Assembly: GCF_014203355.1 (NCBI RefSeq)
Contig: NZ_JACHIR010000001.1
Span: 2,234,038 to 2,298,037, forward strand
Source of the DNA: Kutzneria kofuensis
GTDB taxonomy: Bacteria > Actinomycetota > Actinomycetes > Mycobacteriales > Pseudonocardiaceae
Direction of reading: 5' to 3'
DNA length: 64,000 nt
Shown here piece by piece: positions 1 through 64,000 of this stretch. How positions within the stretch are numbered: the stretch's first letter is position 1; each line of letters starts with the position of its first letter. The notes under the pieces are model-generated. The model ran no database searches. It was not told the origin of the DNA and saw only the letters and a list, made by a program, of their open reading frames with translations. Both the position numbers and the translations under genes were made by a program.

Positions 1-505
1 CGGCGTCGAGGCTCGCATCCTCGCCGTACAGCCGGTCGGCCTGGTCTAGCGCGTCCGTGAGCTCCTTGCTCCGTCCGATCAGCACCAGACAGTCGGTCAG
101 CGCGACGAGGGCCGACGCCCGAACTTCTGTCGGCACGCCTTCGGCCCGCAGAACCGGCTTGAGCACACCGAAACCGGTCAGCGGAACACCGGCGGCGCGA
201 GCACAAGCCGCTAGCTCGACGCGGAGGCGCCAAGCGAGCTCGACATGGTTGCCTGCCTCAGCAGCTTTGAGGGCCGCGACCGCGCGCTCGACCGCCTGGA
301 CGCCCTTGTCCAGCCGGTTGAGGGCGAAAACCGTGAGCGTCTCCGCCCTCAACCGTTCCAAATCATCCCGGCGGCCGGTGGCGAGTGCGGACGCCCGCTC
401 GCTGAGCACCAGACTCAGTTCTGGAGCCCGCCAACGCAGCTGCCAGGCAGGCACGCTGAGCGTGCCAACCTCCGCATCCGCCTGCGCCTCGCCACTGCCG
501 GCCAC
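1..505 (-). CDS. Helical-repeat protein, C-terminus cut by window edge
   Basis: An open frame on the minus strand runs off the left edge; about 168 residues are visible. The likely start is the GTG at 503-505, preceded about nine bases upstream by AGGCGG. The translation is Ala/Leu/Arg-rich and alpha-helical, for example ERAVAALKAAEAGNHVELAW and VALTDCLVLIGRSKELTDAL, with the spacing of TPR-like helical pairs. It begins just after the stop of the ettA gene on the same strand, so the two are probably co-transcribed. No catalytic domain is visible in this part. Actinobacterial proteins of this kind often carry an output domain further on, but nothing here shows which one, so no function is assigned. 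Confidence 0.6.
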   Translation of the reverse strand, partial: MAGSGEAQADAEVGTLSVPAWQLRWRAPELSLVLSERASALATGRRDDLERLRAETLTVFALNRLDKGVQAVERAVAALKAAEAGNHVELAWRLRVELAACARAAGVPLTGFGVLKPVLRAEGVPTEVRASALVALTDCLVLIGRSKELTDALDQADRLYGEDASLDA

Positions 506-519
506 GATCGATTGCCGCC

Positions 520-2196
520 TCAGTCCCGTGTCAGCTTCCGGTAGGTCACCCGATGCGGGCGGGCCGCGTCAACACCCAGCCGGTCGACCTTGTTCTTCTC
601 GTAGCCCTCGAAGTTGCCTTCGAACCAGAACCACTTCGCCGGCTGCTCCTCGGTGCCTTCCCAGGCCAGGATGTGCGTTGCGACGCGGTCGAGGAACCAC
701 CGATCGTGGGAGATGACCACGGCGCAACCGGGGAACTGCTCGAGCGCGTTCTCCAGTGAACCGAGCGTCTCGACGTCGAGGTCGTTGGTCGGCTCGTCGA
801 GCAGGATCAGGTTGCCGCCCTGCTTGAGGGTCAGCGCGAGGTTGAGACGGTTGCGCTCACCACCCGACAGCACACCGGACGGCTTCTGCTGGTCAGCACC
901 CTTGAAACCGAAAGCGCTGACATAAGCCCGAGACGGCATTTCGGTCTGACCCACCTGGATGTGGTCAAGGCCGTCGGACACGACCTCCCACACCGTCTTC
1001 TTCGGGTCGATGCCGGCGCGGTTCTGGTCGACGTAGGACAGCTGCACGGTCTCGCCGATCCGAACCGTGCCCGAATCCGGCTTCTCCAGGCCGACGATGG
1101 TCTTGAACAGCGTGGTCTTACCGACGCCGTTCGGCCCGATCACGCCGACGATGCCGTTGCGCGGCAGGTCGAACGAGAGGCCGTCGATGAGGACGCGGTC
1201 GCCGAAGCCCTTGCGCAGGTCGTTCACCTCGACGACGACGCTGCCCAGGCGCGGGCCGGGCGGGATCTGGATCTCTTCGAAGTCGAGCTTGCGGTTCTTC
1301 TCGGCCTCGGCAGCCATCTCCTCGTAGCGCTGGAGACGGGCCTTCGACTTCGCCTGCCGGGCCTTGGCACCGGACCGCACCCAGTCCAGCTCGTCCTTGA
1401 GGCGCTTCTGAAGCTTGGCGTCCTTCTTGCCCTGGACGGCGAGGCGCTCGGCCTTCTTCTCGAGGTAGGTGGAGTAGTTGCCCTCGTAGCCGATCACCCG
1501 GCCGCGGTCCACCTCCATGATCCACTCGGCGACGTTGTCCAGGAAGTAGCGGTCGTGGGTGACGGCCAGGACTGCGCCGGCGTACTGGGCGAGGTGCTGC
1601 TCGAGCCAGAGCACGCTCTCCGCGTCCAGGTGGTTGGTGGGCTCGTCGAGGAGCAGCAGGTCGGGCTTGCTCAGGAGCAACTTGCACAGCGCGACCCGGC
1701 GGCGCTCACCACCGGACAGCTGCGTGACGTTCGCGTCGGGCGGCGGGCACCGGAGGGCGTCCATGGCCTGTTCGAGCTGCGAGTCGAGGTCCCACGCGTT
1801 GGCGTGGTCAAGCTCCTCCTGGAGCTTGCCCATCTCCTCCATGAGCTCGTCGGAGTAGTCCGTGGCCATGAGCTCGGCGATCTCGTTGAAGCGGTGCAGC
1901 TTCACCATGATGTCGCCGACACCCTCCTCGACATTGCCGAGGACGGTCTTCTCCTCATTGAGCGGCGGCTCCTGCTGGAGGATGCCCACGGTGTAGCCGG
2001 GGCTGAGGAAGGCCTCACCGTTGCTCGGCTGGTCGAGACCGGCCATGATCTTGAGGACACTCGACTTGCCCGCGCCGTTCGGGCCGACGACACCGATCTT
2101 GGCGCCTGGGTAGAACGCGGTGGTGACGTCATCGAGGATGACCTTGTCCCCATGCGTCTTGCGCGCCTTTTTCATGGTGTAGATGTACTCGGCCAT
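520..2196 (-). CDS. ettA: EttA, ABC-F translational throttle ATPase
   Basis: A 558-residue ABC-F protein with two ATPase cassettes and no membrane segments. The first Walker A (GPNGAGKSS) is at residues 38-46, followed by LSGGERRR and LLLLDEPTNHLD. The second cassette has GPNGVGKTT, LSGGERNR and LILLDEPTNDLD, with the charged interdomain linker (KKDAKLQKRLKDELDWVRSG) between them. Length and order match EttA, which binds the ribosomal E site and gates entry into elongation according to ATP/ADP. I chose the ATG at 2194-2196 because MAEYIYTMKKARK is the usual family N-terminus; the frame stays open for 23 more codons upstream. An ssbB-type gene lies upstream on the same strand, the same pair as Rv2478c-Rv2477c in Mycobacterium tuberculosis. 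Confidence 0.93.
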   Translation of the reverse strand: MAEYIYTMKKARKTHGDKVILDDVTTAFYPGAKIGVVGPNGAGKSSVLKIMAGLDQPSNGEAFLSPGYTVGILQQEPPLNEEKTVLGNVEEGVGDIMVKLHRFNEIAELMATDYSDELMEEMGKLQEELDHANAWDLDSQLEQAMDALRCPPPDANVTQLSGGERRRVALCKLLLSKPDLLLLDEPTNHLDAESVLWLEQHLAQYAGAVLAVTHDRYFLDNVAEWIMEVDRGRVIGYEGNYSTYLEKKAERLAVQGKKDAKLQKRLKDELDWVRSGAKARQAKSKARLQRYEEMAAEAEKNRKLDFEEIQIPPGPRLGSVVVEVNDLRKGFGDRVLIDGLSFDLPRNGIVGVIGPNGVGKTTLFKTIVGLEKPDSGTVRIGETVQLSYVDQNRAGIDPKKTVWEVVSDGLDHIQVGQTEMPSRAYVSAFGFKGADQQKPSGVLSGGERNRLNLALTLKQGGNLILLDEPTNDLDVETLGSLENALEQFPGCAVVISHDRWFLDRVATHILAWEGTEEQPAKWFWFEGNFEGYEKNKVDRLGVDAARPHRVTYRKLTRD

Positions 2197-2485
2197 GGGC
2201 GCGATCGTAGAGCGACGAGGAGAGGACCAGAACCTCGGTAGCCACGAACGGGCGGGACGAGTCATCGAAGTTGACGCGAACGTGGAACGTCCAGCATGTC
2301 CCGTACCGCCGTTCGGCCCATCTCACCTGCGGTGACGACCCGTCCGACGACGGCGACGGTCGGTGTCCACCCCTCGCGAGGTGGCGGACCTCACTCTTGT
2401 CGGCTCGTCTCGGTTACGTCAGCGCACCGCGAGCACAGACAGCGGTGGGCGCGAAGGCCGCGACCGGCCGACGCGCCCACCCATC

Positions 2486-2944
2486 TCACACCGCGACCGC
2501 GGACAGCGCAGGCGGCAGCGGGTCGCCCCCGACCTGGTCGAGGTCGACCGCCCGCAAGAACGTATTGACGTCCTCGGAGCTGTTGCGCTGGGCGTCTGCA
2601 GTGCAGAACGCCAGATTCGGCCCGATCGCAGACGCGTTGACCTTGACCAGCGTTCGTTTCTCGCCGTCCTTTTCGTACTCGTCCACACGCAGCTTCCCAG
2701 TGACGATGACCGGATCACCCTTCTTCAAGGACGAGGCAGCACCATTCGCAAGTCGCTTCCAACCTGTCACCCATACGAAGAGCTTGTTACTGGCAGACCA
2801 ACTCTCCGTCTTCGCGTCGAACCGACGCTCCGTAGAGATCACACCAAAGCTGACGAAGGGGCTCCCATCTTGAGTCTGACGCAGAACGACATCTGTAGAA
2901 ACGTTACCCACGACAGTCACCGTTGTTTCAAACACTGACCTCAT
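2486..2944 (-). CDS. ssb: Single-stranded DNA-binding protein, SsbB type
   Basis: A 152-residue protein starting at the ATG at 2942-2944 (MRSVFETTVTVVGNVSTD). It has a full OB fold: VTVVGNVSTDVVLRQTQDG, SFGVISTERRFD, FVWVTGWKRLANGAASSLKKGDPVIVTGKL, and EYEKDGEKRTLVKVNASAIGPNL. The C-terminus ends in PLPPALSAVAV and lacks the acidic DDDIPF-type tip of the main SSB. That shortness fits the paralogue SsbB, which in Streptomyces acts in chromosome segregation during sporulation rather than in replication. About 290 bases without a recognisable gene separate it from ettA downstream. Its upstream region holds interleaved inverted repeats containing DnaA-like boxes. Confidence 0.9.
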   Translation of the reverse strand: MRSVFETTVTVVGNVSTDVVLRQTQDGSPFVSFGVISTERRFDAKTESWSASNKLFVWVTGWKRLANGAASSLKKGDPVIVTGKLRVDEYEKDGEKRTLVKVNASAIGPNLAFCTADAQRNSSEDVNTFLRAVDLDQVGGDPLPPALSAVAV

Positions 2945-3050
2945 CCTTCGCGATAGACGTCCGGTCCACGGGCTTGCACTACAGGCCGTCGACCACCGAC
3001 GCCCCACTGTGCGCGCCAGCACCGTGCGACGGAAGTGCAGCAGCTGGCGC

Positions 3051-3100
3051 CTGTGGATAACTCAAGATCGTCCGCAGCTATCCACAGGTCGATCTTGATC
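3051..3100. promoter_or_regulatory. Interleaved inverted repeats with two DnaA-like boxes
   Basis: TGTGGATAA at 3052-3060 is the exact reverse complement of the DnaA box TTATCCACA. CTATCCACA at 3078-3086 is one mismatch from it in the opposite orientation. A second inverted repeat, TCAAGATCG (3062-3070) with CGATCTTGA (3091-3099), is interleaved with the first. The element lies between the divergent ssb and DUF222 genes, about 110 bases from the ssb start. Confidence 0.5.
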
Positions 3101-3222
3101 CGGCTAGCAAATCGCATGCTTATGGTATACGCACCTACTCGCAAGAGGTCCGAATCAGGGAAGTTGCGAAAGCCCCACCAACCGCTTAGCGTGAATGGCA
3201 TCCGAACTCACGGGAGTAGCCC

Positions 3223-4281
3223 ATGCAAGAACCATGGAACGTGACCACACTTCTGTCCGAGGCACTCAATCTTGCCGAAGACAGCCAAACCGGCAGCGAA
3301 CTCGTCGAGACTGTAAGGAAACTCGTCCGCCTGGAGTCAGCTGTGCGCGCAGCTATGAGCCATGCGGTAGCCGTCGCCATATCGCAGGGCGCGCACGAGA
3401 GCGCCGGCCACGCGACGGCCGCCGAACTGCTCCGCAGCGAATGCCACCTCTCGGGTCGCGAAGCCAACGAGCTCGCGGTGTCCGCAGTCAGGCTTCGGGA
3501 GCAACTCCCTTGCACGCTCGTCGCACTGCAGTCCGGCTTGATCACGTGGGCGCATGCGACAACGCTCGTCCGTGCCATAGACCGGCTGGGACTCGAGACG
3601 GTCCGTAAGGTCGAGCACGACTGGATCGAGCTCATCGCCACCCGCACCGGTCCAGAGGCGCTTCAACGCCTCGTGCACACCCGTCATCTCGAACAGGTCG
3701 GCTATCCGTCGCGGACAGCGTCCGAGTCTCCGGTCAGCGAGGCTCTACCTCCGCGTTCAAACGTCCTGAACGTACATTCCGACGCTTCAACTGCCACGCC
3801 CGAAGCTGCAAGCACCAGCAAGGAGTCGCAGGCTCCCGAAAGGCCCAGTTCCGACGAGCCTACACAGGACAGCTGTTTGGACAGCGCGCCCCGTGAGGCC
3901 CCAAGCGAACTCAGTGATGGCCAAAGATCTCCACAGGCGGCAAACGAGGCGCAGGTACAGCCGGACGCGGCCACCGAACCTGCTTGGCCGGCTGCGTCGA
4001 CATTGACACTTTCGAGTGACAACTCCCCGATTGCGGCCGAGGAGTCCACCAAGCCGACCGGCGGATGTGTGCACCCGCGCTGTGCGACCAGGGCGTCGCT
4101 CCGGGAGATCGCGTTCACAGTGCACTGGCTTGACGGTGGCCAATCCACGATTCTCAGCCATGGTCTCGTCTGCGACGAACACGCCGCGGCGCTCACGAGT
4201 TGCCCGCTCGACAGGATCCGTGTCGGGCAAAGCAGCATGATCAGGACGATCGGCCCAGCTCTGGTCACGGACGCAGCCTGA
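3223..4281 (+). CDS. DUF222 (13E12-repeat) protein with degenerate HNH tail
   Basis: A 352-residue protein starting at an ATG preceded by GGGAG. Residues 1 to about 160 resemble the helical DUF222 domain found in front of HNH nucleases in Actinobacteria (for example LREQLPCTLVALQSGLITWAHA). Residues about 165-280 form a Ser/Glu/Pro-rich linker of low complexity. The end keeps parts of the HNH pattern: CVHPRC, VHWLDGGQST and LVCDEHAAAL. The paired histidines of the active site (HH before HW, HH after LC) are missing. I infer a DUF222 protein whose nuclease domain has decayed or changed role. The base composition looks less GC-rich than the neighbouring genes, which would fit later arrival or relaxed selection. 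Confidence 0.7.
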   Translation: MQEPWNVTTLLSEALNLAEDSQTGSELVETVRKLVRLESAVRAAMSHAVAVAISQGAHESAGHATAAELLRSECHLSGREANELAVSAVRLREQLPCTLVALQSGLITWAHATTLVRAIDRLGLETVRKVEHDWIELIATRTGPEALQRLVHTRHLEQVGYPSRTASESPVSEALPPRSNVLNVHSDASTATPEAASTSKESQAPERPSSDEPTQDSCLDSAPREAPSELSDGQRSPQAANEAQVQPDAATEPAWPAASTLTLSSDNSPIAAEESTKPTGGCVHPRCATRASLREIAFTVHWLDGGQSTILSHGLVCDEHAAALTSCPLDRIRVGQSSMIRTIGPALVTDAA

Positions 4282-4341
4282 GCAACTGAGAGGTTGCTGT
4301 GAACAATCGCGACTGCGGCCGATGTCGGTGAGGATGACCTC

Positions 4342-5022
4342 ATGCGTGTCCTGGTCGTGGACGATGAACCTGCGGTTCGCGAGTCCATCAGTCGCAGCCT
4401 CCGGTTCGAGGGGTATGAGGTCGAACTCGCAGCGGATGGCGAGTCGGCTCTCAAGTTCCAAGCGGCCAGGCCGGCGGACGCAGTCGTGCTCGACGTCATG
4501 ATGCCCGTGATCGACGGACTCGAGACTTGCCGCCGCCTACGGGCGGCCGGAGACCGGGTGCCGGTCTTGATGCTGACCGCGCGTCGTGCCATCGGCGACC
4601 GTGTGACCGGGCTCGACGCGGGAGCGGATGACTATCTCGTCAAGCCGTTCGCGCTCGAGGAACTACTCGCCAGGTTGAGGGCACTGCTCCGGCGCACCGA
4701 CACGGGTGGGAGCGAGAAGCTCACGTTCGGCGACCTTGAGTTGAACGTCACCGCGCGCACCGTGCTCAGGGGCGACCGCATGATCGAACTCACCCGCACC
4801 GAATTCGACCTCCTCGAACTGCTGCTGCGGCATCCACGGCGCGTGTTGTCGAGATCGGTGTTGTTCACCGAGGTGTGGGGGTACGACTTCGGCACGGGCT
4901 CCAACAGCTTGGACGTCTACATCGGCTACCTGCGCCGCAAGCTGGAAGCTCACGGCGAACCTCGACTCGTGCACACTGTTCGCGGGGTTGGCTACGTGCT
5001 CAAGGAGTCAGAGACCACATGA
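4342..5022 (+). CDS. OmpR/PhoB-family response regulator
   Basis: A 226-residue response regulator. Residues 1-120 are a receiver domain with the acidic pair DDE near the N-terminus, the phosphoacceptor Asp in [12 protein letters not shown], Thr in LMLTARR and Lys in YLVKPF. Residues about 130-224 are a winged-helix DNA-binding domain ([31 protein letters not shown]). The stop overlaps the next start as ATGA, so it is translated together with the sensor kinase. The pair resembles MprAB/TcrYS-type systems, which respond to envelope stress; the signal here is unknown. Confidence 0.93.
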
Positions 5023-6416
5023 AAGGACGACGGCCGTCGCTGCGCCGGCGCCTCGGCGTCGTGTCGGCGGCTGCGGTCGCGGTCGCGGTGATTGGCGTTT
5101 CCGTCGCGGCCTGGCTACTGCTTCGCGATCAGCTCAGCAATGTGGTGAACGAGCGTCTGGATCGCCAGGTGGTCTTCGCCGTGAAGATCGACTCTGCCGG
5201 CATGCGGTCCACCGTACAGAGCGGCGGGCCTGACACCCCGCTGTACCAGACGGTCTTCCCTGACGGATCGTCGTTGACGCCGGTCGGGCAGGCGTCGATT
5301 CCGATTTCGGCTGCCGATCGGCAGGTCGCGCGGCGGCAGTTGTACGACACGACCGAGGACGTCAAGATCAACGGCACGTCGTACCGGGTCCTCACCCGCT
5401 GGATCCGCACCAAGCAGACCGGTCCGAACGGTCATGCGGTTCAGATCGCCATCGATCTGAGTGAGATGAACGGGACACTCGCCAGCTTCGGCTTGGTGCT
5501 GGCGCTGACGGGTGGCGTGGGCATCGCTGCAGCCGGCGTGCTGAGTTACTGGTTGACTCGCGCAGGTCTTCGCCCGGTGGATCGGGTTGTCGCCGCCGCA
5601 GAACACGTCGCCAGCACACAGGATCTCAGCGCCGCGGTCGCAGTTGGTCATCGAGATCCCAACGAGGTCACGCGGGTCGCGGAGAGCATGAACGCGATGC
5701 TTACCGCTCTCGGCGCCTCACGCGACGCGCAGCGTCAGCTCGTAGAGGACGCCAGTCACGAGTTGGCGACGCCACTGACGAGCCTGCGCACGAACATCGA
5801 CCTGCTCCTACGTGCCGAGAATCATCCAGAGCGGCAACTGGAATCCGCGGACAAGCAGCGGCTACTTCAAGACGTCCAGGCACAGATGCACGAGCTTGAT
5901 CATCTGATCGAAGAGGTTGTCGAACTGGCACGGGATCCCCGTTCCGGGGAGGAAGTCGAGGAGATCGACCTGGCTGAGGTCGTGCGGTCGGCCATGACCC
6001 GCGCCAAGGCCAGGACGCCGCAGGTGAACTTCACGCTGACGGAGACTCCGGCGATCGTGCGAGGGCAGGCAAACGCCTTGGAGCGTGCGGTTCTGAACCT
6101 CTTGGACAACGCGGCGAAGTGGGGGCCGCCCGGCCTGCCGGTGGAGGTGCTGGTGCGCCAGTGGGGCGCCAGCGCTGAAGTCAAGGTCGCGGATCGCGGT
6201 CCGGGCATCGCGGAGGACGACCTGGAGCGGGTCTTCGAGCGGTTTCATCGGACGAAGGAAGCCCGGCAGATGCCGGGGTCGGGGCTTGGTTTGGCGATCG
6301 TCAGGCAGGTCGTGCAGGGACACGGTGGCCGCGCGTGGATGAGTCGCCGGGACGGCGGAGGCATCGAAGCGTGGATCCAGCTTCCGCAAGTGGGGCCGGC
6401 CACGAGCGCGCTATGA
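5019..6416 (+). CDS. HAMP-domain sensor histidine kinase
   Basis: A 465-residue membrane kinase starting at the ATG that overlaps the response-regulator stop. A first membrane segment lies at about residues 15-35, followed by an extracytoplasmic sensor of roughly 120 residues. A second membrane segment ([24 protein letters not shown]) leads into a HAMP domain. The HisKA phosphoacceptor is in [20 protein letters not shown] near residue 247. The ATPase domain has [21 protein letters not shown] and [12 protein letters not shown]. All catalytic boxes are present, so it should be active. It phosphorylates the adjacent regulator. Its stop codon lies inside the first of two inverted repeats that belong to the next transcription unit. 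Confidence 0.93.
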
Positions 6417-6450
6417 GTGATAACTCATTGCGTGAGTGAGTCCACACTCA
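6413..6450. promoter_or_regulatory. Two TetR-type operators over a leaderless promoter
   Basis: Two inverted repeats lie directly upstream of the tetR gene: ATGAGT-N4-ACTCAT (6413-6428) and TGAGTG-N6-CACTCA (6433-6450). They share the half-site TGAGT. A candidate -35 (TTGCGT, 6428-6433) and -10 (TAAGCT, 6451-6456) are 17 bases apart. The second operator fills that spacer. Transcription would begin at or next to the ATG at 6463, giving a leaderless message. Confidence 0.6.
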
Positions 6451-6462
6451 TAAGCTGGTGCC

Positions 6463-7143
6463 ATGTCCACCGAGTCACCCCCACGCCGTCGGCGCGCTCC
6501 TGCGATGAGCACGGAGGACCGGCAGGAGGCCATCGCCGTTGCGGCGATTCCGCTGCTGGCCGAGCACGGCACGCACGTCACCACAGGGCAGATCGCCAAG
6601 GCGGCGGGGATCGCGGAGGGCACGATCTTCCGTGTCTTCAAGGACAAGCAGGAGCTGCTCGACTTCTGCGTCCTGAGGGCGTTTCGGACGCGGGAGCTTG
6701 TCGAGCGGATCAACGCCATCCCGGTGGACAAGCCGCTGGTGAATCGGTTGATCGAGGCAATGACGATGATCGACGAGATGGCGGCCCGGCTGGGAGCTCT
6801 GATGCACACGCTGGGTGCCACCGGCTACCGGCCGAACGAAGGCAACCACAACAAGGACGACGAGGCGGGCGGACACAGAAAGCCGCCGATGCTGGATGAG
6901 TTCGAGCGAACGACGACGGCGATCGCGGCGCTGTTGTCGTCGGGCCAGGAGCAACTGCGACTGCCGTCCGACCGGGCTGCGGGCTATCTGATGGGCCTCA
7001 CCTTCATGACGAGGATGCAGGCGACTCGGACGGCGCAGGTCGAACAGAAGGAGCCGGAGTCGTTCGTGTCGGAGATCGTCGATCTCTTCATGAACGGCGC
7101 CGTCGCCGCCGAGATGGAGCGAGGGGGGAAGGACCCGCAATGA
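6463..7143 (+). CDS. TetR-family regulator of the adjacent ABC exporter
   Basis: A 226-residue TetR-type repressor. The helix-turn-helix lies at about residues 25-65 (AIPLLAEHGTHVTTGQIAKA, GIAEGTIFRVFKDKQELL). The C-terminal ligand domain is helical and has no family-specific motif I recognise. The gene overlaps the exporter ATPase start by four bases (ATGA), so regulator and transporter form one transcript. Two inverted repeats in its own promoter point to autoregulation. By analogy with other TetR-DrrAB cassettes, it probably releases DNA when a toxic or self-made compound binds. Confidence 0.88.
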   Translation: MSTESPPRRRRAPAMSTEDRQEAIAVAAIPLLAEHGTHVTTGQIAKAAGIAEGTIFRVFKDKQELLDFCVLRAFRTRELVERINAIPVDKPLVNRLIEAMTMIDEMAARLGALMHTLGATGYRPNEGNHNKDDEAGGHRKPPMLDEFERTTTAIAALLSSGQEQLRLPSDRAAGYLMGLTFMTRMQATRTAQVEQKEPESFVSEIVDLFMNGAVAAEMERGGKDPQ

Positions 7144-8081
7144 CCGAAGTGATGATCGAAGCAAGAAACGTGAGCAAAGCGTTCGGCAGCGTGAAGGCAC
7201 TGGACGACGTGAGCATCTCGGTGCCGCGGGGGACGGTGCTCGGGCTGCTGGGCCACAACGGGGCCGGCAAGACGACGTTGGTGAACGTGTTGACGACACT
7301 GCTCAAGCCGACCTCGGGGTCTGCGTCGGTGGCGGGCCTGGATGTGGTGAGCCAGGGCGACCAGGTGCGCGGGCGAATCGGCTTGACCGGGCAGTTTGCC
7401 TCGGTCGACGAGAACATGTCGGGCTTCGACAACCTTGTGCTGATCGCAAGGTTGTTGGGAGCGACCAAGAAGCAGGCATCGGCACGAGCGGGCGAGCTGT
7501 TGGAGACTTTCGATCTGACGGAGGCCAGAGACCGCTCGGCGAAGACGTACTCGGGCGGTATGCGGCGACGGTTGGATCTGGCGGCAAGTCTGGTGGGTCG
7601 GCCGGATGTCATCTTCCTGGACGAGCCGACGACGGGCCTGGACCCGATGAGTCGGATCGGGCTGTGGGAGATCGTCGAGAGCCTGGTCGGCGACGGGACG
7701 ACGGTTCTGTTGACGACGCAGTACCTGGAGGAGGCCGACCGGCTGGCCGACTCGATCACGGTGTTGTCGAAGGGAAAGGTGGTCGCGGCCGGCACGGCTG
7801 CGGAGCTGAAGGCCGGCGTCGGCAAGCGCACGGTGAGCGTGGTGCTGGCCGAGCCGGAGGATGCGGCGACGGCGTTGAACGCGTTGTCGAAGGCGGGGCT
7901 GCACCCGGTCCACGACAAGGTGCGGCACTCGGTCACGACGCCGGTGGAGAAATCGACCGACCTGGCGACCGTGGTGCGGGCACTCGACGAGGTCGGGGTC
8001 GAGGTGGGCGAGTTGGCGCTCACGGAGCCGACGCTCGACGACGTCTATCTGGCCGTCAACAGCGAAGCTCCGGCTGCCTGA
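7140..8081 (+). CDS. DrrA-like ABC exporter ATP-binding protein
   Basis: A 313-residue ABC ATPase with Walker A GHNGAGKTT (about residues 38-46), a Q-loop in RIGLTGQFASVDE, signature YSGGMRRRLDLA, Walker B VIFLDEPTTGLD and the switch His replaced within TTQYLEEAD. The C-terminal region of about 90 residues matches the daunorubicin-resistance (DrrA/CcmA) class. It should energise the membrane partner encoded 21 bases downstream. The substrate is not evident; family members export drugs, antibiotics or lipids. Confidence 0.92.
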   Translation: MTEVMIEARNVSKAFGSVKALDDVSISVPRGTVLGLLGHNGAGKTTLVNVLTTLLKPTSGSASVAGLDVVSQGDQVRGRIGLTGQFASVDENMSGFDNLVLIARLLGATKKQASARAGELLETFDLTEARDRSAKTYSGGMRRRLDLAASLVGRPDVIFLDEPTTGLDPMSRIGLWEIVESLVGDGTTVLLTTQYLEEADRLADSITVLSKGKVVAAGTAAELKAGVGKRTVSVVLAEPEDAATALNALSKAGLHPVHDKVRHSVTTPVEKSTDLATVVRALDEVGVEVGELALTEPTLDDVYLAVNSEAPAA

Positions 8082-8102
8082 GTCGGACGAGGGGGAAATT
8101 CC

Positions 8103-8954
8103 ATGACCACGACAGTTCAAGCCACGGCTCCGACGGACGAGGCGCCGCGGCGTGGCGACCTGGGCTGGCACGGCAGCAGCTTCGCCACGCAGGTCTGGGT
8201 GCTCACGCAGAGATCGCTCAACACGTACCTGCGCGACCCCCGGATGTTGTTCTTCAGCCTGCTGCAGCCGCTGGTGATGTTGTTGCTGTTCAGCCAGGTC
8301 TTCGGTGGCATCAGCCAGTTGGGCAGCCTGCACCAGTGGGGCTCCTACATCAACTACCTGCTGCCGTCGACGCTGGTGACGACGGCGATGACCTCGGCGA
8401 TGAGCTCTGGCGTCGGGTTGCTGACGGAGATGTCGAACGGGGTGATCGCACGGTTCCGGTCGATGCCCGTCAGTCTGTTCTCGGTCCTGCTGGCCCGGAG
8501 CCTCTCCGACACGGTGCGAATGGCGATCCAGTTGGTCGTCATGCTGATCGCCGCGGCGCTGCTGTTCGGCTTCACGCCGGCCGGCGGCATGATGGGCGTG
8601 ACGGCGGCGTTGCTGGTGTCGCTGATCGTCGGTTGGGGCCTGGGCTGGCTCTTCCTGGCGATCGCGACCTGGGTGAAGAAAGCCGAAACGATGCAGGCGG
8701 TCGCGTTCCTGGCGATGTTCCCGTTGATGTTCGGCTCGAGCGCGTACATGCCGGTGTCGACGATGCCGGGCTGGGTGCAGGTGATCGCCAACGTGAACCC
8801 GCTCAGCTACGCGATCTTCGCGTCCCGCGGTCTGGCGACGACGATCTGGGAAGCGAACCCGGCCTACACGCTGATCGCGTCGCTGGCGATCTCCGGCCTG
8901 ATCGCGTTGGTCGGCGGGGCCATCGCAACGCGCAACTTCCGTCGGACGAACTGA
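8103..8954 (+). CDS. DrrB-like ABC-2 exporter permease
   Basis: A 283-residue membrane protein with six predicted segments, including MLFFSLLQPLVMLLLFSQVF, LVVMLIAAALLFGF and ISGLIALVGGAIA near the C-terminus. This is the ABC-2 (DrrB) layout. The start ATG follows GAGGGGGAAA. It is the last gene of the tetR-ATPase-permease unit and is followed by a strong terminator. It forms the membrane channel for the ATPase encoded upstream. Confidence 0.9.
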   Translation: MTTTVQATAPTDEAPRRGDLGWHGSSFATQVWVLTQRSLNTYLRDPRMLFFSLLQPLVMLLLFSQVFGGISQLGSLHQWGSYINYLLPSTLVTTAMTSAMSSGVGLLTEMSNGVIARFRSMPVSLFSVLLARSLSDTVRMAIQLVVMLIAAALLFGFTPAGGMMGVTAALLVSLIVGWGLGWLFLAIATWVKKAETMQAVAFLAMFPLMFGSSAYMPVSTMPGWVQVIANVNPLSYAIFASRGLATTIWEANPAYTLIASLAISGLIALVGGAIATRNFRRTN

Positions 8955-8965
8955 CCTGTGCGCGA

Positions 8966-9010
8966 ACGACCCCGTCGGCGATGGTGGTGCCGGCGGGGTC
9001 GTCGCGTTTT
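8966..9010 (+). terminator. Intrinsic terminator after the exporter operon
   Basis: ACGACCCCG (8966-8974) pairs perfectly with CGGGGTCGT (8994-9002) and is followed by CGCGTTTT. It lies 12 bases after the permease stop. The rest of the gap to 9230 holds only a degenerate repeat tract. Confidence 0.75.
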
Positions 9011-9059
9011 CGACCGGAGTTCCGGTCCCTGGTGGTGGCCCGGGCCCGGTCGGGCACCG

Positions 9060-9205
9060 CTGGTTGAGCGGGCAGTCGGTGAGTTGGTCGTAGGCAAGTA
9101 GTCAGCTGGCGAGTAGGCAATGCAGACAGCCGGTGATGGCAGTCGATGTTCAGACAGCCGGTGAGCGTTGTCGGGTAAGCAGCGCGGCCGAAGCAAGCGC
9201 GAGGG
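9060..9205. repeat. Degenerate tandem tract between convergent genes
   Basis: Short imperfect units recur here. CAGACAGCCGGTGA occurs twice (about 9122 and 9151). Looser relatives such as GGGCAGTCGGTGAG, GTAGTCAGCTGGCGAG and GGTCGTAGGCAAG occur around them. No open frame with gene-like composition spans it. It is one of five such tracts in this window. Confidence 0.5.
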
Positions 9206-9230
9206 GTGCTCGAGTCAGCGGCGAGGTGGA

Positions 9231-11270
9231 TCACTTCGGCTGGCTAGGGCCGCCGCGTTCGCTCAGTTGGTGGAGCATGGCGTTGTAGGCGTTGAGGTCG
9301 GCGTCGCCGTCGGTGTCGGCGCGGCGGTCGGCCCGGCGGGCGGCGCGTTCGTCGGTGCGGGCCCACTGGGCGAGCAGGGCAAGCATGACGATCAGGAGCG
9401 GTATCTCCCCGGCGGCCCACGCGATGCCGCCGCCGAGGTGCTGGTCGGAGAGCTCGTTGGTGACCCAGGGCAGGGCGAGTGACCGGTAGAAGTTCTGGCC
9501 GATCACCGTCTGCATGCTCATGAGGATGACGCCGAAGAAGGCGTGGAACGGCATGGAGGCGAACACCATGCCGAGGCGGCCGAGCGGCGGCAGGCGGCGC
9601 GGAGCGGGATCGACGCCGATGACGGGCCAGTAGAAGAGGTAGCCGACCAGCAGGAAGTGGGCGTTCATCACGAGGTGCGCCCAGTGGTAGTTGAGGGCGG
9701 CGTCGAACAGGCCGGAGAAGTACAGGGCGTAGAAGGAACCGACGAACAGGACGAGGGCGACGACGGGATGGGTGAGGACGCGGGCGACGGGTGAGTGGAC
9801 GGCGGCGAGCAGCCATTCGCGAGGCCCGGGGGCGCGGTCCTTGCCGGCGGTGGGCAGGGCGCGAAGCGCGAGGGTGACGGGACCGCCGAGCGCGAGCAGC
9901 GGCGGGGCAAGCATGTTGAGCATCATGTGCCCGCCCATGTGGACGCTGAACATCGCGACGGAGTAGCGGCCGATGCCGGACGAGGTCGCGAGGAGCACGG
10001 CGACGCAGCCGCCGACCCAGGCGACGGTGCGACCGATGGGCCACTGGTCGCCGCGCTTGCGCAGCCGTCGGACACCGAGCAGATAGACGACGATGCCGAG
10101 GACGGCGGCGGTTCCGTAGACCAGGTCGAAGCGCCAGTCGAACAGCAGCCGGAGCACGGTCGGCGGCCCGTCGAGCGGGTAGCCGATGAGCCGTTCGACA
10201 TCACCGACGGCGCCGTAGACGTCTTGCGGCGGTGGGGTCCTGGCCAGGGCCGAGGCGACGCCGAGGGTGACGAACATGATCAGCACTTCGATGCCGGCGA
10301 GCCGGATCAGGGACCGGCCGGAGCCGGTGGCGAGCACGGCCTTCACCCCGCGCTCCCGCTGGAAGTAGCCGAAGACGCCGAGCACGACGAGCAGGGCGAT
10401 CTTGGCGACTACGAGCAGGCCGTAGGAGGTGGTGAACAGGTCGGTGACGGGCAGCCGGACTAGGGCGTTGATGACGCCGGAGGCGGCCATGACGATCCAA
10501 CAGACCAGGGCGACCTTGGAGAAACGGCTGGTGGCGAGGCCGAGGTCGGCGCCGCGGCGGCGGCCGTGGGCCAGCAGCGCGACGAGGCCGCCGACCCAGA
10601 TGGCGGCGGCGACGAGGTGGTACAGCAGGCTGTTGGTGGCGAGGTCGTGGGAGCCGCCGGCAGAGGAGTGGCCACTCGCGGCGACGGGGACGAGGCCGAT
10701 CAGGGCGACGAAGAACAGGCTGGCAGTCCAGCCCCACGACAGCACGAAGAAACAGCCGAGAGCCAGCACGAACACGATGACGGCGGTGACGACCCAGGCC
10801 TCGGCCTGCTCGACGATGTTGATGCTGCTGATGAGGACGCTGGGGTTGAGCATGAAGCCGATGGGCTTGCCCTCGGCGTCCGCGAGGGTGAAGGGCACCT
10901 CGAGCAGGGCGCCGACGCACCAGGCGACGGCCGACCAGCCGGCGGTGCGCAGCGCGGCATAGCCGTCGACGGCGAGGCGACCGGAGCGCTGCGGCGCGAC
11001 GAGGAAGGCGGCGAACAGCAGGGCGCCGACGCACACGGTCGAGGCGGCCTCGGTCAGGACTCGAACGACGGTGATGCCGTAGCGGGTGATTGCGCCGGGA
11101 TCGGGCAGGCCCAGGTTCGTGTACAGCAGCTCGCTGCCGGAGAACAGCGTCAGCACGGCCGCGACCAGCGCGGCGATGACGGTACTGATCAACAGCAGCG
11201 GGAGCATGCCGGCGGGTCGGCGAACCTGTGCGCCGGGCGTGGGCTCGGCGGTCACGACGTCTTCGGCCAC
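9231..11270 (-). CDS. CopD-CtaG fusion, copper-handling membrane protein
   Basis: A 679-residue polytopic membrane protein starting at GTG (11268-11270). The first half, to about residue 390, is CopD-like with eight or so membrane segments and conserved His residues (AASGHSSAGGSHDLATNSLLYH). The second half matches the caa3_CtaG family, which helps assemble cytochrome c oxidase: SVHMGGHMMLNMLAPPLLAL, NYHWAHLVMNAHFLLVGYLF and PFHAFFGV hold the metal-binding His residues. Such fusions are common in Actinobacteria and are thought to move copper across the membrane for oxidase assembly. It stands alone between convergent and co-directional neighbours. Confidence 0.9.
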   Translation of the reverse strand: MAEDVVTAEPTPGAQVRRPAGMLPLLLISTVIAALVAAVLTLFSGSELLYTNLGLPDPGAITRYGITVVRVLTEAASTVCVGALLFAAFLVAPQRSGRLAVDGYAALRTAGWSAVAWCVGALLEVPFTLADAEGKPIGFMLNPSVLISSINIVEQAEAWVVTAVIVFVLALGCFFVLSWGWTASLFFVALIGLVPVAASGHSSAGGSHDLATNSLLYHLVAAAIWVGGLVALLAHGRRRGADLGLATSRFSKVALVCWIVMAASGVINALVRLPVTDLFTTSYGLLVVAKIALLVVLGVFGYFQRERGVKAVLATGSGRSLIRLAGIEVLIMFVTLGVASALARTPPPQDVYGAVGDVERLIGYPLDGPPTVLRLLFDWRFDLVYGTAAVLGIVVYLLGVRRLRKRGDQWPIGRTVAWVGGCVAVLLATSSGIGRYSVAMFSVHMGGHMMLNMLAPPLLALGGPVTLALRALPTAGKDRAPGPREWLLAAVHSPVARVLTHPVVALVLFVGSFYALYFSGLFDAALNYHWAHLVMNAHFLLVGYLFYWPVIGVDPAPRRLPPLGRLGMVFASMPFHAFFGVILMSMQTVIGQNFYRSLALPWVTNELSDQHLGGGIAWAAGEIPLLIVMLALLAQWARTDERAARRADRRADTDGDADLNAYNAMLHQLSERGGPSQPK

Positions 11271-11297
11271 GTACTTGAGGGTAGGCCGCGACGCAGC

Positions 11298-12500
11298 TCA
11301 CATCGTCGGCGCACCGACAGCTGGTGGTGCGCATTCCCGATGTCGGGCGCGAATCACCAGAACGACGGCGGGCACGATGAGCGCCGCGATGACGGCGGCG
11401 GCGCCGAGCGCGAAGCCAAGGCCGCTCCACTGGGCGAGCTGGCCGAGCAGCGGCGGACCGCCGAGGAAGCCGGCGTAGGCGATGGTGGTGACGAAGCCGA
11501 TCTCCCGCTCGCCGCCGGTGCCATCGGCGCGGCGGCCGGCGGCGCCGGCCAGGCTCATGGTGACGGGGAACGAGAACGCGAGCCCGACTCCGGCGAACGC
11601 GAAGCCGACGTAGGCGACGACGGGAACGGGAACTGTGACGGCGGCGAGAAGTCCGACGGCGGCGAGAGAAGCGCCGAAAACGAGCATTCGGTAGGGGCCC
11701 CACCGGCGTTCCACCCGTTCGCCGGACAGCCGGGTCAGCGCCATCGCGATGGAGAAGACCGAATAGCCGGCGGCGGCGAGGGAGTCGGGCACACCGCGAT
11801 CCCGGACGAGGAACAGCGCGCTCCAGTCCGCCGACGCACCCTCGGCGACGGCGGAGAACAGCGCGATCAGGGCCAGCAGCCAGAGCACGGGCCGGCGGAC
11901 GGGCGACGGACCGGCGACGACAACATCACCCGATCGGGTGCGCGACCGCTCCCCCGCGTCGGCGGGCAGCGAGGTGACGACGAGCGCGACGGCGACGACG
12001 CCGAGCACCGCCAGGATCGAGAACTGGCGTAGCGGACTCCACTGCAGGGCGGCGGCGAACGCGGCGGCGAGGGAACCGAGCAGGCCGCCGACGCTGAAGC
12101 CGGCGTGGAACACGGGCATGAGCGGCCGGTCGAGCAGCCGGGTGACGGTGACGGCGGCGATGTTCATCGAGACGTCGAGGGTGCCGACGGTCAGCCCGAG
12201 GACGAACAACACGAGGCCGAGCTGCAGCGGCGAAGTCGTCAGGCCGAGTACGGGCAGTACGACGAAGCCGGTGGCGGCACCGAGCACCATGACGGCGCGC
12301 GAGCCGAAGGCGGCGCAGAGCCGACCGGCTATCGGCGCGGCGACGATGAGCCCGACGCTGACGCCGAAGAGCGACAGCCCGAGCCCGGCGGGTGTGGCGC
12401 CGACCTGCACGGCGAGCGCCGGCACCCGGGCGGCCCATGAGCCGAACACGACTCCGTTGAGCACGAACACGATGAAGACAGCGGTGCTTTTCGCCAGCAT
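11298..12500 (-). CDS. MFS transporter controlled by the adjacent LacI regulator
   Basis: A 400-residue major facilitator protein with about 12 membrane segments and a moderately conserved loop after segment 2 (GRLCAAFGSRAVM). I chose the ATG at 12498-12500 (MLAKSTAVFIVFVLNGVVFG), which is preceded by AAGGGGGTACGA. It is transcribed away from a LacI regulator, with a perfect palindrome between them. That arrangement suggests uptake or efflux of a sugar or sugar-like compound recognised by the regulator. The transported substrate cannot be read from sequence. Confidence 0.85.
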   Translation of the reverse strand: MLAKSTAVFIVFVLNGVVFGSWAARVPALAVQVGATPAGLGLSLFGVSVGLIVAAPIAGRLCAAFGSRAVMVLGAATGFVVLPVLGLTTSPLQLGLVLFVLGLTVGTLDVSMNIAAVTVTRLLDRPLMPVFHAGFSVGGLLGSLAAAFAAALQWSPLRQFSILAVLGVVAVALVVTSLPADAGERSRTRSGDVVVAGPSPVRRPVLWLLALIALFSAVAEGASADWSALFLVRDRGVPDSLAAAGYSVFSIAMALTRLSGERVERRWGPYRMLVFGASLAAVGLLAAVTVPVPVVAYVGFAFAGVGLAFSFPVTMSLAGAAGRRADGTGGEREIGFVTTIAYAGFLGGPPLLGQLAQWSGLGFALGAAAVIAALIVPAVVLVIRARHRECAPPAVGAPTM

Positions 12501-12524
12501 TCGTACCCCCTTCGACTGGAACCC

Positions 12525-12552
12525 GACTGTACTGAAGCGCTTCAGTACAGTC
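12525..12552. promoter_or_regulatory. Perfect 28-bp palindrome, LacI-family operator
   Basis: GACTGTACTGAAGC is followed immediately by its exact reverse complement, GCTTCAGTACAGTC. The centre TGAAGCGCTTCA has the central CG step typical of LacI-family operators. It starts 25 bases upstream of the MFS start codon and ends 42 bases before the LacI start, so it can control both genes. Confidence 0.8.
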
Positions 12553-12594
12553 CAGTGCGTCAGTCCGCCCGTCAGCGCCAACTACGCTCTCCCT

Positions 12595-13677
12595 GTGGAC
12601 ACCGAGCAAACCCGACGCCCGACGCTAGACACGGTGGCCCGTGCCGTCGGCGTCTCTCGGGCGACGGTGTCCAACGCCTACAACCGGCCCAACCAGCTCT
12701 CGGCCACCCTGCGCACGCGCATCCTGGAGGTCGCCGACCGGCTCGGCTACCTCGGGCCGGACCCGGTCGCCCGCAGCCTGGCAACACGGAAGTCGGCCGC
12801 GGTCGCCTTCATGCTGCGATCCGGCCTGTCCAGCGCGTTCTCCGATCCGGCGCTGACGATCATGCTCGATGCCCTGGCCGCCACGGTCGACGGCCGCGAC
12901 CACGCGTTGGTGCTGCTGCCCGGCGACGAGTCGGGCGGACCGCGCCCGGACAGCGTCGCCCGCGCCCAAGCGGACGTGATCGTCGCGTACTCGCTGCCGG
13001 ACAGCGCGCCGGCGCTGACCGCGGTACGCCAGCGCCGGCTGCCGATGGTGGTCGTGGACCAACCGGCCATGGGCGGCACGGCGCGCGTCGAACTCGACGA
13101 TTTCGGCGGAACCCAGGCGGCCGGTCGCTATCTGACCGAGCTCGGGCACCGCGACTTCGGCGTGATCTCGCTCACCCTTCGGCCAGACGGGCGGTCGGGC
13201 CCGGCCGAGCCGGAGCGCCGCACGGGGTCACCGTTCCGCGTGACACGCGAACGCATGAGCGGCTACTTCGACGCGTTGACGGCTGTCGGGATCGCCCCCG
13301 AGACGGTGCCGGTCTGGGAGTCCGCGAGCAGCGATCGCGAGCACGGCCGGACTGCCGCCCGATGGTTGTTACAGCAGAGCCCACGGCCGACGGCCCTGCT
13401 CTGCATGTCCGACGAGCTGGCGCTGGGCGCCCTCCAGGCTGCCCGCGATGCTGGGCTTTCGGTGCCGGCTGACGTCTCGGTCGTCGGATTCGACGACACA
13501 CCGCCCGCCGGCGTCGCGGACCCGCCGCTGACCACCGTCCGTCAGCCGCTGGTCGAGAAGGGTCGGCTCGCCGGCGAGCTGGCGCTGACCCTGCTGGACG
13601 GCGGGAGACCGAGCAGACCCGTCAGACTCGATGTCGAACTGGTGGTGCGCGCATCAAGCGCCGCCCCGATCCGGTGA
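12595..13677 (+). CDS. LacI-family transcriptional regulator
   Basis: A 360-residue regulator starting at GTG 12595 (VDTEQTRRPTLDTVARAVGV). The HTH is TLDTVARAVGVSRATVSNAY and the hinge follows in ILEVADRLGYLGPDPVARSL. The remainder is the periplasmic-binding-protein-like effector domain (for example LSVPADVSVVGFDDTPPAG and LTTVRQPL). It is divergent from the MFS transporter gene, with a 28-bp palindrome in between. Repression of both genes, relieved by a sugar-like ligand, is the expected mode. Confidence 0.92.
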   Translation: MDTEQTRRPTLDTVARAVGVSRATVSNAYNRPNQLSATLRTRILEVADRLGYLGPDPVARSLATRKSAAVAFMLRSGLSSAFSDPALTIMLDALAATVDGRDHALVLLPGDESGGPRPDSVARAQADVIVAYSLPDSAPALTAVRQRRLPMVVVDQPAMGGTARVELDDFGGTQAAGRYLTELGHRDFGVISLTLRPDGRSGPAEPERRTGSPFRVTRERMSGYFDALTAVGIAPETVPVWESASSDREHGRTAARWLLQQSPRPTALLCMSDELALGALQAARDAGLSVPADVSVVGFDDTPPAGVADPPLTTVRQPLVEKGRLAGELALTLLDGGRPSRPVRLDVELVVRASSAAPIR

Positions 13678-13824
13678 ACCCGCACACGGATTGACAACGC
13701 CGCGTACAGAAATCGGCACCCACGGTGGTTGTCCATATCGTGATCATCCGAATGAGGGTCAACCGGAAACGACTGGGGCGCTCGTAGCGATGTACCTCAC
13801 GGGGCGTGCGCCGGCATGCCTCAA

Positions 13825-13897
13825 GCCTCCGTAGCTCAGCGGACAGAGCGAGTGACTTCTAATCACTTGGTCGCAGGTTCGAGTCCTGCCGGGGGCG
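13825..13897 (+). tRNA. tRNA-Arg (anticodon UCU)
   Basis: A complete 73-base cloverleaf. The acceptor arm GCCTCCG pairs with CGGGGGC (one G-U pair) before discriminator G. The D-stem is GCTC/GAGC, the anticodon stem AGTGA/TCACT with loop CTTCTAA (anticodon TCT), and the T-arm GCAGG-TTCGAGT-CCTGC. CCA is not encoded. It decodes AGA, a rare codon in this GC-rich genome. A TTTTT run follows directly. Confidence 0.97.
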
Positions 13898-13921
13898 CCC
13901 TTTTTCACCTGCGGGCACAAC

Positions 13922-13947
13922 GCACCGTGGTCGGTTGACCACGGTGC
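13922..13947 (+). terminator. Hairpin downstream of tRNA-Arg
   Basis: GCACCGTGGTC and GACCACGGTGC form a perfect 11-bp stem with a GGTT loop, 25 bases after the tRNA. No T-run follows the hairpin itself, although a TTTTT lies just before it. It may be a terminator or a processing or insertion-related palindrome. Confidence 0.5.
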
Positions 13948-14117
13948 CATGACACCCTTTGTGACTCACATCTCCCTAACGTGGGGCCCGAGGCAAGCCT
14001 TCGGAGCCCTACAGGTTCTGCGTACGCGAGGGTCGACCGAGCATCACGCTGACCAGCGCCATCGACCACGAGCGAACCGCACGGTCACCCAGTTGTGCGA
14101 GTGCTGCTCACTTTTCG

Positions 14118-14260
14118 AAGTCGCCAGCCATAGCACTTCAGGGTTACGAGGAGTTGGCGCGCTACCACATTCGGCGGCATATCGGTAAAACAGGCACCAA
14201 ACCAGTCACCGCCGAGACACTGCAGCGCACACTACGCGGAATACCGACGGTGTCGACACC
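14118..14260 (+). pseudogene. Possible integrase N-terminal fragment near tRNA-Arg
   Basis: One frame contains YEELARYHIRRHIG followed by KPVTAETLQRTLRGIP. This spacing resembles the N-terminal (SAM-like) core-binding domain of phage-type tyrosine integrases, where Y-x-x-L-x-R-x-H-I and L-T-x-x-x-L-Q recur. There is no start codon with a ribosome site, and the frame loses sense beyond about 14260. It lies about 250 bases downstream of tRNA-Arg, the place where an integrase gene would sit after site-specific insertion. The match is by eye only. Confidence 0.3.
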
Positions 14261-14511
14261 GTCGCGCTCCGAGAAACGCCATGACCACCATTGCGGCAAA
14301 CGGTGCCGCCCGTACCGCTGTTCGCCGCTCGTGGTGCCGACCATCCGTCAGATTGTGGGCTTGTCCTGCCGGATGTCTGCCCCGGCTTTCTGTCTAATCT
14401 GCCGCTCGTTACCGAACAGCCATGCTCGTACTCCGAATCCGCCGCTCTCACTTGGGTGAAGGGGCGTGGTCCTGCGGGCAGCGTGGTACGTCCCGTTGGG
14501 CACCTTCGTCT

Positions 14512-14604
14512 GGGCTCGCCGGACAGGAGGAGGGCAGCGGCGTCGCCGGCGAAGAAGTCGCGGATCCAGGTCAGTTCGCGGGTCCGGCCGACCAGTGTCT
14601 CCAT
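14512..14604 (-). pseudogene. N-terminal remnant of an ATPase-LuxR-type regulator
   Basis: From an ATG at 14602-14604 with GGGGGAG upstream, 31 codons read METLVGRTRELTWIRDFF and then AAALLLSGEP. This is the standard opening of LAL/AAA-type LuxR regulators, which continue with GxGKT. Here the match stops abruptly at GEP and the frame continues into unrelated sequence. I read it as the 5' stump of a lost regulator gene. The rest of 13950-14837 shows no intact gene. Confidence 0.6.
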
Positions 14605-14837
14605 CGATCTCCCCCTTCGGCGGCGCACCGGCAGTTCGACGACATCCTCATCTTCGGCGAAATCGAGAAGTTCGACGAAAAGCTCGATGTCGACGGCGGA
14701 GCGGTGCGGCGGCTGCTGGGACGGCAACGTAGCAACGCCGCATATACGACCCGTAGACGAGACGTAGCCGTCCACATTCGGGTGCCCCATCGGACAGTGG
14801 GGTTGCCCCACGATCCCCGCTGGCCGACCCTGGTGCG

Positions 14838-16130
14838 GTGACCAGCACGCCCGGCATCGGCCGGATCGCCGTCGGCAGCTTCGTCGGCACCGCGATCGAG
14901 TTCTACGACTTCTACATCTACGGCACGGCAACGGCGCTGGTGCTCAACGCGACGTTCTTCCCGACGCTGGCGCCGGTGAACGCGACGCTCGCGTCGTTCG
15001 CCACGTTCGCCGTCGCCTTCATCGGCCGGCCGCTCGGCTCGCTGCTGTTCGGCCATTTCGGCGACCGCGTCGGGCGCAAGGCGACCCTGGTGGCATCGCT
15101 GCTGACCATGGGCCTGTCCACTGTGGCCATCGGCCTGCTGCCCGGTTACGCCACGCTCGGGGTCGCCGCACCCGTCATCTTGGTGCTGCTGCGGTTCCTG
15201 CAGGGCATCGGCCTCGGCGGCGAGTGGGGCGGGGCCGCGCTGCTCGCGGTGGAGAACGCGCCCGCCGGGCGACGGTCCTGGTACGCGACCTTCCCTCAGC
15301 TCGGGCCGTCGATCGGCTTCTTCGCCGCGAACGGGCTGTTCCTCGGCCTGTCGGCGGTGCTGTCGGACGAGTCGTTCCACTCGTGGGGCTGGCGGATCCC
15401 GTTCCTGGCGTCGGCCGTGCTGGTCGCCGTCGGTCTGGTGGTGCGCCTGCGGCTGGCCGAGACGCCGGTGTTCGCCGAGGTGGTGCGTCGGCGCGAGCAG
15501 AGCCGGATGCCGCTGGTCGACATGCTGCGCAAGGCGCCGCTGCGGCTGCTACTCGGCGGCGGCACGATCATCACCTGTTACGTCGTCTTCTACGTCACCA
15601 CCACGTTCTGCCTGTCCTACACGACGACCACGCTGAAGCTGCCCAAGTCGGAGGCGCTGGGCCTGCTGGTGGCGGCGATCTGGGCGATGGCGCTGACCAC
15701 GGTGCTGTCCTGTCTCGCCGGCGACCGCTACGGCCGCAAACCGGTGCTGCTGATTGGCTGCGTCTTCACGGGCGTGGCCGGATTGGTCATGTTTCCGCTG
15801 CTCAGCGGCGGTACCGCGCTGTCGATCGGCATCGCTTTCGCGCTCGGCCTTGCCGCGATGGGGTGGGTGTACGGGCCGCTCGGCGCGTTCCTGCCGGAGC
15901 TGTTCGACGCCCGCTACCGGTACTCGGCGTCGTCGTTCGCGTACAACCTGGGCGGCGTGCTCGGCGGCGCCCTCGCCCCGACCATCGCGGCGGCGCTGGC
16001 GGCGGGCGCCGGCACGACCGCGGTCGGCTGGTACGTCACCGGCTCGGCCGTGGTGAGCCTGCTGTGCCTGCTCGGGCTCCCGGAGACCCGGCACGTGTCC
16101 ACCGAACTGCCCGCCCGCGTCACAGCCTGA
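14838..16130 (+). CDS. MHS-family MFS transporter (metabolite:H+ symporter)
   Basis: A 430-residue protein starting at GTG 14838, with 12 membrane segments and the metabolite:H+ symporter signatures AIEFYDFYIYG, GHFGDRVGRK, LLRFLQGIGLGGEWGGAALL and GDRYGRKPVL. Family members (ShiA, ProP, KgtP, CitA) bring organic acids, betaines or similar solutes into the cell with protons. It is followed 11 bases later by a ketol-acid reductoisomerase gene on the same transcript. That suggests a substrate such as a branched keto- or hydroxy-acid, which is an inference. Confidence 0.88.
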   Translation: MTSTPGIGRIAVGSFVGTAIEFYDFYIYGTATALVLNATFFPTLAPVNATLASFATFAVAFIGRPLGSLLFGHFGDRVGRKATLVASLLTMGLSTVAIGLLPGYATLGVAAPVILVLLRFLQGIGLGGEWGGAALLAVENAPAGRRSWYATFPQLGPSIGFFAANGLFLGLSAVLSDESFHSWGWRIPFLASAVLVAVGLVVRLRLAETPVFAEVVRRREQSRMPLVDMLRKAPLRLLLGGGTIITCYVVFYVTTTFCLSYTTTTLKLPKSEALGLLVAAIWAMALTTVLSCLAGDRYGRKPVLLIGCVFTGVAGLVMFPLLSGGTALSIGIAFALGLAAMGWVYGPLGAFLPELFDARYRYSASSFAYNLGGVLGGALAPTIAAALAAGAGTTAVGWYVTGSAVVSLLCLLGLPETRHVSTELPARVTA

Positions 16131-16141
16131 GGAGAAACCCC

Positions 16142-17611
16142 ATGGACCTCGACTTCGACACGAAGGTGTTCGACAAGGAGTACATCGCCGTCGCGGACCG
16201 GCAGGAGCCGATCGTGCGCGGCGGACGCCACCTGTTCGACCGGTTACCCGCGGCCTTCGACGGCGTGCGCCAGCTGGGCGTGATCGGCTGGGGCCCGCAG
16301 GGCTCGGCGCAGGCGCAGAACCTGCGGGACTCGCTGGGCGACGCGGTGCGCGTGGTCGTCGGCCTGCGGCGGAACTCGACGTCCTGGGACACCGCCGTGC
16401 AGGCGGGCTTCACGCCGGAGGACGGCACGCTCGGCGAGATGTTCGACGTCATCCGCGGCTCGGACATGGTGATCCTGCTGATCTCGGACGGTGCGATGGC
16501 CGAGACCTATAGGGAGGTGTTCGCGGCGCTGCGGCCGGGCACCACGCTCGGGTTGTCGCACGGCTTCCTGCTCGGCCACCTGGATCTGGTCGGCGACGAG
16601 TTCCCCGCCGACATCGACGTGATCGCCGTCTGCCCGAAGGGTATGGGTGCCTCAGTTCGCGCCCTCTACCTGCAGGGCAGGGACGTCAACGGCGCCGGCA
16701 TCAACGCGAGCTTCGCCGTGCACCAGGACGTCACCGGCCGGGCGGTCGACCGGGCGCTCGGCTGGTCTGTGGGCCTCGGCGCGCCGTACACGTTCCGGAC
16801 CACGCTGCGGTCCGAGTACCTCTCGGATCTGTCGGGCGAGCGCGGCATCCTGGCCGGCGGCCTGCACGGCATCGTGGAGAGCCTCTACCGGCGGTTCCGC
16901 GACCAGGGCATGAGCGACGAGGACGCGTTCCGGCACTCCGCCGAGTCGGTCACCGGCCCGATCTCGCGGGTGATCTCCCGCGACGGCATGCTCGGCGTCT
17001 ACCGAATGCTGAATTCCGACGAAAAGCAGGTGTTCGCCGAGGCGTACTCGGTCAGCTACCCGGTCGGCCTGGAGCTGATGCACGAGATCTACGACGAAGT
17101 CCGCTCCGGCGACGAAGTGCGCAGCGTGGTGCTGGCGGGCAAGCGGCTGGCCCGGTTCCCGATGGGCAAGATCGACCAGGCCGACATGTGGCGGGTCGGT
17201 CAGAAGGTGCGGGCCGACCGGGTGCCCGACGAGATTCCGCTCGACCCGTTCACCGCCGGCGTGTTCATCGGCGTGATGATGGCGCAGATCGACGCACTGC
17301 TGGAGTTCGGCCACCCGTACTCGGAGATCGCGAACGAGTCGGTCATCGAGGCGGTCGACTCGCTCAACCCGTACATGCACGCCCGCGGCATCGCCTACCT
17401 GGTGGACAACTGCTCGATCACGGCCCGGCTCGGCGCGCGCAAGTGGGCGCCGCGGTTCGATTACGCGCTGACGCAGCGCGCCTACCCGGTCGTCGACGAC
17501 GAGCAATCCGTCGACATCGAGATTTTCGGCGGATTCGAGAATCACGTCGTGCACGAGGTGCTGCGAGTGTGCGCCGGCATGCGGCCGTCCGTCGACATCT
17601 TCGTCGAGTAG
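16142..17611 (+). CDS. ilvC: Class II ketol-acid reductoisomerase, plant-like
   Basis: A 489-residue enzyme starting at the ATG after GAGGAGAAACCCC. It should convert acetolactate or acetohydroxybutyrate to dihydroxy-acids with NADPH and Mg2+ (valine/isoleucine pathway). The Rossmann site is GVIGWGPQGSAQAQNLRDSL. Metal and substrate residues are visible in CPKGMG, SDLSGERG, YSEIANESVIEAVDSL and CSITARLGARKW. Two C-terminal helical domains give the long class II size; most Actinobacteria use a class I enzyme of about 340 residues. From memory the sequence follows plant chloroplast KARI nearly block by block, for example NGAGINASFAVHQDV and ALGWSVGLGAPYTF. It is coupled to an MHS transporter, not to other ilv genes. 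It is therefore probably a second, specialised or inhibitor-tolerant KARI. Confidence 0.92.
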   Translation: MDLDFDTKVFDKEYIAVADRQEPIVRGGRHLFDRLPAAFDGVRQLGVIGWGPQGSAQAQNLRDSLGDAVRVVVGLRRNSTSWDTAVQAGFTPEDGTLGEMFDVIRGSDMVILLISDGAMAETYREVFAALRPGTTLGLSHGFLLGHLDLVGDEFPADIDVIAVCPKGMGASVRALYLQGRDVNGAGINASFAVHQDVTGRAVDRALGWSVGLGAPYTFRTTLRSEYLSDLSGERGILAGGLHGIVESLYRRFRDQGMSDEDAFRHSAESVTGPISRVISRDGMLGVYRMLNSDEKQVFAEAYSVSYPVGLELMHEIYDEVRSGDEVRSVVLAGKRLARFPMGKIDQADMWRVGQKVRADRVPDEIPLDPFTAGVFIGVMMAQIDALLEFGHPYSEIANESVIEAVDSLNPYMHARGIAYLVDNCSITARLGARKWAPRFDYALTQRAYPVVDDEQSVDIEIFGGFENHVVHEVLRVCAGMRPSVDIFVE

Positions 17612-17838
17612 TCGCCGAACACACGGCGCAGGCGGTGGATATAGGTGCGCACCGTCGCGGCCGCTGACGACGGGGCGTCAACGCCCCACAGCGCATGGGC
17701 GCTGCCCTCCGGCGTCAGCGGCTTCCCGTCGCTGAGCAGCAGCATCGCCCGCACCGTGCGCTGCTGTGGCGGCCCCAGCTGAAGTTCCTGCCCGTCCCGC
17801 CAACTGCGGACGGGACCAAGCAGCTTGAAGTCCAGCAC
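17542..17838 (-). pseudogene. Truncated SARP (AfsR-type) regulator
   Basis: From GTG 17836-17838 the minus strand encodes LDFKLLGPVRSWRDG, LQLGPPQQRTVRAMLLL and ATVRTYIHRLRRVFGD. These are the winged-helix trans_reg_C core of SARP activators. After about 76 residues the reading frame runs into the antisense of the KARI 3' end and stops. The bacterial transcriptional activation domain (BTAD) is absent. It is a remnant or a DNA-binding-only fragment. The break coincides with the KARI stop codon, which suggests that the arrival of the KARI block removed the rest. Confidence 0.7.
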
Positions 17839-17842
17839 AGCG

Positions 17843-19054
17843 TCACCGCAGCCGCGCGTGGCTGGAGCGTAGGTCGGCGACGGCACGCACGCCGAGCAGT
17901 TGCATCGTCCGCACGATCTCCTTGCGAAGGATGTCGACGGTGCGCTGCACGCCGCGCTCGCCGCCGGCCATCAGTCCGTACAGGTAAGCGCGGCCGATCA
18001 GGCACAGGTCGGCGCCCATCGCCCGGGCAGCCACGATGTCCGCGCCGGAAAGGATGCCGGTGTCCAGCCACACCTCGGCGTCGTCCTTCACCTGGTCGAC
18101 GACCTGCGGCAACAGCTCCAGCGGCGTCGGTGCGCGGTCGAGCTGACGGCCGCCGTGGTTGGACAGCAGCACGGCGTCGGCGCCGTGCTTGACGACGTCG
18201 CGGGCGTCGTCGACGTTCTGGATGCCCTTCACCACGAGCTTGCCGGGCCAGATCTCGCGTACCCAGTCGAGGTCGTCGAAGTTCAGCGTCGGGTCGAACA
18301 TGGAGTTGATGAGCTCCTCGACCGCGCCGCCCCACTCGGTGAGCGAGGCGAACGTCAGCGGCTCGGTCGTGAGCAGGTTGAACCACCACGCCGGGTGCGT
18401 CGCACCGTCCAGAAAGGTGCGCAGCGTCAGCGCGGGCGGGATCGTCAGACCGTTGCGCACGTCGCGCATCCGCGCGCCGCCGACGGGTGTGTCGACGGTG
18501 AGCATCACGGTGTCGTAGCCGGCGGCGTGCGCGCGCTGCAGCAGCTCACGGCCCGCACCCTTGTCGCGCCACACGTACAGCTGGAACCACTTGCGCGCGT
18601 CGGGGGCGACCGCCGCGACGTCCTCGATGGAGGTGGTGCCCATCGTGGACAGTGCGTACGGAATGCCCACGCGCTGCGCGACCTTGGCGACCGCCCGCTC
18701 CCCCTCGTGGTGCATCATCCGCGTGAACCCCGTGGGCGCGAACGCGAACGGCAGTGCGCTGCGCTTGCCCAGCACGTCGACACTGGTGTCCGGGTCGGCG
18801 ACACCGCGCAGCACGTTCGGCCGGAACTCGACGCGACGGAACGCCGTGCGCGCACGGCGGAGACTGTCCTCCAACTCGGCGGCGCCGTCCGTGTAGTCGA
18901 ACACCGCTCGGGGTGTGCGCAGGCGGGCGATGGTGCGCAGGTCGGCGATCGTGTGTGCGGCGGCCAGCCGCCGCTCGGTCGGGTCCAGCACGAACGGCTT
19001 CGGCCGGAGCAACTGCGCCAGCTCGCTGGGACGCGGCAGACGGCGTTCGGTCAC
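17843..19054 (-). CDS. lldD: L-lactate dehydrogenase, FMN-dependent (LldD2 type)
   Basis: A 403-residue alpha-hydroxy-acid oxidase/dehydrogenase. Visible family features are RTPRAVFDYTDGAAE (substrate Tyr), FAPTGFTRMMH, KWFQLYVWRD, VMLTVDTPVGGARMRDVRNG, the FMN-contacting KGIQNVDDA, the catalytic His-Arg in LLSNHGGRQLDRAP, and IGRAYLYGLMAGGERGV. It resembles M. tuberculosis LldD2 along its whole length from memory. It should oxidise L-lactate to pyruvate at the membrane. The gene stands alone, with the SARP fragment just downstream. Confidence 0.9.
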   Translation of the reverse strand: MTERRLPRPSELAQLLRPKPFVLDPTERRLAAAHTIADLRTIARLRTPRAVFDYTDGAAELEDSLRRARTAFRRVEFRPNVLRGVADPDTSVDVLGKRSALPFAFAPTGFTRMMHHEGERAVAKVAQRVGIPYALSTMGTTSIEDVAAVAPDARKWFQLYVWRDKGAGRELLQRAHAAGYDTVMLTVDTPVGGARMRDVRNGLTIPPALTLRTFLDGATHPAWWFNLLTTEPLTFASLTEWGGAVEELINSMFDPTLNFDDLDWVREIWPGKLVVKGIQNVDDARDVVKHGADAVLLSNHGGRQLDRAPTPLELLPQVVDQVKDDAEVWLDTGILSGADIVAARAMGADLCLIGRAYLYGLMAGGERGVQRTVDILRKEIVRTMQLLGVRAVADLRSSHARLR

Positions 19055-19135
19055 GGCACCCCTTCCTCCACTACCCGGACATAGCCTAGGCGGCCAACCG
19101 CCCGCGCGACCGGAGCGGCCGATACGGTCGTCGGC

Positions 19136-20086
19136 GTGCCAGCAGTCATCACCTCACTCAAGGACGACCACCTCCAGCAGGTCAGGGCCCTCGCCAACCG
19201 CACGGGGCGGGCCGAGGCGGGCGGCTGTCTACTGGAGGGCGCCGCCCTCATCACCCAGGCGGTGGAGGCCGGCGCGACACTGCGGTTCGTGCTCGCGGCC
19301 GAGGGAGCCTCCGACCCGGTGACGTCGTTGCTGGCCACGACCGGGGTGCCGGTGTTGATGGCGAAGGAGTCGGTGCTCCGGCAGGCGGTGCGGCTGAACC
19401 GGGCAGTGTCCTGGCTGGCGGTCGCCGAGCTGGCTGCGGTCGCCGGCGACGACCTCCCGTACGGGGACTTCGCGGTCGTCCTGGACAACGTGCTCGACCC
19501 CGGCAATTTGGGCACGATCGTGCGAACGGCCGTCGGCCTCGGCGTCGCCGACATCGTCTGCACGGACCCGGAAACGGACCTGACGAGTCGTCGCGTGCTG
19601 GACGCGTCCCGCGCGGCGGTGCTGCGGGCCCGGCTCCGCCGCTACGACACACCGGTCGAGGCGGTGCGCGACCTGCGCGAGCGTGGCTTCGAGGTCGTCG
19701 CCACCTCGGGCCGCGCGAGCATGCTGCAGGGATCGGTGCCGCTGAGCGGGCGGCCCGTCGCCCTTGTCGTCGGCAACGAGACCGACGGCGTCGGCGAGGA
19801 GGTGCTGGAGCTGGCCGACCACGTGGTCCGGATCCCGATGTCGGGCGAGGTCGAGTCGCTCAACGTCGGCGTCGCGACCGGCATCAGCCTGTACGAGCTG
19901 CGCGCCCGCATGGCGCTGGCCTCGCTCGGCGCGACCATCACGGAGCTCACCGGGGTCGTTTCCGACCTGCGGGAATCGGGGTACGTGGGAGAGGATGTGG
20001 CGCTGACCGGTTTCAGCGAGGCGGAGCGGGAGCAGTTCAGCGACTTTCTCCGCCGCGTGCGAAAGAACCTCCGACGAGGCGAGTGA
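19136..20086 (+). CDS. TrmH/SpoU-family RNA 2'-O-methyltransferase
   Basis: A 316-residue protein starting at GTG 19136. Residues about 1-95 form the RNA substrate-binding domain. The SPOUT knot follows, with motif 1 LDNVLDPGNLGTIVRTA, motif 2 ALVVGNETDGVGEE and motif 3 RIPMSGEVESLNVGVATGI. An extension of roughly 55 residues beyond the knot ends in EREQFSDFLRRVRKNLRRGE. Related proteins methylate ribose in 23S rRNA or tRNA, some of them giving antibiotic resistance. The substrate here is not defined. It is followed three bases later by the mgtC-like gene. Confidence 0.88.
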   Translation: MPAVITSLKDDHLQQVRALANRTGRAEAGGCLLEGAALITQAVEAGATLRFVLAAEGASDPVTSLLATTGVPVLMAKESVLRQAVRLNRAVSWLAVAELAAVAGDDLPYGDFAVVLDNVLDPGNLGTIVRTAVGLGVADIVCTDPETDLTSRRVLDASRAAVLRARLRRYDTPVEAVRDLRERGFEVVATSGRASMLQGSVPLSGRPVALVVGNETDGVGEEVLELADHVVRIPMSGEVESLNVGVATGISLYELRARMALASLGATITELTGVVSDLRESGYVGEDVALTGFSEAEREQFSDFLRRVRKNLRRGE

Positions 20087-20089
20087 GCG

Positions 20090-20806
20090 ATGAACGAGCT
20101 GGTGACCTTCGGCGAGCCGTCCGGCCAGGGATGGACGCAGATCATCGAACTGGCCACCGCGCTCGTGTTGTGCTCGCTGATCGGCCTCGAACGGGAACTG
20201 AAGCAGAAGAGCGCCGGACTACGCACGCTCACGCTCGTCGGTCTCGGTGCCGCACTGTTCCTGCTGGTCAGCAAATACGGTTTCACCGACGTGCTCGTCG
20301 AAGGCCGGATCGTGCTGGACCCGTCCCGGGTCGCGGCCCAGATCGTGTCCGGAGTCGGCTTCATCGGCGGCGGCCTGATCTTCGTCCGGCAGAACATCGT
20401 GCGCGGACTGACCACGGCCGCCGTGGTGTGGGTGAGCGTCGCCGTGGGTTGTGCCTGCGCGGCCGGGCTGCCGCTGTTGGCGGTGTTCGTCACCGCGGCG
20501 CATTTCCTTGTGGTGTACGGATACCCGCCGCTGGTTCGGCTGCTCACCCGGACCCGACCGGCGACCACCGTCGTGCGCACCAGCTACCGGGACGGCGAGG
20601 GCGCGCTGCGCGACATCCTGGAACTCGTCACGTCCTCCGGGTATGTGGTCGAGCACGCCTCGACCAACCGGAACGAGTCGACGAACGTCATCGACCTGCG
20701 GCTGCGGCTGACCGGCCCGCGCCAGCTCACCGGGCTGCTGACCAGGTTGTCCGGCCAGTCCGGCGTGCTGGCGGTGGACACCGGCGAGGCGGAGACCGAG
20801 GAGTGA
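20090..20806 (+). CDS. MgtC/SapB-family membrane protein
   Basis: A 238-residue protein. Four or five N-terminal membrane segments carry the family features LVLCSLIGLERELKQKSAG, GLRTLTLVGLGAALF and GVGFIGGGLI. A cytoplasmic C-terminal domain of about 90 residues follows (ALRDILELVTSSGYVVEHAS). MgtC proteins support growth at low magnesium and inside host cells by inhibiting F-type ATP synthase; whether this member does is not known. It converges end to end with the next gene, sharing no bases. Confidence 0.85.
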   Translation: MNELVTFGEPSGQGWTQIIELATALVLCSLIGLERELKQKSAGLRTLTLVGLGAALFLLVSKYGFTDVLVEGRIVLDPSRVAAQIVSGVGFIGGGLIFVRQNIVRGLTTAAVVWVSVAVGCACAAGLPLLAVFVTAAHFLVVYGYPPLVRLLTRTRPATTVVRTSYRDGEGALRDILELVTSSGYVVEHASTNRNESTNVIDLRLRLTGPRQLTGLLTRLSGQSGVLAVDTGEAETEE

Positions 20807-21415
20807 TCAGGCCCGGGGCTTCGCGGCGAGCACCCGGTACCCCTTGGCGTTGGCGATCCGCTCGGTGGCGTGTCCCTGCTCGGTGAGCCACTTGGCCAGC
20901 GAGTCGGAGCCGAGGTTCTTCTGCACCACCAGATACGCGATGCCGTCCGGCAGCAGTCGGGCGAGCCAGTGCAGCAGCAGGTCGTGCAGCGCCTGCTTGC
21001 CGACGCGGATCGGCGGGTTCGAGTAGATCGCCGCGAACCGCTTGTCCGCCGGCACTTCCTCGGGCAGGTGGAAGGTGATCGTGCCGACGCCGGCCGCCTT
21101 CGCGTTGGCACGGGCCAGTTCCAGCGCTCTCGTGTTGACGTCGACGCCGGTGATCCGCCGGTCCGGGTAACGCTTGGCGAGCGTCAGCGCGATCGGGCCG
21201 TAACCGCAGCCGACGTCCAGCAGGTCGCCGTCGGCGGTCGGCGCGGGCGCGTTCTCCAGCAGGACCCTGGTGCCGGGATCGAGTTGCTTCGGCGAGAACA
21301 CCCCGGCGTCGGTGGTCAGCTTCAGCGTCAGGTCGGGCAACTCGACGGTGAGCAGCCGCGGGTCGCTGACCGCGTCCGGATCGGCGGTGAAGTAGTGCTG
21401 GTGCTGCTCGGTCAC
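20807..21415 (-). CDS. RsmC-like class I SAM methyltransferase
   Basis: A 202-residue protein starting at GTG 21413-21415 (VTEQHQHYFTADPDAVSDPR). It has the SAM-binding motif LLDVGCGYGPIAL and the catalytic SNPPIRVG, the NPP(F/Y/I) motif of N2-guanine rRNA and related methyltransferases. AYLVVQKNLGSD follows. It is the single-domain form of RsmC (16S rRNA m2G1207) common in Actinobacteria. An earlier in-frame start would add 41 residues of unlikely composition. Confidence 0.87.
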   Translation of the reverse strand: MTEQHQHYFTADPDAVSDPRLLTVELPDLTLKLTTDAGVFSPKQLDPGTRVLLENAPAPTADGDLLDVGCGYGPIALTLAKRYPDRRITGVDVNTRALELARANAKAAGVGTITFHLPEEVPADKRFAAIYSNPPIRVGKQALHDLLLHWLARLLPDGIAYLVVQKNLGSDSLAKWLTEQGHATERIANAKGYRVLAAKPRA

Positions 21416-21724
21416 CCGAAGATGGTAGCTAGGAGTGCGTTCCACCCGTGATTGGAGCCGGACGGCCCGGGCCAAGCAATTGCCCGACCCACTCCCCCAA
21501 TTCATCGACTTTCGGATTCGCCGACACTGACCCCACACAATGAATCGCGTCAGTTTTCACCGCGCACACAAGCCCACCTGTCCACAGAGGTCGACACTAC
21601 TAATCCGTTTTCGCTTCGATCGACGGCTCTGACGAGCCGCCGCGCATCGCGCGTGACGGCCCATCGCACGCCTCGACCGCGGATCCTGACAGCAGATGGC
21701 AGTCTTTCGGGCGAAGATGGCAGC
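21416..21724. other. Intergenic region with divergent promoters
   Basis: This 309-base gap separates the RsmC-like gene (minus) from the AlkZ-like gene (plus). It is less GC-rich than its flanks. A nine-base direct repeat, AGATGGCAG, occurs at 21694-21702 and 21715-21723, 21 bases apart and ending just before the GTG start at 21725. That is two helical turns on one face, as for a dimeric regulator. I see no gene. Confidence 0.4.
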
Positions 21725-22819
21725 GTGACCAAGAATGTCAGCCGGGACCAGGTGCTGTGGTACCGCGTCCGCCAGCACGGTCTGCTCCGCGACAGCGAGG
21801 AGCCGGCCGTGTTGGATATCGGCCTTCAGGACACCCAGACGGGCTCCGCCCAACTGGCGTTGGCCGCTCGCACGACCGGACCGGTCAGTCTCGACAGCTA
21901 CGAGCTGGGATGGACGCTGCGTGGCGCCCCGCACTACCACCGCCCCGGCGAACTCCGACAGTTGGCCGGCGAGCTGTGGCCGTGGAGCGACACCGACGCG
22001 CAGTCCCGGCTGTCGTGGCCGAAGGCCCGGACGGTGACCGGCGGATTGACCGCGATGGAGACGTACCGGCTGGTAGCGGAGTCGATGCGCAAGGTCGTCA
22101 CAAAGCCGATGACCAAGGGCGCGGCCAGCACCGAGGTCACCAAACTGGTGCCGGCCGAGCAGACCCGCGCCTGCCCCGGCTGCAAGTCGACGCACGTCTA
22201 CGAGCAGCCGTTCCGGCTCGGCTCGCTGCCGGCCGGGATCCGGCTGCGGGCCGGCGAGACCGGGCTGCTGCTGGAGCCGCTGCCCAAGCGCGGTCCGATT
22301 CCGACGAAATCCACCAATCCGCACGGACTGGTGGACCGCTACCTCCGCTTCCTCGGTCCGGCGACGCCGGCCGAGGTGGCCAAGTGGCTCGACACGTCGA
22401 CGGCCAACGTGCGCGAGATCTGGCCCGACGACCTCGCCGAGGTGACCGTCGACGGCCGACGCGCGTGGTTGCCGAAGGGGAATGTCGACGAACTTCTCGA
22501 TTGCGACCGAGTAGAGCTCGTTCGGCTGCTGCCGGCGATGGACCCGTTCCTCCAGGCCCGCGACCGCGACCTGCTCGTGCCGGAGAAGGCGGAGCAGAAG
22601 GCGCTGTGGACGATGCTCGGCAATCCCGGCGCGCTGCTCGTCGACGGTCAGATCGGCGGAATGTGGCGGTCGCGCCTGGTCGGCCGCAAGAAGCTGGAGG
22701 TCACCGTCACCTCGTTCGACGCCGACATCGACCCCGCGCTCCGCGACGACGTGCAGGCCGAGGCGGAACGGATCGCCGAGGTCCGCGGAGTGCCGGCGGC
22801 GGTCGTCCGGTTCGCCTGA
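21725..22819 (+). CDS. AlkZ-like winged-helix (HTH_42) DNA glycosylase family protein
   Basis: A 364-residue protein starting at GTG 21725 (VTKNVSRDQVLWYRVRQHGL). The arrangement matches the HTH_42 family that includes AlkZ/YcaQ: an N-terminal DQVLWYRVRQHGL segment, a central region near ELGWTLRGAPHYHRP, a winged helix (YLRFLGPATPAEVAKWLD) and a C-terminal VDGQIGGMWRSRLVGRK segment. Family members unhook interstrand crosslinks or act as self-protection glycosylases in antibiotic producers. The CxxC of ACPGCKSTHVYEQPFRLG is an additional feature. Function is by family only. A WYL regulator follows seven bases downstream. Confidence 0.75.
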   Translation: MTKNVSRDQVLWYRVRQHGLLRDSEEPAVLDIGLQDTQTGSAQLALAARTTGPVSLDSYELGWTLRGAPHYHRPGELRQLAGELWPWSDTDAQSRLSWPKARTVTGGLTAMETYRLVAESMRKVVTKPMTKGAASTEVTKLVPAEQTRACPGCKSTHVYEQPFRLGSLPAGIRLRAGETGLLLEPLPKRGPIPTKSTNPHGLVDRYLRFLGPATPAEVAKWLDTSTANVREIWPDDLAEVTVDGRRAWLPKGNVDELLDCDRVELVRLLPAMDPFLQARDRDLLVPEKAEQKALWTMLGNPGALLVDGQIGGMWRSRLVGRKKLEVTVTSFDADIDPALRDDVQAEAERIAEVRGVPAAVVRFA

Positions 22820-22834
22820 CCCACAATGCGGGGT

Positions 22835-23827
22835 ATGCGCGCGAGCCGGTTGCTGTCCACCCTGCTGTTGCTGCAGACCAGGGGCCGGATGACGGCGCAG
22901 GAGCTCGCCGACGAACTTGAGGTTTCCGTACGAACCGTCTACCGCGACATCGAGTCGCTGTCCGTCGCCGGCGTGCCCGTTTACGCCGACCGCGGGCCGA
23001 CCGGCGGTTACCAGCTGCTCGACGGCTACCGGACCCGCCTCACCGGGCTGACCACCGACGAAGCCGACTCCCTGTTCCTCGCCGGCATGCCGGGACCCGC
23101 CGCCGAGCTGGGCCTGGGCACCGTCGTGGCCACCGCCGAACTCAAGATGCTCGCCGCCCTGCCGCCCGACCTGCGGGCCCGGGCCAGCCGCATCCGTGAA
23201 CGGTTCCACCTGGACGCTCCCGGCTGGCTGCGCGAGGCCGACGAAGTTCCCTTTCTCGCCGAAATCGCCGATTCCGTCTGGAACGAGCGGATAGTCGAAA
23301 TCCGCTACCGCCGCTGGAAGACGCCTCGCGAGGTCACCCGCCGCCTCGCGCCGCTCGGCGTCGTCCTCAAGGCCGGGACCTGGTATCTCGTCGCACTGGC
23401 CGGCTCCGACCTGCGCACCTTCCGCGTGTCGAACGTCCTCGGCGTGCAGACCCTCGACGACCGCTTCGAGCGACCCGCCGACTTCGACCTCGCCGCCTAC
23501 TGGCAGGAGTGGGCCGACCAGTTCGAGGTCCGCATGCGCGGCCAGCGCGCCCGCGTCCGGCTGTCCCCCGACGGCGTGCGGGCCCTGCCGTACTTCATCG
23601 GCCGGCAGGTCGCCGACCTCGTCACCGCCACACTGTCCGCACCCGATGCCGACGGCTGGGTCGAGGCGGTCGTCCCCGTCGAGACCGTCCGCCACGCCCA
23701 CGCCGAGTTTCTCCGCTTCGGCGCCGAGATCGAGGTCCTCGACCCTGTCGAACTCCGCGACATGATCACCTCGACCGTCGCGAAACTGACGGAGTTCTAC
23801 GGCTCGCGCCCCGAGCAGCCGGAGTAG
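22835..23827 (+). CDS. WYL-domain transcriptional regulator (YafY type)
   Basis: A 330-residue regulator; an ATG three codons earlier (22826) is equally possible. The N-terminal HTH_11 domain is RLLSTLLLLQTRGRMTAQEL and VSVRTVYRDIESLSVAGVPV. The WYL domain at about residues 140-215 contains VVLKAGTWYLVALAGSDLRT, and a WCX-type C-terminal domain follows. Proteins of this layout often respond to DNA damage or to nucleotide-like ligands. It may regulate the AlkZ-like gene directly upstream. Confidence 0.88.
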   Translation: MRASRLLSTLLLLQTRGRMTAQELADELEVSVRTVYRDIESLSVAGVPVYADRGPTGGYQLLDGYRTRLTGLTTDEADSLFLAGMPGPAAELGLGTVVATAELKMLAALPPDLRARASRIRERFHLDAPGWLREADEVPFLAEIADSVWNERIVEIRYRRWKTPREVTRRLAPLGVVLKAGTWYLVALAGSDLRTFRVSNVLGVQTLDDRFERPADFDLAAYWQEWADQFEVRMRGQRARVRLSPDGVRALPYFIGRQVADLVTATLSAPDADGWVEAVVPVETVRHAHAEFLRFGAEIEVLDPVELRDMITSTVAKLTEFYGSRPEQPE

Positions 23828-23886
23828 CGACAGCCACGTGCCGAGTTCCGCCAGGTCGCGGCGGACTTCGCCCACGTGGCCGAGCG

Positions 23887-24636
23887 CTACGGGTCGCGGC
23901 GGATGCGGCCGGAGTAGTGCTCCTCCAGCGACTTGTTGTGCTCGTCGCCGCCCGGGATGTTCGCCGACAAGTAGACCGGCGGCGTGTGGCCGGCGGCGAT
24001 CAGCCGCGCGCAGGCGTCGGCCAGCATCATCTGGGCGGCGAAGGCCGAGGTGATCGACGAGATCGCGCACACCTGGCCGCCGCCGGGCATCGGCAGCAGC
24101 GTGTCGCCCATCGGGCCGCAGTTGTCGATGACGACGTCGGCGAGTTCGTGCAGATGCTTGCCGGACGGGTGCCGCGACTCGACCGCGGTGGCGTGGGCCA
24201 ACGAGGTGAAGGCGATCAGACCGTGCCCCCGCTCCTTGACGAGCGAGGCCATTTCGACGATCGAGCCGTTTCCGCCGGAGTTGGACGCGATGACGAAGAG
24301 GTCGGTCTCACGCGGCGAGGCGAGTTCGTAGACGCGGTGCGCGATGGCCGGTTCGCGTTCGGTGTGCGGACCGAGCGAGTCGGCCGGGTCGCCGCCGTAG
24401 GTGACGACGTCGCGCAGCGACAGCTTGTTGGTCGGGATCAGGCCGCCGGCCCGGCCGGCGATCTCCATCACCAGCCCCTGCGAGTGGCCCGTGCCGAACG
24501 CCTGGACCACGCCGTCGGCAAGCACGCAGTCGGCCACCAGCGCCGCGGCGGCCCCGATCGCCTCGCGCTGCGTGGTCACCAGCTGGTCGATGAGGTCCTT
24601 GGCCGCCGACACGAACTCGTCCTGGCCGATGGACAT
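23887..24636 (-). CDS. SIS-domain sugar-phosphate isomerase-like protein
   Basis: A 249-residue SIS-domain protein with the phosphosugar-binding loops VQAFGTGHSQGLVMEIAGRA and FVIASNSGGNGSIVEMASLV, ending in ANIPGGDEHNKSLEEHYSGR. This is the UPF0309 family, related to MurNAc-6-phosphate etherase and AgaS. The ATG at 24634-24636 follows GGGAGAG. It probably acts on a phosphorylated amino sugar, but no kinase or PTS gene is nearby to indicate which one. Confidence 0.85.
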   Translation of the reverse strand: MSIGQDEFVSAAKDLIDQLVTTQREAIGAAAALVADCVLADGVVQAFGTGHSQGLVMEIAGRAGGLIPTNKLSLRDVVTYGGDPADSLGPHTEREPAIAHRVYELASPRETDLFVIASNSGGNGSIVEMASLVKERGHGLIAFTSLAHATAVESRHPSGKHLHELADVVIDNCGPMGDTLLPMPGGGQVCAISSITSAFAAQMMLADACARLIAAGHTPPVYLSANIPGGDEHNKSLEEHYSGRIRRDP

Positions 24637-24717
24637 GCGCCACTCTCCCGTCGTCAGTAACTTGCCATGCCGGCTCAGGTCACGTTAACGGCAAACCGAT
24701 CACGGGGCACGCCTGCG

Positions 24718-25263
24718 TCAGAGGTACAGCAGCGCGTTGACGGCCGCCGTCGCCAACGCCGCGCCGCCCCGTTCGCCACGGTTGGTCAGCGCGGGCACAC
24801 CGAGCTCGCGGACCGCCCGCTTCGCCTCGACGGCGCCGACGAACCCGGCCGGCAGCGCGATGACCAGCGCGGGTCGGATCTCGCCGGACCGGCAGCGCTC
24901 GACGAGTTCGGTGACGATCGACACGTCTTGACCGATGGCCCACACCGCACCGACTGGTGTTTTTCGTACGAACTCCTCGATTCCGCCGGTCGTCTCCGTG
25001 ACGACCATCGCCGGTCGGCTGGTGATGCCGACGGCGACCATCCGGACGTCGGCGACCACCGGCGCACCGTCGGCGAGCGCCTGCCGGCCGGCGGCCAGCG
25101 CCTGCTCGTCGACCAGCAGGTCGCCGGCCCATGTGGGGTCGGCGGTGGTGTGCACGAGGCGTTCGACGACGGCCCGCGACAGCGGCCCCAACCCTGTGGT
25201 GTCGACCCGCCGACGGAGGATTTCGTACGACTCCGACTCGATCGGATGAGGCACTCGCGGCAC
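24718..25263 (-). CDS. cobH: Precorrin-8X methylmutase CobH
   Basis: A 181-residue CobH/CbiC protein. It moves the C-11 methyl group to C-12 to form hydrogenobyrinic acid. The N-terminus HPIESESYEILRRRV holds the conserved His-Pro-Ile-Glu. The second family signature is VIALPAGFVGAVEAKRAVRE. Its length is slightly short of the 200-210 usual for the family. The gene is divergent from the B12-riboswitch operon. Its start lies about 70 bases from the riboswitch, and no second riboswitch is visible on the minus strand. Confidence 0.9.
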   Translation of the reverse strand: MPRVPHPIESESYEILRRRVDTTGLGPLSRAVVERLVHTTADPTWAGDLLVDEQALAAGRQALADGAPVVADVRMVAVGITSRPAMVVTETTGGIEEFVRKTPVGAVWAIGQDVSIVTELVERCRSGEIRPALVIALPAGFVGAVEAKRAVRELGVPALTNRGERGGAALATAAVNALLYL

Positions 25264-25334
25264 GTCTCGGCTTCCCCTCGGGTGGACTGTTTCACACCGT
25301 AGTCGGCGGTGTCGGCACGCCGACGCGTCGGTTA

Positions 25335-25490
25335 ACCTGCTCCGCGAGCGTGGTTACGGGAAGCCGGTGCGAATCCGGCGCGGTCCCGCCACTGTGACCG
25401 GGAAGTCGTCCCGCAGAGGAACAGCCACTGGGCGCGAGCCTGGGAAGGCGCGGCGACGGCGGTGATCCGGGAGCCAGGAGACCGGCCACG
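25335..25490 (+). promoter_or_regulatory. Cobalamin (AdoCbl) riboswitch
   Basis: The conserved core reads GAAGCCGGTGCGAATCCGG followed by CGGTCCCGCCACTGTGACCG. The CTGGGAAGG element and the 3' B12 box GAGCCAGGAGACCGGCC (25471-25487) follow in order. This is the class I cobalamin riboswitch consensus. It is upstream of cobM and probably blocks translation or elongation of the cobalamin and cobalt operon when B12 is plentiful. A small open frame with its own GGAGG lies between the riboswitch and cobM. Confidence 0.95.
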
Positions 25491-25519
25491 CGACCGACAC
25501 GCGTCGCACGGAGGATGTG

Positions 25520-25561
25520 ATGGCTGGCATCGGGCTGCGCCTCGGGCGGTTCCCGCGGTGA
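25520..25561 (+). CDS. 13-codon leader ORF between riboswitch and cobM
   Basis: The ATG at 25520 follows GGAGG (25510-25514) by five bases, the best ribosome site of the locus. It encodes MAGIGLRLGRFPR and stops at TGA 25559-25561. That stop overlaps the cobM GTG (25558-25560) as GTGA. A GTG at 25517 is also in frame. cobM has no clear ribosome site of its own, so its translation is probably coupled to this short frame. Masking GGAGG in the B12-bound state would then silence cobM. Confidence 0.55.
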   Translation: MAGIGLRLGRFPR

Positions 25562-26394
25562 TCCCACCCGGGTTGATCTCATTCGTCGGCGCCGGTCCCG
25601 GCGCGGCCGACCTCATGACCTTCCGCGGTGCCGACCGGCTGGCCAGGGCGGACGTCGTGGTGTGGGCGTCGTCGTTGGTGCCGGCCGAGGTGCTGGACCA
25701 CGCGAATCCGGCGGCCGAGCGACACGACTCCGCCGGCATGACGCTGGAGGACGTCCTCGAGGTCTACGCCGGCCGACCGGACGCGGCCATCGTCCGGCTG
25801 CATTCCGGCGACCCGACCGTCTACGGGGCGATCGGCGAGCAGATCGAATGGTGTCGACGGACCGGCAGGCCGTACGAAATCGTGCCGGGCGTCGGTTCTC
25901 TCGGCGCCGCCGCGGCGGCCGTTGGTTGTGAACTGACTTCACCGATGGTTTCGCAGTCGATCGTGTTAACACGGCTCGCCGGTGGTCGGACCGCCGCCTC
26001 GATGCCCGACGGCGAGACGGTCGCCTCGTTTGCGTCGCATCGCACGACGATGGCTGTCTACCTCTCCACGCAGCGTCCCGAACAGTTGCAGGCCGAGCTG
26101 CTCGCCGACGGAAAGGGCTATTCCGTCGACACTCCGGCGGTTGTCGTCGCGAAGGCGACGTGGCCGGACGAGCGCATCGTCCGCACGACCGTCGGCGAAC
26201 TCGCGACCGAATTGCGTGCGTCCGGCATCCGGACCGCCGCACTCGTGCTCGTCGGCGAAGCGCTCCGCGACGACCGCGAGGTCCAGCGCACCAAGTTGTA
26301 CGACCCGGCCTATTCGCACGGTTGCCGGCGGCGGTCGGCCGAGGGCAGCACGCAGGGTCGGCCGATCCCGGTGGAGAAGCGGAGGCTGCCATGA
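25558..26394 (+). CDS. cobM: Precorrin-4 C11-methyltransferase CobM
   Basis: A 278-residue tetrapyrrole methylase starting at GTG 25558 (VIPPGLISFVGAGPGAADLM). It has the family motifs VGAGPG, RLHSGDPTVYGAIGEQIEW, EIVPGVGSLGAAAAAVG and TRLAGGR. It methylates precorrin-4 at C-11 with SAM. It is the first enzyme gene of the riboswitch operon and overlaps the leader ORF upstream and cobJ downstream (ATGA). The last 30 residues (HGCRRRSAEGSTQGRP) are probably an unstructured tail. Confidence 0.92.
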   Translation: MIPPGLISFVGAGPGAADLMTFRGADRLARADVVVWASSLVPAEVLDHANPAAERHDSAGMTLEDVLEVYAGRPDAAIVRLHSGDPTVYGAIGEQIEWCRRTGRPYEIVPGVGSLGAAAAAVGCELTSPMVSQSIVLTRLAGGRTAASMPDGETVASFASHRTTMAVYLSTQRPEQLQAELLADGKGYSVDTPAVVVAKATWPDERIVRTTVGELATELRASGIRTAALVLVGEALRDDREVQRTKLYDPAYSHGCRRRSAEGSTQGRPIPVEKRRLP

Positions 26395-27146
26395 CCGGCG
26401 TGCTCACCATCGTCGGTCTCGGCCCCGGCGACGCACGACATCGCACGCCGGCCGCGACCGAGGCGATCGCCGACGCCGAGGCCGTCTACGGCTACTCCGC
26501 CTATATAGATGCGTGCGACGACATCCTTCGACCCGACCAGTTCGTCGTCCGCGGACGGATGACCGAGGAGAAGCTGCGCGCCGAGCAGGCCGTCGACGCC
26601 GCGGCCGGAGGCCGGCGGGTGGTGCTCGTGTCGTCGGGCGACGCCGGTGTGTACGGCATGGCGACGTTGGCGTTGAGCAATGCGTACGAAATCGAGGAAA
26701 CCGCACGACCCGAGGTCCGTGTGCTGCCCGGCGTCACCGCGGCGCTCGCCGCCTCGGCTCTCGTCGGTGCCCCGCTCGCACACGACTTCGCCTGCTTGAC
26801 GCTGTCCGATCTGCTCACTCCCTGGGAGGAAGTGGAACGTCGACTCCGGGCCGTGGCCGAGGCCGACCTCGCCATCGCGCTCTACAACCCCCGTTCCAAG
26901 GGCCGCCCCTGGCAGCTCGACCGGGCCCGCGAAGTGCTGCTCGAACGCCGCGCACCGACCACGCCGGTCGCGTTGGTCGCCGACATCGCCCGCGACGGGC
27001 AGCGCGTCGAGCTCACCACGCTCGCCGACCTGGATTGCGGCAAAGTCGGCATGACCACCACTGTGCTGGTCGGGTCGTCGACCACCCGCCGGTTCGGCGA
27101 CTGGCTGGTCACGCCCCGATCTGGATCCGGGCGGAGTGCCGGGTGA
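26391..27146 (+). CDS. cobJ: Precorrin-3B C17-methyltransferase CobJ
   Basis: A 251-residue tetrapyrrole methylase. The N-terminus MTGVLTIVGLGPGDARHRTP contains the GxGxG site. GYSAYIDACDDIL, VVLVSSGDAGVYGMATLAL, RVLPGVTAALAASALVGAPL and IALYNPRSKGRPWQLDRARE are diagnostic of CobJ/CbiH. It methylates C-17 with ring contraction. It overlaps cobM by four bases (ATGA) and cobA by four (GTGA). Confidence 0.93.
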   Translation: MTGVLTIVGLGPGDARHRTPAATEAIADAEAVYGYSAYIDACDDILRPDQFVVRGRMTEEKLRAEQAVDAAAGGRRVVLVSSGDAGVYGMATLALSNAYEIEETARPEVRVLPGVTAALAASALVGAPLAHDFACLTLSDLLTPWEEVERRLRAVAEADLAIALYNPRSKGRPWQLDRAREVLLERRAPTTPVALVADIARDGQRVELTTLADLDCGKVGMTTTVLVGSSTTRRFGDWLVTPRSGSGRSAG

Positions 27147-28099
27147 CCGTGCACCTCGTGGGCGCCGGCCCCGGTGATCCCGGTCTGCTCACCTGCCGCG
27201 CGGTCGAGCTTCTCAAGTCCGCCGAAGTTGTCGTCTACGACCGTCCTTCGATGGCCGACATCGTCGCGATCGCGGATTCCGCCGAAGTTGTGCATTGCGT
27301 CGGAAAAGCAGGAAGCCGTCCGGCATGGCCGCAGGCCGACGTGAACCAGCTTCTCGTCGAACTCGGGCGCGCCGGCCGCGAGGTGGTCCGGCTGAAGGCC
27401 GGCGACGCCTTCGTGGTCTCCCGCGGCGGTGAGGAAGCTGTTGCCCTCGCCGCTGCCGGCGTGCCGTTCGACGTCGTGCCCGGCATCTCCGCCGCGATCG
27501 CGGCTCCGGCGCTCGCCGGCATCCCGGTGATGGTCCGTCAGGTCGCTACCACCCTGACCGTCATCGCCGGGAACGATGACCCCGAGTACCACCAGCACGT
27601 CGACTGGGACGCCGTCGCCCGGGTCGGCGGCACGATCGTCGTGCTCACCGGCCGGTCCGCGCTACGGGACATCGCCGCCAAGCTGATGGCCGGCGGCTTG
27701 GCCGCGGACACCCCGGTCGCGGCGATCAGTGCCGCGAGTCGTCCGCACCAGCGCACCGAGCTCGGCACGCTGGCCAAGCTGCCCAACCCGAGGATGCGAC
27801 CGCCGGTGACGTTTGTGATCGGTGAGGTGGCAGCCCTCGACCTGCTGGCGGCCGCCCCGCCAACGACCGAACCGAAGGCGACTGATGCGCCGCCGGCCGC
27901 GCAGGTAGCTGACGGCCAAGAGGCCGGCGGCCAGTTTGCGGGCGCCCCCGAGCAGGACATGGGCGGCCAAGCAGTGCGCGGCCGGTTAGCAGGCGAGCCG
28001 GCGGCGAACGAGCGGGGTGCCGGCGGGCTGGGCGAGGCCGGCCGAGCAGTGGACGGCCAACTAAGCGGACCGGTGGAGGGATTCAATGCACATTCCTGA
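27143..28099 (+). CDS. cobA: Uroporphyrinogen-III C-methyltransferase with repeat-derived tail
   Basis: A 318-residue SUMT that makes precorrin-2, the entry to B12 synthesis. Residues 1 to about 240 carry VHLVGAGPGDPGLLTCRAVE, VVRLKAGDAFVVSRGGEEAV, FDVVPGISAAIAAPALAGIP and VVLTGRSALRDIAAKL. Residues from about 245 form a tail rich in Gly, Ala, Gln and Glu with a recurring GGQ-x-A-G pattern. It is encoded by a degenerate tandem DNA tract (about 27890-28080). Typical SUMT proteins end near residue 250. The gene overlaps cobJ at its start and cbiM by 14 bases at its end. Confidence 0.9.
   Translation: MTVHLVGAGPGDPGLLTCRAVELLKSAEVVVYDRPSMADIVAIADSAEVVHCVGKAGSRPAWPQADVNQLLVELGRAGREVVRLKAGDAFVVSRGGEEAVALAAAGVPFDVVPGISAAIAAPALAGIPVMVRQVATTLTVIAGNDDPEYHQHVDWDAVARVGGTIVVLTGRSALRDIAAKLMAGGLAADTPVAAISAASRPHQRTELGTLAKLPNPRMRPPVTFVIGEVAALDLLAAAPPTTEPKATDAPPAAQVADGQEAGGQFAGAPEQDMGGQAVRGRLAGEPAANERGAGGLGEAGRAVDGQLSGPVEGFNAHS
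27890..28082 (+). repeat. Degenerate GC-rich tandem tract inside the cobA 3' end
   Basis: Units of about 15-18 bases related to GACGGCCAAGAGGCC recur: GGCGGCCAGTTTGCGGG, GGCGGCCAAGCAGTGCGCGG, GGCCGAGCAGTGGACGGCC. The tract begins where normal CobA proteins end and continues to the cbiM ribosome-binding region. It looks like expanded sequence that captured the end of the reading frame. Confidence 0.55.
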
Positions 28100-28748
28100 C
28101 GGGTTCGTGAATGCGCCGGTCTCCATCGCGGGTGGGGTGGTGGCGGTGGCGGGGCTGGCGTTGTGCAGCCGGAACCTGGGACCGTCGCTGCGGGATCGGG
28201 ACATCCCGCTGGCGGGGCTGGCGGCGGCCTTCTTCCTGGTGCTGGAGGCGCCGATCTTCCCGATCGGGGTGGGCACGGGAGGTCATCTGCTGGGCGGAAC
28301 GCTGGCGGTGGCACTGCTGGGACCCTGGCTCGGACCGGTGGTGATATCGGTGGTGCTGGTGGTGCAGGCGCTGTTCGCGGGCGATGGCGGGGTCACGGCG
28401 CTGGGGGTCAACGCGGTGAACATGGCGCTGATCCCGGCGGTGGTGGGTTACCCGCTGATTCTCGGCCTACGGAAGGTGTTGCCCCGCAAGAAGCTCTGGG
28501 TCTCGATCGCCTGCGGGGTGGCGGGTTTCGTGTCGGTGGTGGCGGGATCGGTGCTCTACAGCCTGGAGTACGCGGTCGGCGGCGCGACGGCGGTGCCGGC
28601 GGGGACGGTGGCGGTGACGACGATCGGCACGTACGCGGTGATCGCGCTGTTCGAGGGCCTGGTGACGGGCCTGATCGTGGCGGCGTTGCTGCGCCTGAGG
28701 CCGGATCTGGTCCGCGCCGGCCGGCATCTGACACGGGCGAGCGCATGA
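28086..28748 (+). CDS. cbiM: CbiM, cobalt ECF transporter substrate-capture protein
   Basis: A 220-residue membrane protein beginning MHIPDGFVNAPVS. The N-terminal Met-His of mature CbiM/NikM proteins coordinates the metal. Seven or so membrane segments follow (VAVAGLALCSRNLG, PLAGLAAAFFLVLEAPIFPI, HLLGGTLAVALLGPWLGPVV). The start is preceded by GGAGGGATTC. It overlaps cobA (14 bases) and cbiQ (ATGA). No cbiN-like gene follows, unlike the usual cbiMNQO order. Confidence 0.92.
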   Translation: MHIPDGFVNAPVSIAGGVVAVAGLALCSRNLGPSLRDRDIPLAGLAAAFFLVLEAPIFPIGVGTGGHLLGGTLAVALLGPWLGPVVISVVLVVQALFAGDGGVTALGVNAVNMALIPAVVGYPLILGLRKVLPRKKLWVSIACGVAGFVSVVAGSVLYSLEYAVGGATAVPAGTVAVTTIGTYAVIALFEGLVTGLIVAALLRLRPDLVRAGRHLTRASA

Positions 28749-29521
28749 GCGGAGCCGCTCACAATCCGGGCGCGGACCTGCTGATCCCGACGGACACGCC
28801 GCTGCACCGGGCGGCGCCGCAGTGCAAGGTGGCGGCGACGGCGTTGTGCATCCTGCTCGTCGCCTGCACGCCGCGTGACATCTTCTGGCCGTACATCGGC
28901 TACGGCCTGGTGCTGGCCACGGCGGCCTACACAGCCCAGATCCCGGCGATGACGTTGCTGCGGCGGCTGGTGGTGGAGATCCCGTTCGTGTTCTTCGTTG
29001 TGCTGCTGCCGTTCCTCGCGACGGGCCCGGTGGTGCACGTCCTCGGCATCCCGCTGGCCATAGCGGGCCTCGAATCAGCGGCGTCGATCGTGCTGAAGGC
29101 GAGCTTCGGCCTGCTGGCCACGGGTGTGCTCGCGGCGACCACCCCACTGCCCGAGGTGATCACCGGCCTTGAGCGGCTCCGGGTGCCGAAGATCTTCACG
29201 GCGGTCGCGTCGTTCATGATCCGCTACGTCGAGGTGCTCAACTCGGAGCTCAACCGGCTGCGCACCGCCCGTGCCTGCCGCGGCGCGGATCCGCGCTGGC
29301 TGTGGCAGGCGAAAGACATGGCGTTGTGCGTCGGGGCGTTGTTCGTCCGCGCCTTCGAACGCGGCGAACGGGTCTACCTGGCCATGGCGTCCCGCGGCTA
29401 CGAGGGATCACTGCCGGCAACGCTGACCGGGGAACCGGCAAAGCGCAGCACCTGGGCGGCAGCGCTGACAACACCGGCGATCTTCGCCGTGCTGACCGCA
29501 ACCGCATGGGCGACGGCATGA
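28745..29521 (+). CDS. cbiQ: CbiQ, ECF transporter T-component
   Basis: A 258-residue membrane protein. It has the coupling motifs RTARACRGADPRWLWQAKDM and YLAMASRGYEGSLP, the two A-R-G-type motifs that dock onto the ATPase. Five or so membrane segments are present, with SAASIVLKASFGLLATGVLA in the middle. It links CbiM to the CbiO ATPase domain encoded directly downstream. Start and stop overlap cbiM and cbiX-cbiO by four bases each, so the whole block is translationally coupled. Confidence 0.92.
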   Translation: MSGAAHNPGADLLIPTDTPLHRAAPQCKVAATALCILLVACTPRDIFWPYIGYGLVLATAAYTAQIPAMTLLRRLVVEIPFVFFVVLLPFLATGPVVHVLGIPLAIAGLESAASIVLKASFGLLATGVLAATTPLPEVITGLERLRVPKIFTAVASFMIRYVEVLNSELNRLRTARACRGADPRWLWQAKDMALCVGALFVRAFERGERVYLAMASRGYEGSLPATLTGEPAKRSTWAAALTTPAIFAVLTATAWATA

Positions 29522-31212
29522 CCGCGCCGGCGATGGTGCTGCTGGGCCACGGCAGCCGCGACGCGGACGGCGTCGACGAGTACTGGGCGCTGGCCGACAC
29601 CGTCAAGAACAGCGCGCCGGATCTGCGGATCGGCTGCGGCTTCGTCGAGCTCGCCGAGCCGGGCGTCGACGAGGCGATCGACCAGCTGGTCGCGGACGGC
29701 GCGCACGAGGTCGTGGTGGTGCCGCTGGTCCTGCTCGCCGCCGGCCACCTCAAGAACGACGGCCCGGCGGCGATGGCCCGTGCCCGTCAACGACACCCGA
29801 CCGTCCACTTCAGACTGGCACGGGATCTCGGCATCGAGCCGACGGTGCTGGCGATCGCCGAGGAGCGGATCCGGGACGCGGCGGGCGACGCGGATCCGGA
29901 GAAGCTGGGCGTGGCGCTGATCGGCCGCGGCTCCTCGGATCCGGACGCATGCTCCGACCTGTGGAAGGTCGGCCGCCTGTTGTCCGACAAGCGTGGTCTC
30001 GGCACGATCGAACCGGGCTTCGTCTCCGTCGCCCGCCCGAACGTCGCCGAGGCGATGGAACGCTGCCGCCTGCTCGGCGCGACGACGATCGTGGTCAGCC
30101 CGTTCTTCCTGTTCACGGGCATGTTGGTGCCACGAATCCACCAGCAGGCCGGCGAATGGGCGGCGAAGCACCCGGAGATCACGGTGCGCGGCGGCGCGCA
30201 CCTCGGCCCCGATCCACGGCTGGCCCGCCTCGTGCTGGAACGCTACCGCGAGGCGCTGCACGGCGACGTCCGGATGAACTGCGACCTGTGCACCTACCGG
30301 GTCCAGCTGCCCGGCTACGAGGACAAGGTCGGCCTGCCGATTTCCCTTACCCCGCACGGCGACGAGCCGGCCCGCGGCAAGCGGAAGGCCCGCCGGGCGA
30401 TCCGGACCCCGGCGCCGGCTCCGACGGTCGAGGTGCGGCGCGGCCGGTTCATGCCGTCGACAACGGCCTCCGACGAGCAGCCGGCGATCGAGATCCGCGG
30501 CGTCAGCTTCGACTACCCCGACGGAACGTCCGCTTTGTCCACTGTGGACCTGACGGTCCACCGCGGCGAGCGTGTCGCACTGCTCGGCCCGAACGGCGCC
30601 GGCAAGACCAGCCTGGTGCTGCAGCTCAACGGCGTCCTCACCCCGTCCGCGGGCGAGGTCCTGATCAGCGGCACCGCCGTCGGACCGAGGACGCTCAAGG
30701 AGGTGCGCCGCAAGGTCGGCGTGGTCTTCCAGGATCCCGACGACCAGTTGTTCACTCCGACCGTCGGCCGGGACGTCGCGTTCGGGCCGGCCCATCTGGG
30801 TCTGAAGGGCGACGAACTGGCCGCCCGTGTCACCGAGGCGCTGTCCTATGTGGGTCTTGCGGATCTGGCCGACCGACCGCCGCACCGGCTCTCGCTCGGC
30901 CAGCGCCGCCGCGCGGCGGTCGCCACCGTGCTCGCCATGCATCCCGAGGTCCTCGTGCTCGACGAGCCTTCGTCCAATTTGGACCCGGCGGCCCGTCGCG
31001 AGTTCGCGGATCTGGTGAAACGCCTGGGCATGACCACATTACTGGTCACCCATGACCTGCCTTACGCCTTGGAACTGTGCCAGCGGGCCGTGGTCTTGGA
31101 CCACGGCCAGGTCGTCGCCGACGGCCCGATTCGGGAGATCCTCGCCGACGCCGGCTTCATGAGCGCGCATCGGCTGGAGCTGCCGGCCGGTTTCAATCCC
31201 TTGGGAGGCTGA
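29518..31212 (+). CDS. cbiX-cbiO: Fused CbiX cobaltochelatase and CbiO ATPase
   Basis: One uninterrupted frame of 564 codons. Residues 1 to about 285 are a sirohydrochlorin/cobalt chelatase: MVLLGHGSRDADG, VVVVPLVLLAAGHLKNDG, VALIGRGSSDPDA, SPFFLFTGMLVPRIHQQ, and the C-terminal MNCDLCTYRVQLPGYEDKVG. A linker rich in Pro, Ala and Arg follows. From about residue 325 a CbiO-type ATPase runs to the end: LGPNGAGKTS, VVFQDPDDQLFTPTV, HRLSLGQRRRAAVATVLAMH, LVLDEPSSNLDP and LLVTHDLPYA. No stop separates the two parts. An internal ATG at 30451 (MPSTTASDEQPAIEIRGVSF) has only a weak ribosome site. The fusion would place metal insertion beside the cobalt importer. Independent translation of CbiO from 30451 cannot be excluded. 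Confidence 0.88.
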   Translation: MTAPAMVLLGHGSRDADGVDEYWALADTVKNSAPDLRIGCGFVELAEPGVDEAIDQLVADGAHEVVVVPLVLLAAGHLKNDGPAAMARARQRHPTVHFRLARDLGIEPTVLAIAEERIRDAAGDADPEKLGVALIGRGSSDPDACSDLWKVGRLLSDKRGLGTIEPGFVSVARPNVAEAMERCRLLGATTIVVSPFFLFTGMLVPRIHQQAGEWAAKHPEITVRGGAHLGPDPRLARLVLERYREALHGDVRMNCDLCTYRVQLPGYEDKVGLPISLTPHGDEPARGKRKARRAIRTPAPAPTVEVRRGRFMPSTTASDEQPAIEIRGVSFDYPDGTSALSTVDLTVHRGERVALLGPNGAGKTSLVLQLNGVLTPSAGEVLISGTAVGPRTLKEVRRKVGVVFQDPDDQLFTPTVGRDVAFGPAHLGLKGDELAARVTEALSYVGLADLADRPPHRLSLGQRRRAAVATVLAMHPEVLVLDEPSSNLDPAARREFADLVKRLGMTTLLVTHDLPYALELCQRAVVLDHGQVVADGPIREILADAGFMSAHRLELPAGFNPLGG

Positions 31213-31216
31213 CGAA

Positions 31217-32296
31217 GTGGCCCGCCTTGCCGCCCTGATCGCCGCGCTGCTGCTGGCGCTGGCCGTGCCGGCGTCGGCCCATGACGCCGACTCGCACACT
31301 CCGCCGGACCGCGTCGGCGACCTGCGCAGCGCCTTGATCGCCGCCACCCAGACCCCACCGGGCGTCGAGTTTCGGGTGTTACAGAACGGCGAAGCCCTGT
31401 GGTTGCGCAATTCCACTCGAACGGATGTGGTCGTTCTCGACCCGGACGGGGCGCAGCGTTACCAGGTCGGCCCGGACGGCGCGGCGGTCAACGCCGCCCT
31501 GCCGGCCGAGCCGACACCGTCCGGCGACATCAGCGAGGACCCGGAGAAGCCGTCCGCCGACGCGGCGAAGGCCCCGCAGTGGCAACGCATTTCTGCCGAG
31601 CCGGTGGTGCAGTGGCACGATCACTACGCGCACTGGGGTGACGCGACACTTCCGTCGCAGGTTCTCGCGGATCCCGAGAGCGTTCACCTGATCCGCGCCT
31701 GGCAGGTCGATCTCGTCTCGGACGGCAAGACCTATCACGTGCTCGGCGAGCTCCGCTGGATCCCGGGACCTTCGCCGGCGCCATGGATCCTGGTCACGCT
31801 GTCACTGGCGATCGCGACCTCGCTGCTCGGCCTGGTCCGCCGCAGTCAGCGCCCGCTGGCCGCCGCGACCGCCGTGCTGGTGGCCGCCGGCGCCGTCCAC
31901 GGAATTGCGACAATACTTGGTCGCCAGGCCGAGAATCCGTGGACTGTGCTGCAGCACGAGTACCTGCCGATCGTGCTCGCCTGGCTGGTCGGCACGGCCG
32001 CGGTGGCCCTGCTGGCGACCGGCCGGAGCACCGGGCGGTGGTTCGCCGCGCTGGCCGCGGTGGGCCTGGGCGCCCTCGCCCTTCTCCAGGACCTGGCGGT
32101 GTGGTGGAGCTCCACCAGCATCGTGGCGCTGCCGATCGACCTGGACCGCGCGCTGGTGTCGATCACAGCCGGTGTCGCGGTGGGCATCCTGATCACGGTG
32201 CTTCGGACGCCGAATATCACCCGATCGGACGCTGTAACGGCAACGCAGCGAAACGACCCTGCCCGTGTTGACCGGGTTTTACCTCGAGGCAGGTAG
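31217..32296 (+). CDS. Unrecognised exported membrane protein of the cobalt operon
   Basis: A 359-residue protein starting at GTG 31217, with GGGAGG ten bases upstream and four bases after cbiX-cbiO. Residues 1-21 are a signal peptide ending PASA. Cleavage there would leave an N-terminal histidine in HDADSHTPPDR. An extracytoplasmic domain of about 160 residues contains EPVVQWHDHYAHWGD, rich in possible metal ligands. Four or five membrane segments follow from about residue 187 (PWILVTLSLAIATSLLGLV, AVLVAAGAVHGIATILG). I recognise no named family. The position fills the place of the missing CbiN, and the exposed His residues suggest cobalt delivery to CbiM. That role is inference. Confidence 0.72.
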   Translation: MARLAALIAALLLALAVPASAHDADSHTPPDRVGDLRSALIAATQTPPGVEFRVLQNGEALWLRNSTRTDVVVLDPDGAQRYQVGPDGAAVNAALPAEPTPSGDISEDPEKPSADAAKAPQWQRISAEPVVQWHDHYAHWGDATLPSQVLADPESVHLIRAWQVDLVSDGKTYHVLGELRWIPGPSPAPWILVTLSLAIATSLLGLVRRSQRPLAAATAVLVAAGAVHGIATILGRQAENPWTVLQHEYLPIVLAWLVGTAAVALLATGRSTGRWFAALAAVGLGALALLQDLAVWWSSTSIVALPIDLDRALVSITAGVAVGILITVLRTPNITRSDAVTATQRNDPARVDRVLPRGR

Positions 32297-32387
32297 ACGC
32301 CCGGCCTCTGATCACTACACTCCCCAGAGCTACCACCGAAACGCCAGGGTGCGCGCCGTTCGCAGCACCGGACCCACGAGGTGCGCC

Positions 32388-33194
32388 GTGCTTGACCACA
32401 CGAGCTGGGCTCACACCTACATCGACCTCGACACGCCCAACGCGGCTCGGATCTACGACTATCTGCTCGGCGGGGCCACCAATTCCGAGGCCGACCGCGA
32501 GATGGCGCGCCAGGTCATCAAGGCGATGCCCGAGGTGGAGTACCTGACGAGGGCCAACCGGGCGTTCCTGCGCCGCGCCGTGCGCCTCCTGGTCGACCTG
32601 GGCGTCCACCAGTTCATCGACATCGGCTCCGGCATCCCGACCGCCGGGAACGTGCACGAGGTGGCGCAGGCGCGCGATCCGCGCTGCCGCGTGGTCTACG
32701 TCGACCGCGAGCCGACCGCCGTCGTCCACAGTGAACTCCTGTTGCAGGACAACGACTACGCCGCCGTCGTGCACGAGGACTTCCGCCGCCCGGGCGCCGT
32801 GCTGTCGTCGCCGGAGGTGCAGCACCTGATCGACTTCGACCAGCCGGTCGGCCTGCTGCTGTTCGCGCTGCTGCACCACGTGCCGGACGAGGACGAGCCC
32901 GCCGAGCTGATGTCGGTGTACCGCGAGGCGCTGCCCGAAGGGAGCTACCTCGCCCTGTCGCACTCCACGCACGAGGCCGTCTCCGACCACATCCTCACCG
33001 TGTACGACCTGTACGCGGCCAACCGCACGCCGATCACACTGCGCGGCCGGGACGACATCGCCCGCCTGATCGACGGCTTCGAGCCACTGGATCCGGGCAT
33101 CGTGCACGTGCCAAGCTGGCGGCCGGAGTCCCCGGAGGACGCGGACCATCACGAGGAGGCCGCCATCTACGGCGTGGTGGCGAGGAAGCGCTGA
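32388..33194 (+). CDS. DUF574 (PF04672) SAM-dependent methyltransferase, copy 1
   Basis: A 268-residue protein starting at GTG 32388. The family features are DLDTPNAARIYDYLLGGATN, REMARQVIKAMPEV, RANRAFLRRAVRLL and the SAM site QFIDIGSGIPTAGNVHEVAQ. LLLFALLHHVPDEDEPAEL and YLALSHSTHEA follow. These proteins are nearly confined to Actinobacteria, often in many copies, and their substrates are mostly unknown. The second copy starts two bases after this stop. An upstream in-frame GTG would add about 13 residues. Confidence 0.85.
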   Translation: MLDHTSWAHTYIDLDTPNAARIYDYLLGGATNSEADREMARQVIKAMPEVEYLTRANRAFLRRAVRLLVDLGVHQFIDIGSGIPTAGNVHEVAQARDPRCRVVYVDREPTAVVHSELLLQDNDYAAVVHEDFRRPGAVLSSPEVQHLIDFDQPVGLLLFALLHHVPDEDEPAELMSVYREALPEGSYLALSHSTHEAVSDHILTVYDLYAANRTPITLRGRDDIARLIDGFEPLDPGIVHVPSWRPESPEDADHHEEAAIYGVVARKR

Positions 33195-33195
33195 C

Positions 33196-34023
33196 GTGCC
33201 GATGCTGGACAGACCGCGATGGGCGCCCAAACGCATCGACCTCACCCGGCCCAGCGGGGCCCGGGTGTACGACTACCTGCTCGGCGGCGGCTGCAACACC
33301 GCGGCCGACCGGGAGCTGGCCAAGCAGCTGCTCGAGGTGATGCCGCAGGTGCGTGACACTGTGCGGCTGAACCGGAACTTCCTGCGCCGGGTGGTGACGT
33401 ACCTGGTCGGCCAGGGCGTCACCCAGTTCCTGGACATCGGCTCCGGCATCCCGTCGGTGGGCAACGTGCACCAGCTCGCGCAGGGTCTCGACCCGAAGTG
33501 CCGCGTCGCGTACGTGGACAACGACCCGATCGCCATCGCCTACGCGGAGCCGCTGCTCCGGGACAACGACCTCGCCACGGCGGTGCTGGCCGACTTCCGC
33601 TCGCCGGAGCAGGTGCTGGGCGCGCCGGCGGTCCGGTCGCTGATCGACTTCGACCAGCCGGTCGCCGTGCTGACGCTGCTGATGATGCACTTCGTCCCGG
33701 ACAGCGCCGACCCGGCGCGGCTGATGGGCCGCTACCGGGACGCGCTGGTGTCCGGCAGCTACGTCGCGCTGTCCCATCCGAGCTTCACCGGCGCCGAGGG
33801 CGAGCTGCTCGCCGACGCGCAGGCCGTCGGCGAGATCGTGCAGAACACCATGGAGCCGCTGCACGTGCGCACCGCCGACGACCTGCTGCGCATCATCGCC
33901 GGCTTCGAGCCGGTGCCGCCCGGCGTGGTGCACCTGCCGCTGTGGCGACCCGACTCGGCCGCGGACGTGGGCTGTCACCCGGAGAGTTCGCTCGTCTACG
34001 GAGTGGTGGCGGCGAAGCCGTAA
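33196..34023 (+). CDS. DUF574 (PF04672) SAM-dependent methyltransferase, copy 2
   Basis: A 275-residue paralogue of the preceding gene, starting at GTG 33196. The same blocks appear in the same order: DLTRPSGARVYDYLLGGGCN, RELAKQLLEVMPQV, QFLDIGSGIPSVGNVHQLAQ, LLMMHFVPDSADPARL and YVALSHPSF. The divergence between copies shows an old tandem duplication rather than a recent one. It is followed closely by the PAS-GGDEF gene, so all three are probably one transcript. Confidence 0.85.
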   Translation: MPMLDRPRWAPKRIDLTRPSGARVYDYLLGGGCNTAADRELAKQLLEVMPQVRDTVRLNRNFLRRVVTYLVGQGVTQFLDIGSGIPSVGNVHQLAQGLDPKCRVAYVDNDPIAIAYAEPLLRDNDLATAVLADFRSPEQVLGAPAVRSLIDFDQPVAVLTLLMMHFVPDSADPARLMGRYRDALVSGSYVALSHPSFTGAEGELLADAQAVGEIVQNTMEPLHVRTADDLLRIIAGFEPVPPGVVHLPLWRPDSAADVGCHPESSLVYGVVAAKP

Positions 34024-34074
34024 CAGATGCCGAATACACTTGCCGCCCGGGATGCCGTAACGAGCGAGGTGGCG

Positions 34075-36183
34075 ATGACCGACGACGGTCGAAACGCCCA
34101 ACTGCGCGAGTTCGCCGAGGGCTGGGCGGCGGCCATCATCGACACCAGCTACGTGCCGATGTCGCGGCGGGAGATCGAGGACTTCCTGCTGGACCTGTCC
34201 GGCTCCCTGCTGAACGCGCTGCTCAGCGAGCCGTTCGACCCCGAGCCCGCGATCGCCGTCGGGGCCCGGCTGGTCAACGCGCACTTCACCGCGCCCGAGG
34301 CGCTCGGCCGCACGCTGCAACTGCTCGGCAGCGGCCTGGTGCAGTCCGCCGGGGTCTCCGGCGAGGACCGCCAACTGCTCGACCGGGTCGTCCAGCTGCT
34401 CGGCCGCCTCAGCACCGGCTACTCGGAGGCGCTGCGCGAGCGCACCTTCGAGGAGCAGGAGGTCATCAAGCAGGCCATGTGGCTGGCCACGGACGTCGCG
34501 CAGCGGCGGCTGCAGGACAGCGAGTCGCGGTTCCTCGCCGTGTTCGACTCGGCGCCCATCGGCCTGGCGATCGGCGACTTCGACTCCAACATCCTGGAGT
34601 CGAACCAGGCGCTGCAGGAGCTGCTCGGCTACAGCCGTGACGAGCTGAACGCGCTGACCGGCGCCGACATCCTGCACCCGGACGACATCCCGGACACGCT
34701 GCAGCGCTACGACCGGCTGTTCCGCGGCGAGTACCCGTCCTTCCGCAGCCGGCAGCGGCTGCTGAAGAAGGACGGCGACGTGCTGTGGGCCAACGTCACC
34801 GTGTCCGCGGTGCGCGACTCCACCGGCGTGGCCACGTATCAGGTGGCGATGGTCGAGGACGCCACCGAGCTGCACTACGCGAACCAGGCCATGGCCACGC
34901 TCGGCATGCAGGACCCGCTGACCGGCCTGCCGACCAGGACCGCGTTCATGGCCCGGCTGGACAGTGTGCTCGGGCGGGTGGACCGGCCGCGGCGGGTCGC
35001 GCTCTGCGTGTTCGGCATCGACGGTTTCGCCGCCATCAACGACGGGCTCGGCCCCGACGTCGGCGACGAGGTGCTGCTCAAGCTCGGCACCAAGCTCCGC
35101 TACCACGCCGAGGACAACAAGATGCTGGCCGCCCGGTTGGGCGGCGATGAGTTCGCTCTGCTGATCGAGGAGTCGGAGGGCACCCGGACCGTGACGCCGC
35201 TCGTCGAGGAGGCGATGCGGATGATCAACGAGCCGGTGACGGTGCTCGGGCACCGGCTGTCCGTGCACGCCAGCGTCGGCATCGTGGAGCGCGCGGTGGG
35301 TCGGGAGCAGCCGGCGGAGCTGCTGCGGGACGCCACGATGGCGCTGCACTGGGCCAAGCAGGGTGGCAAGGCGCAGTGGGCGCTGTTCGACTACCAGCGC
35401 TGCGAGCGGGACCGGGCGCAGCTGCAGCTCGCCCTGACCATGCCGGTCGCGTTGGACAACGGCGAGTTCACCGTCGTGTACCAACCGATCCGCGCCCTCA
35501 GCGACAACCGGCTCGTGGCCGTCGAGGCGCAGCTGGCGTGGGACCACCCCGAGTACGGAGTGTTGCCGCCGGCCGAGTTCCTGGCGCTGGCCGAGCGCAC
35601 CGGGCTGGTGATGCGACTGTCCGAGTGGCTGCTGCTGGAGGTGTGCCGGCAGGCCCGCGAGTGGGAGCTGGAGTTCGGCGAGCGTGCCCCGGTCGTGAGC
35701 GTGAAGATGCCGCCGCGGCAGGCCCGCGACCCCGACTTCCTGCCGAACGTGCTGCGCGCGCTGGCCGACAGCGGCCTCGACGGCAACCTGCTGCGGCTGG
35801 AGCTGGAGCCGGAGGCGATCGACTGCGACGGCGACGAGCAGGAGGAGGACATGAGCCTGCTCGGCGAACGCGGCATCACCTTCAGCATCTCCGGCCTGTC
35901 GGGGCATCGGCCGGAATGCCTGGTGGTGCGGCCGCTGACCGTGCTCAAGAGCCGAGATCTGGTGGTGGCGCAGGTCAACGGCGAGCGGGAGACGATTCCG
36001 GCGACGGTCTCGTGGAACACCGTGTCGCTCGCGCACCAGATGGGCATGCAGGTGATCGCGGAGAACGTGGACACCCTGGACGATGTGGCGTGGCTGCGGG
36101 AGATCGGCGTGGACGCCGGCCAGGGCGTAGCGTTCGGGGAGCCGGGCGGCCCCGAGGACATCGGGCCGCTGATCACACGGTGA
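34075..36183 (+). CDS. PAS-GGDEF-degenerate EAL signalling protein
   Basis: A 702-residue cytoplasmic protein. I prefer the ATG at 34075 (MTDDGRNAQLREFAEGWAA) with GAGGTGGCG before it; an ATG at 34027 is possible. Residues about 1-150 are helical and unassigned. A PAS domain follows (RFLAVFDSAPIGLAIGDFDS, GYSRDELNALTGADILHPDD). The GGDEF domain has DPLTGLPTRTAFMARL and the intact site RLGGDEFALL, so it may make c-di-GMP. The EAL domain is altered: EAL is EAQ (LVAVEAQLAWDHPEYG). The segment where DDFGTGYSS normally lies reads FSISGLSGHRPECL, without the metal-binding Asp pair. Phosphodiesterase activity is therefore unlikely. The 3' end overlaps the convergent MFS gene by 11 bases. Confidence 0.88.
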   Translation: MTDDGRNAQLREFAEGWAAAIIDTSYVPMSRREIEDFLLDLSGSLLNALLSEPFDPEPAIAVGARLVNAHFTAPEALGRTLQLLGSGLVQSAGVSGEDRQLLDRVVQLLGRLSTGYSEALRERTFEEQEVIKQAMWLATDVAQRRLQDSESRFLAVFDSAPIGLAIGDFDSNILESNQALQELLGYSRDELNALTGADILHPDDIPDTLQRYDRLFRGEYPSFRSRQRLLKKDGDVLWANVTVSAVRDSTGVATYQVAMVEDATELHYANQAMATLGMQDPLTGLPTRTAFMARLDSVLGRVDRPRRVALCVFGIDGFAAINDGLGPDVGDEVLLKLGTKLRYHAEDNKMLAARLGGDEFALLIEESEGTRTVTPLVEEAMRMINEPVTVLGHRLSVHASVGIVERAVGREQPAELLRDATMALHWAKQGGKAQWALFDYQRCERDRAQLQLALTMPVALDNGEFTVVYQPIRALSDNRLVAVEAQLAWDHPEYGVLPPAEFLALAERTGLVMRLSEWLLLEVCRQAREWELEFGERAPVVSVKMPPRQARDPDFLPNVLRALADSGLDGNLLRLELEPEAIDCDGDEQEEDMSLLGERGITFSISGLSGHRPECLVVRPLTVLKSRDLVVAQVNGERETIPATVSWNTVSLAHQMGMQVIAENVDTLDDVAWLREIGVDAGQGVAFGEPGGPEDIGPLITR

Positions 36184-37399
36184 CCGGCGTGCGGACCAGG
36201 TTCCGCGCGGCCGGCGCCAGCTTGCGCAGGCTCAGTCCCAGCGCCAGCATGCCCAGCGTCAACGCGGCCGTGAACACCGTGACGGCAACCCAGCCGCCGC
36301 CAGAGAAGGCAAGCCCGCCAACGGATCCTCCGACGCTGCTGCCGAGGTAGTAGCACAGCTGGTAGGCGGCGGCCGCCTGCGCGGGGTGCGTGGCGCGGGC
36401 GCTGACCCAGCCGCTGGCGACCGTGTGGCCGGCGAAGAACCCGGCCGTCACGAGCAGCAGGCCGATGACCACGAGCAGGAGGTCGTCGGAGAGCATCAGA
36501 CCGAGGCCAGCGATGCTGACCAGTGCCGTCCCCCACAGCACCTGGCGTCGGCTGTAGCGGTCGACGAGCCGGCCGGCGACCGGGGAGCTGACCGTACCGG
36601 CGAGGTAGGCGACGGAGATCAGGCCGACGATCGCCTGCGACAGGCCGAACGGGGCGGCGGTGAGGCGGAAGCCGAGGTAGTTGTAGATCGTGACGAAGCT
36701 GCCCATCAGCAGCATGCCGATCAGGTAGAGGCGGACCAGGCCGCTGTCACGGAAGCAGCCGGCCAGCGTGTGCAGCTTGATCGGCTTTTGGCGGAAGTTC
36801 GCCGAAGATGGCATCACCGCACGGAACAGCAGCGCGCAGCCGAGCGAGGCAATGCCGACCACACCCACCGCCCACCGCCAGCCGCCGAGGTCGGTGACCA
36901 GGCCGGTGATCACGCGGCCGGCCATGCCGCCGATGCTGTTGCCGCCGATGTAGAGGCCGACGGCGAAGCCGAGCGATCCTCGGTGCACTTCCTCGGCGAG
37001 GTAGGCCATCGCGACCGCAGGCAGGCCGGCGACCGCCAGGCCCTGCAATGCCCGCAGCACCAACAGAATCGTGTAGTTCGGGCTGAATGCGACGGCGATC
37101 TGCAGCAAGGCGGTGCTGAACAGCGAAGCCGTCATCACCGGCATACGGCCCCACCGCTCGGAAAGCATGCTCAGCGGCACGATCGCGAGGGCGAGCATCC
37201 CGGTGGCGACGGAGATCGCCAGGCTGGACTCGGTCGGCGTGAGGCGGAAGTCCTGCGCGAACACCGGAAGCAGTGGCTGCACACAGTAGAGGACCATGAA
37301 CGTGGCCAGCCCGGCGGCGAACAGACCGAGGTTGATGCGCCGGAATCCCTTGCTGCCACGGCGATGTGCTTGATCTTCGGGCGCTTGGATCACGGTCAT
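36173..37399 (-). CDS. MFS transporter, YnfM-like
   Basis: A 408-residue MFS protein with 12 membrane segments, starting at the ATG 37397-37399 (MTVIQAPEDQAHRRGSKGFR). Features include LGLFAAGLATFMVLYCVQPL, LSMLSERWGRMPVMTASL, YLAEEVHRGSLGFAVGLYIG, NSIGGMAGRVITGLV and RLVDRYSRRQVLWG. It resembles YnfM/arabinose-efflux type proteins. The start overlaps the stop of the upstream membrane gene (ATGA), and both diverge from an Lrp regulator. Export of an amino acid or related compound is a reasonable guess. Confidence 0.85.
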   Translation of the reverse strand: MTVIQAPEDQAHRRGSKGFRRINLGLFAAGLATFMVLYCVQPLLPVFAQDFRLTPTESSLAISVATGMLALAIVPLSMLSERWGRMPVMTASLFSTALLQIAVAFSPNYTILLVLRALQGLAVAGLPAVAMAYLAEEVHRGSLGFAVGLYIGGNSIGGMAGRVITGLVTDLGGWRWAVGVVGIASLGCALLFRAVMPSSANFRQKPIKLHTLAGCFRDSGLVRLYLIGMLLMGSFVTIYNYLGFRLTAAPFGLSQAIVGLISVAYLAGTVSSPVAGRLVDRYSRRQVLWGTALVSIAGLGLMLSDDLLLVVIGLLLVTAGFFAGHTVASGWVSARATHPAQAAAAYQLCYYLGSSVGGSVGGLAFSGGGWVAVTVFTAALTLGMLALGLSLRKLAPAARNLVRTPVTV

Positions 37400-38208
37400 G
37401 CACTGGAAGCTAGTTGCCGCTCGTTCATGCGTCCAATACAGGAATCGCGGGACTTCGATCCATAGGTGAATAGATTGACGGCGATGTGCGCGAACACCGT
37501 TGCCGCCACGGCAAGCGGGAACGCGCCTAGGGCGCCCCAGTACGGGAGGGTGCTCGCGATCGTGAGAAAGAACACCGACGACGTGAAGGCTCCGACCACG
37601 ACCGAGCGCAGCGAGATGATCGCCGCCGGGCCGCCCGCGCCGTAATGCTCGTGTGCGGCGAACAATGCGGCGAACAAAGGAAAAGAGGCGACGAGGCCGA
37701 TCGTTTTCGACCCGAGCATCGTGGCGGAGGCGAGCACCAACGTCGTCATGGCCGTGGCGACGACCATGCGCGCCGGCAACTCCCACTGCATCGGTAGAAC
37801 CTCGCGTGGCGTCAGCGCCGGCCACGCCGCCAGCGTCGCCGCCAGGCCCGTTGGCACCAGGAATTCCAGCGCTGGCAAGGAAAAGTCGTGCCGGCTCAGG
37901 ATGAGCGCGGCGATTCCGTAGCAGCAGACGGCGATCGCCAGCGCGATCGGCCAGCGGTGGGCGAGCGCCGTGCGGGCGTAGCCGAGGCAGAAGGCGGCGA
38001 TCGCGAGTTGGCCGGACAGCGTCGCGATGGCGGTTTGGACGGCGAATGTCTCGCCCTCGCGGAGGGTCAGCAGGGTGAGCGAGGAGGCGGCGGTCAGCGG
38101 GAGGCCGACGAGGCGGCCGCCGAACAGTGTCGCCCAGCGGCGTTGGAGGAGGGTGGCGGCGACGATCAGAGCGGGTGTGAGGAGGAGTTTGAGCAGGTCG
38201 GGCCCCAT
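37396..38208 (-). CDS. Polytopic membrane protein, family not recognised
   Basis: A 270-residue hydrophobic protein starting at the ATG 38206-38208 (MGPDLLKLLLTPALIVAATL). About eight membrane segments are visible, for example IALAIAVCCYGIAALILS, MVVATAMTTLVLASATMLGS and FTSSVFFLTIASTLPYWGAL. I see no known catalytic or binding motif. It is translationally coupled to the MFS gene downstream and lies beside an Lrp-type regulator gene. A two-part transport function is possible. Confidence 0.7.
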   Translation of the reverse strand: MGPDLLKLLLTPALIVAATLLQRRWATLFGGRLVGLPLTAASSLTLLTLREGETFAVQTAIATLSGQLAIAAFCLGYARTALAHRWPIALAIAVCCYGIAALILSRHDFSLPALEFLVPTGLAATLAAWPALTPREVLPMQWELPARMVVATAMTTLVLASATMLGSKTIGLVASFPLFAALFAAHEHYGAGGPAAIISLRSVVVGAFTSSVFFLTIASTLPYWGALGAFPLAVAATVFAHIAVNLFTYGSKSRDSCIGRMNERQLASSA

Positions 38209-38261
38209 GACCTCGAGCTTCTCAGTGATCCCGCCGCGTTTGTCGCGGAATTCGCGGCGGT

Positions 38262-38281
38262 ATCGCAGTTTGCGCTGCGAT
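38262..38281. promoter_or_regulatory. Inverted repeat upstream of the Lrp gene
   Basis: ATCGCAG (38262-38268) and CTGCGAT (38275-38281) form a perfect 7-bp inverted repeat with a six-base spacer. It lies 20 bases before the lrp-like ATG, between the two divergent units. This fits an Lrp/AsnC operator. Confidence 0.55.
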
Positions 38282-38301
38282 GTTCTCGGTACATTGGCCG
38301 C

Positions 38302-38772
38302 ATGACTTCGGAAGTCGCAGTGGACGCCGTCGACCGGGAGATCCTCGCCGTGCTCCTGCACGACGGCCGGATCACGTACCAGGAACTGGGCCGAGCCGTC
38401 CGGCTGAGCGCCAACGCCGTCGCCGACCGGGTACGACGGCTGCGACGGTCCGGGGTCCTGCGCGGTTACCGCGCGGACTTGGATTTCGCCGCGCTCGGGC
38501 GGCCGTTGGTGCTGGTCAGCGAGGTGCGGCTACGGGACGGCGTGTCCGGCGCCGAGTTCGAGCGGGGGCTGCGCGGGTTTCCGCAGATCTTCTCCGCCGC
38601 GCACGTCACCGGGGAGTACGACTACCAACTGCGGATGGCGTGCGTCGACACCGCCGAATTCGAGGAGTTGATCGAGCGGCTCAAGCGTGAGCACGGCGTC
38701 CGCGAGCTGCGAAGCCGGCTCGTGCTGCGGCAGATCCCGCTCGACCCGGCCGGTGTGTTGGAGATCACCTGA
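38302..38772 (+). CDS. Lrp/AsnC-family regulator
   Basis: A 156-residue regulator. The N-terminal HTH is VDAVDREILAVLLHDGRITY and LSANAVADRVRRLRRSGVLR. The C-terminal RAM domain contains AAHVTGEYDYQLRMACVDTA and EFEELIERLKREHGVRELRS. It is divergent from the membrane protein and MFS pair, which is the usual layout for an Lrp-controlled amino-acid exporter. An inverted repeat lies in the intervening promoter. Confidence 0.92.
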   Translation: MTSEVAVDAVDREILAVLLHDGRITYQELGRAVRLSANAVADRVRRLRRSGVLRGYRADLDFAALGRPLVLVSEVRLRDGVSGAEFERGLRGFPQIFSAAHVTGEYDYQLRMACVDTAEFEELIERLKREHGVRELRSRLVLRQIPLDPAGVLEIT

Positions 38773-38904
38773 GGCGTTCGGGTGTATCCGGGACTTGACG
38801 TCGGGTGTATTGCGCGCCGTCCGGAGGGCGACGAGGAGCCGCCGGTCGGATACGGTGATCACAGTCACATGTCATTCCGGTCGCACTCAATGCCGAGGAG
38901 CTCC

Positions 38905-39615
38905 GTGGGATACGTCGACTCGTGGACGCAGCGCTACCGCGGCGTGGACCTGGGGCCCCACACCCTGTTGCTCGGTCGTCTGCTGGTGCGCAGACGAGCC
39001 GTGCAGCTCGGCGTCGCCCTGGTCGCCGCGGTGCTCGTCCTCCGGGTTGTGCAGTTCCTGCTCGGCTCCACGTCGCTGCTGTGGCCCGTGCTGCTCACCG
39101 CTCTCGTCTCGCTGGCCGCCGGCATCGCGCTGGTCGTCCAACGGCTCGGCGACCGCCGGATCGCCGCCGCCCAGCCCGAGCACGTCAACCGCCACGAGCC
39201 CGTCGACTTCGCCGCCATCGTCGGCCGCCGCACCCGGACCCTGCTGGCCGTCTCCTACGTCGGCGCCGCACTTCTCGGTTTCGCCGCACTTCTCACTAGC
39301 GACGACAGCGCGCAGGCCGTCGTTTTCCTCGTCGGCGTCGCACTGCTCGCCGCCGTCACCTACGCCTCGCTGCACAGCGCCCTCACCCGCGCCCCCATCG
39401 CCGTCGACCACGGCTCCCTGCAGGCCGACGAGCTGCTGCGCGTCAACGACGCCCGCCACGCCGCCCTCGCCTACCCCGTGCTGCTCGCCCTCGTGACGAT
39501 GTCGTCGGCCTCCTCGATTTGGTTGTTAACTGTGTACACAGCTGTTTCGGTTGTGATCTCGGTTTTCGCGATGACTCACGAGCCGCTGACACCGAAGGTC
39601 CCGGTGGCCCGGTGA
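38905..39615 (+). CDS. Membrane protein paired with a YtrA-type GntR regulator
   Basis: A protein of about 236 residues with five or six membrane segments (VQLGVALVAAVLVLRVVQFL, LLWPVLLTALVSLAAGIALV, LLAVSYVGAALLGFAALL, VVFLVGVALLAAVTYASL). The start is uncertain: GTG 38905 follows GAGGAG closely, and ATGs at 38869 and 38890 are in frame. No named family is recognised. The stop overlaps the GntR gene as GTGA, so the two work together. YtrA-type regulators usually control membrane transport genes under cell-wall or antibiotic stress. Confidence 0.72.
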   Translation: MGYVDSWTQRYRGVDLGPHTLLLGRLLVRRRAVQLGVALVAAVLVLRVVQFLLGSTSLLWPVLLTALVSLAAGIALVVQRLGDRRIAAAQPEHVNRHEPVDFAAIVGRRTRTLLAVSYVGAALLGFAALLTSDDSAQAVVFLVGVALLAAVTYASLHSALTRAPIAVDHGSLQADELLRVNDARHAALAYPVLLALVTMSSASSIWLLTVYTAVSVVISVFAMTHEPLTPKVPVAR

Positions 39616-39977
39616 TCCAGCTCGACACCGCGTCACCCGTTCCGCCGTACGAGCAGGTCAAGTCCCAGTTCGCCCGCCAGATCGCCGACCGGACCCTCGC
39701 CGTCGGCACCCGCTTGCCGACCGTCCGCCAGCTCGCCGCCGAACTCGGCCTCGCCGTCAACACCGTCGCCCGCGCCTACCGCGAGCTCGAGGAAGCAGGC
39801 CTCGTCCAGACCCGCGGCCGTGCCGGCACCTTCGTCAGCGCCGCCGGCGAACACAGCCTCCAACGCGCCCAGCAGGCCGCCCGCCAGTTCGCCGCCGCCA
39901 CCGCCGACCTCGGCCTCTCCCCCGACGACCTTCTCCACATCGTCCGCGCCGCCCTCACCCCCACCCAGCCCAGCTGA
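39612..39977 (+). CDS. GntR-family regulator, YtrA subfamily
   Basis: A 121-residue regulator. The GntR winged helix is VPPYEQVKSQFARQIADRTL, GTRLPTVRQLAAELGLAVNT and VARAYRELEEAGLVQTRGRA. Only about 45 residues follow, which defines the short YtrA subfamily with no large effector domain. It overlaps the upstream membrane protein gene by four bases and is the last gene of that unit. Confidence 0.92.
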   Translation: MIQLDTASPVPPYEQVKSQFARQIADRTLAVGTRLPTVRQLAAELGLAVNTVARAYRELEEAGLVQTRGRAGTFVSAAGEHSLQRAQQAARQFAAATADLGLSPDDLLHIVRAALTPTQPS

Positions 39978-40058
39978 CCGCCCAACTCCCCAAATCCGAC
40001 GAAGACCTCACCCTGCGCCGACAACCTCGACTGCGTCGGACAGCTGAAGTTCGGCGAA

Positions 40059-40892
40059 CTAGTCGGCGCGGCCCGGCCAGGTGAGGGTGGCCAGGTCGCG
40101 GCCGGAGGAGCCCAGGTCAGGCACGAGGTCGGGGGAATGACCTAGGTCCCGTAGCGCGCGGTCGACCTCGGGGGCGGCGTCGGGCGGGAGGCAGAGTCGT
40201 CGGCGGGCGACATCCACTAGTTCGGCGAAGTTGGCGTACTCGGCCTCTGGAGGACGGCTCCAACGCGCGACGTCCGGGTGGATGCCGAGTTCGTCGAGGG
40301 CGGCGACGAGGTCGTCGACACCGGGGCCGTCAGGGCGGGCGATGCCGTGGAAGCGGCGCCACAGGGGGTTGAGCTCGGTAAGTGGGTGCCGGATGGCGAC
40401 TTCGGCGGCGACGAGGTGACGGGCGTGGTCGGTGAGTGCGGCGACGAACGGTTCGAGGTCGGCGACGTTGTAGAGAACATTGCCGCAAATGACGATGTCG
40501 GCGATCGGCGCCTTGACGGCCGAGTCGGGCCACAGGCCTTCCATTCGTTCGAACGGCACGCCGATCTGGGCGGCCCGTGTGGCACAGGCGTCGAGCAGCG
40601 CGGAATCGGCGTCGACGGCGGTCAGGTGGGTGACACGGCCGGCGGCGGCAAGCGGCAGGCTGGTCGCGCCGGCGGCAGCACCGACATCGAGGACGGCGCC
40701 GGGTTCGGACAGCGCCGCCGATGCCCGGTGGAAGGTCGCGCCGATGGGATTCGCGATTTGGGCGTCCGCGCGACGGATGAACACCTGCCGGGGCAGCACC
40801 CACGGAGACTCCGCCACCCGATCGAGGATGTTCTGCGGAATCCGCCACTCACCGAGTGCCTGTCGCCAGTGCTCGACCGCCGTCACGACCAT
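40059..40892 (-). CDS. Class I SAM-dependent methyltransferase
   Basis: A 277-residue protein. The SAM motif is AVLDVGAAAGATSLPLAAAG, followed by LTAVDADSALLDACATRA and ADIVICGNVLYNVADLEPFV. An N-terminal helical segment (MVVTAVEHWRQALGEWRIPQ) and a C-terminal helical region flank the core. Substrate and pathway are not evident. It lies downstream of the P450 gene on the same strand, about 100 bases away. The gap contains two inverted repeats (GAGTTC-N4-GAACTC at 40927-40942 and the palindrome GACCGCCGGCGGTC at 40948-40961). Confidence 0.75.
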   Translation of the reverse strand: MVVTAVEHWRQALGEWRIPQNILDRVAESPWVLPRQVFIRRADAQIANPIGATFHRASAALSEPGAVLDVGAAAGATSLPLAAAGRVTHLTAVDADSALLDACATRAAQIGVPFERMEGLWPDSAVKAPIADIVICGNVLYNVADLEPFVAALTDHARHLVAAEVAIRHPLTELNPLWRRFHGIARPDGPGVDDLVAALDELGIHPDVARWSRPPEAEYANFAELVDVARRRLCLPPDAAPEVDRALRDLGHSPDLVPDLGSSGRDLATLTWPGRAD

Positions 40893-40994
40893 GGCAAGAG
40901 CATGGCGTTCGGCTGGGTGGCCGCGCGAGTTCCGACGAACTCGGCGCGACCGCCGGCGGTCATGAGAGAACCGGCACGTGGACGGCGCCGGCGG

Positions 40995-42173
40995 TCACCA
41001 GGTGACCGGCACGGCGACGATTCCGCCGCCCAACTGGTTGATGCGCAGCTTGAGCTCCTCGACGGGGACTGCGAGCCGCAGGGTGGGGATGCGGCGGAGC
41101 AGGGCGTCGAACACGATCTGGAGTTCGAGGCGGGCGAGGTTCGCGCCGATGCAGTAGCGGGAGCCGTGTCCGAAGGTGAGGTGCTGGTTGGGCGTACGCG
41201 CGATGTCGAAATGCACGGCATCGGCGAAAACGCGCTCGTCGTGGTTGGCGCCGCTGGAGGCGAGCAGCACCGCATCGCCGGCCGCGACCTTGGTGCCGGC
41301 GATGTCCATGTCCTCACGGGCGTAGCGGAGCAGGCCGCCACCGCCGGTCATGCTGCGGCGCAGGACTTCCTCGATGGCGGACGCGGCGAGCTTCTCGTCC
41401 TGGAGAAACGCCTCCCGCTGGCCGGGATTGGTCAGAAACAGCAGGGTGCCGATGTCGATCCGCACCATCGTGGTCTCGTGACCGGCGAAAAGCAGCCCGC
41501 TGCCCAGCAGCGCCAGTTCGTCGTCGCCGACCTGGTCGCCGTACTCGGCGACCAGGTCGCTGATCAGGTCGTCGCCGGGTTCGGTCCGCTTGCGGTGGAT
41601 GAGCCCCTTCATATACGCACCGAGGTTTTCCCACCCGGCGGCCGAGCGGGCGCCGTCGGCGGTGTCGCCGACCGCGTCGGACCAGGCCCGAAAGTCGTCG
41701 CGGTCCTCGTACGGCACGCCGAGCAGGGCGCAGATGACCAGCACCGGCAGCGGCACGGAGAGTCGCTCGTGCAGGTCGACGGGGCCGCCGTCGGCCAGCA
41801 AGCCGTCGATGATCGTGTCGACGATCTGCTGGATGTGCGGCCGCATCACTCGCATTCGCCGAGGTGAGAACGCCGGCATGAGCATCGCTCGCATCATGGC
41901 GTGGTTGGCGTCCTCGTTGTCGTCGGCTATCGCACCGCTCATGATCACGGAGTTCGTCACGCGGGCGGCCTGCTCGGGATTCGGATGCGAACGCCCGAGT
42001 CGGGGGTCGGCGAACAGGTCGCGGACCTCGTCGTAGCGGGTGACCAGCCACGCCTCGTCGCCCATCTGCGTGCGCACACGCACGATCGGCCCTTCGGCCT
42101 GGAGCTCCAGCAGCTGCGGCGGCGGTTCGAGCACGCCGGCGCGCGCGAACGGCAACTGCGGCAAGTCGGTCAT
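40995..42173 (-). CDS. Cytochrome P450 (bacterial class I, CYP105/107-like)
   Basis: A 392-residue soluble P450 starting at ATG 42171-42173 after GGGAGGGAATTCG. The I-helix is [13 protein letters not shown], with the E-x-x-R helix in IEEVLRRSM. The haem loop is [20 protein letters not shown], with the axial Cys. Length and motifs match actinobacterial oxidases of secondary or xenobiotic metabolism. No ferredoxin gene is adjacent. A TetR gene is divergent, and the palindrome between them suggests substrate-inducible control. Confidence 0.93.
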
Positions 42174-42193
42174 CGAATTCCCTCCCCAGGTAG

Positions 42194-42211
42194 GTATACT
42201 TCGAAATATAC
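42194..42211. promoter_or_regulatory. Near-perfect 18-bp palindrome between P450 and TetR genes
   Basis: GTATACTTCGAAATATAC is symmetric at 16 of 18 positions around TTCGAA. It lies 21 bases from the P450 start and 41 from the TetR start. It also carries AT-rich TATAC elements that could be -10 regions. This is a typical TetR autoregulatory operator. Confidence 0.65.
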
Positions 42212-42251
42212 ACATGCCTGTCAACATCTGCGGCCTGGTAGGACAGTGGCT

Positions 42252-42932
42252 GTGACGGAACAGCGCAGCGAACGACTGCCTCGAGCGCAGCGGCGGGAGC
42301 AGATCCTGGCCGCGGCGACCACGGCGTTCGCTCGGGCCGGGTTCGCCGCGACGAGCCTCGACGACGTCGCCCGTGAGGCCGGCATCAGCCGGATGATCGT
42401 GTACCGGCACTTCGACTCGAAGCGGGACCTCTACCAGGAAGCCCTGGAGCGGGTCGGCGACATGATCGGGGCGTCGACCAAGGGCGAGATCTCGCTCGAC
42501 AGCCTGCGCGCGATCATCGCCACCGCCGCGGCCGAGCCGGACGGATTCCGCCTGCTGTTCCGCCACGCCGCCCGCGAGCCCGAGTTCAGCGCCGACATCG
42601 ATACGATGCTGCGCGGCATGTCAGCCGCCACCTACGAGCAGATCGCGAGCCGAATCAGCGACCCGGTGTGGGCGAACTGGGCGGCCACCTGCATCCCGGT
42701 GGTGCTGGTGGAGGCGATCATGGCTTGGCTGGACGCCGGGCAGCCCGACCCGGAAAGCGCACCGGACCGGATCGCCCAGGTGATCCGCGGCGTGGTCGGA
42801 GCAGCCGGCCGCGTGAACGAGGTCGGCACGAATGCGGGCCAGGCGAATGGCACCGACACGAGTGCCGGCCAGGTGAACGCCGCCGCTATGGGGACTGGCC
42901 AGTCGAGCGGCGGCACGGGCACCGTCGATTAG
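42252..42932 (+). CDS. TetR-family regulator divergent from the P450
   Basis: A 226-residue TetR protein; GTG 42252 follows GGTAGGA, and GTG 42246 is also in frame. The HTH is [20 protein letters not shown] and [20 protein letters not shown]. The ligand-binding domain ends near GVVGAAGRV. The last 38 residues ([20 protein letters not shown] and so on) are low complexity and are encoded by a degenerate tandem DNA tract that continues past the stop. A TetR protein would normally end near residue 190. It probably represses the P450 gene. Confidence 0.88.
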
Positions 42933-43012
42933 CAACGGGGGCACGGATACCGGGCGCGCAAGCAACGCCGACTAGCAATGCCGGCGCGGATGCCGAACGC
43001 GCGAGCCGGCGG
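42820..43012 (+). repeat. Degenerate tandem tract at and beyond the tetR 3' end
   Basis: Two kinds of unit are visible. Inside the gene, GGCACGAATGCGGGCCAGG and GGCACCGACACGAGTGCCGG are related copies. Past the stop, TAGCAACGGGGGCACGGAT (42931) and TAGCAATGCCGGCGCGGAT (42974) begin a repeated block of about 33 bases, each ending near CGCGC. The tract ends at the glyS-side terminator. Confidence 0.55.
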
Positions 43013-43054
43013 CACGCGGGTCCGACCGGGTGCCGGGCAAACCGGGTAAACGGC

Positions 43055-43088
43055 GACGGCCCTGCCTCGCTTAGGAGGCAGGGCCGTC
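43055..43088. terminator. Strong intrinsic hairpin between tetR and glyS ends
   Basis: GACGGCCCTGCCTC (43055-43068) pairs perfectly with GAGGCAGGGCCGTC (43075-43088) around a six-base loop. It lies 15 bases beyond the stop of the minus-strand glycyl-tRNA synthetase and 120 bases after the plus-strand TetR stop. It can serve both convergent genes. Confidence 0.8.
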
Positions 43089-43102
43089 GTCAGGACCGGG
43101 GG

Positions 43103-46087
<2,985 letters not shown>

Positions 46088-46258
46088 GGGTGAACCCTCT
46101 TGCCATCGGTCGCGGGCAACTTGAGCTGGCCGAACACGCACCAGAGACCCTCGATCCTAGGCGGTGACGGCGTGCGCCCCCGTCCCGGGTGTTCGGCGAA
46201 AACCGCCACCGGGCCGCCACGCTGTCCGTACCGTCGTCCAATCGTAAGTGAAAACGCT

Positions 46259-48292
46259 GTGAAGTGGCGAGCACTGGGGGTGACGCTGGCACTGGCCGCG
46301 TCGCTCGTGACGGTCACACAGCCCGCGATCGGCGCCACCGCGCCGATCGGCCGGGCGGCCGCATTCGTCGACGTCGTCGCGCACGAGGACGACGACATCC
46401 TGTTCATGAACCCCGACCTGGTCGGCGGCATCAGAGCCGGCGTGCCGGCCACGACGATCTTCCTGACGGCCGGCGAGAACGCCTTCAACGGCGCCCCCGG
46501 CAACGACCCGGACGATCCGTACTGTCCGCGGCTGCCCAACGACGGTGGCAATCACTTCGGCGAGCTCAGCCGTGAGCGGTACGCGCAGTGCCGCCAGCAG
46601 GCGGCCCGCGCGGCGTACGCGCAGATGGCCGGCGTGGCCGATGCTTGGGACGGCACCCTCGTGGACGTCTCCGGCGGCAACTTCGCCGAGCAGTACACAC
46701 TGCGCGCGAAGCCGTCGATCAAGCTGGTGTTCCTCGACCTGCCCGAGGACGGCGACTCGGAAATCGGCGGTTCGCTGTACCACCTGTATTTCGACGACGA
46801 GCCGGGCTTCGCCACGGACACACTGGTGCCGACGGACGGCGTGGTCCAGCGGAGTTACCGCTACGACCGGGCGGACACGATCAACGCCCTCACGTCGCTC
46901 TACCAGCGGTTCGCGCCGACCGCGGTCCGCGTGCAGGACACCGATCCGGACGCGCGGGAGCAGATCGGCGCCTGGATCTTCCACGACCACACCGACCACG
47001 TGATGGCCGCGCGGCTGGCCTCGGAGGCGCTCGGCGACTACACGCGGCAGACCGGGTACGACCGGATCTCGCTGGAGGAGTTCCGCGACTACAACATCGG
47101 CGGCGCGCCGGTGAACCTCGCGCCGGGCCAGCGGTCGGACAAGAACGCGACGTTCCAGGCGTACAAGCCGTTGGACCCGGCGGTGTGGGAGGTCGACTCG
47201 CAGAACTACACGGACTGGACCGCCCGGATGTACTACCGCTGGCCGACGGGGACCAGTTGGGTCGGGCATGACCAGGACGGGCGGCTGGAGGCGTTCGCCG
47301 TGCGTGGCGGCAATCTGCTCGACTGGTCACAGACCTCGACGGGCTCGTGGACCGGGCCGGTCGACCTGGGCAATCCGGGCGGTCCGCTGGAGCCGGGGGT
47401 CGCCGTCGCGAACGAGCGTGACGACCGGCTCGACGTCTTCGCCCGCCGCGCGGACACCGCCGAGATCGTCGAACTGGGGCAGACGGCGCCCAATGGGGCC
47501 TGGGCGGCGCGATGGTCGTCGCTGGGCAATCCGAACACCGGCGACCCGGACGCCGAGCAGCAGGTCGGCACGCCCGTCACCGCGAAGAACGGGGACGGCC
47601 GGATCGAGGTGTTCGTGCGCAACGGCGGAGGCGGCGTGAGCACGTCGTTCCAGCAGGGCAGCGGCGGTGCCTTCGGAGCCTGGGTCGACCTCGGCGGCAG
47701 CGGCATCCAGGAGGACCCGGCCGCGGTGACGACGGACAGCGGCCGGATCGAGCTGTTCGCGAGCACCAAGACCGAGGTGCTGCACTGGTACCAGCCGTCG
47801 CCGAACAGCTCGTTCACGGTGGACTCTTCCTTCCCGGCCGGCACGCCAGCAAGCGCACCGACGGCCGCGATCGACCAAGACGGCCGGTTGTCGGTCTTCT
47901 ACCGGCAAGCGGGTAGTGCGTCGGTCGAGGTGTCCGTGCAGGCGTCGCCGGACGGCGGGTGGAAGCCGTCGCCCGTGGTGCTCGGCGGGCAGGCCGGCGT
48001 CGGGCAGCCCGCGCTGGTCACCGCGCCGCCCAGTGTGGACGCCCGGGTGATGGTGTTCACCCGAAACGGGGGTGGCGGCGTGAGTTCGGCGCGGCAGACC
48101 TCGGCCAACGGCGGGTTCGGCGGCTGGTCCGATCTCGGCGGCCTGTTCGTCGGGCTGCCGACGGCGGCGGTGGACAACGCCGGTGTGGTGGTGCTGCTCG
48201 CCATGGGAGTTGGCGGTCAACTGGCCGTGAACAGGCAGACAGCCGCCGGCGGGGACGCCCCGTTCGGCGGCTGGCAGCTGGTCGGCAGTTAG
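46259..48292 (+). CDS. Secreted PIG-L deacetylase with lectin-like beta-propeller
   Basis: A 677-residue secreted protein starting at GTG 46259. Residues 1 to about 28 are a signal peptide (VKWRALGVTLALAASLVTVT, then ending near IGA). Residues about 35-270 are a PIG-L/LmbE domain: VVAHEDDDILFMNPDL is the AHPDD-type zinc site, and FHDHTDHVMAARL carries the H-x-x-H. From about residue 325 five or six blade-like repeats follow, each with a pattern such as DQDGRLEAFAVRGGNLLDW or GDGRIEVFVRNGGGGVSTSF. They resemble tachylectin/PLL propellers that bind fucosylated or methylated sugars. It probably removes N-acetyl groups from an extracellular glycan held by the lectin part. It stands alone between convergent and divergent neighbours. 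Confidence 0.87.
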   Translation: MKWRALGVTLALAASLVTVTQPAIGATAPIGRAAAFVDVVAHEDDDILFMNPDLVGGIRAGVPATTIFLTAGENAFNGAPGNDPDDPYCPRLPNDGGNHFGELSRERYAQCRQQAARAAYAQMAGVADAWDGTLVDVSGGNFAEQYTLRAKPSIKLVFLDLPEDGDSEIGGSLYHLYFDDEPGFATDTLVPTDGVVQRSYRYDRADTINALTSLYQRFAPTAVRVQDTDPDAREQIGAWIFHDHTDHVMAARLASEALGDYTRQTGYDRISLEEFRDYNIGGAPVNLAPGQRSDKNATFQAYKPLDPAVWEVDSQNYTDWTARMYYRWPTGTSWVGHDQDGRLEAFAVRGGNLLDWSQTSTGSWTGPVDLGNPGGPLEPGVAVANERDDRLDVFARRADTAEIVELGQTAPNGAWAARWSSLGNPNTGDPDAEQQVGTPVTAKNGDGRIEVFVRNGGGGVSTSFQQGSGGAFGAWVDLGGSGIQEDPAAVTTDSGRIELFASTKTEVLHWYQPSPNSSFTVDSSFPAGTPASAPTAAIDQDGRLSVFYRQAGSASVEVSVQASPDGGWKPSPVVLGGQAGVGQPALVTAPPSVDARVMVFTRNGGGGVSSARQTSANGGFGGWSDLGGLFVGLPTAAVDNAGVVVLLAMGVGGQLAVNRQTAAGGDAPFGGWQLVGS

Positions 48293-49044
48293 CGCAGGCC
48301 CGCGAGCAACTCCCGGACGGCCTGCAGGCTGGCCCGCCACACGCCGGTGGCCAGGCTGACTCGGGCGACGCCCATGGCGCCAAGTTCGCTGATGGGCGGA
48401 GAGGTCGGCTTCAGCATGATGTTCACGGGGAAGTCGACCTGGCGGACGAACTCGGCGATGAGCTCCGGGTCGGCCAGCGCGATCGGGTAGACGCAGTCGG
48501 CGCCGGCGTCGCGGTAGCGCTTGGCCCGCTCGACGCCGTCGGCGAACACCTCGGCGTGCTTGTCCGGGTCGCCGGCGCGGATGAACGCGTCCACCCGGGC
48601 GTTGATGACCACCGGCACGCCGGCGGCGTCGGCTGCCTTGCGGATCCGCGTGAGGCGTTCGGTCTGCCACGCCAGTTCGCGGACACCGCCCGCGGTGTGG
48701 TCGGTGTCCTCGATGTTGATGCCGACCGCACCGGCTTCGAGCAGGGCGGTGACCAGCTGTTCGGCGTCGAGGCCGTAGCCCGCCTCGATGTCGGCGGTCA
48801 CCGGCAGATCGACGGCGTTGGCGACCCGGCGGACGGCGGCGAACATCTCGTCGACCGGCGTCTTCTCCCCGTCCGGGAAGCCGAGGCTGTTGGCGACGGC
48901 GCTGCTCGACGTGGCGACGACCGGGAAGCCGGCCTCGGCGACCAGGCCGGCGGTCGCCGCGTCCCAGACATTCGGCAGCACCAGCGGGTTGCCCCGCTGG
49001 TGCAGGTCGCGCAGCGTCTTGGCGTGCGCGGCGAGCTGGCTCAC
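48289..49044 (-). CDS. Isocitrate lyase/PEP mutase superfamily enzyme
   Basis: A 251-residue TIM-barrel protein starting at GTG 49042-49044. Visible features are PLVLPNVWDAATAGLVAEAG, VTADIEAGYGLDAEQLV (the metal-binding D-x-E), GINIEDTDH and VVINARVDAF. The catalytic KKCGH loop of isocitrate lyase is absent, so it is closer to the oxaloacetate decarboxylase/PEP mutase branch. It overlaps the AhpD-like gene by four bases (GTGA) and overlaps the PIG-L gene end by four bases. The substrate is a 2-oxo or 2-methyl dicarboxylate by family analogy. Confidence 0.85.
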   Translation of the reverse strand: MSQLAAHAKTLRDLHQRGNPLVLPNVWDAATAGLVAEAGFPVVATSSSAVANSLGFPDGEKTPVDEMFAAVRRVANAVDLPVTADIEAGYGLDAEQLVTALLEAGAVGINIEDTDHTAGGVRELAWQTERLTRIRKAADAAGVPVVINARVDAFIRAGDPDKHAEVFADGVERAKRYRDAGADCVYPIALADPELIAEFVRQVDFPVNIMLKPTSPPISELGAMGVARVSLATGVWRASLQAVRELLAGLR

Positions 49045-49517
49045 TCCGCGCCGCCGAGCGCGGGCGGCTGGTTGCGGCTGATCACGCTGATCCGGTTCCA
49101 CGCGTTGATGGTGGCGATCAGGGCGATGATCTGGGCCAGCTCCGCCTGGGAGAACTGCTTCTCGGCCTCGGCCCACGTCTCGTCGCTGACGCCGCCGTCG
49201 GCGAGCAGCGTGCCCTCCTCGGTCAGCGCGAGCGCCGCCCGCTCACGGGCGGTGTAGAAGGAGAGCTCGCGCCACGCCGGCAGCGCGTAGATGCGGCGCT
49301 CGTGCTCGCCGTGCTTGCGGGCGTCGGTGGCGTGCATGTCGATGCAGAAGCCACAGCCGTTGATCTGGGAGGCACGGATCTTGATCAGCTCGGCCAGGAT
49401 GGGGTCGATGCCGTCGTGGGACGCCTTGCTCACCAGGAGCATGGCGCGGTAGCTGGCCGATGCCTCCTTGGCGACGTCGATCCGGGGCAGGTGGGTCACG
49501 TACTCGTCAGAACTCAC
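49041..49517 (-). CDS. AhpD-like carboxymuconolactone decarboxylase-family protein
   Basis: A 158-residue protein starting at GTG 49515-49517 (VSSDEYVTHLPRIDVAKEAS). The AhpD core has LAELIKIRASQINGCGFCID, with the redox pair C-x-x-C, followed by MHATDARKHGEHERRIYALP. TARERAALALTEE and ALIATINAWNRISVISRNQP complete the fold. Such proteins act as alkylhydroperoxidase-like thiol reductases. It is coupled to the PEP-mutase-like gene and divergent from a MocR regulator, which is the likely controller. Confidence 0.88.
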   Translation of the reverse strand: MSSDEYVTHLPRIDVAKEASASYRAMLLVSKASHDGIDPILAELIKIRASQINGCGFCIDMHATDARKHGEHERRIYALPAWRELSFYTARERAALALTEEGTLLADGGVSDETWAEAEKQFSQAELAQIIALIATINAWNRISVISRNQPPALGGAE

Positions 49518-49564
49518 GGTGACGACGCTAGTCCGGATCTGGTCCACTCGTATGATCCAGCTTG

Positions 49565-50956
49565 ATGCCGAAATCATGGACCAGTGGCGGCTTCGAACTG
49601 CATCTCGACCTGGAGCCGGGGGTGGGTCGGCGGGCGGCGTTGGAGCGGTCGCTGCGGGAGGCCATCCGGTCGGGCCGGTTGGCGGCGGGGACCCAGCTGC
49701 CATCGTCCCGCGCGTTGGCGGCGGACCTCGGGTTGTCCCGTGGCACGGTCGTGCAGGCGTACGAGCAGCTGCTCGCCGAGGGATATCTGACGAGCCGGTC
49801 GCGGACGCACACCGAGGTGGCGGCCGTGCCGGGAGCTCGAGTTCGTACGCAATTGAGAAGTGCGACGAACTTCTCCGTGCCGTACGACCTGGCGCCCGGC
49901 AACCCGGATGTCAGTCAGTTCCCGCGGTCGACGTGGGCGTCGGCACTGCGGCACGCCGTCACGATCGCCGCCGACGAAGACCTGCGCTACGGCGATCCCC
50001 GTGGGCATCCCCAGCTGCGCCGCGCACTGGCGGACTACCTGGGACGCGTGCGCGGTGTGCGCATCAGTTCACAGGCAATTGTCGTGTGTACTGGGTTCAC
50101 AAACGGTCTGCGGCTCATTGCCGCCGCATTGCGCGACCGTGGCGGTCGGGTGATGGCAGTCGAGGACTACGGCCTGCCGTTCCACGTCGACGCGATCGAA
50201 CACGCCGGACTGCGGACGGAGACCGTCCGGCTGGACGACGACGGTCTCGTTGTCGACGAACTTCCGAATGCCGACGCTGTGCTGGTGACCGCCTCGCATC
50301 AGTTGCCGTGGGGCACGAGGCTGCACCCGGCTCGGCGCGGCGCGTTGGTCGACTGGGCGCGCGACAACAACGCGATCGTCGTCGAGGACGACTACGACGG
50401 CGAGTTCCGGTACGACCGGCAGCCGATCGGCGCGATCCAGGGGCTGGCCCCCGAGCACGTCATCTATGCGGGGACGGCGAGCAAGTCATTGGCGCCGGCG
50501 ATGCGGATGGCCTGGCTGGCGGTGCCGGAACGACTCCTCGAGCCGATCGTCCAGATTCGGCTGCTGTCGGAGCGGCAGTGTCCGACGTTCGAGCAGCTGG
50601 CGCTCGCGCAGCTCGTCGACGGCGGAGGGCTCGACCGTCATCTTCGTCGAATGCGCACGCATTACCGGAAGCGGCGCGACTTCCTGCTCGACGCGCTGGC
50701 CACGTCCGTGCCGCAGGTCCGGCCGATCGGCATCGCCGCCGGCTTGCACGTCACATTGCTGCTTCCCGACGGAACGCGGGATGACGACATCCGGGCCGTG
50801 CTCGCCGACCACGGTGTCGGCGCGCACCCGCTGTCCGATTACGCACGGGCCGGGACGGCACCGCCCGGGCTGGTCATCGGGTACGCCACTCCCCCTGGCC
50901 ATGCGTTCCCGGCCGCTGTGCAAGCGCTGGTCACGGCCCTGGCCAAACTGGTCTAG
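49565..50956 (+). CDS. MocR/PdxR-family regulator (GntR HTH plus PLP aminotransferase fold)
   Basis: A 463-residue protein starting at ATG 49565. Residues about 1-75 are a GntR winged helix (SLREAIRSGRLAAGTQLPSS, LGLSRGTVVQAYEQLLAEGY). Residues about 105-463 are a fold-type I aminotransferase domain with RYGDPRGHPQLRRALADYLG, TASHQLPWGTRLH, VVEDDYDGEFRYDRQPIGAI and the PLP lysine in YAGTASKSLAPAMRMAWLAV. A candidate -10 (TATGAT, 49551-49556) ends eight bases before the ATG, which predicts a leaderless mRNA. It is divergent from the AhpD/PEP-mutase pair, presumably its target. Confidence 0.93.
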   Translation: MPKSWTSGGFELHLDLEPGVGRRAALERSLREAIRSGRLAAGTQLPSSRALAADLGLSRGTVVQAYEQLLAEGYLTSRSRTHTEVAAVPGARVRTQLRSATNFSVPYDLAPGNPDVSQFPRSTWASALRHAVTIAADEDLRYGDPRGHPQLRRALADYLGRVRGVRISSQAIVVCTGFTNGLRLIAAALRDRGGRVMAVEDYGLPFHVDAIEHAGLRTETVRLDDDGLVVDELPNADAVLVTASHQLPWGTRLHPARRGALVDWARDNNAIVVEDDYDGEFRYDRQPIGAIQGLAPEHVIYAGTASKSLAPAMRMAWLAVPERLLEPIVQIRLLSERQCPTFEQLALAQLVDGGGLDRHLRRMRTHYRKRRDFLLDALATSVPQVRPIGIAAGLHVTLLLPDGTRDDDIRAVLADHGVGAHPLSDYARAGTAPPGLVIGYATPPGHAFPAAVQALVTALAKLV

Positions 50957-51507
50957 GCGGTGCGCTGGTACGGCAACGCGGTGGTCAGCGAGTGCCGGAA
51001 CTCCTCGACGATGTCAGTGAACACGTGCTCGACGTCGGGATTGATGGACAATCCGCCCTCGGTGTCGACCTGGAGGTCCCGCTCCAGCAGGAAGTAACTC
51101 TGGATGACGTGTCGCGGCGCGAGGGACTGGATGACCGGGCGCAAGCCGTAGTCGAGGGCGAGCACGTGGGCGAGGCTGCCGCCGGTCGCCAGCGGCAACA
51201 CCGTCTTCCCGGACAGGCCGAACTGCGGCAGCAGGTCGAGGAACACTTTCAGGAGCCCGGAGTAGGCGGCCTTATAAGTAGGTGTGGCCAGCACGACTCC
51301 GTCGGCATCGGCCAGGCTCGCCGCGGCGCGGGCGATGTCCGGTTCGGAAGTGTCAGCTGCGAGCAGCGGACCCGGCGGCAGGTCGCGCAGCCTCAGGTGT
51401 TCGGTGACCAGGCCGGCGGCGGCGAGCCGGTCCGCGACGTAATCGGCGACGCGGGCCGTCTTGGAGCTGCGCGACGGACTTCCGGAAATGACAACAACAG
51501 CGGGCAT
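50953..51507 (-). CDS. ssuE: SsuE-like NADPH-dependent FMN reductase
   Basis: A 184-residue flavodoxin-fold reductase. MPAVVVISGSPSRSSKTARV is the phosphate-binding loop, GVVLATPTYKAAYSGLLKVF the substrate-binding segment and KTVLPLATGGSLAHVLALDY the second flavin contact. It supplies reduced FMN to a two-component monooxygenase. No sulfonate monooxygenase gene is adjacent, so the partner is unknown. Its 3' end overlaps the convergent MocR gene by four bases. Confidence 0.88.
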   Translation of the reverse strand: MPAVVVISGSPSRSSKTARVADYVADRLAAAGLVTEHLRLRDLPPGPLLAADTSEPDIARAAASLADADGVVLATPTYKAAYSGLLKVFLDLLPQFGLSGKTVLPLATGGSLAHVLALDYGLRPVIQSLAPRHVIQSYFLLERDLQVDTEGGLSINPDVEHVFTDIVEEFRHSLTTALPYQRTA

Positions 51508-51905
51508 GACGGCTCCTGGGCTGTTGGTGGGCGAAAACGACAGTGCTGGTGGACGACGGCTCGGCCGACGAACGACCGGTCGACCGACGGGCGACTACTC
51601 GGTCGACGGGCAACCAGTCGGCCAACGAACGACCGCTCTGTCGGCGCACCGCCCCTCGGTCGGCGGTCTACTACTCGATCGGCGAACTACCGGTCGACCG
51701 GCGAAAAGCAGCAATCCGTCGGAGTTGCCCAGGCTGAACGTGCAGGTCGGAGGGGTCACGGGTCAGCGGTGACAGAGCGCGCTGCAGACGTGACAGTGGT
51801 CTACGTGCGCCCTCGTGCGGAGGTCGTCGGACTGCGCCACGTCTTCGACGCTAGGTCAGCCTCCGGGCACCGACAAGCCTGTCCCACGGGGTGAAAAACG
51901 GCTGT
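51508..51905. repeat. Intergenic region with degenerate tandem tract
   Basis: This 398-base gap has no convincing gene. Between about 51545 and 51710, imperfect 15-23-base units follow each other: CGGTCGACCGACGGGCGACT, CGGTCGACGGGCAACCA, GTCGGCCAACGAACGACC, CGGTCGGCGGTCTACTACT and CGGTCGACCGGCGAAAAGC. The rest (51710-51905) shows no recognisable element. The ssuE-like promoter must lie at its left end. Confidence 0.55.
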
Positions 51906-52772
51906 TCAGTCGACGGGCAGCAACTTCGGCGACGGACGGACAGAGGGTCCGAGTCGCCGCATTGCCCGAGGCACATAGCCGTGCGGAGCGCGCCACCGGA
52001 CCGGTGAGGGCACGAGCAACGCTGCGGATCGGATCGTGCGGAGCATCGCGGTGGCCGCGGCCGGCGGATAGGCGCGGTGTCCGTGCAGCTGGATCGCCCA
52101 ACGTGGCAGCAGGGAGTACGCGAGGTGGGCGACCGTCGGCTCGTAGATCGGCAGCCCGAGGCCGAGCACGCCGGGCAGCGGGGGCTTGTGCAGGAACTGG
52201 TAGACGATCTCCGAATCCTCGCCCCGCCGGAGTTCACCACGCATGTCACGCAGGTAAGCGGACATCTGCGTGGTCGAGCCCGGCACTTCGTCCGGATCGA
52301 GTCCCACCAGAGCGGCGGACTGGCGCTGCTCGTCGAAATACCGGTCGGCTTGCGCTTTCGTCAGCCGGAATCCGGCGCGGCGGACCACGGACAGGAACAT
52401 CGAAACCTCGGCGCAGTGCACCCACAGCAGCAGGTCGGGCCGGTCGATGCGGAACGCCCGACCGGTATCCGGGTCCTTGCCGCGCAGGCTCCGATGCACG
52501 GCCCGCACCTTGGCGGCGCCGGTTTGCACCTCGTCGAGCGCCGCGTACGTGCTCATCGAGACAAATTTGGCGGTGCGCATCAGCCGACCGAGCGGATCCT
52601 CGCGAAAGTTGGAGTTCTGCACCACGCCGGCGGCCGCCAGCGGGTGCAGCGACTGAAGGAACAGGCTGGTGATGCCGCCGAGCCACATGGCCGGGTCGGC
52701 GTGCAGTTGCCAGGTCACCGAGTTCGGGCCGACCAAGCCCAGGTCGGCCCCGTTCGACGGCGCAGCGCTCAC
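51906..52772 (-). CDS. MpaB/DUF2236-family oxygenase
   Basis: A 288-residue mostly helical protein. Family features are NSVTWQLHADPAMWLGGITS, LFLQSLHPLAAAGVVQNSNF, DPLGRLMRTAKFVSMSTYAA, the His segment VRAVHRSLRGKDPDTGRAFR and LLLWVHCAEVSMFLSVVRRA. DUF2236 includes the fungal MpaB oxygenase and the haem-containing latex-clearing proteins, in which conserved His residues bind haem. Function here is by family. It stands alone, downstream of the GH16 gene on the same strand. Confidence 0.85.
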   Translation of the reverse strand: MSAAPSNGADLGLVGPNSVTWQLHADPAMWLGGITSLFLQSLHPLAAAGVVQNSNFREDPLGRLMRTAKFVSMSTYAALDEVQTGAAKVRAVHRSLRGKDPDTGRAFRIDRPDLLLWVHCAEVSMFLSVVRRAGFRLTKAQADRYFDEQRQSAALVGLDPDEVPGSTTQMSAYLRDMRGELRRGEDSEIVYQFLHKPPLPGVLGLGLPIYEPTVAHLAYSLLPRWAIQLHGHRAYPPAAATAMLRTIRSAALLVPSPVRWRAPHGYVPRAMRRLGPSVRPSPKLLPVD

Positions 52773-52816
52773 GACTGCAAGTTACGCCGTCGAGGGGGCC
52801 GACCCGAACCCCCAGC

Positions 52817-54166
52817 TCAGTGGCCGAACGTGAACGTGTTCATGGCCACGAACGGCGCGGGTTGGCCGCTGCTGAACGTCAGGTACACGTCGTGCACGCC
52901 GGTTGTGGCGGCAATGTTCGCCGGGATCGACCGCCAACTCGTCCAGCCTCCGGTGTTGGCGATGGCGAAGCTGCCGATCGGCGCGTTGTTGACGCTGTCC
53001 AGCCGGACTTCGACGAGTCCACTGACGCCGCTGGCCGCGCCCGATGCCGCCGAGGCGACGAACTGGGTCGCCGGCGTGGAGCCGAAGTCGATACCGGAGT
53101 ACTTCGCCCACGCGCCGTTGGAGAGCTGGCCGACGTTGATGCCGCTGCTGGCCGCGCTGTACTTGGTCGCGGGGATGGCGGTGTAGGCGTTCCCGATGGA
53201 GCCACCGGGATTGGACGTCGTGGTGCCGCCTCCACTACCACCCTTTGTGGACACCGAGACGTAGTCGACGAGCATCGGCTGGCCGGAAACCGTTGCGGCA
53301 GTGGGTCCTCCACCGAACGCGGCCGGGAAGCCGCCGCCGATCGCCACGTTCAGGATCACGAAGAAGCCGTGCTGGGTGGCGTTGTTCCAGGTGGTCGCGT
53401 CGACCTGGTTGGCGTTGATGGTGAAGAAGTTGTTGCCGTCGAGGTAGTAGCGCAGCTGTTGCGGGTTGGCGCCGTAGTCGAGTTCGACCGCGTAGGTGTG
53501 GAAGCCGGTCTGGCAGCCGCCGCAGGCTCGTTCACCGGAGCCGATGCCGGTGGTCTCGTTGCACGGCCCACCGGAACCGGTTCCGCAGTGCAGGGTCGCG
53601 AATTCCGAACTGCGGCCGTTGATGTCCTCCATGATGTCCAGCTCGCCGATGCTGGGCCAGTTCGTCGCGGCCGCCGGCCGGGCCGGGGCGCCGAGCGCCC
53701 AGAACGCCGGCCAGTAGCCGAGTCCGTTGGCGGTGTTGACGTTCGGCTGCTGGATGGACGCCTCGATGCGCATCACGCCGCCCGCTGGCGGCTGGAAGTC
53801 GGTGCGCTGCGTCTCGATCCGGCCGGACGTCCAGTTGCCGGCACCGTCCTTGATGGGCTTGATCGCGAGGTGGCCGCTGCCGTCGAGGTAGACGTTGTTG
53901 GTGCTGTTGGTCATCGACTCGACCTCGCCGGTGCCCCAGTTGCCCGCTCCGCCGGGGTAACCGTGGCCGAGGTCGTAGAGCCAGTTCGAACCGTTGACCG
54001 GCGAACCGGCGGAGCCGGTGAAGTCGTCGCTCCAGACGGTGGTGAAGCCGGCGGGCGGCGCGGGCGCCGCCGAAGCGGACTGGGTGGACAGGGCGACCGC
54101 CACCACGCCCGGGATCAGCGCGGCGAAGGCGCTTGCGGCGGCGAGAAATCGTCGACGTGAACGCAT
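52817..54166 (-). CDS. Secreted GH16 beta-1,3-glucanase with carbohydrate-binding module
   Basis: A 449-residue secreted enzyme. I chose ATG 54164-54166 (MRSRRRFLAAASAFAALIPG) because AAGGAGGT lies upstream. SRRRFL is a Tat-type twin-arginine motif, and processing is expected after QSASA. The GH16 domain (residues about 35-285) has TVWSDDFTGS, WGTGEVESMTNST, GLGYWPAFWALG and the catalytic IGELDIMEDING (E-x-D-x-x-E). A Gly/Thr/Ser linker follows. A CBM6-like module ends the protein (YSGIDFGSTPATQFVASAAS, NTGGWTSWRSIPANIAATTG). It should cleave laminarin-type or fungal-wall glucans outside the cell. A CebR-like operator lies upstream. Confidence 0.93.
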   Translation of the reverse strand: MRSRRRFLAAASAFAALIPGVVAVALSTQSASAAPAPPAGFTTVWSDDFTGSAGSPVNGSNWLYDLGHGYPGGAGNWGTGEVESMTNSTNNVYLDGSGHLAIKPIKDGAGNWTSGRIETQRTDFQPPAGGVMRIEASIQQPNVNTANGLGYWPAFWALGAPARPAAATNWPSIGELDIMEDINGRSSEFATLHCGTGSGGPCNETTGIGSGERACGGCQTGFHTYAVELDYGANPQQLRYYLDGNNFFTINANQVDATTWNNATQHGFFVILNVAIGGGFPAAFGGGPTAATVSGQPMLVDYVSVSTKGGSGGGTTTSNPGGSIGNAYTAIPATKYSAASSGINVGQLSNGAWAKYSGIDFGSTPATQFVASAASGAASGVSGLVEVRLDSVNNAPIGSFAIANTGGWTSWRSIPANIAATTGVHDVYLTFSSGQPAPFVAMNTFTFGH

Positions 54167-54243
54167 GACTGTCGGTGACCTCCTTGTCACGGCAGGGATC
54201 ACCGGCCGGCCGGGTCAGGGGCCGGCGGGCGGTGACCTCTCTA

Positions 54244-54257
54244 TGAGAGCGCTCCCA
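54244..54257. promoter_or_regulatory. CebR-like LacI-family operator upstream of the GH16 gene
   Basis: On the gene's strand the site reads TGGGAGCGCTCTCA, one base from the palindrome TGGGAGCGCTCCCA bound by CebR/CelR in actinomycetes. It lies 78 bases upstream of the glucanase ATG. It suggests induction by a beta-glucan oligosaccharide through a LacI regulator encoded elsewhere. Confidence 0.8.
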
Positions 54258-54414
54258 CCTGCGCAAGTCAAGGATGTGAACAGAAGTCGGGGTGGTTCGG
54301 GGGTGAGTCTCAGTGGGAGGGACCGGTCAGCCGCAGGGGAGGTCAGTCGCAGGAGAGGAAACGGGGAGGCTCGGCGAAGCCGAGGACAATTGGTGAACTC
54401 GCGATGCGGGCGAG

Positions 54415-55119
54415 TCAGCCCAGGAAGCCCCTGAGCAACGACGCGGTGCCCTCGATGTGCTCGGCCATAGCGCGACGGGCGGCCGGGGCGTCGCCGGCGA
54501 GAACGGCGTCCACGAGGACCGCGTGCTGCCGGTTCGAGTGCTCGATGTTCTTGGGCAGCAACGGGATTCCGTCGAGCAACTCGTTCAGGCGCATCCGCAC
54601 GTCGGCAACCGCGGCCGTCAGCGACGGCGATCCGCTGACCTCGGCGATCGCCAGGTGCAGCCGGGAGTCCTTGCGCCGGTACTCATCCAGTCCGGCGTTG
54701 TCGCATTCGGCCAGTCGGGCCCGCAAGTGTCCATGCTCATGTTCGGACAACTCGCGTGTGGCGGCGAACTCCGCCGCCCCAACCTCCAACACGGACCGCA
54801 GCGTCAGCGCGTCCTCAAGATCGTCCTTACGGGACACTTCGGTCGGCGTGACACGTGGTGGAGCCGCGCAGACGAAGGTCCCGCCGTACCGGCCACGGCG
54901 GGACTCCACGAATCCCGACTCCTGCAAGGCGTGCAGCGCCTCGCGCAGCGTCACCCGGCTGACGTTGAGGCGAGCCGCCAGGTCACGTTCGGCGGGCAGC
55001 CGCTCACCCGGCGGCACGACGCCCAGCTTGATCGCCTGGAGCAGTCGTTCCACCGTCTCCTCGAACGCGTTGCCCGTCCTGACCGGACGGAACAACGCGT
55101 CGCCCGCCGAATCGATCAA
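54415..55119 (-). CDS. FadR-subfamily GntR regulator
   Basis: A 234-residue regulator. No ATG or GTG fits; TTG 55117-55119 gives the usual family length. The winged helix is PGERLPAERDLAARLNVSRV and TLREALHALQESGFVESRRG. The FCD effector domain contains the metal-binding D-x-x-x-H in SRLHLAIAEVSGSP and later His residues in EHSNRQHAVLVDAVLAGDAP and MAEHIEG. It is the last gene of the gamma-glutamylation operon, 14 bases after the SDR stop, and probably regulates it in response to a carboxylate intermediate. Confidence 0.85.
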   Translation of the reverse strand: MIDSAGDALFRPVRTGNAFEETVERLLQAIKLGVVPPGERLPAERDLAARLNVSRVTLREALHALQESGFVESRRGRYGGTFVCAAPPRVTPTEVSRKDDLEDALTLRSVLEVGAAEFAATRELSEHEHGHLRARLAECDNAGLDEYRRKDSRLHLAIAEVSGSPSLTAAVADVRMRLNELLDGIPLLPKNIEHSNRQHAVLVDAVLAGDAPAARRAMAEHIEGTASLLRGFLG

Positions 55120-55133
55120 CGTCGGTCCACGAC

Positions 55134-55907
55134 CTATTCGGGCGTCACGTAGGCGCCGGAGATGCCGCCGTCCACCAGGAACTGTGATGCCGTGATGAAC
55201 GACGAGTCGTCGCTGGCCAGGAAGGCGACGGCACCGGCGATCTCCTCCGGCTCGGCGAACCGCCCGATCGGCACGTGCACGAGCCGGCGCGCGGCGCGCT
55301 CCGGGTCCTTGGCGAACAATTCCTTGAGCAGCGGCGTGTTCACCGGTCCCGGGCACAGCGCGTTCACCCGGACGCCCTGCCGCGCGAACTGGACGCCCAG
55401 CTCACGCGTCATCGCCAGCACGCCGCCCTTCGAGGCGGTGTAGGAGATCTGCGAGGTGGCGGCGCCCATCACCGCGACGAACGAGGCCGTGTTGATGATG
55501 GATCCCTTGCCCTGGGCCAACATGTGCGGCAACGCGTACTTGCAGCACAGGTATACCGAGGTCAGGTTGACGTGCTGGACCCGCTGCCACGCCTCGAACT
55601 CCGTGGTCAGGATGGAGTCGTCGTCGGGTGGCGAGATGCCGGCGTTGTTGAACGCGATGTCGAGCGAGCCGTAGCTGTCCACGGCCCGCTGGAACATCGC
55701 CTCGACCTGTCCGGCGTCGGTGACGTCGACGTGGACGAACAGACCACCGACCTCCTCGGCCGCCTTGGCGCCCGCGGTCTCGTCCACGTCGCCGATGACG
55801 ATCTTGGCGCCCTCGGATGCCAGCCGGCGCGCCGAGGCCAGTCCGATGCCGCTGCCGCCGCCGGTGATCACCGCTACCCGGCCGGCCAACCGTTCTGCCA
55901 CTGTCAC
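55134..55907 (-). CDS. Short-chain dehydrogenase/reductase
   Basis: A 257-residue classical SDR starting at GTG 55905-55907. The NAD site is AVITGGGSGIGLASARRLAS and the acidic DVDETAG suggests NAD+ preference. NNAG, GSIINTASFVAV and the catalytic Y-x-x-x-K in ISYTASKGGVLAM are intact. Its position between an aldehyde dehydrogenase and a FadR gene in a gamma-glutamylamide operon suggests oxidation of a gamma-glutamylated amino alcohol to the aldehyde. It overlaps the aldehyde dehydrogenase stop by four bases (GTGA). Confidence 0.9.
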   Translation of the reverse strand: MTVAERLAGRVAVITGGGSGIGLASARRLASEGAKIVIGDVDETAGAKAAEEVGGLFVHVDVTDAGQVEAMFQRAVDSYGSLDIAFNNAGISPPDDDSILTTEFEAWQRVQHVNLTSVYLCCKYALPHMLAQGKGSIINTASFVAVMGAATSQISYTASKGGVLAMTRELGVQFARQGVRVNALCPGPVNTPLLKELFAKDPERAARRLVHVPIGRFAEPEEIAGAVAFLASDDSSFITASQFLVDGGISGAYVTPE

Positions 55908-57268
55908 TCCTCAGTCGCGATGAACACGTTCTTGGTCTCGGTGAACGCGGCGACCGCGTCCGGACCGAGTTCCCGGCCGAGGCCGGACTGCTTGTACCCG
56001 CCGAACGGCGTCCAGTAGCGGACCGACGAGTGCGAGTTGACCGACAGGTTGCCGGCCTCGACGCCGCGGGCCACCCGCAGCGCGCGGCCGACGTCGCGGG
56101 TCCAGATGGAGCCGGACAGGCCGTACTCGGTGTCGTTGGCGATCCGCAGCGCGTCGGCCTCGTCGTCGAACGGCAGCACCACGACGACCGGCCCGAAGAT
56201 CTCCTCGACGACCGATCGGTCCTGTTCGGACGAAGGCGTGAGAACCGTTGGCGGGAACCAGAACCCAGCGCCGTCGGGGGCGCTGCCACGGAATGCGACC
56301 GGCGCGTCCTCGGGCACGTACGAGGCGACCTTGTCCCGATGCGCGGACGAGATGAGCGGGCCCATCTCCGATTCGGCGCTCCGCGGGTCGCCGACCTTGA
56401 CACCCTGCACGGCCGGCTCCAGCAGCGTCATGAACCGGTCGTAAACGCTGCGCTGCACCAGGATGCGCGATCGGGCGCAACAATCCTGGCCGGCGTTGTC
56501 GAAGACGCCGTAAGGGGCGGTCGCGGCCGCGCGCTCGATGTCGGCGTCGGCGAACACGATGTTCGCGCTCTTGCCCCCGAGCTCCAACGTCACCCGCTTC
56601 ACCTGGTCGGCACAGCCGGCCATGATCTGCTTGCCGACCACGGTCGATCCGGTGAACACGACCTTGCGTACCACAGGATGCGTCACGAATCGTTGTCCGA
56701 CGACGGAACCCTTGCCGGGCAGGACCTGGAAGACGTCTTCCGGAATACCGGCCTCACGGGCGAGCTCGGCGAGGCGGATCGCGGTGAGCGGCGTCAACTC
56801 GGCCGGCTTGAGGACAACCGTGTTGCCGGCGGCGAGTGCCGGGGCGAACCCCCAGGCGGCGATCGGCATCGGGAAGTTCCACGGCACGATCACGCCGATG
56901 ACGCCGAGCGGTTCGGAGAACGTGACGTCGACACCGCCGGCAACCGGGATCTGCCGACCGAACAGGCGTTCGGGCGCGGCCGCGTAGTACTCGACGACGT
57001 CGCGGGCGTTGCCCGCCTCCCAGCGCGCGTTGCCGATGGTGTGGCCGGAGTTGGTGACCTCGATCTGCGCCAGGTTGTCGAGATCGGCGTCGATTGCCGC
57101 GGCGAACCGGCGGAGCAGCCGGGCGCGATCGCCCGGCGCGACGGCCTTCCAGGCCGGCAGGGCGGCCTGGGCGCGGGCGATCGCCGCGTCGGTCTGTTCG
57201 AGCGTGGCCAGCTCGACGGCGCCGACCAGTTCCTCGGTCGCCGGATTGATCACATCGAAGGTGGTCAC
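55904..57268 (-). CDS. NAD-dependent aldehyde dehydrogenase (gamma-glutamylaldehyde type)
   Basis: A 454-residue aldehyde dehydrogenase starting at GTG 57266-57268 (VTTFDVINPATEELVGAVEL). Motifs are VIVPWNFPMPIAAWGFAPAL, FTGSTVVGKQIMAG, LELGGKSANIVFADADIERA (general base Glu) and NAGQDCCARSRILVQ (catalytic Cys, with a second Cys beside it). YWTPFGGYKQSGLGRELG ends the protein. By context it oxidises a gamma-glutamyl aldehyde to the acid, as PuuC does in polyamine breakdown. It overlaps the SDR gene downstream and the amidohydrolase gene upstream by four bases each. Confidence 0.9.
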   Translation of the reverse strand: MTTFDVINPATEELVGAVELATLEQTDAAIARAQAALPAWKAVAPGDRARLLRRFAAAIDADLDNLAQIEVTNSGHTIGNARWEAGNARDVVEYYAAAPERLFGRQIPVAGGVDVTFSEPLGVIGVIVPWNFPMPIAAWGFAPALAAGNTVVLKPAELTPLTAIRLAELAREAGIPEDVFQVLPGKGSVVGQRFVTHPVVRKVVFTGSTVVGKQIMAGCADQVKRVTLELGGKSANIVFADADIERAAATAPYGVFDNAGQDCCARSRILVQRSVYDRFMTLLEPAVQGVKVGDPRSAESEMGPLISSAHRDKVASYVPEDAPVAFRGSAPDGAGFWFPPTVLTPSSEQDRSVVEEIFGPVVVVLPFDDEADALRIANDTEYGLSGSIWTRDVGRALRVARGVEAGNLSVNSHSSVRYWTPFGGYKQSGLGRELGPDAVAAFTETKNVFIATEE

Positions 57269-57975
57269 TTCCCGTTCCCCGTTCTCGCCACCAAAGCCTT
57301 GAACAGCCGCACTTCCGCGTCCTGTTCGGGATGCCACTGCACGCCGAGCGCGAAGTCGGCGCCCGCCAGCTCGACGGCCTCCACGACGCCGTCGGCCGAG
57401 CGGGCCGTGACCGTCAGCCCGTCACCAAGCCGGTCGACGGCCTGATGGTGGGAGCAGGACACGCTCGCCGCGCCGCCGAGGATGTCGGCCACCGCGCTAC
57501 CAGGCACCATTTCCACCTCGGTGCGTCCGAACTGACCGATCACCGGACGGTGCGCCGCAGTGCCCGTGACGTCCGGCACGTGCTGGGTGAGCGTGCCGCC
57601 GAGCACGACATTGAGCACTTGCATGCCACGACACACGCCGATCAGCGGCAGGCCGGCCGCCAGGGCACTTTCGACCAGGGCGAAGTCGGTTTCGTCCCGA
57701 TCCGGCCGCACACCAAGGGTTTCCGGGTGCGCCGACTCGCCGTAGCGGGCCGGATCCACGTCTGCGCCGCCGGCGATCACCAGCCCGTCCAGAAAGGACA
57801 CATCACCGGAACCGAGTGGCGGCAACAAGACCGGATTGCCACCCGCTGCCGCAACCGTGTCGACGTAGGTGCGGGGCAGAACAACGGCATCCAGATCCCA
57901 GGGGCCGTAGCGGGCTCGTTCGATGTACGTTGTGATGCCGATGACCGGCCTGCGGTCAGAGCCGTTCGAAGCCAC
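57265..57975 (-). CDS. Gamma-glutamyl-GABA hydrolase-like amidotransferase (PuuD type)
   Basis: A 236-residue class I glutamine amidotransferase-like hydrolase starting at GTG 57973-57975. RRPVIGITTYIERARYGPWD is the family N-terminus. The nucleophile is in LPLIGVCRGMQVLNVVLGGT, and the His-Glu of the triad are in VQWHPEQD. It cleaves the gamma-glutamyl bond of the final acid, returning glutamate. It overlaps the synthetase gene upstream by 20 bases and the aldehyde dehydrogenase gene downstream by four. Confidence 0.9.
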   Translation of the reverse strand: MASNGSDRRPVIGITTYIERARYGPWDLDAVVLPRTYVDTVAAAGGNPVLLPPLGSGDVSFLDGLVIAGGADVDPARYGESAHPETLGVRPDRDETDFALVESALAAGLPLIGVCRGMQVLNVVLGGTLTQHVPDVTGTAAHRPVIGQFGRTEVEMVPGSAVADILGGAASVSCSHHQAVDRLGDGLTVTARSADGVVEAVELAGADFALGVQWHPEQDAEVRLFKALVARTGNGK

Positions 57976-59302
57976 GGAAACGCTCCCAGTCGGTGACGGC
58001 GGAGTCGAACGCGGCCAGCTCCACGCGGGCCGCGTTGCAGTAGTGATCGACGACGTCCTCGCCGAACGCCTCGCGGGCGACTGCACTGGCCGCGAACAGG
58101 TCCCTGGCCTCACGCAACGATGTTGGCACCGTCGGCTTGTCCGAGGCGTAGGCGTTGCCGGACAGTTCGGGCTCCAGCGTCATCCCGTTCTCGATGCCGT
58201 GCAGTCCTGCCGCGATCAGCGCGGCGACCGCGAGATACGGGTTCACATCGCCGCCCGGAACGCGGTTCTCGATACGCAGGCCCGCTCCGTGGCCGACCAG
58301 ACGCAACGCGCAGGTTCGGTTGTCGCTCCCCCAGGCGACGGCCGTCGGCGCGAAGCTGCCAGGCTGGAACCGCTTGTAGGAGTTGATGTTCGGTGCGAAC
58401 AGCAGCGTCAGCTCACGCAGGCAGGCCAACTGTCCGGCGATGAACTGCTGGGCGGTCGCGGACATGCCGTGCGGGCCGTCGCCGACGAACGTGAGGTCAC
58501 CGTCCGTGCCGCGAAGGCTGATGTGGATGTGACAGGAGTTGCCCTCGCGCTCGTTGTACTTCGCCATGAACGTGAGGCTGCGCCCCTCCTGGGCGGCGAT
58601 CTCCTTCGCGCCGGTCTTGTAGATCGCGTGGTTGTCGCAGGTCGGCAGCGCCTCGTCGTAGCGGAAGACGATCTCGTGCTGGCCGAAGTTGCACTCCCCC
58701 TTGGCCGACTCGACCATCAGGCCCGCGCCGCTCATCTCGTTGCGGATGCGACGCAGAAGCGGCTCGATACGGGAGGTTCCGAGCAACGAGTAGTCCACAT
58801 TGTACTGATTCGCCGGCCGCAGATCGCGGTAGCCGAGGTCGTGCGCCTGCTCGTAGCTGTCGTCGAAGACGATGAACTCCAGCTCCGTACCGACAAACGC
58901 GGCGAGGCCGCGGTCGGCAAGCCTGTCCAACTGGCGGCGCAGGATCTGGCGCGGGGAGACGGTGACCGGGCTGCGGTCCTCCCACTCCACGTCGCACAGC
59001 ACCATCGCGGTTCCCGGCAGCCACGGCGTAAGCCGTAACGTGCTCAGGTCCGGGCGCATCACGAAGTCGCCGTAGCCGCGTTCCCACGAGGACATCCGGT
59101 AACCACCGACGGTGTTCATCTCGACGTCGACCGCGAGCAGGTAGTTGCAACCCTCGGTGGCGTGTTCCAGCACCACGTCCAGGAAGTAGCGGGCCGAGCA
59201 GCGTTTGCCCTGCAGGCGGCCCTGCATGTCCACGATGGCCACCAGGACGGTGTCGACCGTGCCGGCCTCGACCATCTCGCGCAGTGCGTCGACGGTGATC
59301 AC
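57956..59302 (-). CDS. Glutamine synthetase-like gamma-glutamylamide synthetase
   Basis: A 448-residue type I GS-family protein starting at GTG 59300-59302 (VITVDALREMVEAGTVDTVL). Motifs are FVGTELEFIVFDDSYEQAHD (metal Glu residues), ESAKGECNFGQHEIVFRYDE, GNSCHIHISLRGTDGD, NSYKRFQPGSFAPTAVAWG, and NRTCALRLVG with RIENRVPGGDVNPYLAVAAL. The adenylylation-site Tyr segment of true GlnA is absent, and the order of downstream genes is catabolic. It therefore probably ligates glutamate to an amine, like GlnA3 (polyamines), GlnA4 (ethanolamine), PuuA or IpuC. The gene is first in its operon and diverges from aroF. Confidence 0.9.
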   Translation of the reverse strand: MITVDALREMVEAGTVDTVLVAIVDMQGRLQGKRCSARYFLDVVLEHATEGCNYLLAVDVEMNTVGGYRMSSWERGYGDFVMRPDLSTLRLTPWLPGTAMVLCDVEWEDRSPVTVSPRQILRRQLDRLADRGLAAFVGTELEFIVFDDSYEQAHDLGYRDLRPANQYNVDYSLLGTSRIEPLLRRIRNEMSGAGLMVESAKGECNFGQHEIVFRYDEALPTCDNHAIYKTGAKEIAAQEGRSLTFMAKYNEREGNSCHIHISLRGTDGDLTFVGDGPHGMSATAQQFIAGQLACLRELTLLFAPNINSYKRFQPGSFAPTAVAWGSDNRTCALRLVGHGAGLRIENRVPGGDVNPYLAVAALIAAGLHGIENGMTLEPELSGNAYASDKPTVPTSLREARDLFAASAVAREAFGEDVVDHYCNAARVELAAFDSAVTDWERFRGFERL

Positions 59303-59328
59303 AGGGACCGCCCTTCCTCGCCCGGCTC

Positions 59329-59352
59329 CAATGGACTGATCCTGACCCATTG
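59329..59352. promoter_or_regulatory. Inverted repeat between the GS-like and aroF units
   Basis: CAATGG (59329-59334) and CCATTG (59347-59352) form a perfect inverted repeat with a 12-base spacer. It lies 27 bases upstream of the GS-like start and overlaps the likely aroF -35. It may be the FadR-type operator of the catabolic operon. Confidence 0.35.
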
Positions 59353-59386
59353 CACGGGTGCGGTCAACATGCGCTAGGGTGGTTGC

Positions 59387-59510
59387 GTGGTGCGCTGCTA
59401 TCCGTGGTTTAGCGAGCCGGCCCTGGGTGGGCCCGGCGGCGACCACGCGCGCTGACCACGGAGCACCCAGAGCCGGCAAGGCAGAGGCGAATCGCCTCTG
59501 CCTTTTGTTT
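59387..59510 (+). promoter_or_regulatory. Aromatic-codon leader peptide and attenuator of aroF
   Basis: A 22-codon frame starts at GTG 59387 and stops at TGA 59453-59455. It begins VVRCYPWF, placing Tyr, Trp and Phe codons within five positions. A candidate promoter (TTGCAC 59350-59355, TAGGGT 59375-59380) ends six bases before the GTG, so the leader is probably leaderless. CCGTGGT (59402-59408) can pair with ACCACGG (59455-59461). GCCGGCCCTGGGTG (59418-59431 region) can pair with CACCCAG and GCCGGC at 59464-59477, the antiterminator. The terminator AAGGCAGAGGCG/CGCCTCTGCCTT (59478-59504) is followed by TTGTTTT. Scarcity of charged aromatic tRNAs would stall the ribosome and favour antitermination. 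Confidence 0.8.
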
Positions 59511-59515
59511 TGCCC
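59478..59515 (+). terminator. Intrinsic attenuator terminator upstream of aroF
   Basis: A perfect 12-bp stem (59478-59489 with 59493-59504) has a three-base AAT loop and is followed by TTGTTTTG. It is one of the strongest terminator shapes in the window, and it lies in front of aroF rather than behind a gene. Confidence 0.9.
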
Positions 59516-59569
59516 CAGACACCAGGGCAGGCCGGCGGATCTCCGGCGGCCTGCTGGAGAGGAAACGCG

Positions 59570-60673
59570 ATGTCCACCCATAACCAGCGCATCGTCAGCT
59601 CGCGGCCGATGGTCTCGCCCGCGCTGCTGCGGGACGAGGCCCCGCTCACCGACGCCGCCGAAGCCGTCGTCGTGCAGAGCCGGACCGCCGTCACCAACGT
59701 GCTCAACGGCGACGACGACCGGTTGCTCGTCGTCGTGGGACCGTGCTCCGTGCACGATCCCGTGGCCGGCCTCGACTACGCGCGGAGGCTGGCCGGACTG
59801 ACCGCCGAGCTGTCCGACGACCTGTGCGTCGTGATGCGGGTGTACTTCGAGAAGCCGCGCACCACGCTCGGATGGAAGGGCCTGATCAACGACCCGCGGC
59901 TGGACGGCTCGTTCGACGTCAACCACGGGCTGCGCATCGCCCGCCAGCTGCTGCTGGACATTCTCGCGCTGGGGCTGCCGGTGGGCTGCGAGTTCCTGGA
60001 TCCGATCACGCCGCAGTACATCGCCGACACCGTGACCTGGGGATCCATCGGCGCGCGGACCGCGCAGAGCCAGGTGCACCGGCAGCTGTGCAGCGGCCTG
60101 TCGATGCCGATCGGGATCAAGAACTCCACGGAGGGTGACGTGCAGGCGGCCGTCGACGCCGTGAAGGCCGCCGCGTCCAGCCACGTGTTCCCCGGCATCA
60201 CCGACGACGGCCTGGCCGCGATCTTCTCCACCGCCGGCAACCCGGATTGCCACGTCATCCTGCGTGGCAGCAGCGCCGGGCCGAACTACGACCGGGCCAG
60301 CGTCGAGCACACCGTCGACCGGCTGGCGAAGTCCGGACTGCCTGAGCGGGTGATCGTCGACGCCAGCCACGGCAACAGCGGCAAGGACCACCTGCGCCAG
60401 CCGCTGGTAGCTGCCGACATCGCGACCCGGGTCGCCGGCGGCGAGACCGACGTGGTCGGCATCATGCTGGAGAGCTTCCTCGAGCCCGGGCGGCAGGAAC
60501 TGGTGCTGGGCCACGCCGAGGACCTGGCCTACGGGCAGAGTGTGACCGATGCGTGCATGGGCTGGGATGTGACCGAGTCCGTGCTGCGCTCCCTCGCCGA
60601 CGCTGTCAGCCAGCGAAGGGCTTCGCGGTCGGTCGGGGCTGTTTCGTCGACTTCCTCGATCGCGACGGCCTAG
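59570..60673 (+). CDS. aroF: Type I DAHP synthase (shikimate pathway entry)
   Basis: A 367-residue 3-deoxy-7-phosphoheptulonate synthase starting at ATG 59570 after GGAGAGGAAA. Motifs are LLVVVGPCSVHDP, MRVYFEKPRTTLGWKGL, VGCEFLDPITPQY, SWGSIGAR-type WGSIGARTAQSQVHRQL, MPIGIKNSTEGD, and VIVDASHGNSGKDH. It condenses PEP and erythrose-4-phosphate. It is expressed through a Tyr/Trp/Phe leader attenuator. The core ends near LRSLADAV. The last 20 or so residues (RRASRSVGAVSSTSSIATA) run into the repeat array that follows, so the natural stop has apparently shifted. Confidence 0.93.
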   Translation: MSTHNQRIVSSRPMVSPALLRDEAPLTDAAEAVVVQSRTAVTNVLNGDDDRLLVVVGPCSVHDPVAGLDYARRLAGLTAELSDDLCVVMRVYFEKPRTTLGWKGLINDPRLDGSFDVNHGLRIARQLLLDILALGLPVGCEFLDPITPQYIADTVTWGSIGARTAQSQVHRQLCSGLSMPIGIKNSTEGDVQAAVDAVKAAASSHVFPGITDDGLAAIFSTAGNPDCHVILRGSSAGPNYDRASVEHTVDRLAKSGLPERVIVDASHGNSGKDHLRQPLVAADIATRVAGGETDVVGIMLESFLEPGRQELVLGHAEDLAYGQSVTDACMGWDVTESVLRSLADAVSQRRASRSVGAVSSTSSIATA

Positions 60674-61021
60674 CGGTTCGTCGCCGCAGTCGTCGACTTC
60701 GGCGGTCGAGGGGTCCGTCGCCGCAAAGCTCGATGTCGGCGGCCGAGGGCTCTGTCACCGCAAAGCTCAACGTCGGCGATCGAGCGGTCCGCCGCTGCAA
60801 GGCTCGAGTGCGACGACCTAGCCGTCCGCCGGTGCAGAAGTGGATTGCGACGGCCAAGCAGCTCGCCGTCGAAGAGCTGGACTTCGACGGTTGGCAGTTG
60901 GTCGTCGAAAAGCTCGACTTCGACGGCCCGCCGGTTCGTCGCGAAGCTGGACTGCGTCGGTGCGGCGGGCCGTCGGCGAAAAGGTCAACTTCGGCGAACT
61001 GGCGGCCGGTCGCCCGGATTG
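60647..61021. repeat. 37-nt degenerate tandem array downstream of aroF
   Basis: About ten head-to-tail copies of a 37-base unit. A first, longer and looser copy begins at 60647. Clear copies start at 60693, 60730, 60767, 60804, 60841, 60878, 60914, 60948 and 60985, at spacings of 37, 37, 37, 37, 37, 36, 34 and 37. Each begins like TCGACTTCGGCGGTCGAG and ends like GTCGCCGCAAAGC. Divergence between copies is high, up to about 40 percent. The period is not a multiple of three, so a protein repeat is not the cause. No spacers separate the copies, so it is not CRISPR. No gene lies between the aroF stop and 61139. Confidence 0.75.
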
Positions 61022-61115
61022 CCGGCCGCGGCGATCTCGCGGGTCGTCGTCACGAACGATCGCTGCGACACCTTCGACCTGCGTAAAGCTTGCCGAACGT
61101 TGATGGGTTGACGAG

Positions 61116-61155
61116 AGTGGTCAACAGTTGATTGGCCTATCAACTGTTGACCACT
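61116..61155. terminator. Perfect 17-bp inverted repeat over the GNAT stop codon
   Basis: AGTGGTCAACAGTTGAT (61116-61132) and its exact reverse complement (61139-61155) flank a six-base loop. The GNAT stop codon lies inside the right arm. No T-run follows on either strand, so it may be a terminator of unusual type, a protein-binding site or an insertion-related palindrome. Confidence 0.6.
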
Positions 61156-61625
61156 GTGGACCCGGGTTGACCCAGTTGACGAGCCATGAGCAGGGCGGGC
61201 TGACCCCAGCCGACGAGGTCGACTTCGCGGACGGCTCGGAAGCCGACGGAACGGTAGAAGCGGCGGGTTCCGGAGTAGTTGTCGTCGGGCTGTTCCGCGA
61301 CCGAAGGGCCGAGGGTGAGCACGGTGAGCAGGGTGTGGTTTTCGGTGGTCAGCACGTCAACGGCAATAGAGATGAGCGCCTTGCCCAGGCCGTGGTGGCG
61401 GTGTTCGGGCTGGACGGCCATCCAGGAGATCTCGGGGTTGATGGGGTCCTCGACGGTGAGGAAGCCGGCAACGACGCCGTCGACCTCGGCGACCCAGCCG
61501 CGTTGCGTGCGCACGGCCTCGGCGCAGGCTGCGACACCGGCCTCGACGCCGAAGAAGTAGGGCAACGCGGCGATGATCTCGTCACAGCGGACTGCGTCTT
61601 CGGCAAGCAGGCTTCGGATCGGCAC
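61140..61625 (-). CDS. GNAT-family N-acetyltransferase
   Basis: A 161-residue acetyltransferase starting at GTG 61623-61625 (VPIRSLLAEDAVRCDEIIAA). The acetyl-CoA site is ISWMAVQPEHRHHGLGKALI (R/Q-x-x-G-x-G/A variant). GTRRFYRSVGFRAVREVDL is the typical final strand. The substrate is unknown. It diverges from a cupin gene about 50 bases away. Its stop codon lies in a perfect inverted repeat. Confidence 0.87.
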   Translation of the reverse strand: MPIRSLLAEDAVRCDEIIAALPYFFGVEAGVAACAEAVRTQRGWVAEVDGVVAGFLTVEDPINPEISWMAVQPEHRHHGLGKALISIAVDVLTTENHTLLTVLTLGPSVAEQPDDNYSGTRRFYRSVGFRAVREVDLVGWGQPALLMARQLGQPGSTVVNS

Positions 61626-61678
61626 GGGTGGCAGCCTGGCCACACGCCGTGGACGTGGCAACCGATTGGGAGGTCGTG

Positions 61679-62023
61679 GTGAAGGACGAGCTGGAGTTCT
61701 TCGACGTCGAGGCCGTGCCGTGGCGGCCCGATCCGGCTGCGGCGGGTGTCAGCGAGCGGGTGCTCAGCCGGGAGGCCGACGGCGCGGTTGGGACGCGTAT
61801 CGCTAGATGGGCGCCGGGCACGGAGACGTCCGGTGTGATCCGGCACGACTACTTCGAGGAGGTTCTGCTGCTCGAGGGATCACTGCACGATCTCACGTTG
61901 GACCAGACGTTCCGTGCCGGGCACTTCGCCTCGCGCCGACCGGGAATGCCGCACGGTCCGTACCGGACGGTGGACGGCTGCACGATGTTGGAGATCAGGC
62001 ACCGGCTAGCTGACGCATCTTGA
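61679..62023 (+). CDS. Small cupin-domain protein
   Basis: A 114-residue protein starting at GTG 61679, five bases after GGGAGG. The single cupin barrel has GTRIARWAPGTETSG, HDYFEEVLLLEGSLHD and GHFASRRPGMPHGPYRT, with His/Glu residues placed to bind a metal. It resembles the ChrR-like anti-sigma cupins and small storage-type cupins. The function is unknown. Its 3' end overlaps the convergent TPR gene by 29 bases. Confidence 0.8.
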   Translation: MKDELEFFDVEAVPWRPDPAAAGVSERVLSREADGAVGTRIARWAPGTETSGVIRHDYFEEVLLLEGSLHDLTLDQTFRAGHFASRRPGMPHGPYRTVDGCTMLEIRHRLADAS

Positions 62024-63320
62024 GCTGGTTGTACGGGGAGTCGGGCCGCACGCTGATCCGCTCCCCGACCAGCGTCCGAGCCTGCGCGGTGCGGCCCGCA
62101 CGAATGGCGGCCTCGACGAGCGTGCGCTGCATGACGTCTCGCTGGGCGTGACTGCCGCCAAATTCGTGCACGTAGCGGCGGATGGGCCAGAGCAGGTCGA
62201 CCGCCTCGGCATAACGGCCGCGACCGAATGCGAGCAGTGCTTCACAAACAGGTAGACCGACGCGGGCGGTCATGGCGACGTTGGTCGCTGGCCCAGCTTC
62301 GGCGACGTAGCGCTGACGGTCGGCGATGAGGTCGGCGGCGAGATTGTCCTCGCCGGCGCCGACGTAGGACATGACGGCGTGCATGTCGTTGAACGCGTTG
62401 AACGGGATCGTCATTCGCGGCGGCCAGGTCGCGGCGAGCTTGGCCCATCGGTCGCCGGCGTCCTCGCCGAGCAGGTGCAGCCGCCACATCAGGCTGGCGG
62501 CGTTGACGACCTCGGTGACGGTGGAGTCCTCGGTCGGCGCGAGCCGCTCGTCGTAGAGGTCGAGTGCCTCGCGGTAGCGGTTGGCTTCGAGCAGGAACAG
62601 GCAGTAGTGCCACCAAATGTGTACGCGAAGCAGGTTGCCCTGGTCCCAGTCGGCGCGCCGGCGGTCCAGCATGGCGATGCCGTCGTTGTAGCTGGCCCGC
62701 ATCTCGTGGGTGTGGCCGACGGCATGGACGCTCCAGACGTCCGCCGCATCCAGCTCCATCGCACGCAGGCCAGTCTGTTCGGCACGTTCCCAGTGCCCGC
62801 ACTCCTCCAGGCCGAAGGCGTACATGCCGAGAAGGTTGGCGTAGTGCGGATCGGCCGTGCCCCAGGCCGGCAGCGCACCACCGATGCGATCGCGCAACGA
62901 AATGGCGTTCCCTGTGAGGAAGTCGATCTGGTGGCCGACCGCGAGCGCCAAGGCATCGCGGGGCTGCTCCGCCGTCAAGTCGGCGAGCAGCGCTCCGGCG
63001 GCGTGCAGATCGCCGTCGAGCAGCTTGGCCGCAGCTTTGACGTGCAAGCGCTCGCCGTCGGTAAGGTCGCCGACACGTTGCCGGAATTCGCCGAACTTCG
63101 CCGCGACGGGCGGCACGTACTGCGGGTCGGTGCTGAGCACCGCCAGGTAAACGCGCATGGCATTGGCCGTGGGCTGCAGCGGGTCCTCGGTGACGACGCG
63201 CTCGGACCGTTCGCCGACGTCGGCGCGGAAGTGCAGCAACGAGTCGACGGCACCGTCCAACTCGTCGACCGCGGCGGCGGTTGCGGCGTGCACCGAAATT
63301 CCGTGCTGATCCTGGCGCAT
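61995..63320 (-). CDS. TPR-like (tetratricopeptide 38-type) protein
   Basis: A 441-residue helical protein starting at ATG 63318-63320 (MRQDQHGISVHAATAAAVDE). Helix-pair repeats include DPHYANLLGMYAFGLEECGH, WERAEQTGLRAMELDAADVW, SVHAVGHTHEMRASYNDGIA and NLLRVHIWWHYCLFLLEANR. The order matches tetratricopeptide repeat protein 38-type sequences, which occur in bacteria and animals and lack an established activity. The gene diverges from a decayed 2'-5' RNA ligase-like gene. Confidence 0.82.
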   Translation of the reverse strand: MRQDQHGISVHAATAAAVDELDGAVDSLLHFRADVGERSERVVTEDPLQPTANAMRVYLAVLSTDPQYVPPVAAKFGEFRQRVGDLTDGERLHVKAAAKLLDGDLHAAGALLADLTAEQPRDALALAVGHQIDFLTGNAISLRDRIGGALPAWGTADPHYANLLGMYAFGLEECGHWERAEQTGLRAMELDAADVWSVHAVGHTHEMRASYNDGIAMLDRRRADWDQGNLLRVHIWWHYCLFLLEANRYREALDLYDERLAPTEDSTVTEVVNAASLMWRLHLLGEDAGDRWAKLAATWPPRMTIPFNAFNDMHAVMSYVGAGEDNLAADLIADRQRYVAEAGPATNVAMTARVGLPVCEALLAFGRGRYAEAVDLLWPIRRYVHEFGGSHAQRDVMQRTLVEAAIRAGRTAQARTLVGERISVRPDSPYNQLKMRQLAGA

Positions 63321-63338
63321 TCTTCCGACAATACGGCC

Positions 63339-63691
63339 ATGACCTTGCCGCTCGGCGTCACTGGCGTGATCATTCCCGTGCTCGCGGCGGAGCCGCTCCT
63401 GGGCCGGCCGGGCGTGCCACCGCGCGTTGTCGAAGCTCACGCGGCGGGTCTGGGCGCGGTGGCCGGACCACCCCCTACGACGGCGAGTTCGGCGACGACG
63501 TCCAACCGCATCTGACCGTCGCGATGGACGTCTCCGACGAAATCCAGAACTTCGTCGAAAACGAGCTCGTCGGCGAACTCCCGGTCCACGACCGCCTTGA
63601 CGAGGCGTGACTGGTCTACTCCGACGGCGAGCGGTGGCGGCGCCGGGCGACCTTCTCGTTCGGCGCGCAGACGCCGAACGAGAACCGCTGA
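63339..63691 (+). pseudogene. Decayed 2'-5' RNA ligase-like (LigT) gene
   Basis: The N-terminus MTLPLGVTGVIIPVLAAEPL fits the family. The middle containing the first H-x-T motif is missing. In another frame PYDGEFGDDVQPHLTVAMDV gives the second H-x-T (HLTV). After LPVHDRLDEA an in-frame TGA interrupts, and LVYSDGERWRRRATFSFG follows. So there is at least one frameshift, an internal deletion and a stop. Intact relatives are RNA 2',3'-cyclic phosphodiesterases of about 170-190 residues. Confidence 0.6.
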
Positions 63692-63808
63692 GCGCCGGAG
63701 CCGGCGGCACAGGATGGTCGGGACCGGGGCCGATGTGGGCAGGATCGACGAGCCGGGAGTCGGTTAGCCGCCGGGTGGTCGGGATCGGTTGATCGAGAGC
63801 CGGACCGT

Positions 63809-64000
63809 TCAGAGCAGGCCGAGTTGGGCCGCTCGCACGCCGGCTTGAAAGCGGCTGCGGGCGTCGAGGCTGAGCATGGCGGCGGCCATGTCGTTGCGGA
63901 CGGTCCGGACACTGACGCCGACCTGGCGTGCGATGGCGTCGTCGGTGAGGCCGTCGGCCAGCAGGCGCAGGACCCTGTGGTGGCGGGGCGTTTGATCGGG
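63809..64000 (-). CDS. LuxR-type HTH regulator, C-terminus only in window
   Basis: The last 64 codons of a minus-strand gene that enters from the right edge. HHRVLRLLADGLTDDAIARQ and VGVSVRTVRNDMAAAM form a complete LuxR (GerE) helix-turn-helix, and LDARSRFQAGVRAAQLGLL ends the protein. The sensor part is beyond the window. The 117 bases between it and the LigT remnant contain no gene. Confidence 0.85.
   Translation of the reverse strand, partial: PDQTPRHHRVLRLLADGLTDDAIARQVGVSVRTVRNDMAAAMLSLDARSRFQAGVRAAQLGLL

Follow-up and report, generated by a model that had tools for sequence, protein, structure and literature searches.

A predicted plant-type ketol-acid reductoisomerase in an optional islet of Kutzneria genomes, present besides an ordinary class I enzyme

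What is the role of a ketol-acid reductoisomerase (KARI) that resembles the plant enzyme, and is encoded beside a transporter gene, in an actinomycete? The question is raised by a locus of Kutzneria kofuensis lying in a stretch of 64,000 nucleotides that was analyzed as a whole (hereafter, the window). The reading frame at 16142..17611 of the + strand contains no internal stop and encodes a product of 489 residues, in which the Pfam domains KARI_N (PF07991) and KARI_C (PF01450) both exceed their cut-offs. The best two matches among PDB chains, obtained with phmmer, are near full length and correspond to the KARIs of rice (3fr7, E=6.6e-193) and spinach (1qmg, E=4.7e-188); the third is a mitochondrial KARI (E=4.3e-54), and the E. 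coli enzyme (1yrl) is matched at E=1.6e-15. In the alignment, the window KARI is 58.9% identical to the rice enzyme (487 columns) and 58.6% identical to that of spinach (486 columns). The initial annotation, made from the sequence of the window, had described a class II KARI of this length and named four sequence blocks as closer to plant KARI than to E. coli IlvC. The gene, its domains, and the database matches confirm the former, and the residue counts agree with the latter: 10/13, 14/15, 17/18, and 9/11 residues of these blocks are identical to spinach vs. 3/13, 5/15, 7/18, and 2/11 to E. coli. All NCBIfam equivalog models for ilvC score below their cut-offs on this protein (TIGR00465, 203.7 bits with a cut-off of 226.15; NF004017, 138.5 and 336; NF003557, 65.6 and 713). 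Given the full-length match and the grouping with plant KARI, apart from both class I and E. coli-type class II enzymes, the window KARI is, as judged from its sequence, a rare plant-type class II KARI, and it does not fall inside the ordinary bacterial class II.

The phylogenetic tree of 43 rows, which includes two plant sequences and four class I rows and in which E. coli forms a very long branch, places the window KARI in an actinobacterial clade of 25 rows (clade A, support 100/100). Five further rows make up clade B (100/100), a second actinobacterial clade of plant-type enzymes that are ~55-58% identical to the window KARI, and the plants form a separate third branch. Support is poor for the order in which clades A and B, plants, and the rows from Chloroflexota, the cyanobacterium, and Kaiserbacteria branch. 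When five more rows were added in a quick tree, L103-L106 joined clade B, and the plants formed a group with the cyanobacterium and three rows of Chloroflexota, whose SH-aLRT support of 91% is below the 95% mark. The trees leave out the degenerate L030, as well as L040 and L041; loci L002, L003, L031-L035, L036-L039, L068, L071, L083, L098-L102, and L107 were omitted as repeats, and the class I loci L001, L043, L045-L048, and L050-L060 were not used. The omitted L030 (7720-8178), from a Pseudonocardia MAG, combines a degenerate KARI fragment with kin of genes that neighbor KARI at loci L009 and L029. Thus, the plant likeness proposed in the initial annotation holds for the class of the sequence, but does not extend to closeness to plants as such. 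A recent transfer from a plant to a bacterium was rejected, as the window KARI is neither nested in the two plant sequences of the tree nor sister to plants only. By sequence, it is a member of the actinobacterial clade of a patchy bacterial plant-type family, represented also in Chloroflexota, one cyanobacterium, and Patescibacteria.

The type is also rare. Plant-type KARI is encoded in 2/394 genomes of Actinomycetes and in four of the seven Kutzneria genomes, the window's own being counted in both cases, and in 11/297 genomes of the window's family, two of these having C-terminal pieces only. With the centre genome counted, it occurs in 9/200 genomes of the family of Catenuloplanes (G014), 3/251 genomes of the phylum of a Dehalococcoidia genome (G018), 1/244 genomes of the phylum of the cyanobacterium (G019), and 2/145 genomes of the phylum of Kaiserbacteria (G021). 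Further copies reside on three linear Streptomyces plasmids. Carriage by viruses was considered and rejected: seven candidate stretches from viral contigs were examined and no relative is encoded in any of them, and the five phage records matched by the KARI query have coverage of at most 64% and identity below 60%. In the literature searched, which covered few subscription papers, neither plant-type KARI of bacteria nor a link of KARI to MEKHLA (see below) was the subject of any paper, and such bacterial relatives of plant KARI seem to have received little description so far.

The window KARI is not the sole housekeeping enzyme of its genome, a candidate role that we rejected because the same genome contains class I ilvBNC. 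The class I gene (PF01450 match at G000:C1:5596111-5596542) belongs to an ilvB-ilvN-ilvC-serA-leuB run with ilvD nearby, each of these scoring above an NCBIfam cut-off; its product of 337 residues reaches 564.7 bits with NF004017 (cut-off 336). Hence, the initial view of the plant-type gene as a spare KARI, situated away from the ilv genes, proved right on both points. A similar situation is observed in other carriers. In a survey of 22 genomes with plant-type KARI, from which the genome of L023 was left out, a class I match above 200 bits is present in 19, namely all 18 actinomycetes and the cyanobacterium. The other three are MAGs (Dehalococcoidia, Chloroflexi, and Kaiserbacteria), which may be incomplete or may have the plant type as their sole KARI. 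Two side observations deserve mention. In some Pseudonocardiaceae, the usual class I enzyme is accompanied by another short KARI that differs from it (L042, L043, and L044 in G263, G175, and G142, respectively), and the Kribbella genome, in addition to L008 and a class I enzyme, has an extra match resembling plant-type KARI at G003:C22:6161-6568 (open frame 489).

Fifteen residues (spinach numbering) are conserved in the alignment not only in the window KARI, but also in 25/25 clade-A and 5/5 clade-B rows: Q136, R162, S165, S167, H226, P251, K252, D315, E319, L323, E492, E496, L501, C517, and S518. They include D315, E319, E492, E496, S518, H226, and K252, which we take to be the Mg ligands and catalytic residues of KARI, and R162, S165, and S167, presumably the NADPH residues. 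One difference concerns spinach Leu324, assumed here to be a residue of the substrate pocket, which is replaced by Ala in the window KARI. Among the clade-A rows, Ala occupies this position in 7/25 (four Kutzneria, Kribbella, Actinomadura, and Actinoallomurus) and Leu in 18/25. The replacement could mean another substrate. The same position is Cys in both E. coli IlvC and the class I IlvC of the window's genome, and thus Leu324 does not define KARI in general. Four loop positions close to the NADPH site (163, 164, 166, and 168) differ between the window KARI and spinach as well, and these are variable among the other rows too.

The gene directly upstream, at 14838..16130 of the + strand, encodes a predicted MHS-type symporter of the MFS superfamily (matches to TIGR00883, Sugar_tr, and MFS_1), scoring 408.8 bits over the full TIGR00883 profile for metabolite/H+ symporters, slightly below the cut-off of 443.45. 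Its end is separated from the KARI ATG by 11 bases that include GGAG, and the two genes form a single unit. The initial annotation had regarded KARI as coupled to a transporter; this stands for the two-gene unit, but fails as a wider pairing. By tblastn, the window symporter was found at 3/25 clade-A loci, all from Kutzneria (the window, L006, and L062), and is absent beside KARI in K. buriramensis (L007) and at 21 clade-A loci outside Kutzneria. The transporter was therefore rejected as a general partner of KARI, and its absence from these loci indicates an add-on that is not essential to the role of the enzyme. MFS proteins are encoded near KARI also in L004, L005, L009, L029, and L063, and none of them has a blastp match to the window MHS protein at E 1e-3. 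Two of these genes, from two Streptomyces plasmids (L005 13644-14870 and L004 6729-8021), are 74% identical to each other and both upstream of KARI, the former at a distance of 130 bases and the latter at 7 kb; by blastp they are unrelated to the window symporter. The MHS gene itself suggests the transport of a small acid.

Comparison of Kutzneria genomes shows that KARI belongs to a genomic islet, bounded on its 5' side by tRNA-Arg (TCT; 13825..13899, +) and on its 3' side by the gene of an FMN-dependent alpha-hydroxy-acid dehydrogenase (17843..19054, -). In Kutzneria sp. 744 (L006) and in G079 (L062), the gene order is tRNA-Arg, a hydrolase-like gene, a LAL/LuxR-type gene, MHS, KARI, an AfsR/SARP-type gene, and FMN dehydrogenase. 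The LAL/LuxR-type gene is full-length in both (5749-8472 in L006, where its product has AAA_16 and GerE domains), and the AfsR/SARP-type gene is called at 910-927 aa in L006 (11475-14258), L007, and L062; the L006 protein scores 525 bits with NF053617, cut-off 1430. In the window both regulatory genes are mostly gone, and only their 5' ends are left. The LAL/LuxR-type remnant occupies 14512..14613 (-), window position 14512 aligning to L006 8371 and the end coordinate being approximated, and the AfsR/SARP-type remnant occupies 17608..17842 (-), position 17608 joining L006 14028. K. buriramensis (L007) has the LuxR, KARI, and SARP genes and no MHS gene. Finally, Kutzneria G148 (L082) has an empty site, adjoined by the same tRNA, with ~0.4 kb from the tRNA to FMN dehydrogenase and no called gene in between. 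No second copy of the last 24 bases of the tRNA, with up to 3 mismatches allowed, was detected in the window as a direct repeat. The FMN dehydrogenase was considered as a partner of KARI and set aside: it has a match in 7/7 Kutzneria genomes, with or without KARI, and thus is probably outside the KARI unit.

The islet is not a recent arrival. Between the window and three other Kutzneria, the omega values of KARI are 0.094-0.150 (three pairs), those of the MHS gene 0.116-0.122 (two pairs), and those of flanking genes 0.068-0.231. The dS values are 0.28-0.32 for KARI, 0.28-0.33 for the KARI/MHS pair, and 0.30-0.42 for the flanking genes. Low omega values, together with dS similar to that of the flanks, indicate that the pair has been inherited and is in use, so that the islet must be of some age within the genus and under selection. 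KARI is under purifying selection in Kutzneria. The similar dS of KARI and the flanks also favours loss of the islet in G148 over its original absence; the flank tree gives no clear placement of this genome.

Outside Kutzneria, clade-A neighborhoods share little and differ from genus to genus, and clustering revealed no partner enzyme common to them. One recurrent neighbor is a gene encoding MEKHLA (PF08670), a PAS-like domain known from plant HD-ZIP III proteins. It adjoins KARI in 13/25 clade-A loci (L015 11464-11949; also L016, L017, L019-L024, L004, L010, L011, and L072), with linkage in 8/10 Micromonosporaceae, where the gene is downstream, 5/6 Streptomycetaceae, where it is upstream, and 0/9 others. 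Of the eight linked copies in Micromonosporaceae, all of which are downstream, the six present among the gene calls share 4 bases with the KARI frame. L011, cut by a contig end, and L072, split into two frames, are near-identical. The domain is found in 12/394 Actinomycetes genomes at E <= 1e-20 (18 at E 1e-3) and in 12/20 searched clade-A genomes (13 with the partial G006), adjoining KARI in 10/20, G006 included; the carriers are related, so that these counts are not independent. In a quick tree of 24 MEKHLA rows, the linked/unlinked label has to change three times, and the linkage may have a single origin. The profile search detected no MEKHLA in the window's genome. AfsR/SARP-type genes near KARI were observed also in L019, L020, and L023.

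Clade B demonstrates another arrangement. A divergent IlvY-type LysR gene accompanies KARI in 9/11 loci (L061, L063-L066, and L103-L106), with seven of the nine proteins above the NCBIfam cut-off of 246 bits and the other two at 229.9 (L063) and 244.9 bits (L066). The first 45 residues are missing from the KARI frame of L066. IlvY is absent from two loci, L040 and L041, which contain KARI remnants reduced to the C-terminal 137 residues, and a contig end does not explain the missing 5' part. IlvY activates ilvC in response to acetohydroxy acids, and thus its linkage to clade-B KARI supports an ordinary KARI substrate. The same model gave no match in the window or in L006. In the cyanobacterium Scytonematopsis (L026 8970-9884), a LysR gene divergent from plant-type KARI has the acetoin regulator AlsR as its nearest match (345 bits, with a cut-off of 430).

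Several rival explanations of such a spare enzyme can be weighed against these data and the content of the window, where all 54 called proteins were scanned (Pfam was used for 30 of them; among the other 24, some were compared with NCBIfam only, at E 1e-20). One, related to the self-protection suggested in the initial annotation, for which no positive evidence emerged, is that the distant KARI sustains synthesis of branched-chain amino acids when a natural product blocks the class I enzyme, the symporter exporting or importing the agent. Its sporadic carriage (2/394 Actinomycetes) and location on three linear Streptomyces plasmids resemble those of resistance genes, the class I copy that would need replacing is present in all 18 searched actinomycete carriers, and regulators of the SARP and LAL types, common in antibiotic clusters, adjoin KARI in L006 and L062. 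A lone P450 encoded 23 kb away (40995-42173), adjoined by a methyltransferase gene, is nearest to pentalenolactone synthase, but at 453.2 bits with a cut-off of 700. However, the 54 called proteins, the largest of which is a glycine--tRNA ligase of 994 aa, include no synthase of a polyketide, peptide, or terpene, and the window thus gives no sign of a biosynthetic gene cluster of an inhibitor around KARI. A phosphonate cluster in the window was rejected as well, since a PEP-mutase-superfamily protein (48289-49044) scores 52.3 bits, with a cut-off of 319.55 for true PEP mutase. Furthermore, KARI neighborhoods vary between genera, and IpOHA and Hoe 704 act on the very plant enzymes to which the window KARI is similar. 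The literature searched offered no natural KARI inhibitor; phosphonothrixin was rejected as one because the title of its paper names a riboflavin enzyme as the target (PMC12268802). On balance, we regard inhibitor tolerance as unlikely. The window also encodes corrin methylases, cobalt transport genes, a DrrAB-type transporter, and DAHP synthase. At 6505-8954, a small regulator gene precedes the two DrrAB-type genes, of which the first encodes an ABC ATPase of DrrA type (342 bits with TIGR01188, cut-off 312) and the second a permease resembling DrrB (97.7 bits, cut-off 223). A SpoU-family RNA methyltransferase at 19136-20086, weakly similar to NshR/TsnR (81.6 bits, cut-off 425), adjoins an MgtC-family gene, and a LacI-like gene near 12600-13677, absent from the gene calls, was named by eye.

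Another scenario, of which the branched-acid form was also raised in the initial annotation, is a dedicated route to a branched acid or specialized metabolite, in which KARI would reduce and rearrange a modified acetohydroxy acid and the symporter would handle that acid. The Ala at the position of spinach Leu324 in the Kutzneria, Kribbella, Actinomadura, and Actinoallomurus rows is compatible with this, as are the pathway-type regulators of L006 and L062 and the placement of KARI in its own unit, away from the ilv genes. Typical catalytic residues and the lack of a shared partner enzyme in the clustered clade-A neighborhoods argue against such a route, and it appears rather improbable. Least likely is a neutral passenger of a decaying islet, an enzyme still encoded with nothing selected. 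Decay is evident around the gene, both neighboring regulators being remnants in the window and the whole block being absent in G148, and other loci have preserved KARI as a fragment (the Pseudonocardia MAG L030) or a C-terminal piece (L040 and L041 of clade B); but the omega of 0.09-0.15 obtained when the window is compared with three other Kutzneria, which is similar to that of flanking genes (0.07-0.23), argues against neutrality.

The explanation to which we assign an even chance is that the window gene encodes a catalytically competent accessory KARI, located in an optional islet under its own control. As predicted from sequence, the enzyme would convert 2-acetolactate and 2-aceto-2-hydroxybutyrate with NADPH into the dihydroxy acids used by IlvD, as IlvC does. 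It would be expressed from the islet and not within the ilvBNC operon, probably conditionally. The MHS-type proton symporter of the same unit probably moves a small hydroxy or keto acid of this or a neighboring pathway across the membrane, and the pair may form a conditional salvage or overflow route for acetohydroxy acids. Several findings count against this explanation: IlvY is absent from the window and MEKHLA from its genome, both regulatory genes next to KARI are remnants, Leu324 is replaced and the four loop positions differ, the symporter is missing beside most clade-A KARI genes, and one close Kutzneria, G148, does without the islet. A broader and decidedly tentative generalization, doubtful in our own estimate, is that bacterial plant-type KARI is the mark of an acetohydroxy-acid shunt that is controlled separately and whose control and transport partners are exchangeable, namely IlvY in clade B, MEKHLA in Micromonosporaceae and Streptomycetaceae, and MHS in Kutzneria. 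In this scheme, MEKHLA would serve KARI as a sensor or regulatory subunit, in the way that IlvN serves IlvB. The pairing of KARI with IlvY or MEKHLA suggests a function of bacterial MEKHLA proteins that can be tested. Both herbicides and antibacterials can be directed at KARI, and the plant-type and class I enzymes of one cell constitute a natural pair for comparing inhibitor sensitivity.

Among known systems, the plant chloroplast KARI of rice (3fr7) and spinach (1qmg) is the most similar one, with a full-length match, 59% identity, and retention in the window KARI of the 15 residues contacting Mg, NADPH, or substrate. The differences are that the window gene is bacterial, begins at the mature part, and belongs to a separate clade (100/100), that its product has Ala for Leu324 and the four changed loop positions, and that the Kutzneria genome has a class I enzyme besides. 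E. coli-type class II IlvC shares the length of ~490 residues and the long C-terminal part, but is only 25.8% identical (445 columns) and stands outside the plant-type group on its very long branch. The class II KARI described in PMC8985424 is reported, in the accessible portion of that source, to be identical to a Morganella enzyme, and thus is taken to be of this E. coli type. The class I IlvC of actinomycetes, exemplified by the genome's own copy (L067), is of the same family and would be expected to catalyze the same reaction; it differs in its length of 337 aa, its ilvBNC locus, and its 26.7% identity (329 columns) to the window KARI. Finally, the ilvY-ilvC divergon of E. coli (L073) has a counterpart in clade B, where plant-type KARI is found with a divergent IlvY-type activator, whereas the window and L006 are without IlvY, and clade A has MHS (three Kutzneria loci), MEKHLA (13 loci), or neither.
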